The notes beneath the pieces are model-generated. The model ran no database searches and was not told where the DNA came from. It worked only from the letters and a program-made list of their open reading frames with translations. The translations under genes and the position numbers were made by a program. Of a stretch of DNA of 64,000 nucleotides, positions 1 through 64,000 are shown piece by piece; position 1 is the first letter of the stretch, and the number at the start of each line of letters is the position of its first letter. This stretch comes from Sneathiellales bacterium (lineage in GTDB: Bacteria; Pseudomonadota; Alphaproteobacteria; JANQFL01). Location of the stretch: positions 62,001-126,000 of the forward strand of contig JANQFL010000074.1 in the NCBI GenBank assembly GCA_028277845.1, in the 5' to 3' direction.

Positions 1-928
1 CAGGGCGGCTGAACCGGATAACGGCCAGAGGCGTCCGGTTGCCGAGCGCGCTGCTCGACGACGCGATCGGCGCGGCCGCCACCGGTGGCGGCGTGGACCC
101 GATGGGTGCGGCCGAGGCATAGGCCCGGTTGATCAGGCTGGCGCCGTACAGTTCGCCGTTTTTCACCGCCAGCGACAAGGTGGTCAGGTTGGCGCGCTCG
201 TTGGCGACGTAAGCGGTCTGCCGGCTGACATCCTCGCTCAACTCATTCAGCAGGCGGTCGATCAGAACGACCGTCCGGTTGGTCTCGTCTTCCAATATGG
301 CCAGCTGGCGATGGTCTTCATCGATGGCGCCGGACAGGCCATAGGCGGCCCTGGACGACTCGAGCAAATAGCTGGACATGGATGAATCGGCGGTGACTTC
401 ATTGGCCAGGCTGTTCATGGCGGCGATGTCGGACATCAGCCGGTCCAGTTCGATCTGGGCCTCGTTCCACTGGCGCACCAATACGGGGTTGCCGGGCGTG
501 GTGCCCAGCTGCAGGCGTGTCGTGATCGCCGCCATGGTGCCGTGATAGCGCTGCGAATTGCTGGTCGTCGCGTTGCGGATTTCCTGCAGCCGGCGATTGC
601 GGTCGACGATCTTGGCTTGCAGTGACCGCAGCTCCTGCCGCATCTGCGTGACCTTGCGGCCGACGAACGTTCCGGTCGGCTGGGCATCGGTGATGGCCGG
701 CGGCGTGAAATTGGTCGTGCCCAAAGCGGGCGGACGAGCCGGCGCGGCGACCGGACCCAGCGTGGGTTCAGACTGAGCCTCGGACGGCGCCTGGGCAATC
801 TGAACCTGTTCGCCCGAACCCGCTTCGTCACCCGTGAGGGAAGGCCAAAGAGATTCGGACGCGAACGAACAACCGGCGAGTAAAAATGCAGCGCCGAATG
901 CCGTGGCGTACGATGTACGAAAAGACAT
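1..928 (-). CDS. Partial outer-membrane-type lipoprotein
   Basis: Open reading frame that runs off the left edge, so the C-terminus is missing; 309 codons are visible. It starts MSFRTSYATAFGAAFLLAGC, a signal peptide whose lipobox LAGC puts the lipidated cysteine at residue 20, so the protein should be a membrane-anchored lipoprotein. A Pro/Ala-rich linker follows (about residues 40-80). After that comes a long helical, coiled-coil-like stretch (about 95-250) containing a Thr-Phe-Val-Gly-Arg-Lys element. The visible end (ProLeuAlaValIleArgPhe) resembles the start of a C-terminal domain I recall from uncharacterised Rhodospirillales lipoproteins, but I cannot name a family. The ATG at 928 is chosen because it gives the complete signal peptide. 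Function unknown; an envelope role is inferred from the lipobox alone. Confidence 0.75.
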   Translation of the reverse strand, partial: MSFRTSYATAFGAAFLLAGCSFASESLWPSLTGDEAGSGEQVQIAQAPSEAQSEPTLGPVAAPARPPALGTTNFTPPAITDAQPTGTFVGRKVTQMRQELRSLQAKIVDRNRRLQEIRNATTSNSQRYHGTMAAITTRLQLGTTPGNPVLVRQWNEAQIELDRLMSDIAAMNSLANEVTADSSMSSYLLESSRAAYGLSGAIDEDHRQLAILEDETNRTVVLIDRLLNELSEDVSRQTAYVANERANLTTLSLAVKNGELYGASLINRAYASAAPIGSTPPPVAAAPIASSSSALGNRTPLAVIRFSRP

Positions 929-1204
929 CCCTTAAAACACTCTTCGCGTTATTATCAAATGAAGGACCAAATCGTTGGCTGGATAGTCCCGCGACTACTG
1001 AGCGAGCTTACCAGATCGTCCCCCTCTTAAAATCCAACCCGGTCGCGATCTTAAACAAAGGCCCGCAAACCCACAAGAAGCTTTTGTTTTTAGTCTGTTA
1101 CGGTTAAAAGCCGAAAACCATATCGGGGCCCTTGTGAATCCGATTTATTTTGATTAGGTTCCGCTGGTTCGGAGGCTGTGGACCCTATACAGCCTTCGAC
1201 ATGC

Positions 1205-1281
1205 GCGCTCGTAGCTCAGCTGGATAGAGCACCAGACTACGAATCTGGGGGTCGGGAGTTCGAATCTTCCCGAGCGCGCCA
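1205..1281 (+). tRNA. tRNA-Arg (anticodon ACG)
   Basis: A 77-nt cloverleaf can be folded by eye. The acceptor strand GCGCTCG pairs with CGAGCGC. The anticodon stem CCAGA/TCTGG carries the loop CTACGAA, which puts anticodon ACG at 1239-1241. The T-arm has the TTCGAAT loop. The 3' CCA is encoded (1279-1281). The wobble A34 would need deamination to inosine by TadA to read CGU, CGC and CGA. No integrase or attachment-type repeat is visible beside it. Confidence 0.97.
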
Positions 1282-1320
1282 TCCTCTTTCGTCAAATTTG
1301 CCGAAAATTGACCGGCTGTT

Positions 1321-2304
1321 TCACAGCGCCCGGAGCACCATTGCCGTGCCCGCCGAGGCAACGAGCAAGCCGCCGCACGACCAACAATACAGCACCAGGG
1401 ATTGCCGGATGTCCTTCGGGTTCAGCCCGGACCGTCCCCGGCCCATCCAGGCGCCGTCGACGGTCTTGTCGCCATAGCGGCGGGGTCCGGCAAGCGCGAA
1501 GCCGAGGGCGCCGGCCATGGCGGCCTCGGGCCAGCCGGCGTTGGGGGAGGTGTGCCGGCGGGCGTCGCGGGCCATGGCGGTCCAGGCGCGGCCGATCGAC
1601 GCACCCGGCAGCACCCAGGCCGCGAGAGCCAGCAGAAGCCCCGTCAAACGGGCGGGGATCCAGTTCACCAGATCGTCGAAACGGGCGGCGGCCCAGCCGA
1701 ATTCCCGGTGCCGTTCGGTCTTGTGGCCGATCATGCTGTCCGCGGTATTGACGGCCTTGTAAACCAGCAAACCGGGCAGGCCCAACACCAGATACCAGAA
1801 CACCGGCGCGATAACCCCGTCGCTGAAATTTTCGGCCAGGGATTCGATGGCGGCGCGGCATACGGCGGGTTCGTTCAGTGTATTCGGATCACGGCCGACC
1901 AAATGGGATACGGCGCTGCGGCCCGCGCCCAGCCCGCCTCGTTCGAGTGCCCGGGCCACCGCGCCGACATGGTCGAACAGTCCACGTTGCGCGACAAATA
2001 CCGAAACGAGCAGCGCTTCGATCGCCACCCCGGCCGGCGCCGTCAGTTGATCAAGCGCCACGTGCCCGGCGGCGCCCACGACGGCCGCCACGATTACGAC
2101 GACGAGAAGGACGAGCAGTCCTTTGGTCTTGCGTGCCTCTCCCCGGTTGAGGGCGCGGTCCAGGATGCCGATCCCGTTGCCGAACAGAACCACCGGGTGG
2201 GGGAGGCGGCGGTACAGCCATTGCGGATCGCCGATCAGCCAATCGATAATCAGCGCGACCGTCAGGGCGGCAAACACCGTCCAGGCGTCTGATTCGACTA
2301 GCAT
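1321..2304 (-). CDS. cbiB: Adenosylcobinamide-phosphate synthase CbiB/CobD
   Basis: Integral membrane enzyme that joins the aminopropanol arm (or its phosphate) to adenosylcobyric acid in late cobalamin synthesis. At 327 aa it is the usual family length. Signature blocks are visible: WLIGDPQWLYRRLPHPV near the N-terminus, VGRDPNTL, ESLAENFSDGVIAPVFW, KAVNTADSMIGH and SPNAGWPEAAMAGAL. Several hydrophobic segments lie between them. The frame stays open upstream to 2523, but that extension has no family features; the ATG at 2304 starts directly before the first conserved membrane segment. No other cobalamin-synthesis gene is in the window. It is divergent from the sarcosine oxidase operon. Its product serves the B12 enzymes encoded further right (corrinoid methyltransferase system, acyl-CoA mutase). 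I looked for a B12-box riboswitch in 2305-2528 and saw none. Confidence 0.95.
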   Translation of the reverse strand: MLVESDAWTVFAALTVALIIDWLIGDPQWLYRRLPHPVVLFGNGIGILDRALNRGEARKTKGLLVLLVVVIVAAVVGAAGHVALDQLTAPAGVAIEALLVSVFVAQRGLFDHVGAVARALERGGLGAGRSAVSHLVGRDPNTLNEPAVCRAAIESLAENFSDGVIAPVFWYLVLGLPGLLVYKAVNTADSMIGHKTERHREFGWAAARFDDLVNWIPARLTGLLLALAAWVLPGASIGRAWTAMARDARRHTSPNAGWPEAAMAGALGFALAGPRRYGDKTVDGAWMGRGRSGLNPKDIRQSLVLYCWSCGGLLVASAGTAMVLRAL

Positions 2305-2528
2305 TGGCTGGGTCCGGCTATTTGGGTGTGGCGCAACGCCGGCCGCCGTCGGTTTTGCCGCCGCCCAGGTCGCGACGAGAATAGACTGGCGCTGGCCGCC
2401 GTGCGAATTCGCCGGATGCGGGCGCGGCAAGGCAACGCCGTCATTGTCCTGACGAATTGGCGATGGAAGAATACGCGTGCCGGCATCGGTGGCCACGAGC
2501 CTTTCGATAAGCGTGGTCGGCAACAGGG

Positions 2529-3785
2529 GTGGATGGCTTGAAATACTCGATCTTCAGTCTGGTCCGCAATGCACTGGGTTATCACGAAGGCTGGCCGCGG
2601 GCCTGGCGCAGCCCCGATCCCAAGCCGGAATACGACGTCGTCATCGTCGGCGGCGGCGGCCACGGCCTGGCCACGGCGTATTACCTGGCGAAGGAGCACG
2701 GAATCACCAACGTGGCGGTGCTGGAAAAGGGCTGGCTCGGCGGCGGCAATACCGGCCGCAATACCACGATCATCCGCTCCAACTATCTGTGGGACGAGAG
2801 CGCCCATCTCTACGAACACTCCCTCAAGCTCTACGAGGGGCTGAGCCAGGACATCAATTACAACATCATGCTGAGCCAGCGCGGCGTGCTCAATTTGGCG
2901 CACAATCTGCACGACTTGCGGGAGCTGAGCCGGCGGGTCAACGCCATCCGGCTCAACGGCATCGATTCCGAAATCCTCGATACGGCGCAGGTCAAGGCCA
3001 TGGTGCCCATCCTCAACGCCTCCCAGCAATCGCGCTATCCGGTGCTCGGCGCTTCGTTGCAGAAGCGCGGCGGCGTCGCCCGGCACGACGCCGTCGCCTG
3101 GGGACTGGCCCGTGCCGCCGACGCCCGCGGCGTCGACATTATCCAGCAATGCGAGGTTACGGGCATCGTCCGGGACGGCGGCAAGGTCACGGGCGTCGAA
3201 ACCACGCGCGGCCTGATCCGGGCCGGGAAGGTCGGTATCGTCACGGCCGGCCACACCAGCGTGCTGGCGGCCATGGCCGGGATCCGCCTGCCGATCGAAA
3301 GCCACCCGTTGCAGGCGCTGGTGTCCGAACCGATCAAGCCGGTCCTGCACACCGTGGTCATGTCCAACGCGGTGCACGCCTATGTCAGCCAATCGGACCG
3401 CGGCGAGCTGGTCATGGGCGCGGGCATCGACGGCTACAACGGCTACAGCCAGCGCGGCAGCATCCCGGTCATCGAACACATGCTGGCCTCCATTGTCGAA
3501 CTGTTCCCCATATTCAGCCGTCTGCGCATGATGCGCCAGTGGGGCGGCATCGTCGACACCTGCCCCGATGCCAGCCCGATCATTTCGAAGACGCCAGTAG
3601 ACGGCCTCTATATCAACGGCGGCTGGGGCACCGGCGGTTTCAAGGCGACGCCCGGGTCGGGCTGGGTGTTCGCCCATACCATCGCCCAGGACCGGCCCCA
3701 TGCCCTCAACGCCGCGTTCAACCTGGACCGTTTCACATCAGGCGCCTTGGTCGACGAGCACGGCGCCGCGGCTGTGGCCCACTAG
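2529..3785 (+). CDS. soxB: Sarcosine oxidase beta subunit
   Basis: Flavin subunit of heterotetrameric sarcosine oxidase, which oxidises sarcosine to glycine and passes the one-carbon unit to tetrahydrofolate with H2O2 formation. It is 418 aa. A dinucleotide-binding motif [18 protein letters not shown] lies at residues 37-54. The covalent-FMN histidine is in [14 protein letters not shown] (His186 by count). The C-terminal IDTCPDASP and [13 protein letters not shown] blocks are typical of the DAO family. The start is ambiguous: ATG 2529 sits just after AGGGG, while TTG 2538 gives the commoner family start MKYSIFSL with better spacing; only three residues differ. First gene of soxB-soxD-soxA-soxG, 11 nt before soxD. 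Confidence 0.96.
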
Positions 3786-3796
3786 GAGCACCGAAG

Positions 3797-4096
3797 ATGT
3801 TGTCGATACCCTGCCCCTGGTGCGGACCGCGCGACGAAACCGAGTATTCCTACGGCGGCGAAGCCCACATCGTACGGCCGGAAGATCCCCAGGCTTTGAG
3901 CGACCGTGAATGGGCGGACTATCTGTTCATGCGCGCCAATACCAAGGGGGCGCACCGCGAACGTTGGGTTCACAGCCACGGCTGCCGCCGCTGGTTCAAT
4001 GTGGAGCGCAACACCGCCACCAACGAAATCATCGCCGTCTACAAAATGGGGGAGTCGCCGCCCGGTGACGGTACCGGCGGGGACGGCGCGCCATGA
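3797..4096 (+). CDS. soxD: Sarcosine oxidase delta subunit
   Basis: Small zinc-binding subunit (99 aa) of heterotetrameric sarcosine oxidase. The N-terminal MLSIPCPWCGPRDETEY has the CPxCG knuckle and the later HSHGCRRWFNVERNT carries the remaining His/Cys ligands and the conserved RWFN block. In known structures this subunit fills a groove on the alpha subunit and is needed for assembly. The start ATG 3797 has GGAG about 9 nt upstream. Its stop overlaps the soxA start as ATGA at 4093-4096, which implies translational coupling. Confidence 0.95.
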   Translation: MLSIPCPWCGPRDETEYSYGGEAHIVRPEDPQALSDREWADYLFMRANTKGAHRERWVHSHGCRRWFNVERNTATNEIIAVYKMGESPPGDGTGGDGAP

Positions 4097-7000
4097 CACA
4101 GCGCCAGCGCTTGGCCAAGGGCGGCCGCATCGATCGCACCCGATTGTTGAGTTTCACGTTCGACGGCCGGTCCTACAAGGGGTATGCCGGTGATACGCTG
4201 GCGTCGGCGTTGATGGCCAATGGCGTTTCGGTCCTGGGCCGCAGTTTCAAGTATCACCGGCCGCGTGGGCTGTTCGGCGCCGGTGCGGAGGAACCGAACG
4301 CCATCGTGCAGTTGGAGGAAGGTCCGGACACCATCCCCAATCTGCGCGCGACGCAGGTCGAGCTCTACGACGGGCTGATGGCGTCGAGCGTCAACGCCTG
4401 GCCCGGGCTCGACTGGGACATCGGCGAAATCAACAGCCTGTTCTCGCGCGTTTTGCCGGCCGGTTTTTACTACAAGACCTTCATGTGGCCGGCCAGCTTC
4501 TGGATGAAATACGAGGAGGTGATCCGCCGTGCGGCCGGGCTGGGCCGCTGTCCGGAACATCCCGATCCGGATACCTACGACAAGATGCACGCCCATTGCG
4601 ACGTGCTCGTGGTCGGCGGCGGGCCGGCGGGCCTGATGGCGGCCCTGACCGCGGGGAAGGCGGGCGCCCGCGTCATCCTGGCCGACGAACAAACCGAATT
4701 CGGTGGCGCGCTGCTGGACCGCCGGAATGCGATCGACGGCAAACCCGCGGCGGACTGGGTTGCGGCCGCCGTCGCGGAACTTGAGGCCATGGAGGACGTC
4801 CGGCTTCTACCCCGCACCCACGCCGCGGGGTATTACGAACATAATTTTTTGACCCTACTCGAGCGCAAGACCGACCATTTGCATCCAGTGGCACGGCGTC
4901 GGACACCCGGCCCGCGGCAACGCCTGTGGAAGGTCCGGGCGGCGCAGGTGGTGCTGGCCACCGGTGCCATCGAACGGCCTCTGGTGTTCGCCGACAACGA
5001 CCGGCCGGGTGTGATGCTGGCGTCGGCGGCCCAAACCTATGTCAACCGCTACGGCGTCAAGCCGGGGTCGCGGGCCGTCGTGTTCACCAACAACGATTCC
5101 GCCTACGCCGCCGCCATGGATTTGCACGACGGCGGTGTCGACATCGCCGCCGTCGTCGACCTGCGCGAAAACCCCGGTGGCGCCCTGGTGACCGAAGCCC
5201 GCGGCAAGGGCATTACCGTTTTGGACGGTCGTGCCGTCGTCGCCACCGAAGGCCGCAAGCGCGTTCAGGCGGTCGATGTCGCGCCCCTGAGCGCCGACGG
5301 CCGTGTCGCGGAAGGCGCGCACCGCCGGTTCGAATGCGATCTGGTGCTGGTCTCCGGCGGCTGGAATCCGGCGGTTCATCTGTTCAGCCACGCCGGCGGC
5401 AAGTTGTCGTTCGAACCGGATCGCGCCCAGTTCCTGCCCGGTACGACACCCTTGCCATGCCGTGCCGCCGGATCTGCCAGCGGCGACATTCAACTGGCGC
5501 AGTGTCTGGCCAACGGACAAAAGGCCGGCGAAGTCGCCGCGGCGGCAAACGGGTTCCGCAGGCGGGGGCGCCTGCCCGGCATTCCGCAATGTGACGATGT
5601 GGCCGAAGGGCCGATGCGGCATGTCTGGCAGGTGCCGGGCCGAAAACCGGCGGCGCAACTGAAGCAGTTTGTCGATCTGCAACATGACGTCACGGCAGCG
5701 GACGTGCACCTGGCCGCCCGGGAAGGCTATGAGTCGGTCGAACACTTGAAGCGTTACACGACACTCGGCATGGGGACCGACCAGGGTAAGACCGCCAACA
5801 TCAATGGCCTGGCCATCATGGCGGAAACGCTCGGACGCGATATTCCCGGCGTCGGGACCACGACCTTCCGGCCACCCTACACACCGGTCACGCTCGGCGC
5901 CATGGCCGGCCGGGATGTCGGCGCGTTGGCCGACCCGGTACGGCGTACGCCGATGCATCACTGGCACGAGACCGCCGGCGCGTTGTTCGAGGATGTCGGC
6001 CAGTGGAAACGGCCCTGGTATTACCCCAAACAGGGCGAATCCATGCAGGACGCCGTGGATCGGGAGTGTTTGGCCACCCGGAACGCCATCGGCGTGCTCG
6101 ACGCGACGACTCTCGGCAAGATCGACATTCAGGGACCGGATGCCGCCGAACTGCTCAATCGTGTCTATACCAACGCCTGGAGCAAACTGGCGGTCGGGCG
6201 TTGCCGTTACGGGTTGATGCTGGGCGAAGACGGCATGGTCATGGACGACGGCGTGACCACATGTCTTGGCGAAAATCACTATCTGATGACAACGACCACC
6301 GGCAACGCCGCCCGGGTGATGGGCTGGCTCGAGGAATGGCTGCAGACGGAATGGCCCGATCTCAAGGTCTACCTCAACTCGGTCAGTGAATATTGGGCCA
6401 CGATCGCCATTGCCGGCCCCTTCGCCCGGGAACTGTTGGCGGAGTTGACGGACGATATCGACGTCGCGAACGAAGCCTTCCCCTTCATGTCGCTGCGCTC
6501 GGGAACAGTGGCGGGCATCCCGGCCCGGGTTTTCCGTATCAGCTTCACGGGCGAAGTCAGTTTCGAGATCAATGTGCCGTCGACCTACGGGCTGGCCATG
6601 TGGAACGCGGTGATGATGGCCGGGGAGAAATACGGCATCACACCGTTCGGCACCGAAACCATGCACGTACTGCGCGCCGAGAAGGGCTACATCATCGTCG
6701 GCCAGGACACCGACGGGACGATCACGCCCGGCGATCTGGGCATGGACTGGATCGTGTCGAAAAAGAAACCCGATTTCATCGGCAAACGCAGTCTGAGCCG
6801 GCAGGATACGGCGCGGTCCGACCGCAAGCAGCTGGTCGGTTTGTTGACGGAAAATCCGTCCGAAGTCCTGCCGGAAGGCGGTCAGATCGTCGCGATCGTC
6901 AAGGACAGCCCGCCCATGGATATGATCGGCCACGTCACGTCCAGCTATTACAGCGCCAATCTCGGGCGGTCCATTGCCCTGGCATTGGTCAAGGGGGGGC

Positions 7001-7110
7001 ATGACCGTCTTGGGAAGTCGGTCTATGTGCCTTTGGAAGGGCGAACGGTAAAGGCGAAGGTGTCCAAGACGGTGTTTTTCGATCCGGAAGGAGAACGGCT
7101 CAATGGTTGA
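4093..7110 (+). CDS. soxA: Sarcosine oxidase alpha subunit
   Basis: Large subunit, 1005 aa, the usual length for SoxA. An N-terminal ferredoxin-fold domain (about residues 10-110, with YKGYAGDTLASALMANG) is followed by a pyridine-nucleotide-disulfide-type domain with VLVVGGGPAGLMAALTAGKAG at 171-191. The C-terminal half (about residue 600 onward) is a GcvT-like folate-binding domain containing the blocks GLMLGEDGMVMDDGVTT, VSFEINVPSTYG and TPGDLGMDWIV. The protein binds NAD+ and tetrahydrofolate and channels the methylene group from the SoxB flavin site to folate. It overlaps soxD (ATGA) and soxG, so the four genes form one tightly coupled operon. The long antisense open frame over this gene is a composition artefact. 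Confidence 0.97.
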   Translation: MTQRQRLAKGGRIDRTRLLSFTFDGRSYKGYAGDTLASALMANGVSVLGRSFKYHRPRGLFGAGAEEPNAIVQLEEGPDTIPNLRATQVELYDGLMASSVNAWPGLDWDIGEINSLFSRVLPAGFYYKTFMWPASFWMKYEEVIRRAAGLGRCPEHPDPDTYDKMHAHCDVLVVGGGPAGLMAALTAGKAGARVILADEQTEFGGALLDRRNAIDGKPAADWVAAAVAELEAMEDVRLLPRTHAAGYYEHNFLTLLERKTDHLHPVARRRTPGPRQRLWKVRAAQVVLATGAIERPLVFADNDRPGVMLASAAQTYVNRYGVKPGSRAVVFTNNDSAYAAAMDLHDGGVDIAAVVDLRENPGGALVTEARGKGITVLDGRAVVATEGRKRVQAVDVAPLSADGRVAEGAHRRFECDLVLVSGGWNPAVHLFSHAGGKLSFEPDRAQFLPGTTPLPCRAAGSASGDIQLAQCLANGQKAGEVAAAANGFRRRGRLPGIPQCDDVAEGPMRHVWQVPGRKPAAQLKQFVDLQHDVTAADVHLAAREGYESVEHLKRYTTLGMGTDQGKTANINGLAIMAETLGRDIPGVGTTTFRPPYTPVTLGAMAGRDVGALADPVRRTPMHHWHETAGALFEDVGQWKRPWYYPKQGESMQDAVDRECLATRNAIGVLDATTLGKIDIQGPDAAELLNRVYTNAWSKLAVGRCRYGLMLGEDGMVMDDGVTTCLGENHYLMTTTTGNAARVMGWLEEWLQTEWPDLKVYLNSVSEYWATIAIAGPFARELLAELTDDIDVANEAFPFMSLRSGTVAGIPARVFRISFTGEVSFEINVPSTYGLAMWNAVMMAGEKYGITPFGTETMHVLRAEKGYIIVGQDTDGTITPGDLGMDWIVSKKKPDFIGKRSLSRQDTARSDRKQLVGLLTENPSEVLPEGGQIVAIVKDSPPMDMIGHVTSSYYSANLGRSIALALVKGGHDRLGKSVYVPLEGRTVKAKVSKTVFFDPEGERLNG

Positions 7111-7717
7111 TCCCTATCTCCGGCAAAGCCCGTTGGCGCATATGCACCTGAATACCCGCCCGGTGTCGACGGACGCCACGGTTTGGCTCAGGGAAGAGCC
7201 GTTCCGCACCCAAATTGTTCTGCGCGGAAACGCCGACAAAAAGCCGTTTCGCGATAGCGTGGAATCTGCCGTGGGCTGTGCCTTGCCCCGGGAACCCAAT
7301 TCGGTGACCGGGCCGACCGACTTGAACGACGGCACGCGCATCCTGTGGCTCGGCCCGGACGAATGGCTTCTGGTCGCGCCGGTCGGCAACGAGCAACAAC
7401 TGATGGAGACGCTGGCCGATACGCTCACGAAATTCCACGCCGCCGCGGTGGATGTCAGTGAAAGCCGCACGGTCCTTTCCGTCGGCGGGCCGAGCGCATC
7501 CGAGGCCCTGGCCAAGGGGTGCAGTCTGGATCTCCACCCCCGGTCCTTCGCGACGGGGCAGTGCGCCCAGTCGGAAATCGCGCGCGCGCACGCCATATAC
7601 CACAAAGTCGGCGAAGACCCCGTTTTCGAGCTCTACATCCATCGCAGCTACGCCGAATACGTTTGGATGTGGCTCGAAGATGCAACCGGAGAGTATGTCC
7701 CGGTGGCCGAGGGATAA
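7103..7717 (+). CDS. soxG: Sarcosine oxidase gamma subunit
   Basis: Fourth subunit of heterotetrameric sarcosine oxidase, 204 aa. It has the fold of the GcvT C-terminal half. Typical SoxG features are VDPYLRQSPLAHMHL at the N-terminus, ILWLGPDEWLLVAPVG in the middle, DVSESRTVLSVGGPSASEAL, and a C-terminal HRSYAEYVWMWLEDA. The ATG at 7103 overlaps the end of soxA (stop at 7108-7110) and is preceded by GGAAGGAG. Last gene of the operon. The 157 bp that follow contain a CtrA-like motif (see 7753-7767) rather than an obvious terminator. Confidence 0.94.
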   Translation: MVDPYLRQSPLAHMHLNTRPVSTDATVWLREEPFRTQIVLRGNADKKPFRDSVESAVGCALPREPNSVTGPTDLNDGTRILWLGPDEWLLVAPVGNEQQLMETLADTLTKFHAAAVDVSESRTVLSVGGPSASEALAKGCSLDLHPRSFATGQCAQSEIARAHAIYHKVGEDPVFELYIHRSYAEYVWMWLEDATGEYVPVAEG

Positions 7718-7752
7718 GTCTTTCCAAATTGTTTACGAACAAACCGCGAAAA

Positions 7753-7767
7753 TTAACACTCCGTTTA
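7753..7767. promoter_or_regulatory. CtrA-like half-consensus box upstream of histidine kinase gene
   Basis: TTAA-N7-TTTA lies 107 bp upstream of the kinase start at 7875. The alphaproteobacterial CtrA consensus is TTAA-N7-TTAA, so this is one mismatch away. A second copy of the same variant occurs at 12232-12246. The assignment is motif-only and weak. Confidence 0.3.
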
Positions 7768-7874
7768 GGCTTTGACGTTGAAATCCCGATCAGCACCCCG
7801 TTAAGGGATCGAGCAATACGTTAGTAGGCCGCGCACGATACGCGCCGGCCGAACGCAATAAAACTTCAGGGCTT

Positions 7875-9257
7875 ATGTCGGACGAATCGAGGGACCTGAT
7901 CGATCGGCAGATAACCGCCGAATTGGTGGATATGGCGTTTCGCGGAACCGGGCTCAGCCTGCTGGTCGAGCCGGTCGCCGTCGGTGCCATGGCCGTGCTG
8001 TTCTACAACTCCGTACATCCCCAGGGGTTGGCGATCTGGGTTTCCCTGGTTCTCAGCGCAACCGCGTTTCGCGCCATCCTCTGGCACCGGTTTCACGGTT
8101 CCTCGCCGGAAGTTCGAAGCCAGGCCCGTTGGGGGCAAATTCTCGCGGTATCCATGTTGGTGTCCGGATTTGTCTGGGGCGGCGCCACGGTGCTGGTCTG
8201 GCCCGGCGGCTCGTTGACCGGCCAACTCGCCCTGTTCGGCATCGTCAGTATGGCGACGATCGGGATGTGCGGCTTGGTCACCGGCTACATTCCGGCGGCC
8301 AATGCGTTTCTGGGCGCCCTGCTGATCGTCGTTGTGCCGGTCATGATTACGAAGCAGGACGTCACCTACTACGTCACGGTGGCGTTTGCCCTGGTCTATG
8401 CGTTGATGCTGCTGGCCATCGCCCATCACATCAGAAATTTGCTGCGCCGGTCGGCGGAACTGCGTGTCGATCTGTCGGACGCCCGCGATGCGGCCCAGGC
8501 GGCCAACCACACCAAGTCCGAGTTCATTGCCAATATGAGCCACGAACTGCGGACGCCGCTCAACGCCATCATCGGGTTTTCCGAGATCATCCAGCAGCAG
8601 ACCTTCGGTCCGATCGAAAATGACCGCTACAAGGATTACATCGACGACATCCTGAATAGCGGCCGTCACCTGCTCGGAATTGTCACCGAAATCCTCGATC
8701 TGTCGAAGATCGAGGCCGGCAAGATGGATCTCAACGAACAGGAATGCAATGTGGCCGGCCTGGTTGACGGGTGCATCACGTTCCTGCGCCAGAAAGCCGA
8801 CGAAGCGGGCGTCATGGTGGTCAACGAGCTGCCGCCTCATGCGCCGTCCATTGTCGGCGATGAACGGGCGCTCAAGCAGATCGTCATCAATCTTCTGTCC
8901 AATGCCATCAAATTCACGCCGATCGGGGGCGAGGTACGCATTCGGCTCGACCCCTCTTCAACCGGCGGCATCAGTTTGAAAATCCGCGATACGGGGATCG
9001 GCATCGCCCCGGAGGACATCAAGAAGGTGATGGATCCCTTCGGTCAGGTGGAAAACGCCTATTCACGCCAGCATGAAGGCACCGGCCTCGGACTGCCGCT
9101 GGTCAAGGCGATGACCGAAATGCATCATGGGACTTTCCATCTGACGAGCGAAGTCGACCTGGGAACGGAAGCGATCGTCGAGTTTCCCGAGGATCGCGTG
9201 ATCGGAGCGTTCGATTACGCACCGCTGCAGTCAGAGGTTGTTTCGGTCCCGCACTAG
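7875..9257 (+). CDS. Membrane sensor histidine kinase (HisKA-HATPase_c)
   Basis: 460-aa sensor kinase. Residues 25-190 hold about five to six hydrophobic segments with no recognisable periplasmic domain, so the stimulus is probably membrane-associated or lipophilic. A short linker leads to the HisKA box [18 protein letters not shown] with phospho-accepting His223. HATPase_c follows with an N-box ([10 protein letters not shown]), G1 (RDTGIGI) and G2 ([11 protein letters not shown]). No receiver or PAS domain is seen, so it needs a separate response regulator, which is not in the window. The start ATG 7875 follows AGGG. It sits directly upstream of the cqsA-type gene and has the catalytic histidine that the CqsS-like protein at 10805 lacks, so a shared pathway is conceivable. 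A GC-rich hairpin followed by T's (9330-9352) may end the transcript. Confidence 0.93.
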
Positions 9258-9329
9258 CGACTCCGCGGTGGTGCCGATCTGTAGCACCGTTGCAACAATC
9301 CCTCCGTAAAAACGATTGAACCGGTTGAG

Positions 9330-9352
9330 GCCGCCTTGGCGGCTGTGTCTGT
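9330..9352 (+). terminator. Candidate terminator after histidine kinase gene
   Basis: Stem GCCGC/GCGGC with loop CTTG (9330-9343) lies 73 bp after the kinase stop and is followed by a T-rich stretch. A second hairpin, GTGAAGG/CCTTCAC with a T-rich loop, lies at 9358-9381. Either could end the kinase transcript or form part of the cqsA leader. Confidence 0.35.
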
Positions 9353-9437
9353 TTTGTGTGAAGGTTTCTCTTTTCCTTCACTCAGGCGGGGCATTTTGTT
9401 AGGCTAAAGTTGTGCGTTTTGTAACAATAACAACATA

Positions 9438-9481
9438 TTGATGTTTTGTGTTGAGTGAGTGGTTGATGTTGTGCGTTGAGT
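9438..9481 (+). repeat. Tandem 19-bp direct repeat upstream of the autoinducer synthase
   Basis: TTGATGTTTTGTGTTGAGT (9438-9456) and TTGATGTTGTGCGTTGAGT (9463-9481) match at 17 of 19 positions and are offset by 25 bp. They lie in an AT-rich stretch ending 19 bp before the cqsA-type start codon. Direct repeats at this spacing near a start codon suit a dimeric regulator, or a leader RNA element. No known operator is recognised. Confidence 0.55.
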
Positions 9482-9500
9482 TAACAAGGGACCGAGTCTG

Positions 9501-10757
9501 ATGCCGGACAAGACCGCCGCGCCGCATCGTGGACGGCCGTCGGCGTCGCCGAGATGGGGTGAAATTCCGTCTCTGACGCGGCGAATCGATCAATTGTGGG
9601 TGGATCATCTGTATCCGCCCGTCGTCGTCGGCAGCACGCCCGGCCCGGACGCGCTTCTCCTCAGCAGCAACGACTATCTGGCGCTCTCCCACGACCGGCG
9701 CATTATCGACGCGCAAGTTCAGTCGTTGCGTGGCGCCGACAATGAACTGTTCATGTCGGGGGTGTATGCCCAGTATCTCGACTATCAGCGCGCCTTCGAG
9801 TTGGATATCGGAGAGCAGTTGGGGGCGGAAGATGTCGCGTTGTGCCAATCGGGATACGCAGCCAACGAAGGTCTGATCCAGGTTCTCGCCGATGCCGATA
9901 CACCCGTATATATCGACATGCAGGCGCATGCCTCGCTCTGGCAGGGGGCGCAGAACACCGGCGCGCCGGTCTATCCGGTGCGCCACAACAACGCGCAGCA
10001 TCTACGCACGCTGACCCGGAAGTATGGGCCGGGTGTCGTCTGCGTCGACGCCATCTACAGCACTGTCGGCAGTATCTGCAATCTCGGCGACATCATCGAC
10101 GTTTGCGAGGATAGCGGATCCATCCTGGTGGTCGATGAATCCCACTCCATCGGTGTTGTCGGCGAATTCGGTGAAGGGCTGGTCAGTTCCCTCGGCCTGG
10201 AAGACCGTGTGCCGTATCGCACATTCAGCCTGTCCAAGGCCCTAGTCGGCCGCGCCGGTATCGTGATGGGGCCGAAGCGGGTGATGGAATTCTTCCGCGG
10301 GGATTCCCGGCCGGCGATCTTCAGTTCCGCCGTCATGGGGTGGGAGATTGCCCGCTTTACGAAAACCTGGGACATCGTGCGGGACGAGAACTGGCGGCGC
10401 AAGGTGCTCTGGGACAATGCCCGGTATTTGAGCGACGGGCTCGATGCCCTGGGTTATAACATGGACCTGACCGAAACGCCGATCATTCCGATTGAAGCGG
10501 GATCGGAAAACGCCACCAAATTGCTGCGCGATACCCTGGAACGGGCCGGCATATTCGGCGCGGTCTTCTCCGGCCCGGCGACGCCGGCGAACCGCTGCAT
10601 CGTCCGTTTCTGCGTCAATGCGGCCCACACAAAGGAAGACCTCGACCGGGTGATCGAGGTCTGCGACCAGGTGCGTGACGACGTGGGTATGGCGAACTGG
10701 GCGTCCACCCGCCGCCGCAAAGGCCGGGCGCAGAACGTCGTTTCATTGAAGCCCTGA
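9501..10757 (+). CDS. cqsA: CqsA/LqsA-type alpha-hydroxyketone autoinducer synthase
   Basis: PLP-dependent acyl-CoA:amine synthase of the alpha-oxoamine synthase family, 418 aa. CqsA-specific features set it apart from KBL and BioF: SSNDYLALSHDRRIIDAQVQ near residue 56, a FMSGVY block at residues 84-89, VDESHSIGVVGEFGEG (Asp212, His215) and the PLP lysine in FSLSKALVGRAG (Lys246). Family enzymes condense an acyl-CoA such as decanoyl-CoA with S-adenosylmethionine or 2-aminobutyrate to make CAI-1 or LAI-1 type signals; the substrate here is unknown. The start ATG 9501 follows AAGGGA. It is convergent with a CqsS-like membrane protein, the arrangement expected of a signal synthase and its sensor. 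No AHL synthase is present in the window. Confidence 0.85.
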   Translation: MPDKTAAPHRGRPSASPRWGEIPSLTRRIDQLWVDHLYPPVVVGSTPGPDALLLSSNDYLALSHDRRIIDAQVQSLRGADNELFMSGVYAQYLDYQRAFELDIGEQLGAEDVALCQSGYAANEGLIQVLADADTPVYIDMQAHASLWQGAQNTGAPVYPVRHNNAQHLRTLTRKYGPGVVCVDAIYSTVGSICNLGDIIDVCEDSGSILVVDESHSIGVVGEFGEGLVSSLGLEDRVPYRTFSLSKALVGRAGIVMGPKRVMEFFRGDSRPAIFSSAVMGWEIARFTKTWDIVRDENWRRKVLWDNARYLSDGLDALGYNMDLTETPIIPIEAGSENATKLLRDTLERAGIFGAVFSGPATPANRCIVRFCVNAAHTKEDLDRVIEVCDQVRDDVGMANWASTRRRKGRAQNVVSLKP

Positions 10758-10804
10758 ATTTCGCGCCGGTCTGAACGGCGTACCGCCCACTTTCCGGCCG
10801 CTGC

Positions 10805-12169
10805 TCAGCCGTGCGGTTGATCCGGCATCACCGGCAACATGATGATGACTTCCGTGAATTCGCCGGGTTCCGAACGGGCGGAAATCGTGCCGCCGAATCG
10901 GTCGATGACGGCGGCGCAGAAGCGCAATCCCGATCCGGCGCCCTCCGGCGTGGTCACATGGTTGCCGTAGGTTTCGAACAGGCGGGACACCACCTGCTTG
11001 GGCATGCCGACCCCCTGGTCGCGGATCTTGATCACATTGCCCTGGGGTGTGGCGGCGACTTCGAAAAGCACCTTGCCGGTCCCTTTCAGGGAGACGGCCT
11101 GAAGGGCGTTCTTCGTCAGGTTCAGCAGGACGTGGGTCATGAGATTGACCGAGCCGTTGAACATGAAGTCGTTGTCCTTGCGCCAGGTGATGCGGGCCCG
11201 TTCCCGGTCTGATTTGAAGGGGTAGCGCCGCAATGCCTCGTTGATGCAGTGACTGATGGAGCACGGCCCGAGTTCGATGGAATGCAGGGGGAACTCGCCG
11301 GCGTTCATTTGCATCATGCTGACGACCGCCAGCGTGTGTTCGATTTCCGTTTCGATCTGTTGCGGCACGTCGCCGACGGCCTTGAGATGATTGGCATCCA
11401 GGTCCACCACGTCCAGGCCGGCGTGCTGGGCCTTGCCGTAGGCGTCGATCAGTTGCGGCAGGAAATGGCGCAGGCTGACGCTGCCGCGCTTGATCATCTG
11501 CAACGGCGGTCGGAGTTCCTTCGACAGGCTGTTCGCCGCGGCGGTCACCGCGCGCATGCGTTCCTGCCGGATCATGCCGGCCTTGTAGTTGAACACCATG
11601 CCGCCAAGTACCAGAAACACCAGAACCGGGAAGTATTCGAAATAGAACTCGGTCTGCATGCCCTCGGGCACGGTCACCGCGAAGACGCCCAGCGCGGCGG
11701 CCGATCCGACAACGTACAGAACCAGCAAATGAAACCAGTCGACCAACAGGATAAGGAAGAAGATCGCCGCCATCACCGACAACAGCCAGACGAACGAGGC
11801 GCCGTTCATCAGCATCATGTAGGTGAAAAAGAACGGCACGCTGTAAAGACACACGAACAGGTAATAGACCCGCGTATAGCGGCGCAGCGACTCCGGCCAT
11901 CGGTTGCGCAGCGCGAGTATCAGGCACAAGGCGGCGCCGATGGCTCGCAACAACAGGCTTTCGTACGGCTGCGGGAACAGAACGTCCCAGACGAGCCAGT
12001 ACACCAGAAACGCGATCGCCGCGAACAGGCCGACGAAAGTCAGGTTGGGTTCGACGTACGTGAAATTCTGCTGACCGAGCGCGCGGACGTAGGCCGCCGC
12101 TTTCGCCAAGCGGTGTAAACCGTGTTTATCGGAGTTCGCTCCACCGTTGAGAGCACGGTCTTGGTACAC
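10805..12169 (-). CDS. CqsS-like membrane sensor with degenerate H-box
   Basis: 454-aa protein. The N-terminal segment YVEPNLTFVGLFAAIAF, then FPQPYESLLLR, matches the CqsS/LqsS sensor family, and six hydrophobic segments fill residues 45-195. The dimerisation box reads NSLSKELRPPL: the position normally held by the phospho-accepting histidine is Lys217 (codon AAG on the coding strand). The HATPase_c part looks intact: N-box NLTKNALQAV (Asn354), G1 RDQGVGMP (Asp384), and G2 GAGSGLRFC. There is no C-terminal receiver domain, unlike Vibrio CqsS. It may therefore act as a ligand-binding pseudokinase, as a phosphatase, or as a partner of another kinase. The start is GTG 12169 by frame length only; no clear ribosome site is visible. 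Confidence 0.8.
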   Translation of the reverse strand: MYQDRALNGGANSDKHGLHRLAKAAAYVRALGQQNFTYVEPNLTFVGLFAAIAFLVYWLVWDVLFPQPYESLLLRAIGAALCLILALRNRWPESLRRYTRVYYLFVCLYSVPFFFTYMMLMNGASFVWLLSVMAAIFFLILLVDWFHLLVLYVVGSAAALGVFAVTVPEGMQTEFYFEYFPVLVFLVLGGMVFNYKAGMIRQERMRAVTAAANSLSKELRPPLQMIKRGSVSLRHFLPQLIDAYGKAQHAGLDVVDLDANHLKAVGDVPQQIETEIEHTLAVVSMMQMNAGEFPLHSIELGPCSISHCINEALRRYPFKSDRERARITWRKDNDFMFNGSVNLMTHVLLNLTKNALQAVSLKGTGKVLFEVAATPQGNVIKIRDQGVGMPKQVVSRLFETYGNHVTTPEGAGSGLRFCAAVIDRFGGTISARSEPGEFTEVIIMLPVMPDQPHG

Positions 12170-12231
12170 GATACGGGTCTACTGTGCTTATTGGAATGAA
12201 CGTTCGGGATGCCATTCTGAGCACAGGCCGT

Positions 12232-12246
12232 TAACAATTCGTTTAG
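12232..12246. promoter_or_regulatory. CtrA-like half-consensus box between cqsS-like and HTH genes
   Basis: TTAA-N7-TTTA, the same one-mismatch variant of the CtrA box found at 7753-7767, lies 62 bp upstream of the cqsS-like start (minus strand) and 160 bp upstream of the HTH gene (plus strand). Motif match only. Confidence 0.3.
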
Positions 12247-12405
12247 CATATTCGCTCACTACGCGGAAATGCGCATGAATCTCCGATGGTCGCAGGACCT
12301 TCCAGCCTCCCGTTTAGGTTTTGTTAGCATTCCTGAATCAATAATTACCCGTGCGACAGCAACAGGCCGGAACCATCACCGGCTGAGATCACGGGACTTG
12401 GGACA

Positions 12406-12732
12406 GTGGATCGAGTACGCGAAGCCATCTGCACCGCAGCGTCCGATTTGGGCGAGGATTTCAGGACGATTTCGGAACGAATCGGCCTGGAGACGGCCTA
12501 TCTCGAGCGATTTATCGAGCAGGGATCGCCGACCGCCTTGCCGCGGGACATCGGCCGGCGACTGGCCGGTGAGCTCGGCCTTCCCGCCGGTGTGCTCGAG
12601 CCGCCAAGGGGCGTGCCTTATTCGGCGGAGCGCAGCCATTCCGCTGCTCCGCCCGACCTGACGGTTGTCGCCGGCGGAAATCCCACCCGGTCAACTCCCC
12701 TTCATACACGGCCCCGGTCGGCCGCATCGTAG
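12406..12732 (+). CDS. Small HTH protein resembling the N-terminus of S24/LexA-like repressors
   Basis: 108 aa. Residues 1-60 read as a helix-turn-helix domain (ISERIGLETAYLERFIEQG) in a layout I recall from the N-terminus of alphaproteobacterial S24-type repressors, where the segment LIGRNPAYIQQFI occupies the same place. The peptidase domain is absent, and the C-terminal 45 residues are low-complexity. It may be a stand-alone regulator or a truncated repressor. The start is GTG 12406, with GGGA about 8 nt upstream. It lies between the quorum-sensing-like pair and the mttB-type gene, and no partner is obvious. Confidence 0.55.
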   Translation: MDRVREAICTAASDLGEDFRTISERIGLETAYLERFIEQGSPTALPRDIGRRLAGELGLPAGVLEPPRGVPYSAERSHSAAPPDLTVVAGGNPTRSTPLHTRPRSAAS

Positions 12733-12754
12733 CCCCTGTGCCGCCAAACGCGGC

Positions 12755-14305
12755 CTAATGGCTGGCGTCCGGCATGCTGGCTTTCTTGGCATCGATGAAC
12801 GCGTTGAGCGCCTCGTCAAGGGCCGGGTCCAGATCCGGCGCCTCGTAGCGCGCCAGCATGTCCTTCCATAGCCCGTTGGCCCGTTGCGCCGCATCCCGGC
12901 TGCCTTCGGCTTCCCATTGTTCCACCGAATTGTTGTCGGCCACGGGAGAACGGTAGAACGCGGTCTCGAAATGGGCCTGGGTGTGGCCGCAACCGAGGAA
13001 GTGATTGCCCGGCCCCACTTCGCGGATGGCGTCCATGGCCTGGCCGTCGTCGCTCAGATCGACGCCCTTGGCCAGCACCTGCATCATGGCGCATTGGTCC
13101 GCGTCCATGACGAATTTCTCGTATGACGCCGCCAGGCCGCCCTCCAGCCAGCCGGCCGCATGCAGCACGAAATTGACCCCGGCCATCAGGGTCGGCAACA
13201 GCGTCTGGGCGCTCTCATAGGCCGCCTGGGCGTCGGGCACCTTGGAGCCGCAGAGCGAGCCGCCGGAGCGGAACGGCACGCCAAGGCGCCGCGCCAGTTG
13301 CGCCGCGCCGTACAGCACCAGGGCCGGTTCCGGCGTACCGAAGGTGGGCGCGCCCGACTGCATGGAAATCGAGCTGGCGAAGGTGCCGAACACGACCGGC
13401 GCGCCCGGCCGCACCAGTTGGGTCACGGCCATGCCGGCCATGGCCTCGGCCAGGATCTGGGCCAGGGTGCCGGCCACGGTGACCGGGCTCATGGCACCGG
13501 ACAGGATGAACGGCGACACCACGCAGGCCTGGTTGGCCCGGGCGTAGGCCTTCAAGGCGCCGAGCATGGTGGCGTCGAAGACCATCGGCGAATTGGCGTT
13601 GATCAGATTGACGACCACGCAGTTGGCGTCGACGAAATCGGCGCCGAACAGGATGCGGCACATCTCCACCGTGTCCTCGGCCCGCAAAGGGTGAGTGACC
13701 GAGCCCATGAACGGTTTGTCGCTCAGCCGCATGTGGCTGTAGACCATGTCCAGGTGGCGCTTGTTCACCGGCAGATCGACCGGCTCGCACACCGTGCCGC
13801 CGGAATGATGCAGGCCGGGGCTGAGATAGGCCAGTTTGACGAAGTTCCGGAAGTCCTCGATGGTCGCGTAGCGCCGCCCTTCATCGAGATTACGGATAAA
13901 CGGCGGGCCGTAGACCGGCGCGAACACCGTATTGTTGCCGCCGATCTCCACGTTGCGGGCCGGGTTGCGGGCATGCTGGGTGAACTGTTTCGGTGCGGTG
14001 GCCAACAGCGTCCGCGCCAGGCCGCGCGGGATGTGCACCCGCTCGCCCCGCACGTCGGCGCCGGCGTTGCGCCACAATTCCAGCGCCTCGTCATCTTCCC
14101 GGAAATCGATACCGATCTCTTCCAGAATGGTTTCGGCGTTGTACTCGATGGTTTCGAGGCCATCGTCGCTCAACACCTCGGTCAGCGGGATCTGCCGGCT
14201 GATGTAGGGAGCCTGCTGCTCCACCGGGGCCGCCCGCGCCGCCCGCCGGGCCTCGCGCCCGCCGCCTGCCCGCCGGCCGCGCCGGCCGGTCTGTTCCTGC
14301 GCCAT
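12755..14305 (-). CDS. MttB-family (non-pyrrolysine) methyltransferase
   Basis: 516-aa member of the trimethylamine methyltransferase superfamily. True MttB carries pyrrolysine at an in-frame TAG; here the frame is uninterrupted and the region reads GGSLCGSKVPDAQAAYES, so this belongs to the non-Pyl branch. Characterised non-Pyl members demethylate glycine betaine, proline betaine, carnitine or butyrobetaine onto a corrinoid protein. The N-terminal 27 residues are Arg/Gly/Ala-rich (GRRGRRAGGGREARRAARA) and precede the barrel, which begins near the EYNAETILEEIGIDF block. Context fits glycine betaine: a GcvT-type dehydrogenase upstream, the cognate corrinoid operon divergent beyond that, and betBA in the window. 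The substrate is inferred, not shown. It is separated from the dehydrogenase by 139 bp. Confidence 0.9.
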   Translation of the reverse strand: MAQEQTGRRGRRAGGGREARRAARAAPVEQQAPYISRQIPLTEVLSDDGLETIEYNAETILEEIGIDFREDDEALELWRNAGADVRGERVHIPRGLARTLLATAPKQFTQHARNPARNVEIGGNNTVFAPVYGPPFIRNLDEGRRYATIEDFRNFVKLAYLSPGLHHSGGTVCEPVDLPVNKRHLDMVYSHMRLSDKPFMGSVTHPLRAEDTVEMCRILFGADFVDANCVVVNLINANSPMVFDATMLGALKAYARANQACVVSPFILSGAMSPVTVAGTLAQILAEAMAGMAVTQLVRPGAPVVFGTFASSISMQSGAPTFGTPEPALVLYGAAQLARRLGVPFRSGGSLCGSKVPDAQAAYESAQTLLPTLMAGVNFVLHAAGWLEGGLAASYEKFVMDADQCAMMQVLAKGVDLSDDGQAMDAIREVGPGNHFLGCGHTQAHFETAFYRSPVADNNSVEQWEAEGSRDAAQRANGLWKDMLARYEAPDLDPALDEALNAFIDAKKASMPDASH

Positions 14306-14444
14306 GTCGTCTACTCGTCTGATTAGGATCGTTGCCGTTCGATCCAGTGTACGCCAGTCACCCGTGCCGCCGACTTGCGCGGGTCCGTCCCGTTGTGGCT
14401 TGCGCGCGCCCTCCCGTCGGATGTTGGATGCGGCCGTGCCTATC

Positions 14445-17012
14445 CTACGATTTCATGCGCCCATTGGTCGGGTCGTAGAGCGGTTTGTAACCGACGGCCT
14501 CGACCTGGACCGGGAACTTTTGATTGAAGTATTCGATCTCGAGCTGGCGGCCCTCTTCGCAGTAATCCTGCGGCAGGTAGCCGAGCGCGATGTTCTTGCC
14601 GAGTGACGGACCGTAGGCCAGGCTGGTGGTGTAGGAGCGCCGGCCAAGCGCGTCGATCAGCACCTCGTCGGACTTGGGATCGACGATGGGACAGTTGCCC
14701 ATGGGGTAGCGCGCCACGCCGTCCTTGTCGGTATTGTCCGTGACCGTGAGCGTACAAAGCATCGCCGGCTGGTGCGGCCGTTCGCGCTGCGCGACATAGG
14801 CCGCCTTGCCGTGGAAATCGGCGGTCTTGACCTTCGGGCGGGCGAGACCGGCCTCGACCAGATTGTACTCGGTCAGAAGGTCCGCGTTCTGTAGCCGCAG
14901 GCTTTTCTCCAGCCGGCGGCTGTTGGCGTAGGTCTCGATGCCGATCGGGGTGATGCCGGCTTCAAGGAACATGTCCCACAAGGCCAGGCCGTAGCTCAAC
15001 GGGAAGTGCAGTTCCCAGCCCTGCTCGCCGACATAGGAAATGCGGAAGCCTTTCACCGGCACGCCGCGCAGGGTGAAGTCCCGGCTGGCCGCGAAGGGGA
15101 AGTTTTCCGGGTCCAGTCCGGCCGGGTCGTCGGCCAGCGTCTTCAGGCGCTCGCGGGCGTTCGGCCCCCAGACGCCGATGCAGCCGTAGTGATCGGTGCG
15201 GTCCTCGACGAACACCGACCATTCCTTGTCCTGCACCATACGGCGCAGGTAGGTCATGTCGCGATGGCCGGCGTCGGCGCCGTCGATGACGCGGAAGCGG
15301 TCCTCGGCAAGCCGCAGCACGGTCAGGTCCGCCTGCACGCCGCCGGCGGCGTCGAGGAAATTGGTGTAGACCCCCTTGCCGACCGGCGTATCGCCCGCGA
15401 CCTTCGAGGACGACACATACTCCATCAGCCGTTCCGCGTCGCGGCCCGAAACGTCGTAAATGGTGAAGTGGGACAGGTTGATCATGCCGACGTTTTCCGA
15501 CAGCTCCAGATGCTCTGCGTTGGAGACGCGCCAGAAATGGCGGTTGTCCCATTCGTTCTCGCGCACCGGCACGCGGTCGGCGTATTTGGCCAGCAGCGTC
15601 TCTTCGTTGGACGCGTAGCCGTGCGCCCGTTCCCAGCCGGCGATGTCCATGAAGTAGCCGCCCAGTTCCCGCTCGCGCAGATAGAACGGGCTGCACCGCA
15701 GGTTCCGGCCCTTGGAGTAGGGCTCGCGGTTGTGGACGGGCGGATTGTAGATCTTGAACGCCGTCTCGTAGCAGCGGTCGTAAATGAAGGGCTCGGTCTT
15801 CTGGACGGGGTAGTAGCGGGCGTAATCGATGGCATGATGATCGAACTCGGTGCGCCCGTCGGTCATCCAGTCGGCGATCACCTTGCCCGTGCCCGGGCCG
15901 TCCTTGATCCAGACCGACACGCCGTACCACAGGCCGCGCACGTCCGGCGACTCGCCGATGGACGGCCCGCCGTCGGCGGTCACCTGAAGCAACCCGTTGA
16001 AGGAGTGCTTCTCGTTGTAGCCCAGCTCGCCGAGGATCGGCGTCAGTTCCATGGCGCGTTCCAGGGGTTCCATGATCTGTTCCATTTCCAGATCGCGCTG
16101 GGAGGGCGAGAGGCGGGCCTCCTCTTTTTCCAGCAGGTCGCGCGGATGCACGAGGCGGGGCGCCTTCTCCTCGTAGTAACCCCATTCGATCTGACCGCCC
16201 TCGGCGGTTTTCGGATCACCGGTGTCGCGCAGATAGGCGGAGTTGCCCTGGTCGCGCAGCAGCGGATAACCGATTTCCTTGCCGGTACCCGCGAATTCGT
16301 TGTAGGGCCCGAAGAAGGTCAGCGGATGGTCGACCGGCATGACGGGCAGGTCCTCGCCCGCCATCGCCGCGATCAGGCGGCCCCACAGGCCGGCGCAGAC
16401 GACGACGTAACTCGTCTCGATGTAACCGCGCGACGTGTGGACGCCCTTGATGCGACCGTTCGCGATGTCGAGGCCGGTGCACGGCGTGTTGGCGATGACT
16501 TCCAGCTTGCCGGTTTCCTCGGCGTCGCGGATCATTTCTCCGGCGACCACCTGGGAGCGCGGGATGACCAGGCCCGCGTCCGGATCCCACAGCGCGCCCT
16601 GGATGAGGTCTTCCTCGATGATCGGTAACAGTTCCTTCACCCGCTTCGGCGTGATCAGTTCGACCCGGTTGCCGAAGGCGCGGCCGGAGCTGACCCGGCG
16701 TTCGAGTTCGCGCATGCGCTCGTCGTCGCCCTTGCGGGCGACCTCGATGCCGCCGATGCGGGAATAGCGGCCGCGCTTCTCAAAAAAGTCGATGCTGTAT
16801 CTGGTCGTGAAGATCGTCATCTGGTCGTGCATCGTGTTGAAGCAGAAATCCGACGCATGGCCGGTCGAGCCGATGTCGGTGGGAACACCTGATTTGTCGA
16901 TCCCGATGATGTTGTCCCAACCCCGCTCGATCAGGTGGTGGGCAACCGAGGCCCCGACGATGCCGCCCTGTCCGATGATCACGACGTTCGCGCTTTTCTG
17001 GAACTGCGCCAT
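14445..17012 (-). CDS. FAD-dependent GcvT-family dehydrogenase (dimethylglycine/sarcosine dehydrogenase-like)
   Basis: 855 aa with two parts. An N-terminal DAO-type FAD domain carries VVIIGQGGIVGASVAHHL at residues 9-26 and STGHASDF, whose His is at the position of the covalent FAD histidine of dimethylglycine dehydrogenases. The C-terminal part (about residue 430 onward) is a GcvT-type tetrahydrofolate-binding region with VYTNFLDAAGGVQADLTVLR and YVGEQGWELHFPLSYGLALW. Such enzymes oxidatively demethylate N-methylated glycines and hand formaldehyde to folate. The start ATG 17012 is preceded by GGAGACGGAG. It is co-oriented with the MttB-family gene downstream, so it may process that enzyme's demethylated product. 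Exact substrate not determinable from sequence. Confidence 0.9.
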   Translation of the reverse strand: MAQFQKSANVVIIGQGGIVGASVAHHLIERGWDNIIGIDKSGVPTDIGSTGHASDFCFNTMHDQMTIFTTRYSIDFFEKRGRYSRIGGIEVARKGDDERMRELERRVSSGRAFGNRVELITPKRVKELLPIIEEDLIQGALWDPDAGLVIPRSQVVAGEMIRDAEETGKLEVIANTPCTGLDIANGRIKGVHTSRGYIETSYVVVCAGLWGRLIAAMAGEDLPVMPVDHPLTFFGPYNEFAGTGKEIGYPLLRDQGNSAYLRDTGDPKTAEGGQIEWGYYEEKAPRLVHPRDLLEKEEARLSPSQRDLEMEQIMEPLERAMELTPILGELGYNEKHSFNGLLQVTADGGPSIGESPDVRGLWYGVSVWIKDGPGTGKVIADWMTDGRTEFDHHAIDYARYYPVQKTEPFIYDRCYETAFKIYNPPVHNREPYSKGRNLRCSPFYLRERELGGYFMDIAGWERAHGYASNEETLLAKYADRVPVRENEWDNRHFWRVSNAEHLELSENVGMINLSHFTIYDVSGRDAERLMEYVSSSKVAGDTPVGKGVYTNFLDAAGGVQADLTVLRLAEDRFRVIDGADAGHRDMTYLRRMVQDKEWSVFVEDRTDHYGCIGVWGPNARERLKTLADDPAGLDPENFPFAASRDFTLRGVPVKGFRISYVGEQGWELHFPLSYGLALWDMFLEAGITPIGIETYANSRRLEKSLRLQNADLLTEYNLVEAGLARPKVKTADFHGKAAYVAQRERPHQPAMLCTLTVTDNTDKDGVARYPMGNCPIVDPKSDEVLIDALGRRSYTTSLAYGPSLGKNIALGYLPQDYCEEGRQLEIEYFNQKFPVQVEAVGYKPLYDPTNGRMKS

Positions 17013-17261
17013 TTATCTCCGTCTCCGTCTTAGAACCCTATGCCGCCACGAGTGACATCGGCGTCCCCGCCCGGCGCACAAAAAAACCTCTGCGCCGCAC
17101 CGGTCCGCTGCGTCGTCCAACCCACATCCTGGACCGCCCGTGGGTGCCAGACTGCACGCGGACCGACCACTTCTTGCGGCGGCTCGACCACGACCGGCCG
17201 AACAGGCCATGCCCGGCGGCCCGCGGAACGTGCGGCTGCGGGCTTCAGGTGAATGAGTTTC

Positions 17262-18305
17262 TCAGGAGACCGTCGGTCCGGGCGTCGGCTGCACCCACTT
17301 GCTTCGGCTTTCGGCGGCGATGGCCGTATTGCTGCCGAAACGCCGGTTGTCGGTGCGTTCCTCGCGCGGCGTATGGCCGAAATGATCGCGGTAGCACTTG
17401 GTGAAATGGGACGCCGATACGAACCCGCACGCCAGGGCGACGCCGAGCACCGACAGACTGGTCTGCAGCAGCAGCAGCCGCGCCCGTTCGAGACGCAGTT
17501 CCAGATAGTAGCGTGTCGGCGTGCGGTCGAAATGTTTGCGGAACAACCGCTCCAGATGCCGCGTCGACAGGCCGATGCTGGCCGCCAGTTCGCCGCAGCT
17601 CAGGGGTTCTTCCAGGTTTTCCTCCATGCGCGAAACCACGGTAAGCAGTTTCGGGTGACTCGCGGCCAGCCTGGAGCGCAAGGCCATGCGCTGATGATCG
17701 TGCGGCCCGCGAATGCGGTCATGAATGATCTGGTCGGATATCTGCGCCGCCAACTCATCGCCGTGTTGCTTGCCGATGATGTTCAGCGTCATGTCGAGCG
17801 CCGACGTCCCGCCCGAGCAGGTGTAGCGGTCCCGGTCGATTTCGAACAGTTCGTTGCTGACCTCGGTATCGAGGAACTCTTCCGAGAAACCGGCGAGATT
17901 TTCCCAATGGATGGTGCAGCGGTAACCGTCCAGCAGGCCGGCCCGGGCCAGTATGTGGCTGCCGGTGCACAGGGCGCCCAGCTTGGTGCCGCTCCGGGCG
18001 ATGCGGCGCAGCCAGGCGTGGATGCGTTTGTCGTCATGGCGCTGAATATCCACGCCGCCGCAGACGAAGACGATGGAATAGGCATCGTCATCACCCATGA
18101 TGCGGTTTGCGTTCAGGGTGATGCCGTTGCTGGCGGTGACCTGATTGGTATCGGTCGAGATCAACGCATAGCGATAGAGATCCGACCCGGTCATGCGGTT
18201 GGCCAGACGCAGGGTATCGATCGCCGACGATACGGCAATCATCGAGAATTCGGGTACTAGGAGAAACCCGAACAGCTCGGGCTTGCCTACCATTGGTATG
18301 CCCAT
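17262..18305 (-). CDS. GlxA/GbdR-type AraC-family regulator
   Basis: 347 aa. The N-terminal class-I amidotransferase-like (DJ-1/PfpI) domain spans residues 10-200, with GFLLVPEFSMIAVSSAIDTLRLAN and an FVCGGVDI block. The C-terminal AraC HTH (about 235-330) includes IGLSTRHLERLFRKHF and ACGFVSASHFTKCYRDHFG. Family members such as GbdR and CdhR respond to glycine betaine, dimethylglycine or carnitine. It is divergent from the corrinoid operon and co-oriented with the dehydrogenase and mttB-type genes, so it is the likely regulator of both. The start ATG 18305 is chosen for the upstream GGAGGAG; a GTG at 18335 would add ten residues. Confidence 0.9.
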   Translation of the reverse strand: MGIPMVGKPELFGFLLVPEFSMIAVSSAIDTLRLANRMTGSDLYRYALISTDTNQVTASNGITLNANRIMGDDDAYSIVFVCGGVDIQRHDDKRIHAWLRRIARSGTKLGALCTGSHILARAGLLDGYRCTIHWENLAGFSEEFLDTEVSNELFEIDRDRYTCSGGTSALDMTLNIIGKQHGDELAAQISDQIIHDRIRGPHDHQRMALRSRLAASHPKLLTVVSRMEENLEEPLSCGELAASIGLSTRHLERLFRKHFDRTPTRYYLELRLERARLLLLQTSLSVLGVALACGFVSASHFTKCYRDHFGHTPREERTDNRRFGSNTAIAAESRSKWVQPTPGPTVS

Positions 18306-18636
18306 ACGATCCCGTACTCCTCCGCAAGACACCACCGATGTTTAATAAGTCCGAGTTTTGCAGAATGTCGGAGTGCCGACAATAGAGTCGTTGTCGGAAT
18401 AGTTAACCGCAATTCCCCCAAAATTTGCAGTTTCATGCGGTTTTCGCCGAATCCGGATTCGTTCGCGATGTCGCGGGGCGGTGAAAATATGTCGTGAGTG
18501 CGTAAGCGGGGCCGGTCGGCTCAATTAGCCTCTGGAGGGAGGGAAATGCCCATGAGCACCGTCGAATCCGGCGGATTCCGGGGTTTCTTTGATTGGCCGG
18601 TGGCCTTGGATTCAACTCGGTTCGATGGAGTATGCC
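18306..18636. promoter_or_regulatory. 331-bp divergent intergenic region (regulator / corrinoid operon)
   Basis: Contains no convincing gene. It holds TGTCGG/CCGACA half-sites at 18366-18397, an AT-richer stretch around 18400-18440, and a strong ribosome-binding sequence (GGAGGGAGGGAA) before ATG 18546. That ATG opens a frame that runs into the corrinoid gene out of frame; at most its first 30 codons could be a leader peptide. Promoters for both directions are expected here, but I cannot define -35/-10 elements with confidence. Confidence 0.6.
18366..18397. promoter_or_regulatory. Candidate operator: TGTCGG-N4-CCGACA plus third half-site
   Basis: A perfect inverted repeat TGTCGGagtgCCGACA occupies 18366-18381, and another TGTCGG lies at 18392-18397. 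It is about 60 bp upstream of the AraC-type regulator start and about 240 bp upstream of the corrinoid gene. This fits autoregulation, and possibly activation of the divergent operon. Confidence 0.5.
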
Positions 18637-19356
<720 letters not shown>

Positions 19357-19358
19357 TC

Positions 19359-20012
19359 ATGCCCGGCGAGTCGCTCACGCGGCCGTCGACCTTGCTGATC
19401 GCTTGCGGCGCTCTGGCCCGCGAGGTCAAGCATCTGTTGGATGTCAACGGCTGGTCGCATATGACGCTGACGTGCCTGCCGGCCGATCTGCATAACACGC
19501 CGCAACAAATTCCGGGAGCCATGCGCAGAAAGATCCGGGCGTCGCGCGACCGGTACGACCGGATCGTCGCCCTGTACGGGGACTGCGGCACCGGCGGCCT
19601 GTTGGACGACGTGTTGCGCGACGAAGGCGTCGAACGCATTCCCGGTCCCCACTGCTATCAGTTCTACATGGGAACCGATGATTTCACCCGTTTGGCCGAG
19701 GCGGAACCGGGGACGTTTTTCCTGACCGACTATCTGGTGCGGCACTTCGACCGGCTGATCATCAAGGGGTTGGGGCTCGACCGGTTCCCGCAATTGCGCG
19801 ACGACTATTTCGGCCATTACGTTCAGCTCGTCTATCTGGCCCAAACCGAGGACCCCGAATTGGACAAGGCGGCGCAAGCCGCGGCCGAACGGCTCGGTCT
19901 CATATATGCCCGCCGGCTTACCGGTTATGGCGAATTGGAAACCTTCATGGCGGAAGCGGGGCATGGCGACAATGCCGTACAGCCCGTACCGGCCATGAGA
20001 CTGTCCCGGTAA
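19359..20012 (+). CDS. DUF1638 domain protein
   Basis: 217-aa protein of unknown biochemical role, 2 nt after the corrinoid gene. Conserved-looking cysteine sites are LLIACGALAREV near the N-terminus, ALYGDCGTGGLLDD in the middle and GPHCYQFYMG, followed by a DYLVRHFDRLIIKGLGLD block. These are the hallmarks I associate with DUF1638, a family I recall as frequently adjacent to MttB-type methyltransferase genes. The three separated Cys/Gly motifs could bind a metal or corrinoid, but this is speculation. Tight packing between corrinoid and folate enzymes argues for a direct part in methyl transfer, corrinoid loading or repair. Confidence 0.85.
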   Translation: MPGESLTRPSTLLIACGALAREVKHLLDVNGWSHMTLTCLPADLHNTPQQIPGAMRRKIRASRDRYDRIVALYGDCGTGGLLDDVLRDEGVERIPGPHCYQFYMGTDDFTRLAEAEPGTFFLTDYLVRHFDRLIIKGLGLDRFPQLRDDYFGHYVQLVYLAQTEDPELDKAAQAAAERLGLIYARRLTGYGELETFMAEAGHGDNAVQPVPAMRLSR

Positions 20013-20038
20013 TCAACCCGTTTCGTGGAGTGACGATC

Positions 20039-20554
20039 GTGTACGCTGTCCGCCGCTGGTCCGTCCGTCATGCCCGTTTTCTGGAACGGCTGTATCGGTT
20101 GTTCGGGGGCGCCTTGGAGCGCCTCGATCCCATTTGGCGGATGATGGGCTATGCGCGCCTGGAAAAACCGGTCGCCGCGGTAGAAGGCACAATCAAGGGC
20201 TTCCTGTTCGACTGCCGGATGTGCGGCCGCTGCGTCCTTGGCAGTACGGGAATGTCGTGCCCGATGAATTGTCCCAAGCAACTGCGCAACGGCCCCTGCG
20301 GCGGTGTGCGCGACGGCGGATATTGCGAGATCAAGTCCGACATGCGTTGCGTCTGGGTCGAGGCCTGGGAAGGCGCTGAGCGCATGCGCCAGGGCATGAC
20401 CATCGATATCGTCCAACTGCCGGTCGACAACAGCCTGCAGGGCTCGTCGTCGTGGATGCGGGCGGCCCGGGAACGGGCGGCCGAACGGCGCGAGAAGGTC
20501 ACCGGCGGCATCGCCTTCGGCGGCGCGCGGCTGAAGGACGCGGAGCCGCAATGA
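20039..20554 (+). CDS. MetV-like cysteine-rich partner (MTHFR C-terminal-type domain)
   Basis: 171 aa with eight cysteines in the order FDCRMCGRC (Cys59, 62, 65), SCPMNCPK (Cys74, 78), NGPCGG (Cys87), YCEI (Cys96) and RCVW (Cys104). This is the arrangement of the methylenetetrahydrofolate-reductase C-terminal domain family, whose acetogen member MetV pairs with MetF. It probably binds Fe-S or zinc and may connect MetF to an electron acceptor other than NADH. GTG 20039 is preferred because GGAG lies 8 nt upstream; GTG 20030 would put that sequence inside the gene. The stop overlaps the next start (ATGA). Confidence 0.88.
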   Translation: MYAVRRWSVRHARFLERLYRLFGGALERLDPIWRMMGYARLEKPVAAVEGTIKGFLFDCRMCGRCVLGSTGMSCPMNCPKQLRNGPCGGVRDGGYCEIKSDMRCVWVEAWEGAERMRQGMTIDIVQLPVDNSLQGSSSWMRAARERAAERREKVTGGIAFGGARLKDAEPQ

Positions 20555-21573
20555 CCGAACTTCCCTACGATCCGACGATTCCGTTGCCGCCGCTCGCGGG
20601 CCATTCATCCCGCGGCCGCCTGGAACGGGTGCTGCGCGCCGGTGAATTCGCGGTGACGGCCGAACTCAACCCGCCGGATTCGGCCGACCGGGACGAAGTG
20701 TACGAACGGGCCTCGGTGTTCGAAGGCTGGGTCGATGCCATCAACGCGACCGACGGGTCGGGCGCCAACTGTCACATGTCGTCGGTCGGGATCTGTGCCT
20801 TGCTGACCCGCGTCGGCTATGCGCCGGTGATGCAGATCTCCTGCCGCGACCGCAACCGCATCGCTATCCAGGGCGATGTGCTCGGTGCCGCCGCCATGGG
20901 CGTGGCCAATATGCTGTGCCTCAGTGGCGATGGCGTCGAGACCGGCGACCAGCCGGGCGCCAAACCGGTGTTCGACCTGGACTGCATGTCTCTGTTGGAG
21001 ACGATCCGGAAAATGCGCGATGAAAGGGTATTTCTGTCTGGGCGGCCGCTCAGCGCGCCGCCCGAGGTGTTTCTCGGCGCCGCGGCAAATCCGTTCGCGC
21101 CGCCCTATGACTACCGGCCCTTCCGGCTGGCCAAGAAGATCGCCGCCGGCGCCCAGTTCGTGCAGACCCAATACTGTTTCGACATTCCCATGCTGGAAAG
21201 CTACATGGCGAGGGTTAGGGACCTCGGCCTGCACGAGAAGTGTTTCATCCTGGTCGGCGTCGGGCCGCTGGTGTCGGCCAGGGCGGCCAAGTGGATCCGC
21301 GCCAACGTCCCGGGAATTCACATCCCCGACGCGGTGATCCGCCGTCTCGAAGGAGCGGAAAGGCAAAAGCGCGAAGGGCGCAATCTGTGTGTCGAGTTGA
21401 TCCAGCAGATTCGCGAAATTCCCGGCGTGTCCGGCATCCACGTCATGGCCTACCGGCAGGAGGAACTGGTCGCTGACATCGTCCACGAGTCGGGGGTGCT
21501 GAAGGAGCGCAAGCCCTGGCGCGGCGCCGTCATCGACCGTCATCTGTCGGAACAGGTCGCCACGCAAACCTAG
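20551..21573 (+). CDS. Methylenetetrahydrofolate reductase-like protein (MetF family)
   Basis: 340-aa TIM-barrel flavoprotein of the MetF family. Recognisable parts are FAVTAELNPPDSADRDEVYERA, NATDGSGANCHMSS, MQISCRDRNRIAIQGDVLGAA and MLCLSGDGVETGDQPGAK, which form the folate/FAD-binding face. In an oxidative demethylation locus the expected direction is methyl-H4folate to methylene-H4folate, the reverse of the biosynthetic enzyme. It overlaps the MetV-like gene by four bases, so the two are probably made and assembled together. It is longer than E. coli MetF, mainly at the C-terminus. Confidence 0.92.
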   Translation: MTELPYDPTIPLPPLAGHSSRGRLERVLRAGEFAVTAELNPPDSADRDEVYERASVFEGWVDAINATDGSGANCHMSSVGICALLTRVGYAPVMQISCRDRNRIAIQGDVLGAAAMGVANMLCLSGDGVETGDQPGAKPVFDLDCMSLLETIRKMRDERVFLSGRPLSAPPEVFLGAAANPFAPPYDYRPFRLAKKIAAGAQFVQTQYCFDIPMLESYMARVRDLGLHEKCFILVGVGPLVSARAAKWIRANVPGIHIPDAVIRRLEGAERQKREGRNLCVELIQQIREIPGVSGIHVMAYRQEELVADIVHESGVLKERKPWRGAVIDRHLSEQVATQT

Positions 21574-21616
21574 ACATCGCCGCCAATCCGGAACACGATT
21601 TCACAGGGGTACATAC

Positions 21617-22522
21617 ATGACCAACACCGTCGTCAGTTCGGCCAGCAAGGAAGTCACCATCGGCTTCGACCATCCGTTCGTCATTATCGGCGAGCGGATC
21701 AATCCGACCGGCCGCAAGCTGCTGGCCGCCGAAATGGCCGAGGGCGACTACAGCCGGGTCGAGGCCGACGCCATCGCCCAGGTCGCGGCCGGCGCCCACA
21801 TGCTCGACGTCAATGCCGGCATTCCCCTGGCCGACGAACCCGCGATCCTGGCCGACTGTGTCAAGCTGGTGCAGTCCATCACCGACGTGCCGCTGAGCAT
21901 CGATTCCTCGATCGTCGAGGCGCTGGAGGCCGGCCTCGCGGTCTATCAGGGCAAGGCCCTGGTCAATTCGGTGACCGGCGAGGAGGAGCGGTTGGAGACG
22001 GTGCTGCCGCTGGTCAAGAAACACGGCGCCGCCGTGGTCGCCATCTCCAACGACGAGACCGGTATTTCCGAGGATCCGGACGTGCGCTTCGCCGTGGCCA
22101 AGAAGATCGTCGAGCGCGCCGCCGACTACGGTATTGCGGCGGACGATATCGTCGTCGACCCGCTGGTCATGCCGGTGGGCGCGCTGAACGACGCCGGGCG
22201 GCAGGCCATGCGCATCATCCGCCGGCTGCGCGAGGAGCTCAAGGTCAACACCACGTGCGGCGCCTCCAACATCAGCTTCGGCCTGCCCAACCGGCATTCC
22301 CTGAACGGCGCTTTTCTGTCCATGGCGATCGGCGCCGGCATGACGTCGGCCATCACCAACCCGCTGCACGGCGAGGAAATGGCCGCGGTCATGGGCGCCG
22401 ACGTGATGATGGGACACGATCCCCACTGCAAGCGCTGGATGGCCAAGTTCCGCCAGCCCGGCGAGGAAGGTGCGGCGGGCGAGGGCGGCCGGCGCCGCGA
22501 AAGGCGGAGACGGCGTGGCTGA
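21617..22522 (+). CDS. Methyltetrahydrofolate:corrinoid methyltransferase (MtgA/AcsE-like)
   Basis: 301-aa pterin-binding (DHPS-like) barrel. Diagnostic blocks are IIGERINPTGRKLLAAEM, HMLDVNAGIPLADEP, LSIDSS, LVNSVTGEEERL, VVDPLVMPVG and the end motif TTCGASNISFGLPNRHSLNG. It should move the methyl group from the corrinoid protein to tetrahydrofolate. The last 20 residues are a basic tail (GGRRRERRRRRG) beyond the barrel, a feature shared with the MttB-type N-terminus and the RACo C-terminus in this locus. The ribosome site of the next gene lies inside the tail-coding sequence, and the two frames overlap by 8 bp. Confidence 0.93.
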   Translation: MTNTVVSSASKEVTIGFDHPFVIIGERINPTGRKLLAAEMAEGDYSRVEADAIAQVAAGAHMLDVNAGIPLADEPAILADCVKLVQSITDVPLSIDSSIVEALEAGLAVYQGKALVNSVTGEEERLETVLPLVKKHGAAVVAISNDETGISEDPDVRFAVAKKIVERAADYGIAADDIVVDPLVMPVGALNDAGRQAMRIIRRLREELKVNTTCGASNISFGLPNRHSLNGAFLSMAIGAGMTSAITNPLHGEEMAAVMGADVMMGHDPHCKRWMAKFRQPGEEGAAGEGGRRRERRRRRG

Positions 22523-24530
22523 CAACCGCTTCGTCGTCTTCACGCCATCCGGCAAACGGGGTTCATTTCCCAACGGCACGGCCGTTCTCGATGCCGCCCG
22601 CGCATTGGGCGTCGATCTCGATTCCGTGTGCGGTGGCAGAGGCTTGTGCGGCCGGTGCCAGATCCTGGCCAGCGAGGGCGAGTTTGCCAAGCACGGCATC
22701 ACATCGACTACCGCCAACCTGACGGACGTCGGCGAGACGGAGCGCAAATACGCTGACCGGCGCGGTTTGAAACCGAAACATCGGCTTGGCTGCCAGGCGT
22801 GTATCCAGGGCGACCTGGTCATCGACGTACCGCCGGAAAGCCAGGTGCACAAGCAGGTCGTGCGCAAACGGGCGGAGGCCCGGCCGATCACGCTGGATCC
22901 CGTCGTACACCTGCACACCGTCGACGTGACCGAACCGGACATGCACGACCCGACCGGCGACTGGCAGCGGGTCCGGGTGGCGCTCGAGGATCAGTGGGAT
23001 CTGGCCATTGATGGCGTCGACAATTCAGTACTGCACCGGCTGCAAAAGACCCTGCGTGACGGCGACTGGACGGTCACAGTGGCGGTACGGCAAGGACACC
23101 ACGCCGTCGGCATTTACCCCGGTTACCACGCCCGGGCGTTGGGGATCGCGGTGGATGTGGGTTCGACGACCATCGCCGGGCACTTGTGTGATCTGACCAC
23201 GGGCGACGTGCTGGCCTCGGTCGGCCGCATGAACCCGCAAATCCGCTTCGGCGAGGATCTGATGAGCCGGGTCTCCTATATCATGATGCACCCGGGTGCC
23301 GAGAACGAGCTGACGGACACCGTACGCGAGGCGGTCGAAAACCTCGCGACGGAAGCGGTCAAGGAGGCGGCCAAGAAGGCGGAAGTCGCCGTCGCCGATA
23401 TTCACGAGGTCACCGTTGTCGGCAACCCGGTGATGCACCACCTTTTTCTCGGCCTGGATCCGACCGAACTGGGCGGGGCGCCGTTCGCGTTGGCGACGGA
23501 CGCGGCCATCACCACCCGGGCCGACGAACTGGGATGGTCCTTCAATTCGGGCGCGCGCGTTTACACGTTGCCGTGTATCGCCGGACATGTCGGTGCCGAT
23601 ACGGCGGCCGTGATCCTGTCGGAAGCGCCCCATACCATGGATGCCATGACGTTGATCGTCGATGTCGGCACCAACGCGGAAATCGTGCTCGGCAACAAGG
23701 AACGTCTGCTGGCGGCGTCCAGCCCGACGGGCCCGGCTTTCGAAGGCGCGCAAATCAGTTGCGGCCAACGGGCCGCGCCGGGTGCGATCGAACGCGTGCG
23801 CATCGACCGCGAGACCTTGGAACCACGCTTCAAGGTCATCGGGTGCGATTTGTGGTCCGACGAGGACGGCTTTGCCGAAGCGGTGGCCGGCATCGGCATC
23901 AACGGCGTCTGCGGTTCCGGCATCATCGAAGTGATCGCCGAGATGTACCTGGCCGGAATCATCGATCAGGACGGTGCCTTCAACGGAACAATGACGCGAA
24001 CGTCGGCGCGGGTGCAGGAAACCGGCCGGAGTTTCTCCTATCTCTTGCATGCCGGCGAGCCGGAGTTGCGTATCTACCAGACCGATGTGCGGGCGATTCA
24101 ACTGGCCAAGGCGGCGCTTTACGCCGGCGCCCGGCTGCTGATGGACCGCATGGGCGTGGACCGGGTCGACCGCATCGTGCTGGCCGGCGCCTTCGGCAGT
24201 CAGATCGACGTGACCTACGCCATGGTGCTGGGCATGATCCCCGACTGCGACCTGGTTCACGTGTCGTCGGCCGGTAATGCCGCCGGTACGGGCGCGCGCA
24301 TCGCGTTGCTGAACAACGATGCGCGCCGCGAAATCGAAGACCTGGTCCGCCGGGTCGAGAAGATCGAAACGGCGGTCGAACCCAATTTCCAGGACCATTT
24401 CGTCGCCGCCATGGCCGTGCCGCACAAGACGGCGCCCTATCCCAATCTGGCGAATGCCGTTGACCTGCCCGCACGGTCACAGCCGGCGAGCGATTCGCCG
24501 GGACGTCGGCGCAGGCGGAAACGGGGTTAG
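22515..24530 (+). CDS. RACo-type ATP-dependent corrinoid reductive activator
   Basis: 671 aa. An N-terminal plant-type [2Fe-2S] ferredoxin domain has ligands in VCGGRGLCGRC (Cys39, 45, 48) and LGCQAC (Cys93). A linker follows, and from about residue 205 there is an ASKHA-like ATPase domain with GIAVDVGSTTIAGHL and LIVDVGTNAEIVLG. Such proteins reduce accidentally oxidised cob(II)alamin back to cob(I)alamin so the corrinoid protein can resume turnover. That is especially useful in an organism with oxygen-dependent neighbours such as SoxBDAG and BetA. The start is GTG 22515 after GGCGGAG. The C-terminus is basic (PGRRRRRKRG). It ends 4 bp inside the convergent desaturase gene. Confidence 0.94.
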   Translation: MADNRFVVFTPSGKRGSFPNGTAVLDAARALGVDLDSVCGGRGLCGRCQILASEGEFAKHGITSTTANLTDVGETERKYADRRGLKPKHRLGCQACIQGDLVIDVPPESQVHKQVVRKRAEARPITLDPVVHLHTVDVTEPDMHDPTGDWQRVRVALEDQWDLAIDGVDNSVLHRLQKTLRDGDWTVTVAVRQGHHAVGIYPGYHARALGIAVDVGSTTIAGHLCDLTTGDVLASVGRMNPQIRFGEDLMSRVSYIMMHPGAENELTDTVREAVENLATEAVKEAAKKAEVAVADIHEVTVVGNPVMHHLFLGLDPTELGGAPFALATDAAITTRADELGWSFNSGARVYTLPCIAGHVGADTAAVILSEAPHTMDAMTLIVDVGTNAEIVLGNKERLLAASSPTGPAFEGAQISCGQRAAPGAIERVRIDRETLEPRFKVIGCDLWSDEDGFAEAVAGIGINGVCGSGIIEVIAEMYLAGIIDQDGAFNGTMTRTSARVQETGRSFSYLLHAGEPELRIYQTDVRAIQLAKAALYAGARLLMDRMGVDRVDRIVLAGAFGSQIDVTYAMVLGMIPDCDLVHVSSAGNAAGTGARIALLNNDARREIEDLVRRVEKIETAVEPNFQDHFVAAMAVPHKTAPYPNLANAVDLPARSQPASDSPGRRRRRKRG

Positions 24531-25576
24531 GCCAGATTGGCCCGGTCGTAGGGATGGACCGGGTGGTCGCGTGGCGTCAGGAAGTTTTCCAGCAGTAGAG
24601 CGCCGTATCCCTTGATCCGGTAGTTGCCGTTGCGCTCCAGCACGCTGGCCTCCCGGCGGGCGAATTCGGCCGGCAGGTCGTACCAGGCCATGCCCGGCTG
24701 GTCGTGATGGACCGCGTGCAGATTGAGGTTGAGAAACAGCAACCGCGTCAGCGGGTCACCGTCACAGATGGCGGTCCGGTGGTCCTGCTCGTCCGCCGTC
24801 CGGTGTTCGGCGAACGACCGCAGCAGGGTCAGGGACAGGCCCGGGTACGCATACATCAGCACGTACTGCCACACCGGGATTTCGCATACGGCGACGACCC
24901 AGTACAACACCACGGCAACCGACAGGGCGTGGACGATCCAAGTCCGCCATGCCTTACCTTGGCCGGCTGTCAATTTCTTGAATTCTCGCCACAGAAACAA
25001 ACCAACGGCCAATGCCGGCCCGATCAACAGCCGGCCCGGCAGTGTGTTGTTGGCGACGAGAATCCAGCGCGCAAAACCGGGCAGGCGCTGCCAGACACGG
25101 GCCGTCACGTAAAAGGATTCCGGGTCGTCGACCGGGCAGGTCAACGTGCCGGTATTGTGGTGTGCCATATGGCTGTCGCGGTACAACGGATAGGGCAACC
25201 ACAACGCCAACGGCGGCCAGCCCAGAGCCTGATTCGCGAACCGGTGCGGCGTCGGGTGGCCGTGGATGATCTCGTGCTGCGCCGATCCGAACCAGGCCAC
25301 CAGCCAACCGCCGAGCGGCAGGACGAGCCACCAGGGCAAACTGGTGTGAAGCCAGGTGAGCGTGATCCAACCTGCGTAAATCACACCAATGAGGACCAGA
25401 GTCGGCCATTCCCAATGGCGGCGGATTGTCCGGCTCTTCGGAACCGAAACGTTCTGAGATTGCGTAAAGGTTGAATCGGGCACGGGATAAGAACTCGATG
25501 GAAAATCATTGGAAACCTCCCATTTTTGTGTCCGATTTGCCCCACGATCAATGTGGGAATCGGCAAGTATTGTCAA
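24527..25576 (-). CDS. Membrane fatty acid desaturase-type protein
   Basis: 349-aa integral membrane di-iron protein. The three histidine boxes are HEIIHGH, HMAHH and HAVHH, with the expected spacing and hydrophobic pairs between them. It should introduce a double bond or hydroxyl into an acyl chain or a hydrophobic amine or carotenoid substrate; no substrate can be read from sequence. The start is uncertain. The longest frame begins at TTG 25576, but this TTG lies in a TTGACA that may be a promoter element. A start near GTG in the VPDSTF segment (about residue 32) is possible. It is divergent from the XRE regulator, which may control it. Confidence 0.85.
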   Translation of the reverse strand: MTILADSHIDRGANRTQKWEVSNDFPSSSYPVPDSTFTQSQNVSVPKSRTIRRHWEWPTLVLIGVIYAGWITLTWLHTSLPWWLVLPLGGWLVAWFGSAQHEIIHGHPTPHRFANQALGWPPLALWLPYPLYRDSHMAHHNTGTLTCPVDDPESFYVTARVWQRLPGFARWILVANNTLPGRLLIGPALAVGLFLWREFKKLTAGQGKAWRTWIVHALSVAVVLYWVVAVCEIPVWQYVLMYAYPGLSLTLLRSFAEHRTADEQDHRTAICDGDPLTRLLFLNLNLHAVHHDQPGMAWYDLPAEFARREASVLERNGNYRIKGYGALLLENFLTPRDHPVHPYDRANLA

Positions 25577-25582
25577 TTGATG

Positions 25583-25612
25583 TTGATATTTTCAGAAAAA
25601 ATTGAGTATTCT
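25583..25612 (+). promoter_or_regulatory. Candidate sigma-70 promoter of XRE regulator
   Basis: TTGATA (25583-25588) and TATTCT (25607-25612) are separated by 18 bp in an AT-rich stretch. They lie 37 bp upstream of the regulator start. The palindrome TCAATTGA at 25573-25580 overlaps the region shared with the divergent desaturase and could be an operator. Confidence 0.45.
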
Positions 25613-25648
25613 AAACAAAACAGAAGAAAATTCAGATTTGGAGCATTC

Positions 25649-26518
25649 ATGGACCGCCGCATCGTCGCCTCGGAATTCCGCAGTCGCGTCTTGCAGGCCA
25701 TGGAGCGGGCCGAGGTGACGAAATCGGCTCTGGCGGAACAAGCCGGAATCGACCGCTCGACATTGACCCAAATGCTGTCGGGCGAATACGACCGGCTGCC
25801 CCGCGCCGATACGGCGGCGTCCATCGCGGTTGCGCTTCAGGTCAGTTTGGATTGGCTGCTGGGATTGACCCAGGATGCCCGGGTCAGCGCCGATATTCTC
25901 ATGGAGTCGCTCGAATTCAGGCCGAGCGCCGGCGTGCCGGTGGAGAAGGATCTGACGCGATGGCACGAGGACGCCAAGGGCTACAAAATCCGCTACGTGC
26001 CGACGACGTTGCCCGACCTGGCGAAGACGGACGGCGTATTGACGCATGAATACAGGGATTTCGCGGCGAAGAGTGCCGACCGCGCCATCACCGACAGCCA
26101 CTACCGGTTGGAGTATACCCGCCTGCCGGAAACGGACATGGAGGTGTGCCTGTCGACCCAGGCCATCGAGAGTTTTGCCGCCGGGGAAGGCATCTGGTCG
26201 ACCTTGTCCATGGACGACCGGTTGGAGCAGCTCAAGGTTTTGGCCGACCTGACGGAGGAACTCTATCCGACGCTCCGGCTCTATCTGTTCGATGGCCTGA
26301 CGCACTTTTCGGCGCCCTATACCATCTTCGGCCCGTTGCGGGCGGCGGTCTATATCGGCCAAGCCTACCTCGTCTTCAACACGACCGAACACATCCGGGC
26401 ATTGACCCAGCACTTCGACGGTCTGATCCGCGCGGCTGTGGTACAGGCCAACGAGGCGTCCGAGTATCTGCGCGGCCATCACACCCGCTTGGCGTCCCGC
26501 CTGCGCCGCCGCGCCTGA
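25649..26518 (+). CDS. XRE-family transcriptional regulator with C-terminal sensing domain
   Basis: 289 aa. The N-terminal HTH (about residues 10-70) contains VTKSALAEQAGIDRSTLTQMLSG. The remaining 220 residues form an uncharacterised domain with DLTRWHEDAKGYKIRYVPT and YTIFGPLRAAVYIG, probably for ligand sensing. The ATG 25649 has GGAG 6 nt upstream; the open frame extends to 25526 but without a ribosome site. It is divergent from the desaturase and 16 bp upstream of a PhnD-like gene, so both are likely targets. Confidence 0.85.
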   Translation: MDRRIVASEFRSRVLQAMERAEVTKSALAEQAGIDRSTLTQMLSGEYDRLPRADTAASIAVALQVSLDWLLGLTQDARVSADILMESLEFRPSAGVPVEKDLTRWHEDAKGYKIRYVPTTLPDLAKTDGVLTHEYRDFAAKSADRAITDSHYRLEYTRLPETDMEVCLSTQAIESFAAGEGIWSTLSMDDRLEQLKVLADLTEELYPTLRLYLFDGLTHFSAPYTIFGPLRAAVYIGQAYLVFNTTEHIRALTQHFDGLIRAAVVQANEASEYLRGHHTRLASRLRRRA

Positions 26519-26534
26519 TGACCGGAGGCGCAGA

Positions 26535-27338
26535 ATGATCGCCAGCCTGCCCATGTATGACCTGCCGGAACTCAGGTCCGCGACGGATGCCTGGTGGACA
26601 GGCCTTTCCGGCCATCTGCGGGCACAGGGTCTGACGGATGTGCCGGTGGCGCTGACCCGTACCGACAATGTGAACGACGTACAGCGTGCGCCGGATCTGC
26701 TGTTGAGCCAGACCTGCGGCTATCCGCTGACCCACGAATTATCGGGCAAGGTCGGTTACGTGGCGACGCCCGCTTATGACGCGGACGGGTGCCAGGGACC
26801 GGCATACCGCAGCGCGGTTATCGTCCGGGCCGATGACCCGGCCGCCGGCCTGGCGGATTTGAAAGGCAAAGTCTGCACCGTCAACGGCCCGGGGTCGCAT
26901 TCGGGTTACAATGCCCTGCGCCACGCACTGGCGTCGGTCGCCGCGGGACAGCCGGTGTTCTCGGATGTCCATGTCTCGGGCGGTCACCGGCAGAGCATCG
27001 CGGCGGTCGCGTCCGGCCGCGCGGACGCGGCGGCCATCGATTGCGTGACGCTGGCGCTCGTCTCCTCGCAGGCACCGAAGGAAACGTCGGCCATCCGCGT
27101 TTTGGCATTTACCGAGCGCGCGCCCGGCCTGCCGTACATCACCTCCAGGGACGCGACAGCGGAAACGGTGGATGCCATCCGAAACGGGTTGCGGGCGGCG
27201 GTCGAGGACCCGTCGCTCGCCGCCTGCCGCGCAGAACTGCTCATCTCGGGCGTGGACATTCTGTCCGATGACGCCTACCGGCGGATCGACGACATGGAAG
27301 ACCAGGCGGTCTCCCGCGGCTATCCGGTCATCCGTTAG
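26535..27338 (+). CDS. PhnD/SsuA-type solute-binding fold protein without signal peptide
   Basis: 267 aa with the two-lobed periplasmic-binding fold of phosphonate-binding-like proteins: LLLSQTCGYPLTHEL, VGYVATPAYDADGC, AVIVRADDPAAGLADLKGKV, SGYNALRHAL and GRADAAAIDCVTLAL. No signal sequence or lipobox precedes the domain, so it should stay in the cytoplasm. The GGAGG 6 nt before ATG 26535 makes a longer start unlikely. It could be a cytoplasmic ligand sensor or enzyme-like member. No phosphonate permease is adjacent; the ABC operon that follows is convergent and of Dpp/Opp type. Confidence 0.85.
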   Translation: MIASLPMYDLPELRSATDAWWTGLSGHLRAQGLTDVPVALTRTDNVNDVQRAPDLLLSQTCGYPLTHELSGKVGYVATPAYDADGCQGPAYRSAVIVRADDPAAGLADLKGKVCTVNGPGSHSGYNALRHALASVAAGQPVFSDVHVSGGHRQSIAAVASGRADAAAIDCVTLALVSSQAPKETSAIRVLAFTERAPGLPYITSRDATAETVDAIRNGLRAAVEDPSLAACRAELLISGVDILSDDAYRRIDDMEDQAVSRGYPVIR

Positions 27339-27346
27339 GCCGGTAC

Positions 27347-29443
27347 CTACTCGGCCGCCTGCCGTTCCGGAACCTTGATCACCGGTTCGATCTTGCGCAA
27401 CTCGTCCAGGCTGATGTGACAGGCGATGGCGTGGCCGTCGCCGTCCTTCTGCACCGCCGGGCGCTCGTTTTCGCAGATGGCGCCGAGCTTGCGTGGACAC
27501 CGGGTGACGAACGGGCAGCCCTTGGGCGGATTGAGCACACTGGGCAGCGCGCCCTCCAGCACGATGTGGCGCTTCTCCACCTCCGGATCGGCGATCGGCA
27601 CCGCCGACAGCAACGCCTCGGTGTACGGATGGTACGGCGGGCTGAAGACGTCGTCGGTGGTGCCCGCTTCCATGATCTGGCCGAGATACATGACGACGAT
27701 GCGGTCCGACAGATAGCGCACGACGGACAGGTCGTGGCTGATGAACAGCAGCGTCGTCTTGTGTTCGCGCTGAATGTCCATCAGCAGTTCGGTCACCGCC
27801 GCGGCGACCGAGACATCCAGGGCCGACACCGGTTCGTCGGCGATGACCATGGACGGATTGCCCGCGAAGGCGCGGGCGATGCCGATGCGCTGTTTCTGGC
27901 CGCCCGATAGCTGGCGCGGCCGGCGCAGCGCGAAATCGCGCGGCAGTTTCACCGTGTCCAGCAGACGCAGCATGATGTCGCGCGCCTCGGCCTTGGTGTT
28001 GGCGACGCCGAACTTGCGGATGACCCGCATGATCTGGCCGCCGATGGTGTGGCTTGGGTTGAGGGTGTCGTTGGGGTTCTGGAACACCATCTGCAGCGAA
28101 CCCAGCTGCTCCGGCGAGCGGCTTTGCACCTCCTCGTTGCCGATTTCCTTGCCGTCCAGGCGCACCGCGCCTTCAGTGACCGTTTCCAGGCCCATCAGAA
28201 CCTTGGCGAAGGTCGACTTGCCGCACCCGGATTCGCCGACGATGGCCAGTGTCTCGCCCCTCTTGGCGGCAAAATCCAAGGCTTCGTTGGCCTTGACGTA
28301 CTTTACACTTTCACCCGACAGCATGGCGCCGATGGAGCGGTCGTGCACCTCGTAGTACTTCTTCATGCCGTCCACTTCGAGCACGGTCTCGCCCACGTCC
28401 ATGGGCGGTTTGACGATGCCTTGCGGGATGGCCGCCTTGTGGTCGATGTCGGCCCATCGGTTGCAGCGCACCCGGTGTTCATTGTCGCCGGTACCGGTCA
28501 CGGTCTGGATGGCGACGTTGGCCGGGGCGCAGGCGCCGTCCTGGAAATAGTCGCAGCGCGGTCCGAAGTTGCAGCCATCCGGCCGTTCGTGGGGCAGCGG
28601 CAACTGGCCGCGAATCGGCACCAGCGGCGCCGCGTTCTTGTCGGCGTGCGGCAGAGGAATGCAGCCGAACAGGCCGTGGGTATAGGGGTGTTTGGGCCAG
28701 GTGAACAGACTGTCGATGGTGCCTTCCTCGACCACCTCGCCCGAATACATGACGCAGACCCGGTCGCAGGTTTCCAGGATCAGGCCGAGGTTATGCGAGA
28801 TGTACAGAAGCGCCGTGCCGTATTTGCGGCTCAAATCGGCCACCAGTTCGACGATGCCGGCCTCGACGGTCACGTCCAGTGCCGTGGTCGGTTCGTCCAG
28901 CAGCAACAGCGACGGGTTGGACAGCAGCGCCATGGCGATGACCACGCGCTGTTGCTGGCCGCCGGAAATCTGGTGCGGATAGGCGTCCATCACCCGTTCC
29001 GGGTCGGGCAGGCGCACGTCCGACAGCATGGCGATGGCCCGTTGCCGGGCTTCATCCTCGCTGACGTTTTCATGGGTCAGCGGCACTTCCATCAACTGCC
29101 GGCCGATGGTCAGGCTGGGGTTCAGGGCCGCCATGGGCTCCTGATAGACCATGGAGATTTCCTTACCCCGCAACCGGCGCAGTTCCTCGTCGCCCAGTTC
29201 GCCGAGGTCGCGGCCCTTGAACTTGATGCTGCCGCCGACGATGCCGCCGTTCGACCCCATGTACTGCATGATGGCCATGGCCACGGTGGACTTGCCGCAA
29301 CCGGATTCGCCCACCAGCCCGACGCTCTCCCCCGCCCGCAGGTCGAGGGAGAAATCGATGACCGCCGGGATTTCCCCGGCCCGGGTGAAGTACGAAATGC
29401 ACAGGTCGCGGATTTCGAGAATGGTATCGCGTGAGTCCGTCAT
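27347..29443 (-). CDS. Dpp/Opp-type ABC transporter, fused double ATPase (DppD-DppF)
   Basis: 698 aa made of two ABC ATPase modules in tandem. Each has a Walker A GESGCGKST and a signature (SGGQQQR in the first half, LSGGQKQR in the second), followed by the oligopeptide-transporter C-terminal region with Cys motifs (CNFGPRCDYFQ; CPFVTRCP) that may bind Fe-S. The fusion replaces separate DppD and DppF and powers the permeases encoded upstream. ATG 29443 is the start: the open frame continues upstream only because the permease reading is also open there. It is 2 nt from the permease stop, so translation is coupled. Confidence 0.93.
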   Translation of the reverse strand: MTDSRDTILEIRDLCISYFTRAGEIPAVIDFSLDLRAGESVGLVGESGCGKSTVAMAIMQYMGSNGGIVGGSIKFKGRDLGELGDEELRRLRGKEISMVYQEPMAALNPSLTIGRQLMEVPLTHENVSEDEARQRAIAMLSDVRLPDPERVMDAYPHQISGGQQQRVVIAMALLSNPSLLLLDEPTTALDVTVEAGIVELVADLSRKYGTALLYISHNLGLILETCDRVCVMYSGEVVEEGTIDSLFTWPKHPYTHGLFGCIPLPHADKNAAPLVPIRGQLPLPHERPDGCNFGPRCDYFQDGACAPANVAIQTVTGTGDNEHRVRCNRWADIDHKAAIPQGIVKPPMDVGETVLEVDGMKKYYEVHDRSIGAMLSGESVKYVKANEALDFAAKRGETLAIVGESGCGKSTFAKVLMGLETVTEGAVRLDGKEIGNEEVQSRSPEQLGSLQMVFQNPNDTLNPSHTIGGQIMRVIRKFGVANTKAEARDIMLRLLDTVKLPRDFALRRPRQLSGGQKQRIGIARAFAGNPSMVIADEPVSALDVSVAAAVTELLMDIQREHKTTLLFISHDLSVVRYLSDRIVVMYLGQIMEAGTTDDVFSPPYHPYTEALLSAVPIADPEVEKRHIVLEGALPSVLNPPKGCPFVTRCPRKLGAICENERPAVQKDGDGHAIACHISLDELRKIEPVIKVPERQAAE

Positions 29444-29445
29444 GA

Positions 29446-30333
29446 TCAGTCCCTCAGCGAGATTTCGCGCAGTCCGTCGGCCAGCAGATTGAAGCCGAGG
29501 ATCAGCGAGGAGATGGCGATGCACGGGAACACGATCATGTGCGGGAACGACATGGCCATGCCGCGGTATTCGTTGATCATACCGCCCCAGTCCGGGTCTG
29601 GCGGCGGCAGACCGAGGCCGAGAAATCCGAGCACGCCGATGGTGATGATGACGTAACCCAGCCGCAGGCAGGCATCGACGATCAGCGGCCCCCGCGCGTT
29701 GGGCAGGATTTCCACCAGCATGATGTACCAGCTGCTTTCGCCCCGGGTCTGGGCCGCGGCGACATAGTCGCGGTTGCGCAGATCCAGCACCAGGCCGCGC
29801 ACGATACGCATGACGCCCGGCGCGCTGGCGAACGTAATCGCCAAGACGATGTTGAGGCCCGAGGCGCCGAATGTCGCGATGATGATGACATAGAGCACCA
29901 GAACCGGGAACGACAGGATGATGTCGGACAGGCGCGACAGGACGTCGTCGATCCAACCGCGGTAATAACCCGCCGCCAGGCCCATGATGATGCCCACCGT
30001 GTAGGCGCACAGCGTCGCCAGCGGCGCGTAGATCAGAACCGTGCGGGACCCCCAGATGATGCGGGACAGAATGTCCCGGCCGAGAAGGTCGGTGCCCAAC
30101 AGGAAGGTGCCGCCGCCCTTGACGTAGTCGGCGCCCGGTTTGGCCAGTGGCTGCAGGGTGGCCAGCGGGTCGAAGGGCGAAACCAGCGGCGCGAATATGG
30201 CCACCAATATCCAGAACCCGACCAGGCCGGCGCCGACCATGGCGACACCGCTTTCGCGCAGCAGGGCAAAGGATTTCAACGCGCGCAACAATGCCGATCC
30301 GGCGGAGGGCGCGGGTGCGGAAATGTCTGTCAT
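29446..30333 (-). CDS. Dpp/Opp-type ABC permease (DppC-like)
   Basis: 295-aa inner membrane permease with a typical short cytoplasmic N-terminus, about six membrane segments, the DppC hallmark LLGTDLLGRDILSRIIWG and the EAA-type loop YVAAAQTRGESSWYIMLVEILPNA. The C-terminal block GLGLPPPDPDWGGMI is diagnostic of the DppC/OppC subfamily. It pairs with the permease at 30346 and lies between it and the fused ATPase. Confidence 0.95.
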   Translation of the reverse strand: MTDISAPAPSAGSALLRALKSFALLRESGVAMVGAGLVGFWILVAIFAPLVSPFDPLATLQPLAKPGADYVKGGGTFLLGTDLLGRDILSRIIWGSRTVLIYAPLATLCAYTVGIIMGLAAGYYRGWIDDVLSRLSDIILSFPVLVLYVIIIATFGASGLNIVLAITFASAPGVMRIVRGLVLDLRNRDYVAAAQTRGESSWYIMLVEILPNARGPLIVDACLRLGYVIITIGVLGFLGLGLPPPDPDWGGMINEYRGMAMSFPHMIVFPCIAISSLILGFNLLADGLREISLRD

Positions 30334-30345
30334 CTGATCGCCTCC

Positions 30346-31278
30346 CTAGCTGAACCGGATTCGGGGGTTGAGATAGGTGTAGCCGATGTCCGCGAGCGTT
30401 TGCGACGCAACGGCGACGAACAGGGCGACCATGGCGCAGGCTTCGATCACGAAGATGTCCTGGTTGAGTGACGCCTCGAGCAACAGCGCCCCGAAGCCTT
30501 TGTAGGCGAAGAAGAACTCGACCACGATCACGCCGGACAGCAGCCAGTTGATCTGCAGCATGATCACGGTAAACGGGGCGATCAACGCATTCCGCAAGGC
30601 GTGGCGCAGGATCACCTGTTTGTAGGGCAATCCCTTCAATATTGCCGTGCGGATGTAATGGGACGTCATCACCTCGGCCATCGAGGCACGTGTCATGCGG
30701 GCGACGTAACCGAAGTCGTAGACGACGAGCACGAGGACCGGAAGAATCAGTTCCTTGAAGGCAAATCCGTCGACCATGCTGCTGGTGCCCGGGAGCCAGC
30801 CCAGATAGAACACGAACAGCAGGGAGAAGAAGACGGCGCTGGCGAATTCCGGCACCGACGTGGTCAGGATCGACGTGGTCGAAATGATCCGGTCCCGTTT
30901 CGCGCCTTCCTTCATGCCGGCGAGAACGCCGAGCACCAGCGACAACGGGATCATGACCGCGAACGTTGCCGCCCCGAGAATGGCTGTGTTGCCCAGGCGC
31001 GGCCATAGGACTTCGGAAACCGGTACCTTGAAACGAATCGAATCGCCGAAATCACCGACGGCGAAATTGCCGAGCCAGGAGAAGTAGCGGACGTAGAGCG
31101 GTTCCAGATAACCGTTCTGTTCCAGCCACAATTGGCGTTGTTCTTCCGACGAATAGGGGCCGAGGACTTTCGTCGCAACGTTACCCGGTGAGAACTCCAA
31201 CATGAGAAACAGCACGATCGAGACCACCAGCATGGTCAGGATCATGGCGCCAATGCGCTTGGCGATGAATATCAGCAT
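30346..31278 (-). CDS. Dpp/Opp-type ABC permease (DppB-like)
   Basis: 310-aa permease. The N-terminal IAKRIGAMILTMLVVSIVLFLMLEF is the standard DppB first membrane helix, followed by FSPGNVATKVLGPYSSEEQ. The EAA-type loop (SHYIRTAILKGLPYKQVI) lies near residue 200. It ends with a conserved GYTYLNPRIRFS. It is 12 bp from the second permease. A strong terminator hairpin separates it from the substrate-binding gene upstream, so permease expression should be lower. Confidence 0.95.
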   Translation of the reverse strand: MLIFIAKRIGAMILTMLVVSIVLFLMLEFSPGNVATKVLGPYSSEEQRQLWLEQNGYLEPLYVRYFSWLGNFAVGDFGDSIRFKVPVSEVLWPRLGNTAILGAATFAVMIPLSLVLGVLAGMKEGAKRDRIISTTSILTTSVPEFASAVFFSLLFVFYLGWLPGTSSMVDGFAFKELILPVLVLVVYDFGYVARMTRASMAEVMTSHYIRTAILKGLPYKQVILRHALRNALIAPFTVIMLQINWLLSGVIVVEFFFAYKGFGALLLEASLNQDIFVIEACAMVALFVAVASQTLADIGYTYLNPRIRFS

Positions 31279-31340
31279 AGTGGGATGCCCCCCAGGGCCC
31301 GCGCGGGAATTTGTTTATTGTTCGTTCGTAAAGGCATCAA

Positions 31341-31373
31341 AGAAAAACGGGAGCGCCCGTAGAGCGCTCCCGT
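31341..31373 (-). terminator. Rho-independent terminator between binding protein and permease genes
   Basis: A perfect 10-bp stem ACGGGAGCGC/GCGCTCCCGT with a 7-nt loop (31347-31373) is followed on the minus strand by TTTTTCTTT. It lies 11 bp after the binding-protein stop and 63 bp before the next start, so partial read-through would set a high binding-protein to permease ratio. Confidence 0.85.
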
Positions 31374-31383
31374 ATTCTCAGGG

Positions 31384-33093
31384 TCAGGCCAACCAAACGC
31401 CGTTGAGCTGATGATAGATGGTCGGATGCAGTTTATAGCCCTGCACCTTTTGGCTTCCGGCCGCAAACACCGAACGCCACAGCGGCTGCGCCAGGATCGC
31501 ATCGTCCTGCAGCATTTTCTGCAGTTTCGCCATGTGCTTGCGCCGCTCGTTCACGTCGACGGTCGCGCTGGCGATGTCCAGCACCCGGTCGAATTCCGGG
31601 TTGTTGTAGTGGCTTTCGTTCCACGGCACGCCGGAACGGTAGGCCAGGTTCAGCACCATGACGCCGAGCGGACGGTGGGTCCACGCGGTAAAGCCGAAGT
31701 CCGCCTTGTCCCAAATCTCCCAGTACTGGGCATTGGGCATGACGTTCAGCTTGATGCGGATGCCGGCCGGCTTGCACTGCTCGGCCAGGGCCTGGGCCAC
31801 GGCGACCTCCCACGGCGGCTCTTTCTTGACGGCGATTTCAAGATCGATGCCGTTGGGGAAGCCGGCTTCGGTCAGCAGCTTCTTGGCCCGGGCATAGTCC
31901 TGCTTCGGCGTTTCCATCGGGGCGTATTCCGGATGGATCGGCGCAACGTGGTGATCCTGCGCCGGGGCGCCCTTGCCGCGGTAGGCCAGTTCGAGCAGAC
32001 GGTCGTGGTCCTGGCAGATCCGCACCGCCGTACGGACGCGCACGTCGTCGAACGGCTTTTTGTCCATCTGCATGCGGGCGACGCCGGTTTGCGCCGTGAC
32101 GGCCTCGAACAATTGCACGCCCGGGATCGCCTGAACGACTTCGAGCTGCTCGACAAAGGCTTCGTAGACCAGGTCGACCTGATTCGACGCCAGGGCGGCC
32201 AGGCCGGCCGAGGCTTCGTCGCCGTGATCGATATAGTGGATACCGTCGAGGTAGACCTCGTCGCCCCAGTAATCCTTGGGGTTGCGCTTGGCGAGCACGG
32301 CCTGTTCGCCGACCACGTATTTCTTCAGCTCGAACGGGCCGGTGCCGATCGGGTTCTTCATCAGGTTGGAACCCATCTTCTCGAAGTCCCGGTGCACGAT
32401 GGCGGTGGGATAGTTGTACAGGTTCTCCGGGACGGCCAGTTCGGCCCGGTTGAGGTGCAAGCGAACCGCATGGTCGCCGAGCTTCTCGACGGCGCCCGGG
32501 GTCATTTGCTTGCTCATGACCGGCTTGCCGTTCTTGTCTTTCTTGCCGGTGTCCACTTCCGTGATCATGGAACTGAACAGGCCCTGGTTCGACGAACCGG
32601 TCTTGGGGTCGAGCCAGCGGGTGAAGTTGAACACCACGTCGTCGGCGTTGAATTCGTCGCCGTTGTTCCACTTGACGCCCTTGCGCAGGTGCAGGGTCCA
32701 GGTCTTCAGGTCATCCGACGCTTCCCACTTCTCGGCGAGATACGGCCGGGTGATATTGTCCGGTCCGGTGATGGTCAGGTATTCGATGACCTGCCGCGCG
32801 ACGTTGGACTTTTCCGTCCAGTCGAATTTGGCCGGATCGGTCATTTCCTGGCAGCGCATGGAGACACGCAGGGTGCCGCCCATCTTGGGTGTCGCGGCTT
32901 TGGCTTCGGGAACGAAGGTTTCGCCGGTGATCTTGCCGGCAACGGTGTATGCCGTCGCGGCGGACACGCCCAGCAAGGTGACCGTGCGCAGGAAATCGCG
33001 GCGGTCGACTTCGCCCTTCCTCAGTTGTTCGGTGATTTCGGGTACGTATGGGTGGACTGTCTCGCCATCCCATAGGTCTTTCTTGCCAGCCAT
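31384..33093 (-). CDS. Dpp/Opp-type ABC substrate-binding protein (Tat-exported)
   Basis: 569-aa family 5 solute-binding protein. The N-terminus has a twin-arginine signal, [24 protein letters not shown] (Arg31-Arg32 by count), so it is exported folded by Tat. The mature domain shows [42 protein letters not shown], cut here by line sense only, a hallmark of peptide/nickel-type binding proteins. The ligand is unknown; many alphaproteobacterial members bind peptides, opines or glycosides. ATG 33093 is preferred because GGGAGG lies 8 nt upstream; the open frame to 33156 lacks this. First gene of the ABC operon. Confidence 0.93.
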
Positions 33094-33310
33094 TCTCAAC
33101 GCCTCCCATTTTTTTCGATTGAATTGGCTATCTATCGATAAGGGTAGGTCGATCATAGCACCTTAAATGTCGTATCCGCGACTTTTTAAAGGGTTAGTCG
33201 GCGGATTCTGACAGAATGGTGATGGCTGTTCACAACGCTCCGGCGAAGCAAAAATGACACAAAAGCTGTGGAAAACCGGCTTGCGGCGAGCGGCGGCGGT
33301 GCCACGAACC

Positions 33311-34126
33311 CTAGACGGCGATGGCGCGTTGAACCTGGGACGGCAGCCGCAGGGCGGACATCAACGTACGCACTTCCTGGCGCGCCGCAATTTGCGACAT
33401 CGACAGTTTGCGGCTGGTGACATCGTCAAGCACCGTCAGGCCGTCGAGGAACAGTTCCCGGAAGATCACCCGCTCGCCGAAACCGGCCAGGACGCGGAAA
33501 CCGTAGCGCCGCCCCGCTTGCGCCAGCAGATCGTTGACGCGCCGCTTGTTGCGGGCGTCCAGGTTGGACAGCCGGTTGCGCATGACGATCCAGTCGGTGG
33601 CGTTGCCGCCGCCCGCCAGGCGCCGCCGGCGCTGCTCCCAGACCATCTCGGTGTAATGCCCGGGCGCCGTCACGTCGTCCGATGCGCCGCCGGACGTGGC
33701 CAACAGATCGAGGTCGACCAGGCTGTCGTTGATCGGCGTAATCAGGGTGTCCGCCAGGGCGTGCGCCGTGCGCGAAAGGAACGTGTCGCTGCCCGGGCCG
33801 TCGATGACGATGAAGTCGTGGTCGGACGCGACGCGGGCCAGGGCCGTCACCAGCGCTTCGCGCTCCTGGTTCTGACGGGTGTCCACGTCGCGCGCCCGGC
33901 CCTGCATGACCACCTGGTGGATCGGGCAAGGCAATTGCCGTGCGTTGTGGCGGCGGGCGTCAAAGAACCGGGTCAGGGTCTGCTGCCGGCTGTCCAGATC
34001 GATGCTGGCGACGGCGTAACCTTGCTGCATCAAAGCGACGATGAGATGAATGGCGGTGGTCGACTTGCCCGAGCCGCCTTTTTCGTTGCCGGTGACGATG
34101 ACATGGGCGCTGCGTCCGTTCAGCAT
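33311..34126 (-). CDS. mipZ: Division-plane positioning ATPase MipZ
   Basis: 271-aa ParA/MinD-type ATPase. The deviant Walker A is VTGNEKGGSGKSTTAIHL at about residues 11-28, with FIVIDGPGSDTFLSR as Walker B and DWIVMRNRLSNLDARNK as the MipZ-specific later block. In Caulobacter MipZ forms a bipolar gradient with ParB and inhibits FtsZ away from midcell. ATG 34126 gives the standard family N-terminus; the longer open frame to 34213 reads as low-complexity. It usually stands alone, as here. A perfect CtrA-type box lies 103 bp upstream. Confidence 0.93.
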   Translation of the reverse strand: MLNGRSAHVIVTGNEKGGSGKSTTAIHLIVALMQQGYAVASIDLDSRQQTLTRFFDARRHNARQLPCPIHQVVMQGRARDVDTRQNQEREALVTALARVASDHDFIVIDGPGSDTFLSRTAHALADTLITPINDSLVDLDLLATSGGASDDVTAPGHYTEMVWEQRRRRLAGGGNATDWIVMRNRLSNLDARNKRRVNDLLAQAGRRYGFRVLAGFGERVIFRELFLDGLTVLDDVTSRKLSMSQIAARQEVRTLMSALRLPSQVQRAIAV

Positions 34127-34228
34127 GGCGCCTGTTCCTTTCGACGGGTTTCTGCGTCGTGGGTCCGGGACACGGCGTTCTCCGCGCCCCGACCGGAATT
34201 CGGTCAGGCTCACATTGGAAAATTATGG

Positions 34229-34243
34229 TTAAGACCGGGTTAA
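34229..34243. promoter_or_regulatory. Perfect CtrA-type box upstream of mipZ
   Basis: TTAA-N7-TTAA (TTAAGACCGGGTTAA) matches the alphaproteobacterial CtrA consensus exactly and lies 103 bp upstream of the mipZ start codon, in the gap before the small membrane-protein gene. This suggests cell-cycle control of mipZ. Confidence 0.55.
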
Positions 34244-34256
34244 AACCGCGCAAAAC

Positions 34257-34646
34257 CTATTCATTGCCGGTCAGATAGCGGACCACATCAACGTAGTCGA
34301 TCACCAGGGACGCCCCGTCGGAGGCCAGCACGGCGACGATCCAGGTGCGGAGACGGCCCTGTGGCAGGCCCGATCGCAGGCGCATGAACAGCCACGGCAG
34401 CAGAGGCGTCCACCAAATGACGTGTGGAATGCCCAGGCCGCGCGACCAGCCGATCAAACCGAACGCCACCATCATGGAAACGCCGTTGCAGAGCCACACG
34501 ATCAGCGTCACCCGGCCTTCCAGCGACCGCAGAAACGCCAGGCTCAGGCTGTTGACGACGATCAGCCAGCCGACCCAGAGCTGGAGCCAGACGGGCTGCG
34601 CGAACAGGGCCTGGAAAAAACCGAGGGGGACGTCGATCAGGATCAT
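34257..34646 (-). CDS. Small integral membrane protein of unknown function
   Basis: 129 aa with about four hydrophobic segments (LQLWVGWLIVVNSLSLAFL, then LIVWLCNGVSMMVAFGLIG, WTPLLPWLFM and a C-terminal helix). The layout LQLWVGWLIVVN plus a conserved RTWIVAVLASDGASLVIDYVDV tail looks like an uncharacterised alphaproteobacterial membrane family. No catalytic motif is seen. It lies upstream of mipZ on the same strand with 130 bp between. Start ATG 34646. Confidence 0.7.
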   Translation of the reverse strand: MILIDVPLGFFQALFAQPVWLQLWVGWLIVVNSLSLAFLRSLEGRVTLIVWLCNGVSMMVAFGLIGWSRGLGIPHVIWWTPLLPWLFMRLRSGLPQGRLRTWIVAVLASDGASLVIDYVDVVRYLTGNE

Positions 34647-34772
34647 GTCATCCGGCGCGCTTGTTGGACGAAGTCGCCACCTTAGCTAATGTTTCCATAA
34701 ACCGTTTTCATTTAGCCGTGAACACAATCGTTGTTATCGTTTGGGCCGTTTCCCCGCAGTCAGGATTCAAGT

Positions 34773-36170
34773 GTGTCCAACGATAACAAGGCATCGGTGA
34801 AGCCTTCCGAGGGCGACAGCAATCTGTCGCCGCGCCGGGCGGACTGGGCGGACCGCAGCGTTGACCCGCCAACCCGCGCGCTGTTGGACGAAGACGCCCG
34901 GTACTTCATGCACCAGTCGCTTTCGTCGCCCTGCCTGTCGGCGGTGCGCAAGGCCGACGGCATTTGGATCGAGGATACCGCCGGCCGCCGGTACATGGAT
35001 TTTCACGGCAACAACGTGCATCACATCGGCTACGGCCATCCGCGCCTCGTGCAGGCGCTCAAGGATCAGATGGACGACCTGCCGTTCGCGCCGCGCCGCT
35101 TTACCAACGAGCCGGCGGTGGGTCTGGCCCGCAAGCTCGCTGAAATCGCGCCGGGCGACCTCGGCAAGGTGCTGTTCTCGACCGGCGGTTCCGACGCCAT
35201 CGAGATGGCGCTGAAGGTCGCCCGCGCCGCCACCGGCCGGCACAAGACGATTTCCTTCTGGGACGCCTTTCACGGCGCGGGGTTCGGGGCGTCCAGCGTC
35301 GGCGGCGAGGAACTGTTCCGCTCCGGCCCCGCCGGGCCGCTGCTGCCGGGCACGGAACACGTGGCGCCGTTTGCCTGCTACCGTTGCCCCTACGGTTATG
35401 CCGATGTGGACGGCAAACCGGACCTGGATACCTGCCGCACCACATGCGCCAACTTCGTGCGCTACGTGCTGGAAAAGGAAGGCGACGTGGCCGCCGTCAT
35501 CGCCGAGCCGGTGCGGTCGGTGCCCTACCTGCCGCCGCCCGGCTTCTGGCACAGCGTGCGCCAGGCCTGCGACGACCATGGCGCGCTGCTGATTTTCGAC
35601 GAGATTCCCAACGGCCTGGGCAAGACCGGGCACATGTTCACCAGCGACTTTGCCGGTGTCGTGCCCGATATTCTGGTGCTGGGCAAGGCGCTGGGCGGCG
35701 GCGTCGTACCCATCGCGGCCATGCTGACACGGCCCGACCTGGACATCCTCGGCGACCGCGCCATCGGGCACTACACCCACGAGAAGAACCCGGTGACGTG
35801 CCGCGCCGCCCTGACCACTATCGAAATCATCGAAGACGAAGGATTGGTCGACAACGCCGCCCGGGTCGGCGCCCACGCTCTCGACCGGTTGCATGATATG
35901 AAGGCGCGGCACCCGGTCATCGGCGATGTGCGCGGAATTGGACTCTTGCTTGGCGTCGAGCTGGTTCTCGACACGACCAGCAAGGAACCGGCAAATGATC
36001 TGGCCGATACGGTTCTGTATGCCGCCCTGGACAAGGGGCTCAGCTTCAAAACCACGTTCGGCAACATACTCACGCTGACGCCGCCATTGGTGACGACCAT
36101 GGATCAAATGGATCAGGCCCTGGATATCCTCGACGCGTGTTTGCACGACGTCGCCGGCGCGTCGGTCTAA
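34773..36170 (+). CDS. Class III aminotransferase-fold enzyme, PbfA-like
   Basis: 465-aa PLP enzyme. MDFHGNNVHHIGYGHPRL, LPFAPRRFTNEPAV, LFSTGGSDAIEMALKVAR, ISFWDAFHGAGFGASSVGG, LLIFDEIPNGLGKTG and the PLP lysine in LVLGKALGGGVVP match the group that includes (R)-1-hydroxy-2-aminoethylphosphonate ammonia-lyase PbfA. A CYRCPYG plus CRTTC cysteine insert is present near residue 220. Neighbouring phosphonate genes (phnX, phnY, phnA) are not visible, and the next gene is a GcvT-type dehydrogenase, so an N-methyl-amine related role is also possible. GTG 34773 is chosen for AGGA 7 nt upstream; a TTG at 34731 has no such site. Confidence 0.82.
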   Translation: MSNDNKASVKPSEGDSNLSPRRADWADRSVDPPTRALLDEDARYFMHQSLSSPCLSAVRKADGIWIEDTAGRRYMDFHGNNVHHIGYGHPRLVQALKDQMDDLPFAPRRFTNEPAVGLARKLAEIAPGDLGKVLFSTGGSDAIEMALKVARAATGRHKTISFWDAFHGAGFGASSVGGEELFRSGPAGPLLPGTEHVAPFACYRCPYGYADVDGKPDLDTCRTTCANFVRYVLEKEGDVAAVIAEPVRSVPYLPPPGFWHSVRQACDDHGALLIFDEIPNGLGKTGHMFTSDFAGVVPDILVLGKALGGGVVPIAAMLTRPDLDILGDRAIGHYTHEKNPVTCRAALTTIEIIEDEGLVDNAARVGAHALDRLHDMKARHPVIGDVRGIGLLLGVELVLDTTSKEPANDLADTVLYAALDKGLSFKTTFGNILTLTPPLVTTMDQMDQALDILDACLHDVAGASV

Positions 36171-36204
36171 GGCTTCCCCACAACGGCATAACGAGTGAAC
36201 GGTC

Positions 36205-38652
36205 ATGGCGCCTTCCATCCCCAGTCATGCTCAGGTCGTCATCATCGGCGGCGGTATCATCGGCTGCAGCACCGCGTACCATCTGGCCAAACTGGGCTGG
36301 ACCGACGTGGTGTTGCTGGAACGCAAACAACTGACATGCGGCACCACCTGGCATGCCGCCGGCCTGGTCGGGCAGTTGCGGGCGACGTCCAATTTGACAC
36401 GGCTGGCGCGTTACACCGCCGACCTGTTCACCACGCTTGAAGAAGAAACCGGCCAGGCCACCGGTTTCAAACAGAACGGCTCGTTGAGTATCGCCGACAA
36501 CGAAGAACGCTTCGAGGAACTGAAGCGCGGTGCGTCCATGGCCCGGTTTTGCGGCCTTGACGTCGAAGTCATTTCCGCCGGTGAAGCCAAGGAACGCTGG
36601 CCGTTGATGCATGCGGACGACCTGGTCGGCGCGGTGTTCCTACCCAAAGACGGCCAGACCAATCCGATCGATACGGCGCAGGCACTGGCCAAAGGCGCGC
36701 GCAATGACGGCGCGCGTATCATCGAGGGCGTCAAGGTCACCGGCGTTGTCACCGAGAACGGCCGGGCCGTCGGCGTCACCACCGACCAAGGCGACATCGC
36801 GGCCGAGTATGTGGTCAATTGCGGCGGCATGTGGGGCCGCGAAATCGGCCGCATGTGCGGCGTCAACGTACCGCTGCACGCGTCCGAGCATTTCTACATC
36901 GTCACCGAGGCGATGGAGGGTGTCGCCGCCGACCTGCCCGTGTTGCGCGATCCCGGCAACTATGCCTACTACAAGGAAGACGCCGGCAAGTTGCTGGTGG
37001 GCGCTTTCGAGCCGGTGGCCAAGCCGTGGGGCATGGACGGTATCCCGGAGGACTTCTCGTTCGACCAACTGCCCGACGATTGGGAGCATTTCGAACCCAT
37101 CCTCGAACGGGCGCTGCATCGGGTGCCGGCGCTGGAAAGCGCGGGCATACAGTTGTTCTTCAACGGACCGGAAAGCTTCACGCCCGATGACCGCTACATG
37201 CTCGGTGAAGCGCCCGAGTTGAAGAACTTCTTCGTCGCCGCCGGTTTCAACTCCATCGGCATTCAATCCTCCGGCGGTGCCGGCAAGGTGCTCGCCGAGT
37301 GGATCGTCAACAAGCGTCCGCCCATGGATCTGTGGGATGTGGATATCCGCCGCATGCTGCCGTTCCAGAACAACGCCAGCTACCTGCATGACCGTACCGT
37401 CGAGGGTCTCGGCCTGCTCTACGCCATGCACTGGCCGTTCCGGCAATACGAAAGCGCCCGCAATGTGCGCCGCTCGCCGCTGCATGACCGTATTGCCGCC
37501 GCCGGCGCGTGCTTCGGTGAAGCCGGCGGCTGGGAACGGCCCAACTGGTACGCGGCGCCGGGCAGCGAACCGAAATACGGCTACAGCTACAAACGGCAGA
37601 ACTGGTTCGAAAACAACGCGGCGGAGCACCGGGCCGTGCGCGAAGGCGTTGGCCTGTTCGACCAGTCTTCGTTCATCAATTTTCTGCTGCAAGGCCGTGA
37701 TGCGGCCAAGGTGCTCAACCGGGTCTGCGCCAACGATGTGGACGTGCCGGTCGGCCGGGCGGTTTACACCCAGTGGCTCAACGACCGCGGCGGCATCGAG
37801 GCCGACCTGACCGTCACCCGATTGGCCGAGGACAAGTATTTCATCGTCACCGCCTTCGCCACCCAGGTGCGGGATTTCCACTGGCTGCAAAGCCTCATCC
37901 CCGACGATGCCCACGCCGTGCTGACCGACGTCACGTCGGGCTGGGCGACCATCAGTCTGATGGGGCCGCGCTCACGCGAACTGTTGTCCAGGGTGACCTC
38001 GGCCGACCTGTCCAACGATGCGTTCCCGTTTGCCACCGCGCAGGATATCGAGATTGGTTACGGCAGCGCGCTGGCCTTGCGCATGACCTATGTCGGCGAA
38101 CTGGGCTGGGAGCTCTACGTGCCGAGCGAATTTGCCGTCAACGTCTACGACGCCATCGTCGCCGAAGGCCAATCCGTCGGCCTCGAACACGCCGGCTATC
38201 ACGCGCTCAACTCCCTGCGCATGGAAAAGTGCTTCCGCCATTGGGGCCACGACATCACCGACGAGGACACGCCGCTCGAAGCCGGTCTCGGGTTCGCCGT
38301 CGCCTGGGACAAGCCGGATGGGTTCATCGGCCGCGACGCCCTGCTGCGGCAGAAGGAAAGCGGCGTCAGCAAGCGACTGGTGGCGTTCACACTGGATGAC
38401 CCCGAGCCGCTGCTGTATCACAACGAGCCGATCTGGCGGGATGGCGCCATCGTCGGCCATGTGACATCGGGCATGTTCGGGCACACGCTGGGCCGGTCGA
38501 TCGGCCTTGGCTACGTCCACAACGAAGACGGCGTGAACGCGGACTGGATCAAGGCGGGGAGCTACGAAATCGAGGTGGCCTGCGAGCGGTTTTCGGCGCA
38601 GCCCAGCCTGCGTCCTCTCTACGATCCCAAGGCCGAGCGGGTGAAAGCGTGA
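36205..38652 (+). CDS. FAD-dependent GcvT-family dehydrogenase (DMGDH-like)
   Basis: 815 aa. The N-terminal FAD domain has VVIIGGGIIGCSTAYHLAKLG and CGTTWHAAGLVGQLR, the covalent FAD histidine signature of dimethylglycine and sarcosine dehydrogenases. From about residue 430 there is a GcvT-type folate domain, with VGLFDQSSFINFLLQG, YTQWLNDRGGIEADLTVTR and YVGELGWELYVPSEFA. It is a canonical DMGDH-like enzyme, closer to characterised dehydrogenases than the 855-aa paralogue at 14445. It starts 34 bp after the PbfA-like gene and probably shares its transcript. A hairpin terminator follows at 38654. Confidence 0.93.
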   Translation: MAPSIPSHAQVVIIGGGIIGCSTAYHLAKLGWTDVVLLERKQLTCGTTWHAAGLVGQLRATSNLTRLARYTADLFTTLEEETGQATGFKQNGSLSIADNEERFEELKRGASMARFCGLDVEVISAGEAKERWPLMHADDLVGAVFLPKDGQTNPIDTAQALAKGARNDGARIIEGVKVTGVVTENGRAVGVTTDQGDIAAEYVVNCGGMWGREIGRMCGVNVPLHASEHFYIVTEAMEGVAADLPVLRDPGNYAYYKEDAGKLLVGAFEPVAKPWGMDGIPEDFSFDQLPDDWEHFEPILERALHRVPALESAGIQLFFNGPESFTPDDRYMLGEAPELKNFFVAAGFNSIGIQSSGGAGKVLAEWIVNKRPPMDLWDVDIRRMLPFQNNASYLHDRTVEGLGLLYAMHWPFRQYESARNVRRSPLHDRIAAAGACFGEAGGWERPNWYAAPGSEPKYGYSYKRQNWFENNAAEHRAVREGVGLFDQSSFINFLLQGRDAAKVLNRVCANDVDVPVGRAVYTQWLNDRGGIEADLTVTRLAEDKYFIVTAFATQVRDFHWLQSLIPDDAHAVLTDVTSGWATISLMGPRSRELLSRVTSADLSNDAFPFATAQDIEIGYGSALALRMTYVGELGWELYVPSEFAVNVYDAIVAEGQSVGLEHAGYHALNSLRMEKCFRHWGHDITDEDTPLEAGLGFAVAWDKPDGFIGRDALLRQKESGVSKRLVAFTLDDPEPLLYHNEPIWRDGAIVGHVTSGMFGHTLGRSIGLGYVHNEDGVNADWIKAGSYEIEVACERFSAQPSLRPLYDPKAERVKA

Positions 38653-38653
38653 C

Positions 38654-38680
38654 CGGCCGGAAAACGGCCGCTTGATTTTC
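38654..38680 (+). terminator. Candidate terminator after GcvT-family gene
   Basis: A perfect 6-bp stem CGGCCG/CGGCCG with loop GAAAA (38654-38670) begins 2 bp after the stop and is followed by CTTGATTTTC. The T tract is short, so termination may be partial. Confidence 0.5.
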
Positions 38681-38736
38681 TCAGGTCTTGGACCGAGTTT
38701 GTTGTCGATGACCCAGGGAACCGGGAGCGACGTGCC

Positions 38737-39471
38737 GTGCCGTCACCGCATGCGATAGAGCGGATCAAGGGTGTTTTGTTCGACAAGGACGGCACGCTGA
38801 TCGATTTTGCCGAATCCTGGATCCCGGCCTATGCCGCCGGCGCCGCGCACCTGGCCCGGCATGCGGTCAACGGCAAGCAGTGCGACGATCTGCTGCGGGC
38901 GACGGGCTACGACCCCGACCGGCGGACCTTCGCGCCGGATTCCATCCTGACCAAATACACGTCCGACGAAATCACCGAGATCTGGGCGGTCGACGCGGGC
39001 ATTGTCATCGACCAACTGGATTTCGATCTGCGCCGGCAGGTCAAGGAAATCTTCGACGACGTCGCCAACCGCAGCCTCAAGGCGGTGACCGACCTCGACC
39101 GGCTCTTCCGCTTTCTCAAGTCAGGCGGCCGCTCGGTCGGCCTGGCGACGGCGGATTCGACGGCATCGGCGCACGCCGCGCTCGACGTGTTCGCGGTCTC
39201 GGACCTGGTGGACTTCGTAACAGGCTTTGACGCCGGCCACGGCGTCAAGCCGGGTCCGGGCCAGGTGCACGGCTTCTGCGCCGAAATGGGCATCGAGCCG
39301 GACGAGGTCATGGTCGTGGGAGACACGGCCCACGACCTGGAAATGGCGCGCGCCGCCGGGGCCGGGCTGGCCGTGGCGGTGCTGACCGGTGTTGGCGACA
39401 ACAGCCGGCTCGACCCTCTCGCCGACATTGTCCTGCCGAGCATTGCGGAATTGAACGACGTCTTCGCCTGA
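38737..39471 (+). CDS. HAD-family phosphatase (Gph-like)
   Basis: 244 aa. HAD motif I is VLFDKDGTLIDF (nucleophile and acid/base Asp). Motif II is about LATADST, motif III is GVKPGPG (Lys) and motif IV is VVGDTAHDLEMARAAGAG. A helical cap lies between I and II, as in phosphoglycolate phosphatases. It is not PhnX: the phosphonoacetaldehyde-hydrolase lysine motif is missing, so it does not support a phosphonate route for the upstream PbfA-like enzyme. It starts at GTG 38737 with GGGAG upstream. Confidence 0.9.
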   Translation: MPSPHAIERIKGVLFDKDGTLIDFAESWIPAYAAGAAHLARHAVNGKQCDDLLRATGYDPDRRTFAPDSILTKYTSDEITEIWAVDAGIVIDQLDFDLRRQVKEIFDDVANRSLKAVTDLDRLFRFLKSGGRSVGLATADSTASAHAALDVFAVSDLVDFVTGFDAGHGVKPGPGQVHGFCAEMGIEPDEVMVVGDTAHDLEMARAAGAGLAVAVLTGVGDNSRLDPLADIVLPSIAELNDVFA

Positions 39472-39563
39472 CGGTGGCGGATGTTGATTTGGCAGGCGGC
39501 AAGGACACCGCTACAATTCCGGGTGGACAAGGTGGTTTTAACGCTTGGTCGGAGTGGGATGAT

Positions 39564-40196
39564 ATGCGCCACTTTGGACGATGCCGGCTTGAATCAATGA
39601 AATTTGCGGCCATCGGCTTGGTGCTGGTGACGGCGGCGTGTGCCTCGGCGCCACCAATGAAAACCGCGGAAATCGTGGACCGGATCGGCAGCCGCGAGGA
39701 CCAAGCGGTGTACCCCAGAATTGCGATCCAGTCGGTGAACGGCGACAATGCCGAGATTGTTTCCGGCGCGATTGCCCAGGCCTTGTCCGATCAAGGGGCG
39801 TTGGCGGATGAGGAGCATGCGGCGGATTACCGGCTGTCGGTGCGCATTGTGCGCGTCGATGAGGAGATCGCGAAACACGACGTGCAGGTCGAGATGGATG
39901 CCGCGTTCGAATTGCTGTCCGCGTCGCCCGATGGAACGCCCTGGCGCAGGCGGTTCCAGGAAATCGCCATTCGCACCATTCCGGGCGGGCGCCAATCGGG
40001 GCAAATCGCCCTCGACAACGCGGCCCGCGCGGCCACGCAAATGGCCGCCATCGTCGCGGCGGGCCCGTTCGGCCTGGCCGCCGTCGTTCCGCCCAACGCC
40101 AAGGTCCCCCCCGAATACCGCGCCATGCGCGACGCCAAACAGGACGCCATCGCCGGCCTGATCAGGCAGTTCCTCGGCGCCATGCCGGCGAAGTAA
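39564..40196 (+). CDS. Putative lipoprotein of unknown function
   Basis: 210 aa. The N-terminus MRHFGRCRLESMKFAAIGL leads into a hydrophobic stretch ending in a lipobox-like VTAAC. ATG 39564 has GGAG upstream and gives a basic n-region; ATG 39597 starts at the hydrophobic core but lacks a ribosome site. The mature part has no recognised domain. It resembles small envelope lipoproteins with a late hydrophobic stretch (AAIVAAGPFGLAAVVPP). It overlaps no neighbour and lies 92 bp after the HAD gene. Confidence 0.7.
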   Translation: MRHFGRCRLESMKFAAIGLVLVTAACASAPPMKTAEIVDRIGSREDQAVYPRIAIQSVNGDNAEIVSGAIAQALSDQGALADEEHAADYRLSVRIVRVDEEIAKHDVQVEMDAAFELLSASPDGTPWRRRFQEIAIRTIPGGRQSGQIALDNAARAATQMAAIVAAGPFGLAAVVPPNAKVPPEYRAMRDAKQDAIAGLIRQFLGAMPAK

Positions 40197-40243
40197 CAGC
40201 GGCCGCTGTTCGGAACGCTATCTCAAAAAACTCGGATACAGCG

Positions 40244-41902
40244 TCAGCGCTGCGCCGCCTGCCAGTTCTCGGCGACGAAATACGGCGCGTTCGAGGCCGG
40301 TAACGGCTGTTTGCCCAGGATGATGTCGGCGGCCTTTTCGCCGATCATGATGGTCGGCGCGTTCAGGTTGCCGCTGACGATGGACGGCATGATGGAGGCG
40401 TCGACCACGCGCAGGCCTTGAACGCCGTGGACCCGGGTCTCGGGGTCGACCACGGCCATGGGGTCCGTTCCCATCTTGCAGGTGCACGACGGGTGATAGG
40501 CGCTGTCGGCCCGCTCGGCGACGAAGGCATCGATATCGCTGTCGCTCCGCACCGACTTGCCCGGCCGGATTTCTTCGTCCCGGTAGGGGTCGAACGCCTT
40601 CTGGGCGAAAATCTCCCGTGTCAGTTTGATGCAGTCGCGCATTTCCCGCCGGTCGCCCTCCGTCGCCAGGTAATTGGGCTGAATGAGCGGATGCTGACGC
40701 GGGTCCGGTGATCGCAGCGCCAGGTATCCGGTGCTGGTCGGGCGCATGGGTCCGACGTGGGCCTGGAAGGCATGCTGCTTGCCCTGGTCGCGCCCGTGGT
40801 CGTTCACCAGGCCGGGCAGGAAGTGATACTGGATATCCGGGTGCCGCACGCCGGGCTGGCTGCGGATGAACGCCCCGGCTTCCAGGTGGGCCGACGCGCC
40901 CCAGCCGGTCCGGAACAGCATCCACTGGGCGCCGATCATCGCCATGTTCCACAGCTTGGTGGTCTTGAACAGCGTCAGCGGCTGCGTGCAGCCCTGCTGG
41001 ATATAAATTTCCAGATGGTCCTGCAGGTTCTGCCCCACGCCGGGCAAGTCGGCCACCACGCCGATGCCGTGCTGTTTCAGGTGATCGGCCGGGCCGATGC
41101 CGGACAGCATCAGCAGCTGCGGCGAGTTGATGGCGCCGCCCGACAGGATGACGTCCCGCGCGGCGGTCACCGCCGTCACGTTGTTGCCTTCGGCAAATTC
41201 GACGCCCTCGGCGCGCGTGCCGTCGAAGGTGATGCGGGTCGTCAGCGCGCCGGTTTTGACGGTCAGGTTGGGCCGGTCCAGAACCGGACGCAGATAGCCC
41301 ACGGCGGTGCTCCAGCGCCGGCCCTTGTGGATCGTCATGTCCATCTTGCCGAAGCCTTCCTGCTGGTAACCGTTCATGTCGTCGGTGAACGGATACCCGG
41401 CCTGGACGCCGGCCTCGATGAAGGCGTCGAACAACGGATTGGGAATCGAGCCGGTGGACACGTGCAGCGGGCCGTCGCCGCCGCGATAGTCGTCGCCGCC
41501 CCTCTCCCGGGTTTCCGCCTTGCGGAAATAGGGCAGGACATCGGCATACGACCAGCCCTCGGCCCCTTCGGCGGCCCAGCGCTCGTAATCCAGGGCGTGG
41601 CCGCGGACATAGACCATGGCGTTGAGCGCCGACGAACCGCCCAGCACACGGCCGCGCGGCCAGTACAGGCTGCGGCCGTTCATGTGTTCCTGCGGTTCCG
41701 TGGTGTAGTACCAGTTGTACTTGTCGTGGCCCAGGTTGAAGGTCAGGGCCGCCGGCATGTGAATGGTCCATGCCCGGTCGCGCGGACCGGCTTCCAGCAG
41801 CAGAACGCGGATGTCCGGGTCGGCGCTCAGCCGGTTGGCCAGCACGCAACCGGCGGAGCCGGCGCCGACGATGATGTAGTCGTACTCGTTGGTCCTGGTC
41901 AT
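40244..41902 (-). CDS. betA: Choline dehydrogenase BetA
   Basis: 552-aa GMC oxidoreductase. The FAD-binding YIIVGAGSAGCVLANRLS is at residues 9-26. GMC signatures are RGRVLGGSSALNAMVYVRG and ILSGGAINSPQLLMLSGIG. The active-site histidine lies in AYHPSCTCKMG, and the C-terminal RVVDASIMPSIVSGNLNAPT is conserved. It oxidises choline to betaine aldehyde, and often to betaine, at the membrane. ATG 41902 gives the canonical N-terminus; the longer frame to 42145 overlaps betB. Last gene of betI-betB-betA. Confidence 0.96.
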   Translation of the reverse strand: MTRTNEYDYIIVGAGSAGCVLANRLSADPDIRVLLLEAGPRDRAWTIHMPAALTFNLGHDKYNWYYTTEPQEHMNGRSLYWPRGRVLGGSSALNAMVYVRGHALDYERWAAEGAEGWSYADVLPYFRKAETRERGGDDYRGGDGPLHVSTGSIPNPLFDAFIEAGVQAGYPFTDDMNGYQQEGFGKMDMTIHKGRRWSTAVGYLRPVLDRPNLTVKTGALTTRITFDGTRAEGVEFAEGNNVTAVTAARDVILSGGAINSPQLLMLSGIGPADHLKQHGIGVVADLPGVGQNLQDHLEIYIQQGCTQPLTLFKTTKLWNMAMIGAQWMLFRTGWGASAHLEAGAFIRSQPGVRHPDIQYHFLPGLVNDHGRDQGKQHAFQAHVGPMRPTSTGYLALRSPDPRQHPLIQPNYLATEGDRREMRDCIKLTREIFAQKAFDPYRDEEIRPGKSVRSDSDIDAFVAERADSAYHPSCTCKMGTDPMAVVDPETRVHGVQGLRVVDASIMPSIVSGNLNAPTIMIGEKAADIILGKQPLPASNAPYFVAENWQAAQR

Positions 41903-41909
41903 GTGTCGG

Positions 41910-43369
<1,460 letters not shown>

Positions 43370-43373
<4 letters not shown>

Positions 43374-43975
43374 GCCGCCGCCTCGTTGCTCTTGCTGCCC
43401 GCGGGCAGGCGCGTGTCGACGAAACCGTAGGCCAGGGCGCGCGCCCTGACCGGATCGAGGCCTTCGCCGTCCAGCGCGGCGCGCAGCCACAGGCCGTCGA
43501 TGATGGTGATCAGGCCGAACGCCGTATCCTCGGCCTGCTGGGCCGGCATCATCTGGCGCAGGGCATGCAGCAGATTGCTGCGCAACCGGCTGTAGATGAC
43601 CCGCTGGATGCGCGACAGGCGCTCGGAAAACGGCACCTGGCTCCAGAAGCACGTCCACGCCGTGACCGCTTCCCGGGTGAACTGGGTGGCCGAGAAATTG
43701 CCGTCGATGACCGCTTCCAGCCGCTCCCGCGGCCGTTCCGCCGAGGCCAGCCGGGCGGCGATTTCCATGCCCAGGCCCGACGCCAGGGACCGCATGGTGG
43801 CCTCCAGCAAGTGGTCCTTGTCGCGGAAATAGTGGTGCACGATGCCGGTCGACAGCCCGGCCCGCCGGGCGATACGGGCCACGGTGGCGTCGGCGAAGCC
43901 CTGTTCGTAGATCGTCGCGATGGTGGCGGCGATCAGTTCGCGGCGGCGGATATCACTGATTTCGATTTTCGGCAA
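43370..43975 (-). CDS. betI: TetR-family choline-responsive repressor BetI
   Basis: 201 aa. The start [17 protein letters not shown] and [25 protein letters not shown] are characteristic of BetI. The C-terminal half ([22 protein letters not shown]) is the choline-binding region. TTG 43975 is chosen because it gives the standard MPK start and has GGAG 9 nt upstream; the frame stays open to 44080 without a ribosome site. BetI represses bet and cho genes and choline relieves it. A likely operator lies at 44086-44103. Confidence 0.92.
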
Positions 43976-44085
43976 AGTCGTCCGTCTCCAATTTCCCGGA
44001 CCCGCAATGGCGGGTCGCATACCATGCGGAATTTCGGGCTCCTGCGCCCCATCGTAACCGCCGATTGGACGGCTGTTCAATTTTT

Positions 44086-44103
44086 TTATTGGACATTCAA
44101 TAA
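44086..44103. promoter_or_regulatory. Candidate BetI operator
   Basis: TTATTG-N6-CAATAA (44086-44103), a perfect inverted repeat, sits in the AT-rich gap between betI (minus) and choX (plus), 79 bp upstream of the choX start. One site could control both directions. Confidence 0.65.
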
Positions 44104-44181
44104 AAAATGGTGGACCGTTTCACGGTAACGCGCCTCCGGCGGGACGGACGGCGCGAATCAAAATCATTTGGGAGGATGGTA

Positions 44182-45135
44182 ATGGGTTTTCATTCGACTC
44201 GATTTGTGTCGCTCGCGGCCGGCGCCGCGTTGTTGACGATTTCCGGTGTGGCGCAGGCCGCGGACCCGGCGTCGTGCAAGTCGGTGCGCTTCTCCGACGT
44301 CGGCTGGACCGACATCACGGCGACCACGGCGGCGACCTCGGTGGTGCTGACCGGCCTGGGCTATGCGCCGAAGGCCGAAGTGCTGTCCGTGCCGGTGACC
44401 TACGCCAGCCTGAAATCGGGCGACATCGATATCTTCCTCGGCAACTGGATGCCGACCATGGAAGGCGACATCAAGAAATACCGCGAGGAAGGCTCGGTCG
44501 AGATCACCGGCGTCAACCTGGAAGGCGCCAAATACACGCTGGCGGTGCCGAAATACGCCGCCGACGGCGGCCTCAAGAGCTTCGCGGACATCGCCAAGTT
44601 CAAGGACAAGCTGGACGGCAAAATGTACGGCATCGAGCCGGGCAATGACGGCAACCGCCTGATCCTCGACATGATCGAGAAGAACATGTTCGGCCTGAAG
44701 GGTTTCGAACTGGCCGAATCGTCCGAGCAGGGCATGCTGGCCCAGGTCGCCCGCGCCGTGCGGCGCAACGAATGGGTGGTCTTCCTCGGTTGGGAGCCGC
44801 ATCCGATGAACGCCAATTTCGAGATGGCCTATCTGTCGGGCGGTGACGACGTGTTCGGGCCCGACTTCGGCGGCGCCACGGTCTACACCAACACCCGCAA
44901 GGGCTATTCGAAGGACTGTCCCAATGTGGGCAAGCTGCTGGCCAACCTGAAGTTCACCCTGGCGCTGGAAAACGAAATCATGGGCGCCATCCTCGACGAC
45001 GGCCAGGACCCGGACAAGGCCGCCACCGCCTGGTTGAAGAAGAACCCCGGCGTGCTGGACGGCTGGCTCGCCGGCGTCACCACCATGGACGGCAAGGACG
45101 GCCTGGCCGCGGTCAAGAAACACCTGGGCATGTAA
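44182..45135 (+). CDS. choX: Choline ABC transporter substrate-binding protein ChoX
   Basis: 317-aa periplasmic protein with a Sec signal peptide ending at GVAQAADPASC. Mature features are KSVRFSDVGWTDITATTA, a hallmark of choline and betaine binding proteins, FLGNWMPTMEGDIKKY and VVFLGWEPHPMN, which supply aromatic-cage residues. Two cysteines (CKSV and DCPN) may form a disulfide. ATG 44182 has GGGAGG at 7 nt; ATG 44176 and further upstream starts are less likely. It is divergent from betIBA. Confidence 0.95.
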   Translation: MGFHSTRFVSLAAGAALLTISGVAQAADPASCKSVRFSDVGWTDITATTAATSVVLTGLGYAPKAEVLSVPVTYASLKSGDIDIFLGNWMPTMEGDIKKYREEGSVEITGVNLEGAKYTLAVPKYAADGGLKSFADIAKFKDKLDGKMYGIEPGNDGNRLILDMIEKNMFGLKGFELAESSEQGMLAQVARAVRRNEWVVFLGWEPHPMNANFEMAYLSGGDDVFGPDFGGATVYTNTRKGYSKDCPNVGKLLANLKFTLALENEIMGAILDDGQDPDKAATAWLKKNPGVLDGWLAGVTTMDGKDGLAAVKKHLGM

Positions 45136-45149
45136 TCCTCCCACTGCGG

Positions 45150-45182
45150 GCCGGGCTCCGAAGGGGTCCGGCCGCTTTTCTT
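45150..45182 (+). terminator. Hairpin terminator/attenuator between choX and choW
   Basis: Stem GCCGGGCTCC/GGGGTCCGGC (10 pairs including G-U) with loop GAA (45150-45172) is followed by CGCTTTTCTTTT. It lies 15 bp after choX and 109 bp upstream of choW, so it likely limits read-through into the permease and ATPase genes. Confidence 0.75.
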
Positions 45183-45290
45183 TTCTCCCTCCCCGTTTTG
45201 TCCTACCGTAACGGGTAAAAGCGGTGCGCCCGCCGCCGGGCGGGCGAAACAACACGCCGCGAGGGGGCGGGAGCCCGAGGGGAGAACGCC

Positions 45291-46142
45291 ATGGACTGGC
45301 TGACTGACAACAAAATCCCCGTCGGCAAGTGGGCCGAGACGTTCGTCGATTTCCTGATCGACAACTTCGCCTGGTTCTTCGACCTCATCTCCGACGTGCT
45401 CGGTTTCCTGCTCGAAGGCCTGACCGACATGATGCTGTGGCTGCCGCCGCTCGTGCTGATCGCCATCTTCGCCGCCGTCGCCTGGGCCCTGCACCGCTCG
45501 TGGGGACTGGTGATCTCGGTGGTGGTCTGCCTGCTGTTCGTCGTCAACCAGGGCTATTGGGAGGAAACGGTCCAGTCCATCGCCCTGGTCGTGTTCGCCA
45601 CCGTGGTCTGCATGGCGTCGGGCGTGCCCGTCGGCATCGCCGCGGCGCACCGGCCCTGGCTCTACCAGGCGATCCGCCCGGTGCTCGACCTGATGCAGAC
45701 CATCCCCACCTTCGTCTATCTCATCCCGGCCATCATCTTCTTCGGCATCGGCGTCGTGCCCGGCCTGATCGCCACGGTGATCTTCGTCGTCGCCGCGCCC
45801 GTGCGCCTGACCCACCTGGGCATCTCCTCGGTGCCCAAGCCGCTGATCGAGGCCGGCCAGGCCTTCGGCGCCACGAAACGGCAACTGCTGTGGAAGGTGG
45901 AACTGCCCCACGCCATGCCGACCATCATGGCCGGCCTGACCCAGTGCATCATGCTGTCGCTCTCCATGGTGGTGATCGCCGCCCTTGTCGGCGCCGACGG
46001 TCTCGGCAAGCCCGTCGTGCGGGCGCTCAACACCGTCAACATCGGCAAGGGCGTCGAGGCCGGCCTAGCCATCGTCATCCTGGCCATCCTGCTCGATCGC
46101 GTATGCAAGCGCCCGGCGCCGGCCGAGAAGGGGCAATCCTGA
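45291..46142 (+). CDS. choW: Choline ABC transporter permease ChoW
   Basis: 283-aa ProW-type permease. The N-terminal IPVGKWAETFVDFLIDNFAW is typical of the family, followed by about six membrane segments. The permease loop is HLGISSVPKPLIEAGQAFGA, with DLMQTIPTFVYLIPAIIFFG upstream. It pairs with ChoV, whose start overlaps its stop by one base (TGATG). The start ATG 45291 follows GGGGAG. Confidence 0.95.
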   Translation: MDWLTDNKIPVGKWAETFVDFLIDNFAWFFDLISDVLGFLLEGLTDMMLWLPPLVLIAIFAAVAWALHRSWGLVISVVVCLLFVVNQGYWEETVQSIALVVFATVVCMASGVPVGIAAAHRPWLYQAIRPVLDLMQTIPTFVYLIPAIIFFGIGVVPGLIATVIFVVAAPVRLTHLGISSVPKPLIEAGQAFGATKRQLLWKVELPHAMPTIMAGLTQCIMLSLSMVVIAALVGADGLGKPVVRALNTVNIGKGVEAGLAIVILAILLDRVCKRPAPAEKGQS

Positions 46143-47359
46143 TGGATGCTGCCGTCGAGTTCCACGACGTCGACATCGTCTTCGGCGACAAGCCGGAGCG
46201 GGCCCTGCCGCACCTGGACGGCGGCAAGGGACGGGAGGAAATCCTCGAAGCCACCGGCAACGTGCTCGGCGCCGCCGGCGCCAATCTCACGGTGAAACAG
46301 GGCGAGATCTGCGTGCTCATGGGCCTGTCCGGCTCGGGCAAATCCACCCTGCTGCGCGCCGTCAACGGCCTCAACGAAGTGACCCGCGGCCGTGTGCTGG
46401 TGCGCGACGGCGACCGGATGGCCGATGTGGCGTCGTGCGACGCCGAGACCCTGCGCCGGGTCCGCTCGACCCGGGTCGCCATGGTGTTCCAGCAGTTCGC
46501 CCTGCTGCCCTGGCGCTCGGTGCGCGACAATGTGGGCTTCGGCCTGGAACTGCGCGGCATGAGCAAGGCCGAACGCGACGGCGTGGTCGACGACAAGCTC
46601 AAGATGGTCGGCCTCGACCAGTGGGCCGATAAGTTCCCGCACGAACTGTCGGGCGGCATGCAACAACGTGTCGGCCTGGCCCGCGCCTTCGCCACCGACG
46701 CCGAAATCCTGCTGATGGACGAACCGTTCTCGGCCCTCGACCCGTTGATCCGGGCGCACCTGCAGGACGAACTGCTCGACCTGCAGCAACGCCTGAACAA
46801 GTCCATCCTGTTCGTCAGCCACGACCTGGACGAGGCGCTCAAGCTCGGCTCCCACATCGCCATCATGGAGGCCGGCCGCATCGTGCAGAACGGCGACCCG
46901 GTCGACATCGTCACCCGCCCGGCCAACGAATATGTCCGCCGCTTCGTCGCCAACATGAACCCGCTCAACGTACTGCGCGGCGAAACCCTGATGCGCCCGG
47001 CCGACACGCTCGACCGCTCTACGGATGACGGCGCCGTGCTGTTGGACAATGACGGGCTCTACCGCATCGTGCTCGACGGCGCGGGCCGTCCGTCCGAATG
47101 CAAGGCCAACGGCCACGCCGCCCGCCTGGTGCCGTGGCGGGACGAACTGGACCTGGCATCGCTCGGGCCCGACGACCTGGTCACCGGCTCGCCCGACACG
47201 CCCATGCGGGTGGCCATCGAAATCAATCATACCCTCAACCGGCCGATGCCGCTGACCGCCCCCGACGGCCGGCTCGTCGGTGTCGTCGGCGCCAGCGAAA
47301 TCTTCGCCGGCATGCTGAGGCAGTTGGGGGAGAATGGTGGTGGGAGTGCGGCAAACTAG
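46142..47359 (+). CDS. choV: Choline ABC transporter ATPase ChoV (with altered 3' end)
   Basis: 405-aa ProV-type ATPase. Walker A is GLSGSGKST, the Q-loop is VFQQFALLPWRS, the signature is LSGGMQQR and Walker B is ILLMDEPFSALDP. The last ~110 residues are CBS-like, as in ProV, ending LVGVVGASEIFAGMLRQLG. The tail after that, GENGGGSAAN, differs from the tail encoded by a second copy of the same 47-bp sequence at 50037. An islet therefore appears to have inserted at the 3' end and replaced the natural last residues (GDNNGEVDTSH). Confidence 0.95.
   Translation: MDAAVEFHDVDIVFGDKPERALPHLDGGKGREEILEATGNVLGAAGANLTVKQGEICVLMGLSGSGKSTLLRAVNGLNEVTRGRVLVRDGDRMADVASCDAETLRRVRSTRVAMVFQQFALLPWRSVRDNVGFGLELRGMSKAERDGVVDDKLKMVGLDQWADKFPHELSGGMQQRVGLARAFATDAEILLMDEPFSALDPLIRAHLQDELLDLQQRLNKSILFVSHDLDEALKLGSHIAIMEAGRIVQNGDPVDIVTRPANEYVRRFVANMNPLNVLRGETLMRPADTLDRSTDDGAVLLDNDGLYRIVLDGAGRPSECKANGHAARLVPWRDELDLASLGPDDLVTGSPDTPMRVAIEINHTLNRPMPLTAPDGRLVGVVGASEIFAGMLRQLGENGGGSAAN
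47264..47317 (+). repeat. Direct repeat, left copy (3' end of choV)
   Basis: Identical to 50030-50083 at 53 of 54 positions (47 contiguous identical bases, 47271-47317). This copy codes the last conserved residues of ChoV. Together the copies bound an islet of about 2.77 kb and look like attachment-site or target repeats. Confidence 0.9.
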
Positions 47360-47614
47360 CTGCCGCGTCGGGGTTTTCGGTCTGTGCTACCGCGATGTTG
47401 GCTGAGCGGTGGAACCGGGCAACGCCATCGTCACCCCATGCGAACCTTTGCCACGCTGTAATGGCTCTAGCCGCCCGAGCGGACCGGCGTGTTTACGGAA
47501 TAGAACTGAATTTGATGTGCTTGCGGTCGGCATGCAGTTAGTCTGACAAATTAGCTGGGATTTGATGGGTGAAGTCGATTGAGTTCTTTAAACTCCGATA
47601 ATTGCAACTGTTGA

Positions 47615-49111
47615 GTGCCAAATGATGATTCGCCGGTGCAAGAACTGGAAATAAACCAGATTTCATTAACGCGCTTCAACGCATTGGGCGGATATGCTCG
47701 TGTGCCTGGATCATGGCTCGTGTTTGAAGAATTGGCATACTTTGAGGTCGCTGGTGGCGATGTGATTGGTATTGCGACGAAAGATATTACGGATCAAGAC
47801 TTCGGCGGCATTGTCTTAGCGAAGGATCAAAGACTACGCTTTCGCGGTGTGAGTGTAACGGAGTTCCGCCCGACACCTGAAGAGGCAAAGATTTCTCTGT
47901 TTGCCAGGATGCGGGAAGCTGCCCAGGCGCGTGCCGAGGACCACTATCAGGGTGACGATGACCGAGACCCAATCGATTTCTTCACCCATTTGCGTAAAGA
48001 GAAACGACTTCATCCATCCTTTATGCAACTCACAACTGCTGAGGGCTACTCACCGGCTCGGGAAATTATTGAGCCAATGATGCGATGGTATGAGGACGCT
48101 GATGGAAATTTTGTCGAACAGTTCCAGACAACGGCTTTCGATCAGCGCATTTGGGAACTCTACTTGTTCGCAATGCTGATTGAAGCTGGCTACGATTTAA
48201 CTCGCGAACACAACATTCCGGATTTTTGTTGTTCTGGATTGCTCGGGCAGCTTTTCATAGAAGCCGTAACAGTCGGGTCGACAGTGGAAAAAGGTCAAGT
48301 TGTTCCGCCACCGCCTGTCGAAACACCTGATGAGATGGATCGCTACTTAGCAGACTACATGCCGATCAAATTTGGTAGTCCACTCTATACGAAACTAAGG
48401 AAGAAATACTGGGAACAGCCTCATGTAAACAAAGCGCCGTTTGTTTTAGCAGTTGCCGATTTTTCTGCTCCGATGTCAATGATGCATTCTCAATCCGCAC
48501 TTGAACGGTACTTGTTCGGTTATAAGCACACTACCAACGTCGACGAGGAAGGGAATCTAATAATTGTACCGGAGCGAATTGAACAACATCACTGGGAAGG
48601 CAAGACGATCCCCTCTGGATTTTTTCGGTTGTCAGATGCCGAGAATGTGAGTGCCGTCATATCGAGCAACGCAGGGACCATCTCGAAATTCAATCGGTTG
48701 GGCGTGCTTGGTAAGTTTGGTTCCAAGCGTGTTCTCGTGATCCGCAAAGGGACGATGGTTGATCACAATCCGAATGCGCGCCACCCGAAATTTTTCAAAG
48801 TCATCGTAAATGCGGCAGGCTATGCTGAAGACTGGATCGAAGGGCTAAATGTCTATCACAACCCTAATGCAAATATACCCTTACCAAGGGAGATGTTGCC
48901 TGGGGCAGCGCACCATTTCTGCAATGATTCCGGTCAGGTTACGAGCTACACACCTGAGTTTCACCCCTTCACTTCAATAACTGAGAATTTTGTTCCAGTG
49001 GACGTTGATCAGGTTTTAGAAGAAGTCGGAGAAAAGACGCACATGGTTTGGACTCTGAAGCCCGATGACAACATTAGACTTCGAGAGGACGAAGATCATT
49101 CAACGAAATAA
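47615..49111 (+). CDS. Unknown 498-aa islet protein with a possible PD-(D/E)XK-like core
   Basis: No family is recognised with certainty. The base composition is clearly lower in GC than its neighbours and AT-ending codons are common, indicating transfer. Mid-protein, the run WELYLFAMLIEAGYDL, then HNIPDFCCSG, then QLFIEAVTVG, resembles the E...PDF...(D/E)xK layout of PD-(D/E)XK nucleases, except that the expected lysine is a valine (EAV). The C-terminal half has repeated HNPNA motifs. There is no signal peptide or membrane segment. The start is GTG 47615 without a strong ribosome site. A nuclease or defence role is an untested inference. Confidence 0.75.
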   Translation: MPNDDSPVQELEINQISLTRFNALGGYARVPGSWLVFEELAYFEVAGGDVIGIATKDITDQDFGGIVLAKDQRLRFRGVSVTEFRPTPEEAKISLFARMREAAQARAEDHYQGDDDRDPIDFFTHLRKEKRLHPSFMQLTTAEGYSPAREIIEPMMRWYEDADGNFVEQFQTTAFDQRIWELYLFAMLIEAGYDLTREHNIPDFCCSGLLGQLFIEAVTVGSTVEKGQVVPPPPVETPDEMDRYLADYMPIKFGSPLYTKLRKKYWEQPHVNKAPFVLAVADFSAPMSMMHSQSALERYLFGYKHTTNVDEEGNLIIVPERIEQHHWEGKTIPSGFFRLSDAENVSAVISSNAGTISKFNRLGVLGKFGSKRVLVIRKGTMVDHNPNARHPKFFKVIVNAAGYAEDWIEGLNVYHNPNANIPLPREMLPGAAHHFCNDSGQVTSYTPEFHPFTSITENFVPVDVDQVLEEVGEKTHMVWTLKPDDNIRLREDEDHSTK

Positions 49112-49115
49112 TACA

Positions 49116-49320
49116 CTTCAGGGTCAGGTCTCTAATACGCTTCGGTGTCCGCTTCAGGGTCACGCATTGCGCTTCAGGGTCAGGTCTCGCATTGTAGCAT
49201 CCAGGTTAGAACGACTTGATTGGAGGTCGTTAAAATGGGCTGAGCTGTCCCGCAACTTCACGAACACAATCCCCTTATCCCAAACATCGCGTGCCACAAT
49301 GCGAGACCTGACCCCCGAAA
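49116..49320. repeat. REP/MITE-like inverted repeat element
   Basis: Arms GGGTCAGGTCTCGCATTGTAGCA-type: left arm 49177-49199 and right arm 49292-49314 match as inverted repeats at 22 of 23 positions. The core CTTCAGGGTCA also recurs at 49116, 49152 and 49172. This resembles sequences I recall flanking REP-associated tyrosine transposases. No transposase is present, so it is a non-autonomous element or a remnant. Confidence 0.7.
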
Positions 49321-49402
49321 TGTGGAAAGGAGTTCGTCTATCTCCTCATGCGGATGGCGAAGAAAAACCTGGCGGTTTCAAGCCGAGTTTAACAATCTGT
49401 AG

Positions 49403-49813
49403 CTAAGCATCATATTCATCGGTGACCGATGGAGTTTCAGCGAACACGAGGGAAATCCGGCGATTTTCCCGAATGCATCTTTCCATGACTTCAAAGGCAG
49501 CGACACGAAAGGGTCCAAGGTAGGCTAACGGCCATATCCGCCCAATTGGTGAATCCCGTAGTTGTTGGTTCGTCCGATAAATGTAGAAGGTCGTTTCTCC
49601 TGATATGACGTCTTCATACATAGCCTCATAGATCGTGGCTACGGATCGCCGCAACGCCAAAAGCTTCAATTGTACATTTTTCGGAAACGGTCTGCGGCCT
49701 GAGAGGAGATCTCGGGCGAATCTTTCTGAGAAATTGCCGATCTCGGCAAGGTCTCGGGACGTTAGACCAAGATAGGAACAAGTGACTGCATATGTTGCTT
49801 CCACAGCCGACAT
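49403..49813 (-). CDS. Islet HTH protein, probable autoregulated regulator
   Basis: 136 aa. The N-terminal segment TSRDLAEIGNFSERFARDLLSG reads as a helix-turn-helix, followed by a predicted helical and beta region (TTFYIYRTNQQLRDS) of unknown function. ATG 49813 has AGGAGAG upstream. It is preceded by two tandem GTTCCG-N4-CGG(A/T)AC operators at 49861-49901, as expected of a self-repressing regulator, for example an antitoxin-like or element-control protein. No obvious toxin is adjacent. Confidence 0.75.
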   Translation of the reverse strand: MSAVEATYAVTCSYLGLTSRDLAEIGNFSERFARDLLSGRRPFPKNVQLKLLALRRSVATIYEAMYEDVISGETTFYIYRTNQQLRDSPIGRIWPLAYLGPFRVAAFEVMERCIRENRRISLVFAETPSVTDEYDA

Positions 49814-49860
49814 CTTTCTCTCCTGAAAGGCGCGGCCCAGATGCCGTCTGCCTAATTTAA

Positions 49861-49901
49861 GTTCCGTTTTCGGTACTTATTTTTGGTTCCGAAAACGGAA
49901 C
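49861..49901. promoter_or_regulatory. Tandem operator pair upstream of islet HTH gene
   Basis: GTTCCGTTTTCGGTAC (49861-49876) and GTTCCGAAAACGGAAC (49886-49901) are two 16-bp near-palindromes with centres 25 bp apart. The pair also forms a larger inverted repeat, with 15-bp arms at 49859-49873 and 49889-49903. They lie 48 bp upstream of the HTH start. Confidence 0.75.
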
Positions 49902-50029
49902 TTGTCAATCCCCCACGAACTCAATAAAGCGGCAACAGACGAGTACCCCACTCCAGCAGGCCGGCGACAGGATGCCGTGGGCCTTGAGGTGCGTATGGTT
50001 TACTGTATCGGGCAGTAACCCATGGCAGT

Positions 50030-50083
50030 GACGGCTGGCTCGTCGGTGTCGTCGGCGCCAGCGAAATCTTCGCCGGCATGCTG
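50030..50083 (+). repeat. Direct repeat, right copy (displaced choV 3' end)
   Basis: Second copy of the 54-bp repeat. In the choV frame it continues ...GMLRQLGDNNGEVDTSH and a stop at about 50128, so it looks like the original choV terminus displaced by the islet. The next gene starts inside it (ATG 50103). Confidence 0.85.
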
Positions 50084-50102
50084 CGCCAACTGGGGGACAA
50101 CA

Positions 50103-51086
50103 ATGGCGAGGTGGATACGTCCCATTAGCCGTTTGATCGGCTATTCGATCTGTACGACCGCGCTGCTCCTGATCGCGGACGGGGACAGTGCGGCGGAATC
50201 GGGTGTTTCTCTCGTCACACTGTTGCAGCAATCCGGACAGGCGGACAACCGGGCGCAACACATCGCCGTCGACCGGATCGTCCGCGACTATGCCCACTAT
50301 GCGCCGCACATCGACACACTGATTGCCAAGGACGCGCTCACGTCCCATCAGGAATTCGTCCTGACGCTGGCCATTCGCACCCGGCTGAAACAGGCGCGCA
50401 ACAGACAACCGTCACCCGAATTGGAAAACTGGCTGTTGTACAAAGCCGCGACCGCCGGCAATGCCGTGCGTTTCAATGCGCAGGCGATTTTGCGGGTTCA
50501 CCCGACGGCGCGTACCATCGACCGCTTTCTTGCCGTCAAAACCCGTGTTCGCAGACATGCCGACCAAACGCCGGTGCGAACCGGGCAGGACATTCGCCGG
50601 CACTACGCGCTCACCGGAGCGGATGTGTTCTACGACTTCGCCGCGCGGACCATCGCGGACATCCGGTACACGCCGCGCGGCGACGGACAGGCGCGGCAAC
50701 AGCAGTTGGACACGGCCCTGCGCGCCCTCAGCGTCGCCTGGGCCGAACACGCCGGCGTGGCGCCGCAATACAAGATCGAATTCGTCAAGGCGCTGTACGG
50801 CAAGGCGTTGGTCTGGATCGCGGCCGCCGATCAGATCGCCAGGAACCGGCTGCCGCACCCCGTTGCGCTGGGAGGCGCCGACCATCTCTCGGCGGCCGGC
50901 GCCCTGGCCAAGGCGTCGGCCCTGTTCCGCGAATTCGACCGCGAAACCCGGCCCGTGTCCTGGCGCAACTGGTACCTGCACCCCCACCAATTCCGCGTCG
51001 TGCAGGCGTGCGAGCCGGGCAAGTTCGCTCCCGTGCCCGAAGGTATCCGGTTGTTAAGGGGGTGCATCGCGGCGCGGTCGCCGTAG
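50103..51086 (+). CDS. Exported protein of unknown function
   Basis: 327 aa. The N-terminal MARWIRPISRLIGYSICTTA continues into a hydrophobic LLLIADG stretch, a likely Sec signal. The mature part is helical with no recognised domain. Features include VDRIVRDYAHYAPHIDTLIA and a C-terminal RNWYLHPHQFRVVQACEPG, and there are two cysteines near the end. Composition is backbone-like, so it lies outside the islet. ATG 50103 is preferred: GGGG lies 7-8 nt upstream, and earlier in-frame starts fall inside the displaced choV end. Confidence 0.7.
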   Translation: MARWIRPISRLIGYSICTTALLLIADGDSAAESGVSLVTLLQQSGQADNRAQHIAVDRIVRDYAHYAPHIDTLIAKDALTSHQEFVLTLAIRTRLKQARNRQPSPELENWLLYKAATAGNAVRFNAQAILRVHPTARTIDRFLAVKTRVRRHADQTPVRTGQDIRRHYALTGADVFYDFAARTIADIRYTPRGDGQARQQQLDTALRALSVAWAEHAGVAPQYKIEFVKALYGKALVWIAAADQIARNRLPHPVALGGADHLSAAGALAKASALFREFDRETRPVSWRNWYLHPHQFRVVQACEPGKFAPVPEGIRLLRGCIAARSP

Positions 51087-51181
51087 CCTGCCAGATACAA
51101 GACCGCCAGTCCGGGCAATATCCGAGTTGTCCTCGACATCGGTGACCGGCTTCGGGTTCGCTGCCCGTCCGCTCGTGTTCG

Positions 51182-51634
51182 TCAGCTCCCGTTCGTTTCG
51201 TCCGGCATGTCGTGTGAAACGACCTTCTGCGCCAGCGTCATGAACTGTTTCCGTTCGGTTTCGTTCAGGCCTCTGAGAATATCCTTTTGCAGCCGCTGAA
51301 CGATGGGAAGCACATCCTCGATAATCCTGGCGCCGTCTTCGGTGAGCCGCACTTCGCGGGCCCGCCGGTCGCGGGCGCTGACCACGCGGGAGGCGTAGCC
51401 TTTCTGCTCCAGCCGGTCGATCACGCCGCCGATGGTGGCGCGGTCATAGGCGATCAGGGCGGCGACCTGGGCCTGTTCGATGCCGGGATTGGCCTGCAGG
51501 GCCTGCATGGCGGCGAACTGGACCGGGGTGATGTCGTAGCCGGCGTCCTCCATGCGCTGCAGGAACACCTGTCCCGAAATCTGGTGCATGCGCCGGATCA
51601 GATGCCCGGCCATCTCGAACAATGCCACCGTCAT
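51182..51634 (-). CDS. MarR-family transcriptional regulator
   Basis: 150 aa. A winged HTH contains GIEQAQVAALIAYDRATIGGVIDRLEQKG and the wing VSARDRRAREVRLTEDG with its conserved Asp-Arg-Arg. It is divergent from the FAD monooxygenase gene at 51831, which is the usual arrangement for an aromatic-compound responsive repressor. An operator-like palindrome lies at 51718. The start ATG 51634 follows AGGGAGC. Confidence 0.92.
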   Translation of the reverse strand: MTVALFEMAGHLIRRMHQISGQVFLQRMEDAGYDITPVQFAAMQALQANPGIEQAQVAALIAYDRATIGGVIDRLEQKGYASRVVSARDRRAREVRLTEDGARIIEDVLPIVQRLQKDILRGLNETERKQFMTLAQKVVSHDMPDETNGS

Positions 51635-51717
51635 GCTCCCTGCCGCCGCGCGCCGGCCGGCCCGGCCATTGACCGCCGTCCGCGAAAATTGCTCAATAAC
51701 AATGCCCCATGAAAAAT

Positions 51718-51733
51718 AATAAGTACACTTATT
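51718..51733. promoter_or_regulatory. Candidate MarR operator
   Basis: AATAAGT-N2-ACTTATT (51718-51733) is a perfect inverted repeat in the AT-rich gap between marR and the monooxygenase gene. A related AATAAGTATAATTAT follows near 51750. Confidence 0.6.
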
Positions 51734-51830
51734 TATCTTGACTCGAATTAATAAGTATAATTATCATATGTATACGTTTTAATTGCGAAACCGTTTTCGC
51801 CAGCCGTCGGAGCAGATGGGAGCACGGGCC

Positions 51831-53768
51831 ATGCAGTTTCACTTGAACGGATTTCACGATGGCGACCCCGCGCTGTCCGCGCCGGCGGAAGGCCGCTCGG
51901 CGCCCCAGGGCGAATTGCCCGCCGAACTGGATGTCCTCATCGTCGGCAGCGGCCCGGCCGGCCTGACGCTGGCGGCGCAGTTGGCGGCCTATCCCAATAT
52001 CGATACCCGTATCGTCGAGCAGAAAGCGGGGCCCATGACACGGGGCCAGGCCGACGGCATTTCCTGCCGCTCCATGGAAATGTTCAATGCCTTCGGCTTC
52101 GCCGACAGGGTGATGAAGGAGGGCTACTGGGTCAACGAAACTTCCTTCTGGAACCCCGACCCCGAGAACCCGAACCGGGTCCGCCGTATCGGCCGTATCC
52201 AGGACGTGGAAGACGACCTGTCGGAATTGCCGCACATCATTTTGAACCAGGCCCGCGTGCACGACATGTATCTCGACGTCATGCGGCAATCGCCGTCCCG
52301 GCTGGAAGTGGACTACGGCTACCGCATGGCCGGACTGCGCGTCGATCCGGCCGAAGCGGAGTATCCCGTGACCGTCACCCTCGAACGTGTCGAAGGCGTC
52401 CATGACGGCGCCAATGACGGTGAACGGGCCGGCGAACAGGTCACCGTCCGGGCGCGCTATGTCGTGGGTTGCGACGGCGCGCGCAGCGCGGTGCGGACGG
52501 CCATCGGCCGGGAGCTCAAGGGGGATTACGCCTATCAGGCCTGGGGCGTCATGGATGTCCTGGCCGTGACGGACTTCCCCGACATCCGGCTCAAGAGCAT
52601 CGTCAAGTCGGCCGACGAAGGCACCGTCCTCATCATCCCGCGCGAGGGCGGCTACCTCGTGCGCATCTATGTCGAACTCGATCAGCTCAAGGAGCGGGGC
52701 GGCAGCCGGGACATCACCATGGACCAGGCCATCGCGGCGGCCAACCGGATCTTCAATCCCTATTCCATCGACGTCAAGGACGTGGCCTGGTGGTCGGTCT
52801 ACGAAGTGGGGCACAGCCTGACGGACAAGTTCGACGACGTGCCGGAAGACCAGCTCGCCGAACGCCTGCCCCATGTCTTCATCGCCGGCGACGCCTGTCA
52901 CACCCACAGCGCCAAGGCCGGCCAGGGCATGAACGTGTCGATGGGCGACACCTTCAATCTCGGCTGGAAACTCATTTCCGTACTCAACGGACTCGCCGTG
53001 CCGGACTTGCTGCACTCCTATTCCGCTGAACGGCAGGCCGTCGCCCAGGACCTGATCGATTTCGATCACCGCTGGTCGCGGATCATGGCCGCGCCGCCCG
53101 AGGACCCGGATGCCGGCGGCACCGACACGCCCCTGTTCCAGAAGCATTTTATCGAACACGGCCGGTTCACCGCGGGCCTGTCCGTCAAATACCGGCCGTC
53201 CGCCTTGACCGGGGAAAACACCTGGCAGGACCTGGCAAAAGGACTGGAAATCGGCACGCGTTTCCATTCCGCGCCCGTCATCCGGCTCGGCGACGCCAAG
53301 CGCGTCCATCTCGGCCATGCCGTCACCGCCGGTCCGCGCTGGCATCTGTTTGCCTTTGCGGACTACGGCAATCCCGTCGCCAAGGAGTCCGGGATCGCCA
53401 AGCTGTGCGACTTTCTTGCGAACGATGCCAACTCGCCGGTCCGCAACCACACGCCGGACGGCGCCGACATCGATTCGGTGATCGGCACCTACGGCGTCTT
53501 CCAGCAAAACCACCGCAATCTGGACTTCGAGGCCATGCCGTCCCTGCTGAAGCCCCTGAAGGGGCGCTTCCGGATCAAGGACTACGAAAAGATGTTCTGT
53601 TCCGACCTGAAAACCGGCGACGACATCTTCGACATGCGGGGCATCGACCGGCAAACGGGCTGCATCGTCATCGTGCGCCCCGACCAATATGTCGCCCACG
53701 TTCTGCCGCTGAATGCCTACGCGGACCTGACCGCGTTTTTCGCCGGGTTCCTGCTGGAAAGGGCGTAA
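51831..53768 (+). CDS. FAD-dependent aromatic hydroxylase (3-hydroxybenzoate 4-monooxygenase/phenol hydroxylase-like)
   Basis: 645-aa class A flavoprotein monooxygenase. It carries GxGxxG DVLIVGSGPAGLTLAAQL, the DG motif VVGCDGARSAVR, and the GD motif HVFIAGDACHTHSAKAGQGMN. The C-terminal thioredoxin-like domain (about residues 470-645) is typical of phenol 2-monooxygenase and 3-hydroxybenzoate 4-hydroxylase. It hydroxylates a phenolic substrate with NAD(P)H and O2. ATG 51831 gives the common family start MQFHLNGF with GGGAG at 8 nt; ATG 51816 is an alternative. No ring-cleavage gene is adjacent. Confidence 0.92.
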   Translation: MQFHLNGFHDGDPALSAPAEGRSAPQGELPAELDVLIVGSGPAGLTLAAQLAAYPNIDTRIVEQKAGPMTRGQADGISCRSMEMFNAFGFADRVMKEGYWVNETSFWNPDPENPNRVRRIGRIQDVEDDLSELPHIILNQARVHDMYLDVMRQSPSRLEVDYGYRMAGLRVDPAEAEYPVTVTLERVEGVHDGANDGERAGEQVTVRARYVVGCDGARSAVRTAIGRELKGDYAYQAWGVMDVLAVTDFPDIRLKSIVKSADEGTVLIIPREGGYLVRIYVELDQLKERGGSRDITMDQAIAAANRIFNPYSIDVKDVAWWSVYEVGHSLTDKFDDVPEDQLAERLPHVFIAGDACHTHSAKAGQGMNVSMGDTFNLGWKLISVLNGLAVPDLLHSYSAERQAVAQDLIDFDHRWSRIMAAPPEDPDAGGTDTPLFQKHFIEHGRFTAGLSVKYRPSALTGENTWQDLAKGLEIGTRFHSAPVIRLGDAKRVHLGHAVTAGPRWHLFAFADYGNPVAKESGIAKLCDFLANDANSPVRNHTPDGADIDSVIGTYGVFQQNHRNLDFEAMPSLLKPLKGRFRIKDYEKMFCSDLKTGDDIFDMRGIDRQTGCIVIVRPDQYVAHVLPLNAYADLTAFFAGFLLERA

Positions 53769-53795
53769 CGCGAGTTCGGCCCGACGTTACCCGGT

Positions 53796-55268
53796 TCACG
53801 CCGCCTGCGGCGGATCCAGGTCCTGCAGACGCAGGGCGCGGCCGGGCCGGTCCCCGGTGTGTGCGCCGTCGTGCCAGACCGTGCGGCCGTTGACCATGAC
53901 CATCTGAATGCCGCTGGCCGGTGCCTTGGGCCGGTCGAAGGTGGCGTTGTCGGCAATGGTGTCCGCATCGAACAGCACCAGGTCGGCATAGGCGCCGGCG
54001 CGGATCACGCCGCGGTCCTTCAGGCCGAACTGCCGGGCGGTCAGCGACGTCATCTTGCGTACCGCGTCCTCCAGGCTGAACAGGCCGACCTCGCGGCGGT
54101 AATGTCCGAGCACGCGCGGGAAGGTGCCCCACAGCCGCGGGTGCGGGTGTTCGTCGTGGGGCAGGCCGTCGGAGCCGATCATGGTGTGGGGGTAGGCGAG
54201 GATGCGGCGCACGTCGGCCTCGTCCATCATGAAGAAGACGCCGCCGGCGGGCTTGAGCGCCTCGACCGCGTCGTCCATCGAACAGTTCATCTCGGCGGCG
54301 ATGTCGGCGAGATCCCGTCCGGCGACCTCGGGCCGCTGCGTCGACCAGGTCACGATGATGCGGCTCGCCCCCATCAGGCGGCCGGAATCGAGCATGGTCG
54401 AGCCGGCCACATAGGGGTAGGCGTCCAGGCCGACGGGTTGGCCGTGGCGTCCCGCATCGATCAGCGCCAGGGTTTCTTCGGAACGGCCGTGGTTGGGCGC
54501 GCCGGCGCATTTGTGATGGGAAATCACGACCGGGATTCCGGCGGCGCGGCCGATGCGCAGGGTCTCGTCGATGGACGAGGCGATATGATCGGATTCGTCG
54601 CGCATATGGGTGGTGTGCAGGGCCCCGAACGCCGTCAGTCCCTTGGCGATCTCGATCACTTCCTCGGTCGGGGCGGCCTGGGCCGGCGGATAGAACAGGC
54701 CGGTGGAAAGACCCACGGCGCCGCCTTCCAGCGATTTTTCCAGGCGTCCGCGCATCACGCGGATTTCATCAACCGTGGCCGGGCGGTCGATGCGGTCCAT
54801 GGCGCCGAGCCGCAGGGTGGAATGGCCGACCTGCGCCACGGCGTTGACCGCCGGCGGGTCCGCGTCGACGGCGTCGAGATAGGCGCCGAAGTCGGCGTAA
54901 AACCCGTCGGGCGTCTCGCAAATCAGATCCAGCGGCGGCGGCGGCCGGTCGTCCACGTGCAAGGGCGCCAGGCTGACGCCGCAATTTCCCGTCACGACCG
55001 TCGTCACGCCCTGGCTGACCTTGCAGCTCATCAGGGGGTCCGACAGCACCGCCCGGTCGTCGTGGGTATGGGCGTCGATGAAGCCGGGCGCCAGCACGGC
55101 GCCGCCGGCGTCCAACTCCCGGCTGCCCTGGATGTCCGACAGGTCGCCGACGGCGCTGATGCGGTCGGCGCCGACGGCGACGTCGCCCGGCCTGGCCGGC
55201 GTGCCGGTGCCGTCGACGATCGTTGCGTTGCGTATGACAAGGTCTGCGGTCGTTGCCTGTGGTGCCAC
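53796..55268 (-). CDS. D-aminoacylase-type amidohydrolase
   Basis: 490-aa metal-dependent hydrolase. The HxH motif is FIDAHTHDD; the later ligands lie in PVVISHHKCAG and TMIGSDGLPHDEHPHPR. The composite beta-sandwich ends are DLVIRNATIVDGTGTP and ADLVLFDADTIADNATF. The family hydrolyses N-acyl-D-amino acids or related amides. GTG 55268 with GGGAGG at 5 nt is the start. It is convergent with the monooxygenase and not part of an obvious pathway. Confidence 0.9.
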   Translation of the reverse strand: MAPQATTADLVIRNATIVDGTGTPARPGDVAVGADRISAVGDLSDIQGSRELDAGGAVLAPGFIDAHTHDDRAVLSDPLMSCKVSQGVTTVVTGNCGVSLAPLHVDDRPPPPLDLICETPDGFYADFGAYLDAVDADPPAVNAVAQVGHSTLRLGAMDRIDRPATVDEIRVMRGRLEKSLEGGAVGLSTGLFYPPAQAAPTEEVIEIAKGLTAFGALHTTHMRDESDHIASSIDETLRIGRAAGIPVVISHHKCAGAPNHGRSEETLALIDAGRHGQPVGLDAYPYVAGSTMLDSGRLMGASRIIVTWSTQRPEVAGRDLADIAAEMNCSMDDAVEALKPAGGVFFMMDEADVRRILAYPHTMIGSDGLPHDEHPHPRLWGTFPRVLGHYRREVGLFSLEDAVRKMTSLTARQFGLKDRGVIRAGAYADLVLFDADTIADNATFDRPKAPASGIQMVMVNGRTVWHDGAHTGDRPGRALRLQDLDPPQAA

Positions 55269-55399
55269 CCACGCCTCCCTGTTTTGGGTCAGAAGATCAA
55301 ATGGGAGGATACCGGCTGAGCAGCCGTGCCGTCACCGAAAAGGTGACGTCGCGATAGGATTCGGACCGATATCGGCGCGAGCGGGCACCCTGCCTGTCC

Positions 55400-56395
55400 T
55401 CACAGCCCCGTCACGTCCTCCCGTGCCCGGGACGGGGGGCGGCCGTAGAGCCGCTTGAAGGCGTGCGAGAACGACGCGGTATCGGCGAAGCCGGTCGCCA
55501 CCGCGATCTCGGCGATGACGAGTTGGCTGTAGCGCAGCAGGGTGCGGGCGCGCTCCAACCGCAGCCGCGTGTAGTAGGCGGCCGGCGTCTCGCCGATGCG
55601 CTTTCTGAACAGCCGCCGGGCGGTCGATGGATCGACCCGGGCGCGTGCGCAGAGGTCGTCGATGCCAAGCGGGTCTTCGATGTGGTCCTGCATCAGCGCG
55701 ACGAGCCGGCCGAGGCGCGGATCCAGGCTGGAGACCCCGCCCGTGGCGAAGGCCGCGTGGGTGAACTCGCTGGGCGCGGCCTCGAACATCATGGTCTGGG
55801 CGGTCTGCCGTGCGAGGCGGGTGCCGCCGGTCCGTTCGATCAGGGCCAGCAACATGTCCATGGTGGCGAAGCCGCCGGCGCTCGACAGGCGGCGGCCTTC
55901 GAAGGCGAAACGGCGGTCGAGCAATACGGCTTCGCCGATCTCCTCGCGGAAGGGCCGGACGACTTCCGGATGAACCGCGATGCGTGCGCCCTCGACCAGA
56001 CCCGCCCGGGCCAGTGCCAGCGCGCCGGTATCGACGCAGCCGATGACCGCCCCGCGCCGGTCCTGGCGGCGCAGCCAGTTGAGCAGCGCGGGCGTGCAGG
56101 CCGCCTCCGGTTCATAGGCCGTCAGCACGATCGCCACCGGCGCGAAGGCGATGTCGGCGAGCCGCGCCTGCGGGGTGACGGCAAGGCCGCTGGATGACGG
56201 CACCGGCGCCCCGGTCTCATCGGCGACGATCCAGTCGAAGGCGGGGCTCAGGCTGACCCGGTTCGCGACCCGCAGCCCGTCCATCAGGATGGCGAGCGAG
56301 AGATAGGAGAATTTCGGCGCGACGACGAGGGTCACCGCCAGCGGCGGTTTCGGCGGGTCGGCGGCGGGTGGATCGCGGTCGGCCATGCCATGCAT
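55400..56395 (-). CDS. GlxA-type AraC-family regulator
   Basis: 331 aa. It has an N-terminal DJ-1/PfpI-like domain (VTLVVAPKFSYLSLAILMDGLRVAN) and a C-terminal AraC HTH (RVDPSTARRLFRKRIGETP and VATGFADTASFSHAFKRLYGR). It is paralogous in architecture to the regulator at 17262 but distinct in sequence. Divergent from the class II aldolase gene at 56504, its likely target. The start is uncertain among ATGs at 56386, 56395 and 56440; 56395 is chosen arbitrarily. Confidence 0.88.
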   Translation of the reverse strand: MHGMADRDPPAADPPKPPLAVTLVVAPKFSYLSLAILMDGLRVANRVSLSPAFDWIVADETGAPVPSSSGLAVTPQARLADIAFAPVAIVLTAYEPEAACTPALLNWLRRQDRRGAVIGCVDTGALALARAGLVEGARIAVHPEVVRPFREEIGEAVLLDRRFAFEGRRLSSAGGFATMDMLLALIERTGGTRLARQTAQTMMFEAAPSEFTHAAFATGGVSSLDPRLGRLVALMQDHIEDPLGIDDLCARARVDPSTARRLFRKRIGETPAAYYTRLRLERARTLLRYSQLVIAEIAVATGFADTASFSHAFKRLYGRPPSRAREDVTGL

Positions 56396-56503
56396 GGTAT
56401 CGCGGTTTGCTCGGTTCAGACAAAAAATTGCCCGATGCAAACAAGTTCACTGCGATTCACCGGCCTACCGTTCGGGGTGCGAACGGATCAGGAGGACCCC
56501 GCC

Positions 56504-57274
56504 ATGGCCGCCATCGTCGAAACCCCTTACGCTGCTCCGTCATGCAGCGAGGCCGAATGGCGGACGCGCCGGGAACAGGCCGCGCTCTACCGTCTGCTCG
56601 ACCGGTACGGCATGTCCGATCTCGCCAACCAGGTCGTCGGCGCCCGGGTGAAGGACGAACCCGACCGCTACCTGCTGCACCAGTACGGCCTGTTGTACGA
56701 GGAGATCACGGCCTCGTCGCTGATCAAGACCGACCGCCAGGGCGCGCCGCTCGACCCGGCCGCGCCCATGCCGGTGGACGGCGCCCGGAACCTGGCGAAA
56801 TGGATCTTCGGTACGCGGCCCGACGTGAACGTCTTCATCCACGGACATTGCCAGGACGTCATGGCCGTGGGCTCGACCAAGCAGGGCCTGCAGGCGGTGT
56901 CGCAGCCGGCGGTCTATCTGATGCACCTGCTGACCTACGTCGACTACGAATTCTTCGAGGACGACGAATACGCCGAGAAGTTCGAGGCGCTGGCCGCCGC
57001 GCACGACGTCATCGTCACCCGCAACCACGGCTACTATGTCTTCGGCACGTCGGCGCCGGAGGCGTTCTTCCGCGCCTACTATCTGCGCCAGGCCTGTTCG
57101 GTGCAGGTCAAGGTCTACGCCATGGGCAAGGAGCCGCACATCATCGATCCGCAGGAAGTCGCGCGCTTCCAGGACCAGATGTATGCCTCGGAACACTACA
57201 ATTACGACGGCTCGACGGAATGGGCGGCGCTGTTGCGCAAACTCGAGCGGGAGCAGCCGGATTACAGGACATGA
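56504..57274 (+). CDS. Class II aldolase/adducin-family protein
   Basis: 256 aa. Zinc-ligand signatures are VNVFIHGHCQDVMAVG and VTRNHGYYVFG, with an additional acidic site in DYEFFEDDEYAEKFEAL. Family members cleave or decarboxylate sugar phosphates, or act as methylthioribulose-type enzymes; the substrate is unknown. ATG 56504 has AGGAGG at 8 nt. It ends 61 bp before the convergent thiolase. Confidence 0.9.
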   Translation: MAAIVETPYAAPSCSEAEWRTRREQAALYRLLDRYGMSDLANQVVGARVKDEPDRYLLHQYGLLYEEITASSLIKTDRQGAPLDPAAPMPVDGARNLAKWIFGTRPDVNVFIHGHCQDVMAVGSTKQGLQAVSQPAVYLMHLLTYVDYEFFEDDEYAEKFEALAAAHDVIVTRNHGYYVFGTSAPEAFFRAYYLRQACSVQVKVYAMGKEPHIIDPQEVARFQDQMYASEHYNYDGSTEWAALLRKLEREQPDYRT

Positions 57275-57335
57275 CGGCCGCGACGGAAAGACGACTTCCG
57301 TGCCGCACCCCGGAATTCGGACATGCGGGTCAGAT

Positions 57336-58520
57336 TTAGGCGACCTCGAACAGGCCGGCCGCGCCCATGCCGCCGCCGATGCACATGGTGACGACCACGT
57401 TCCTGGCGCCGCGGCGCTTGCCTTCGATCAGCGCGGTGCCGACCAGGCGGGCGCCGCTCATGCCGTAGGGGTGGCCGATGGAAATGGCGCCGCCGTTGAC
57501 GTTGTACTTCTCCGGGTCGATGCCGAGGCGGTCGCGGCAGTAAAGGGTCTGCACGGCGAAGGCCTCGTTCAGTTCCCACAGGTCGATGTCGTCGACCTTC
57601 AAGCCGAACCGGTCCAGCAGTTTCGGCACGGCGAACACCGGGCCGATACCCATTTCGTCCGGCTCGCAGCCGGCGACGGCGATACCCTTGTAGATGCCGA
57701 GGGGTTCGAGGCCGCGTTTCTCCGCCTCCTTGGCGTTCATGACCACGGCGGCCGAGGCGCCGTCAGACAATTGACTGGCGTTGCCGGCGGTGATGAAGGC
57801 GTCCTCGCCCATCACCGGTTTGAGGCCGTTCAGGCCTTCCAGGGTGGTGCTCGGCCGGTTGCCTTCGTCCTTCTCCAACGTCACCGCCTTTTCGCTGGTC
57901 TCGCCGGTTTCCTTGTCCATGACGATCATGGAACTGGGCAACGGGACGATTTCGTCGTCCAGCTTGCCGGCCTGTTGCGCCGCCGCCGTGCGCATCTGGC
58001 TCTGCAGGCCGTATTCGTCCTGGGCCTCGCGGCTGACATCGTAGCGCTTGGCCACCACCTCGGCGGTCTCGATCATGGTCATGTAGATGTCGGGCTTGTT
58101 TTCGACCAGGTTGGGATCGCGTGCCTTGAAGGTGTTCATGTGATCGTTCTGCACCAGGCTGATGCTTTCCAGGCCGCCGCCGACGGCGACCGTCATGCCT
58201 TCGTTGATCACCTGGTGGGCCGCCTGGCCGATGGCCATCATGCCCGACGAGCACTGGCGGTCGATGGTGGTGCCGGGTACGGTCACCGGCAGGCCGGCGG
58301 CGAGCAGCGACTGGCGCGCGTTGTTGTTGCCGGTGGCGCCCTGCTGCATGGCGCAGCCCATGATGACGTCGCCGATCTCGGCCGGATCGACACCGGCCCG
58401 CTCGACCGCGTGCCTGATGGCGTGGCCGCCCAGGGTCGGTCCGCAGGTGTTGTTGAAGGCGCCTCGGTAGGCCTTGCCAATGGGGGTGCGGGCGGTGGAA
58501 ACGATGACGGCGTCGGTCAT
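57336..58520 (-). CDS. Acetyl-CoA acyltransferase (thiolase)
   Basis: 394-aa thiolase. The acyl-accepting cysteine is in [15 protein letters not shown] (about Cys90), the HxH-region base in [13 protein letters not shown], and the second cysteine in [14 protein letters not shown]. It cleaves or forms a 3-ketoacyl-CoA. Its position at the end of a mutase/aminotransferase cluster suggests a step in acyl-CoA degradation. It begins 92 bp after the aminotransferase gene, so co-transcription is possible but not certain. Confidence 0.93.
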
Positions 58521-58612
58521 GGCGGTCGAACTCCCTCGGTGTCTATATGGCCATATTGTTTGTAAACATATGAATATTTTAGCGGAAGGAAAACCCCGGT
58601 TTTATCAGGCGG

Positions 58613-59809
58613 TTACAGATACGCCTCCAAACGGTCCAAGGCTTGGGATAGCGCGCCGTGGCTGGCCGCAAAGCACAGCCGCAGATGATCGTCCACGTTG
58701 GGGCCGAAACTGGTCCCCGGCGCCAGCCCGACCCCGGTTTCGCGCACCAGGGTCTTGGCGAATTCCAGGCTGTCGGTGATGCCGTCGACGGAAAAGAAGG
58801 CGTAAAAGGCGGCATCGGGCCTGGCCAGCGTGACACGGTCCATGGCGGCGAGGCGCTGATGCACCAGATCGCGGTTCTGCCGGTAGCGCTCGACGGACTC
58901 GGCGATAAACTGTTCGCCGTCCTCGATGGCCGTGGCGCCGGCGTACTGCACGAACGTGGTCGGCCCGGCGATGTTGTATTCGTTCAGCTTGGCGATGGTG
59001 GTTTCCAGCACCGGCGGCGCGGTGATCCAGCCCAGACGCCAGCCGGTCATGGACCAGGACTTGGAAAAGCTGTTGACCGTCAGCACCCGGTCGTCGGGAT
59101 CGGCGATTTCGGCGAACGACGGCGCGTGGCCGCGGTCATAGACCAGCCGGGCATAGACGTCGTCGGCGACGATCCACAGGCCGCGTTTGCGGGCGAAGTC
59201 GAGCACCGCCTGCTGCTCTTCCGTCTCCATCATCCAGCCGGTCGGATTGTTGGGCGAATTGATCATAATGGCCCGGGTGCGCTCGTCGCAGGCGTCGAGC
59301 AGGGCGTCCAGGTCGAGCGACCAGCGGCCGCCTTCCTCCGATAGCGAAATCAACCGGGTCTCGCCGCCCATGATGTGCACGGTCTCGATCAGGTTGGGCC
59401 ACAACGGCACCACCACCACCATATTGTCGCCCGGATCGATCAGCATTTCCTGGATCAGCATCAGGGCATGCATGGCCGACGTGGTGACCGAGATGCGTTC
59501 CAGTTCGAACGGACGGCCGTACAGCCGGCCCATGTACTTGGAAATGGCCTGCCGCAGCGGCGGCACGCCCCGATTGTCGGTGTAGAACAGATGGCCGTCA
59601 TTCATCGCCTTGCTGGCTGCGTCGATGATGAACTGCGGAGTCGGCAGGTCCGGTTCGCCGAACCACAAGGGAATGATGTCGGCGTCCTTCAGGGACAGGC
59701 CGTAGTCCGACACGACGCGGATTGGAGATTCGGCCAAGTCCTTGATGCCGGGGCGAATCGACGACAACAGATCCGGTCCGGCGCCAGGGGGGCTGGTTGA
59801 AACGGCCAT
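58613..59809 (-). CDS. Fold-type I PLP aminotransferase (aspartate aminotransferase-like)
   Basis: 398 aa. Visible features are DADIIPLWFGEPDLPTP, the YTDNRGVPPLRQAISKYMG helix, NSPNNPTGWMM (Asn contact to PLP), and the PLP lysine in TVNSFSKSWSMTGWRLGW. It probably transfers an amino group between a 2-oxo acid and an amino acid. ATG 59809 gives AGGG at 6 nt; ATG 59815 overlaps that site. It follows meaB by 46 bp in the mutase operon. Confidence 0.92.
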   Translation of the reverse strand: MAVSTSPPGAGPDLLSSIRPGIKDLAESPIRVVSDYGLSLKDADIIPLWFGEPDLPTPQFIIDAASKAMNDGHLFYTDNRGVPPLRQAISKYMGRLYGRPFELERISVTTSAMHALMLIQEMLIDPGDNMVVVVPLWPNLIETVHIMGGETRLISLSEEGGRWSLDLDALLDACDERTRAIMINSPNNPTGWMMETEEQQAVLDFARKRGLWIVADDVYARLVYDRGHAPSFAEIADPDDRVLTVNSFSKSWSMTGWRLGWITAPPVLETTIAKLNEYNIAGPTTFVQYAGATAIEDGEQFIAESVERYRQNRDLVHQRLAAMDRVTLARPDAAFYAFFSVDGITDSLEFAKTLVRETGVGLAPGTSFGPNVDDHLRLCFAASHGALSQALDRLEAYL

Positions 59810-59855
59810 GGTCATCCCTGCAGTTGTGGGACTGGCCGCTTTGCTGGGGACGGCC

Positions 59856-60815
59856 TCAGTCCTTGGATTTCACCAGCAGTTCTAGCGCACGGCTGGCCGC
59901 CGCGTCAAAACCCACGTCGCCGCGCAGGACCGCTTCGCACAACTCGGTCATGGCCGGGTCGTCCTGGCGTTCGATGCGGCGCTTCAGCCGTTCGGCGGCG
60001 ATACCGGCCAGCAGCCGCTGCACCCGGTGCACCGGGCTGGCCCGCAGGCCGCCTTCGGCATCGGCATGGTCGTCGATCTTGTCGGCCAGCGTGTCGACGC
60101 CTTCGCCCGTGGTCGCCGTGGTGCGCAACACCGGCGGCGTCCAGCCCTCGCGCTTGGTCAGGCCGAGCATGCCCTTGAGCTGCTTGACCGTGCGGTCGGC
60201 CAGGGGCAGGTCGGCCTTGTTGACCACCAGCACGTCGGCGATCTCCAGAATCCCGGCTTTGATGGCCTGGATGTCGTCGCCCAGGCCCGGGGCGCAGACC
60301 ACGACCTTGGTGTGGGCGATTTCCGCCACTTCCACTTCGGACTGGCCGGCGCCGACGGTTTCCACCACCACCACGTCGCGGCGGGCGGCGTCCATGACGT
60401 CGATGACCCGGGCGGCGGTGCGCGACAATCCGCCGAGATGACCGCGGCTGGCCAGGCTACGCACGAACACGCCCTCGTCGCCGGTGTGGGCGGTCATGCG
60501 GATGCGGTCGCCCAGGATGGCGCCGCCGGTCAGCGGGCTCGAGGGATCGACGGCGACGACGCCGACGGTCAGGTCCCGCTTGCGCAGCTCCGCCACATAG
60601 GCGCTGACCAGGGTCGACTTGCCGGCGCCGGGCGGGCCGGTGAAGCCGACCACGTGGGCATGGCCGAGATGGGGATGAATGGCCGAGATGATATCGCCGG
60701 CCCCGGCGGTTTCGTTTTCCACCGCCGTGATGGCCCGCGCCAACGTGGTACGGTGGCCGGACTGCAGTTTGGCCAGCCACTCGGAATCGGGCACCTGTTT
60801 CGCCGCCGCCGTCAT
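59856..60815 (-). CDS. meaB: Methylmalonyl-CoA mutase-associated GTPase MeaB
   Basis: 319-aa G3E-family GTPase. The P-loop is [18 protein letters not shown]. Further features are [22 protein letters not shown], a switch region, [17 protein letters not shown] and NKADLP (base specificity). MeaB gates adenosylcobalamin delivery to, and protects, a B12-dependent acyl-CoA mutase. It overlaps the mutase large-subunit gene by 4 bp (ATGA), marking this mutase as its client. Confidence 0.95.
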
Positions 60816-62500
60816 GCCACCACCAGCGGCTGGCCGAAGCCCAGTTCGCGGCGCAGGATGGTGCAGATCTCGCCGTGGGTGACGCCGGCATCGGCGGCAT
60901 CGACGATGGCGCCGAAAACGTTCTCTTCCGCGTGATTGGCGGCCCGGACCAGGGCATCGCTCGCCTTGGACACGGCGTCACTGCTGCGTTCGGCCTTGAA
61001 CCGCCCAAGCCGCGCGATCTGCGCGTTCATGACGTCTTCCGGCGGCCGCTCCAGGGTCGGCCGGTGGGAGGCATCTTCCGCCACCACGTACTTGTTGACG
61101 CCGACGATGGTCTGCTCGCCGCTGTCCACCCGGTCCTGGAAGGCCATGGCCGAATCGCCCAGCATGGACTGCACCACGCCCGCCTCGGCGGCGGCGTACA
61201 TGCCGCCCGCGGCGTCGATCTTGTCGATCACCGCGCGGATTTCCTCTTCCATCTGATCGGTCAGGCGTTCCACGTAGTAGCTCCCGCCGAGGGGGTCGAT
61301 AACGTCGTCCAAATGGGCCTCCTCGCGCAGGATATTCTGGGTCGCGACGGCGATGCGCGCGGCTTCGTCGCTCGGCGTGCTCAACACTTCGTCCCAGGCG
61401 TCGGTGTGCATGGACTGCAGGCCGCCGAAAATGCCGGCGATGGCCTGCACCGCCGTGCGCGCGATATTGTTGAGCGGCTGCTGCCGCGTCAAGTCCACAC
61501 CCGACGTTTGCGCATGAAAGCGGAACCGCCAGGTCTTCGGGTCCTTGGCGCCGAAGCGGTCGCGGGCGATGCTGGTCCACACCCGGCGGCCGGCGCGGAA
61601 CTTGGCGATCTCCTCGAAAAACGAAATCGAGATATCGAAGAAGAACGAGAAGCGGTGCAGGAAGTCGTCGGGTGACAGGCCGCGCTCGACCAGGTCATTG
61701 GCGTACTGGATCGCCGTCGACAGCGTCAGCCCCATGGCCTCCGCCGGCGTCGCGCCGCCCTGCTGCATGTGCTGGCCGACCACCGAAATCGGATTCCAGC
61801 GCGGCGCCTCCCGGTTCATGAACATGATGTGGTCCATCAGCACCCGCTTGGCGCCGGGCAGGGCGAGGCGGAAGAACATGTGGTTGGCGATGAAGTGGGA
61901 GAGGTAGTCGCTCTGGTTCGAGGTGCCGGTTAGGCTCTTCCACGGCGTGCCGCGCCGTTTGGCCACCGCCATCATCAGCGCCAGCAGCGTGAAGGGCGAG
62001 GGATCGTTGAGGGCGACGGACACTTGATCGAGGGGGATTTGGTCGAGGCAGATTTCCATGTCCTCGACCGTGTTGACCGTGGTACCGCAGGTGCCGAGCA
62101 GTTCGATGTCCACCTCGTCCACGTCGAAGCCGCGATAGACCGAGTTGCACGGGATCAGGCTGAGCGCGGTGACGCCCGCGTCCAGCAATCCGCGCATGCG
62201 GGTGTTGTAATCCTCGGGCGTTGCCAGGCCGATGAGCTGTCGCTGGCTCCACGGCCGGCCCCGGTGCATGGATGGATGAATGCCCCGGGTGAACGGCGCC
62301 TGGCCGGGATAACCGAGGCCGTCCATATAGGCCGTGCCGTCCCAGTCGTCGGGGCCGTAAATCGGTTTGATGGGAATACCCGAACGGTTGCTGCGGGCAT
62401 CCTCGCCGGGCACTTGGCTCTCGTAGGCCTGGCGCCACTCGGCCCGGGCGCGGTCGAGTCCGGGAAGGGGCAGTTGAACCGGTTCTCTCTTGGCGGTCAT
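60812..62500 (-). CDS. B12-dependent acyl-CoA mutase large subunit of unusual specificity
   Basis: 562-aa substrate-binding subunit of a split acyl-CoA mutase. It has the family's [20 protein letters not shown] and [21 protein letters not shown], and the deep-pocket histidine His244 is kept. By motif alignment to methylmalonyl-CoA mutase, the Tyr89 position is Leu89, the Arg207 position is Ala205, and Tyr243 is Gln243. The carboxylate-binding arginine is thus absent and methylmalonyl-CoA is unlikely. Ethylmalonyl-, isobutyryl- and hydroxyisobutyryl-type patterns also do not match in what I recall. The substrate is unknown. Confidence 0.93.
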
Positions 62501-62512
62501 GGTTGATTCTCC

Positions 62513-62950
62513 CTAGGCGGCCTGCGCACGCACGGTGTGCACCAGCTCTTCGATGCTGGCGACGATCTCCTCGCGCGACGATCCGGCGTGGAAGACGTGG
62601 GCGACGCCGGCGTCCTTCAGCACCGCTTCCTCGTCGTCGGGCACGATGCCGCCGACGATCACGCCGATATGGCCGAGCCCGGCCTCGCGCAGCGCGTCCA
62701 TCAGCTTGGGTACCAGCAAATGGTCGGTGGCCAGGCTGGACACGCCGATGACGTCGACATCCTCCTCCAGCGCCAGGTTGACGACGAAGGGGATCTCCTG
62801 CCACGGCCCGGTGTAGACCACCTCCATGCCGGCATCGCGCAGATAGGCGGCGACGATGCGGCTGCCGCGGTCATGTCCGTCGAAGCCGATCTTGGTCACC
62901 AGTACCTTGGGCGGCCGGGCCAGGGGCATGCGGTGGGTGGTGGCGGTCAT
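62513..62950 (-). CDS. B12-binding small subunit of acyl-CoA mutase
   Basis: 145-aa corrinoid-binding subunit. LVTKIGFDGHDRGSRIVAAY contains the DxHxxG signature and VIGVSSLATDHLLVPKLMDAL the SxL motif. It binds adenosylcobalamin base-off/His-on and assembles with the large subunit 12 bp downstream. Its start overlaps the tetR stop (ATGA). Confidence 0.95.
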   Translation of the reverse strand: MTATTHRMPLARPPKVLVTKIGFDGHDRGSRIVAAYLRDAGMEVVYTGPWQEIPFVVNLALEEDVDVIGVSSLATDHLLVPKLMDALREAGLGHIGVIVGGIVPDDEEAVLKDAGVAHVFHAGSSREEIVASIEELVHTVRAQAA

Positions 62951-63561
62951 GACGGGTCTCCTTCCAGAGGGTGGCGCAAATGGCCGACGATCTGTTCGGC
63001 GATGGCGCGCGGGCCGTCGCCGCCGGGCCGGTACCAGGTCGGCGTCCAGTTCAGCGCGCCGAACAGATGCAGGCGCAGATAGTGGCGGTCGACCGATGGC
63101 GGCAGCGGCAGGGCGTCGATCAGGCCGCGGAACAGGGTTTCGTAGCCGTCACGCAAGGTGATCAACTGATCGCGCACGTCGTCGGGCACGGTGGGATAGG
63201 GGCGGATGACCACGGCGCCATAATCGTTGTCGCCCAGCAGGGTCTCCAGATGCGCCGCGGCGGCGGCCGTCAGCCGGTCCCAGGGCTCGGTCCGGTCGGT
63301 CAGGGCATCCTCGACGGCCTCGTGAATGCGCCGCACGCCTTCCTCGTAAACGGCGCAAAGCAGCTCGTCCTTGGATGAGAAGTGGTAGTAGACCGAACCC
63401 GGCAACATGCCCACGGCCGATGCGATGTGGCGCATGGATGCCGCGTCGTAACCGCGTTCGCGGAACAGCCGGGCGGCGGCGTCAAGCAGAACATCCCGGC
63501 GGTTGTCGGCCCGCTGTGGCATATTGGCATCTGGCCCGTTGTGTGCTTGTGCGATAGCCAT
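62947..63561 (-). CDS. TetR-family regulator of the mutase operon
   Basis: 204 aa. The N-terminal HTH holds YDAASMRHIASAVGMLPGSVYYHF, followed by a helical ligand domain (VIRPYPTVPDDVRDQLI). First gene of the operon, overlapping the small-subunit gene by 4 bp. ATG 63561 is preferred for the GAG about 6 nt upstream; 63579 and 63522 are alternatives. A perfect 14-bp palindrome lies just upstream at 63577. Confidence 0.9.
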   Translation of the reverse strand: MAIAQAHNGPDANMPQRADNRRDVLLDAAARLFRERGYDAASMRHIASAVGMLPGSVYYHFSSKDELLCAVYEEGVRRIHEAVEDALTDRTEPWDRLTAAAAAHLETLLGDNDYGAVVIRPYPTVPDDVRDQLITLRDGYETLFRGLIDALPLPPSVDRHYLRLHLFGALNWTPTWYRPGGDGPRAIAEQIVGHLRHPLEGDPS

Positions 63562-63576
63562 CCTATTCTCACAAAA

Positions 63577-63590
63577 CAAACGATCGTTTG
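63577..63590. promoter_or_regulatory. Candidate TetR operator
   Basis: CAAACGATCGTTTG is a perfect 14-bp palindrome 16 bp upstream of the tetR start, the position expected for autorepression. Confidence 0.7.
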
Positions 63591-63691
63591 GTTGATAAGA
63601 TCACATGTATTTCTCATATGCAAGAGCAATCCCAAAAAGGACAGCTTGCTGCGGATTTTGACTGGATGTGCGTCTTTTTCCCGTTGCTTGC

Positions 63692-63720
63692 GTCTCCTTA
63701 TGTAGACAACACAAGGAGAC
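63692..63720 (+). promoter_or_regulatory. Leader hairpin that could sequester the ribosome site of the DUF2703 gene
   Basis: GTCTCCTT (63692-63699) pairs perfectly with AAGGAGAC (63713-63720) across a 13-nt loop. The right arm is the Shine-Dalgarno sequence of the gene at 63728, so the hairpin could block translation. Confidence 0.45.
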
Positions 63721-63727
63721 CGTATCG

Positions 63728-64000
63728 ATGACCACACAGGCAGCCCCGCACACCAATCCCCTCCTCATCGAATTCCTCTATCTCGACCTCAGCACCTGCA
63801 ACCGGTGCCGCGGCACGGATGGCGTGCTGGAGGACGCATTGGCCCTGACCAAACCGGCGCTCAAGTCCATGGGATTGGTTCCCGAGGTGCGCAAGGTTCA
63901 TGTGCAGACCGAGAAGCAGGCGGTGGCCGAGGGTTTCGTGGCCTCGCCGACCATCAAGGTCGCCGGCCGGGATATCCATCCGGAAATCCTGCTCAACAAC
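63728..64000 (+). CDS. DUF2703 protein (partial)
   Basis: 91 codons visible, cut by the right edge. The pattern LLIEFLYLDLSTCNRCRGT with a CxxC pair (Cys24, Cys27) and FVASPTIKVAGRDI matches DUF2703, a thioredoxin-like family that I recall being found near arsenic, mercury and thiol-metal genes. ATG 63728 is preceded by AAGGAG at 9 nt. Function is unproven. Confidence 0.85.
   Translation, partial: MTTQAAPHTNPLLIEFLYLDLSTCNRCRGTDGVLEDALALTKPALKSMGLVPEVRKVHVQTEKQAVAEGFVASPTIKVAGRDIHPEILLNN

Follow-up and report, generated by a model that had tools for sequence, protein, structure and literature searches.

The alpha-hydroxyketone signalling systems closest to the locus analysed here are CqsA-CqsS of Vibrio and LqsA-LqsR-LqsS of Legionella, the latter together with the lqs-type clusters of Burkholderiales and Rhodanobacteraceae. 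For CqsS, the published ligand positions include Trp104 and Ser107, which face the head group, and Phe162, while the position associated with tail length is Cys170 in V. cholerae and Phe175 in V. harveyi (PMC3376566, PMC3285556).

We analysed a 64-kb stretch of bacterial DNA (the window) that carries a related set of genes. With Vibrio it shares the synthase family, the equivalents of Trp104, Ser107 and Phe162 and the convergent genes; Vibrio CqsS, however, is a hybrid kinase with the H-box HEMRNPL and a C-terminal receiver, whereas the sensor of the window has neither the histidine nor a receiver. With the lqs-type clusters it shares the synthase family, the membrane region of the sensor and a separate sensor that lacks a receiver domain. 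The lqs-type sensors keep their histidine and adjoin a regulator of the LqsR family, while the window lacks both and has an additional kinase. None of the open-access papers searched describes a CqsS-type pseudokinase, or CqsA in Tistrella.

Results

Organization of the locus and the synthase

The genes lie in the order kinase, cqsA, sensor, with cqsA and the sensor gene facing each other across a gap of 47 bases. The open reading frames and coordinates given in an earlier note on this DNA agree with the window (Table 1). That note had also described the synthase as CqsA-like with a PLP lysine, and this description stands: the protein scores 455.3 bits against NCBIfam NF005526 (alpha-hydroxyketone autoinducer synthase; cut-off 428), and its residues 41-390 align with V. 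cholerae CqsA (PDB 2wk8), with the PLP lysine matched. By score and PLP lysine it belongs to the CqsA/LqsA family and is a putative maker of an alpha-hydroxyketone.

The signalling genes are probably surrounded by a methylamine or betaine demethylation cluster. Sarcosine/dimethylglycine oxidase-like genes flank them on both sides (4093-7717 and 14445-17012), and the gene next to the sensor (12755-14305, minus strand) is trimethylamine--corrinoid methyltransferase-like (TIGR02369, 278 bits, under the cut-off of 525).

Table 1 Features of the signalling locus in the window.
Feature	Position	Strand	Basis and remarks
Partner histidine kinase	7875..9257	+	Hydrophobic membrane N-terminus; intact HisKA and HATPase_c; orthologues beside every His-less sensor found
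Putative cqsA/lqsA-type alpha-hydroxyketone autoinducer synthase	9501..10757	+	NF005526; alignments to PDB 2wk8 and relatives
CqsS/LqsS-type sensor pseudokinase, 454 aa	10805..12169	-	Convergent with cqsA; Pfam, alignments, structure model
CqsS-type membrane receptor region, about residues 30-200	11570..12082	-	Trp128 and Ser131 (head group), Phe185 and Phe193 (tail pocket) kept
Lys217 codon AAG, replacing the phospho-acceptor His	11519..11521	-	Codon reading 11521-11519 and alignments
DHp-like helical hairpin without acceptor His, about residues 200-290	11300..11572	-	Predicted model; likewise in the truncated Tistrella sensor
HATPase_c domain	10829..11278	-	Motifs intact in the window but eroded in L049/L050; domain missing from Tistrella

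The sensor has lost its phospho-acceptor histidine

The H-box of the window sensor reads SLSKELRPPL, and Lys217 aligns with the histidine of the HE(L/M)R motif of other CqsS-type sensors. Codon and alignment thus agree with the earlier reading of SKELRPPL with lysine in place of histidine; any histidine codon lies two substitutions away. The other domains are also as the note had them, that is, a CqsS-like membrane region, an intact ATP-binding domain and no receiver. The receptor region, of the six-helix CqsS type, is about 28-42% identical to those of His-bearing sensors, the ATPase part matches Pfam HATPase_c (E 3.6e-17) and keeps the N-box, G1 and G2 motifs, and Pfam finds neither HisKA nor a receiver domain in the protein.

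In HisKA proteins, the motif E-x-x-T/N after the acceptor histidine is the phosphatase-type motif. The corresponding residues are ELRP in the window sensor, EMQS and EMQL in its two nearest relatives, which are metagenome-assembled genomes (MAGs), and MVQT in Tistrella, so that the pattern is absent from all of them. We also considered an alternative acceptor nearby and rejected it, as no cytoplasmic histidine is common to the six His-less sensors in the alignment. With its acceptor histidine replaced, the window sensor falls outside the CqsS/LqsS kinases in the strict sense, but it is clearly descended from them.

Pocket residues were mapped by counting from the H-box against the CqsS positions in PMC3376566 and PMC3285556. 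Trp104, Ser107 and Phe162 of CqsS correspond to Trp128, Ser131 and Phe185, all three kept in all six His-less sensors. The tail-length position is phenylalanine in all six (Phe193 in the window sensor), which may point to a ligand with a short acyl tail.

Relatives with the same loss

A search for the receptor region across 84,980 prokaryote genomes returned 24 loci; the window genome is the sole member of its family and order in the collection searched. The two nearest relatives, the alphaproteobacterial MAGs L049 and L050, have the identical three-gene arrangement, and their H-boxes (LAKEMQSPL and LAKEMQLPL) keep the lysine, which answers the earlier question of whether Lys217 persists in relatives of the same synteny. 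Because the lysine is common to independent assemblies and two base changes from any histidine codon, a sequencing error or a private mutation is rejected. Within the order of L049 and L050, the sensor occurs in just those two among 43 genomes.

The nearest sensor of Tistrella mobilis has arginine in place of the histidine (AGRMVQTPL). Three Tistrella species share the arginine (GRMVQTPL) and have no ATPase domain, the protein stopping soon after the helical hairpin. The truncated sensor lies directly behind the kinase in 3/3 Tistrella-group genomes examined; in T. mobilis its ATG is 5 bp past the stop codon of the kinase, which is 39% identical over its full length to that of the window, and cqsA lies about 35 kb off on the same plasmid.

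The His-less set is small: its six species fall into three orders, and half of them belong to a single genus. Lysine or arginine occupies the acceptor column in 6/65 aligned sensors, and these six are precisely the ones accompanied by the partner kinase; the count cannot be used as a probability because the independent lineages are few. All other CqsS-type sensors retain the histidine (59/59; 58 by motif tally and L082 from the alignment), and no partner kinase was found beside these 59, about half of whose loci span only about 3.7 kb.

Some receptor homologues occur in other settings. In four small alphaproteobacterial genomes of 0.9-1.4 Mb (L082, L083, L085 and L089), the CqsS-like receptor regions lie inside frames of 798-923 aa and are preceded by several hundred residues in the stretches read. 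On plasmid 1 of Polaromonas sp. JS666 (L047), a CqsS-like kinase and an LqsR-like regulator adjoin BREX genes (brxC), with no cqsA within the stretch examined.

The partner kinase is intact and follows the His-less sensors

The gene across cqsA from the sensor does encode the complete HELRTPL kinase that had been described there: Pfam finds full HisKA and HATPase_c domains, and the H-box histidine is His223 (codon 8541-8543). The membrane region of this kinase family is just 25-29% identical between lineages. It scores at least 267 bits in exactly those 4/385 genomes of the class in which the His-less sensor occurs, and the next best score is 60, with no intermediate values among the 385; since the profile was built in part from these four genomes or from near relatives of theirs, this gap arises partly by construction.

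Against the DivJ and PdhS models the kinase reaches 218 and 213 bits, short of the curated cut-offs of 1000 and 2000. Other kinases of the genome match these models equally or better, and we therefore dropped a DivJ/PdhS-DivK assignment as unsupported. Elsewhere in the same genome, the gene for a 135-aa single receiver precedes that for a 472-aa protein in which two receiver regions are matched (G000:C119:3621-4797), a pair looking like divK-pleD.

In the sensor tree, the six His-less proteins form one clade (97/93 with the H-box columns), implying a single change of state. The same clade and the single change are recovered at 93/91 without the H-box columns and without five of the longest branches. 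When the H-box columns are dropped and the long branches kept, the His-bearing hybrid kinase L045, on a very long branch, joins the sensor of the window; with these columns dropped, a His-less clade remains compatible with the data by the AU test (p 0.27). The six partner kinases likewise form one clade (99/94) in a tree of kinase cores only, built with 55 kinases from the window genome and the class. The kinase of the window branches first in this tree, as does its sensor in the other.

L045 itself, on plasmid 2 of Paraburkholderia caribensis, adjoins a gene resembling 3-oxoacyl-ACP synthase III that may encode another kind of signal synthase; no cqsA is present in the stretch examined.

Loss of the LqsR-type output

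In the nearest His-bearing relatives (a betaproteobacterial MAG, Paraburkholderia and Luteibacter), a regulator gene overlaps or abuts the sensor gene. Its product has a receiver at residues about 80-170 (Pfam Response_reg) and fits the published description of LqsR (PMC3376566). At E 1e-6, LqsR is present in 3/3 His-bearing control genomes and in 0/6 His-less genomes, including that of the window. The acceptor histidine and the regulator are thus both missing in the clade with the partner kinase. No receiver domain or linked response regulator is encoded in the window, and the neighbouring genes examined in L049, L050 and Tistrella include none either.

Catalytic decay and selection

The ATPase domain appears at three stages: intact in the window, without N-box, G1 and G2 in L049 and L050, and absent in Tistrella. 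Pfam HATPase_c finds no match in the sensors of L049, L050 and Tistrella. AlphaFold models of the window and Tistrella sensors predict a long helical hairpin behind the membrane helices, to which the window protein adds the ATPase domain. In Foldseek searches this domain matches nucleotide-bound kinases, while the truncated Tistrella model returns nothing significant against the PDB.

Between L049 and L050, dN/dS of the sensor is 0.13 in the membrane part, 0.25 in the hairpin and 0.39 in the ATPase part; for the whole Tistrella sensor it is about 0.1 or less. The membrane and hairpin parts are under purifying selection. A pseudogene is rejected, as these values are well below 1. The gradient is that expected if the receptor and the hairpin were in use and catalysis were not.

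Discussion

We consider it likely that the window encodes a split quorum-sensing receptor, in which a ligand-binding CqsS-type pseudokinase would signal via a dedicated partner kinase, because the message-relaying part of the sensor is lost and the same intact kinase always lies alongside. The earlier suggestion of a pseudokinase controlling its neighbour kinase has in this way gained strong comparative support, with the lysine shared by L049 and L050 and the pairing kept in Tistrella. In the proposed mechanism, CqsA would make an alpha-hydroxyketone presumably similar to CAI-1 or LAI-1. The CqsS-type protein, predicted to be unable to carry a phosphoryl group, would bind it via the conserved membrane pocket. 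The state of the ligand might then pass to the partner kinase through the membrane helices, the retained DHp-like hairpin or both, with contact and direction as we propose them here. The partner kinase would supply all kinase and phosphatase activity and would phosphorylate an unlinked response regulator as its putative target.

A more specific and tentative version, which we rate as somewhat less probable than its opposite, is that the two proteins form an obligate hetero-oligomer via the DHp-like hairpin, combining a non-catalytic ligand-binding subunit with a dedicated kinase, and that this arose after the LqsR output was lost. If true, this would be a histidine kinase observed while it divides into a receptor subunit and an enzyme subunit.

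Other roles for the sensor have to be weighed against the split receptor. The intact HATPase_c motifs of the window sensor and the Foldseek match of its ATPase domain to nucleotide-bound kinases would suit a kinase acting in trans, in a heterodimer where this domain phosphorylates His223 of the partner. Such a mechanism cannot be the shared one, since the domain is eroded in L049 and L050 and absent in Tistrella yet the pairing persists, and we regard it as unlikely, although the normal-looking ATPase domain of the window itself may have some catalytic role. Alternatively, the pseudokinase may have another target, either a different kinase or no kinase at all, with the linked kinase a mere passenger beside cqsA. 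The kinase and sensor genes of the window are indeed on opposite strands and separated by cqsA, and the case for their contact is built from genetic linkage and co-inheritance; but the Tistrella kinase stays with the sensor and not with cqsA, and the two families occur in the same genomes with trees of similar shape, which makes the passenger reading quite improbable. The progressive loss of the catalytic domain could finally mark the sensor as a decaying remnant, with the partner kinase alone detecting the autoinducer. This appears very improbable given that the membrane part is the best conserved (dN/dS about 0.13, and about 0.1 or less in Tistrella), that the known ligand-contact positions are kept, and that the truncated form is fixed directly 3' of the kinase in 3/3 Tistrella-group genomes examined.

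Pseudo-histidine kinases have been described one at a time, and for most of them no ligand is known. For the putative split receptor of the window, the linked synthase reveals the probable ligand family, the gene of the partner kinase is linked too, and extant species seem to represent the three stages of catalytic decay; the handover of catalysis to a partner is therefore directly testable.

Among described pseudokinases, DivL of Caulobacter has tyrosine in place of the acceptor histidine, and its cytoplasmic part reads DivK~P; unlike the window sensor, it does not serve as a membrane quorum receptor. A kinase-like protein without the acceptor histidine, it controls the kinase CckA (PMC4211667). 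RocA of group A Streptococcus, a six-transmembrane pseudokinase, offers the closest tested parallel: it interacts with CovS, exerts its effect via this kinase and can do without its CA domain (PMC7028121). By analogy, the sensor of the window, like RocA a pseudokinase of histidine-kinase type, may need a separate, complete kinase to signal. The two are not homologous as systems, however; RocA keeps a dispensable histidine and is not known to have a linked signal synthase. The locus of the window also suggests that alpha-hydroxyketone quorum sensing has a third type of wiring, beside those of Vibrio and Legionella.
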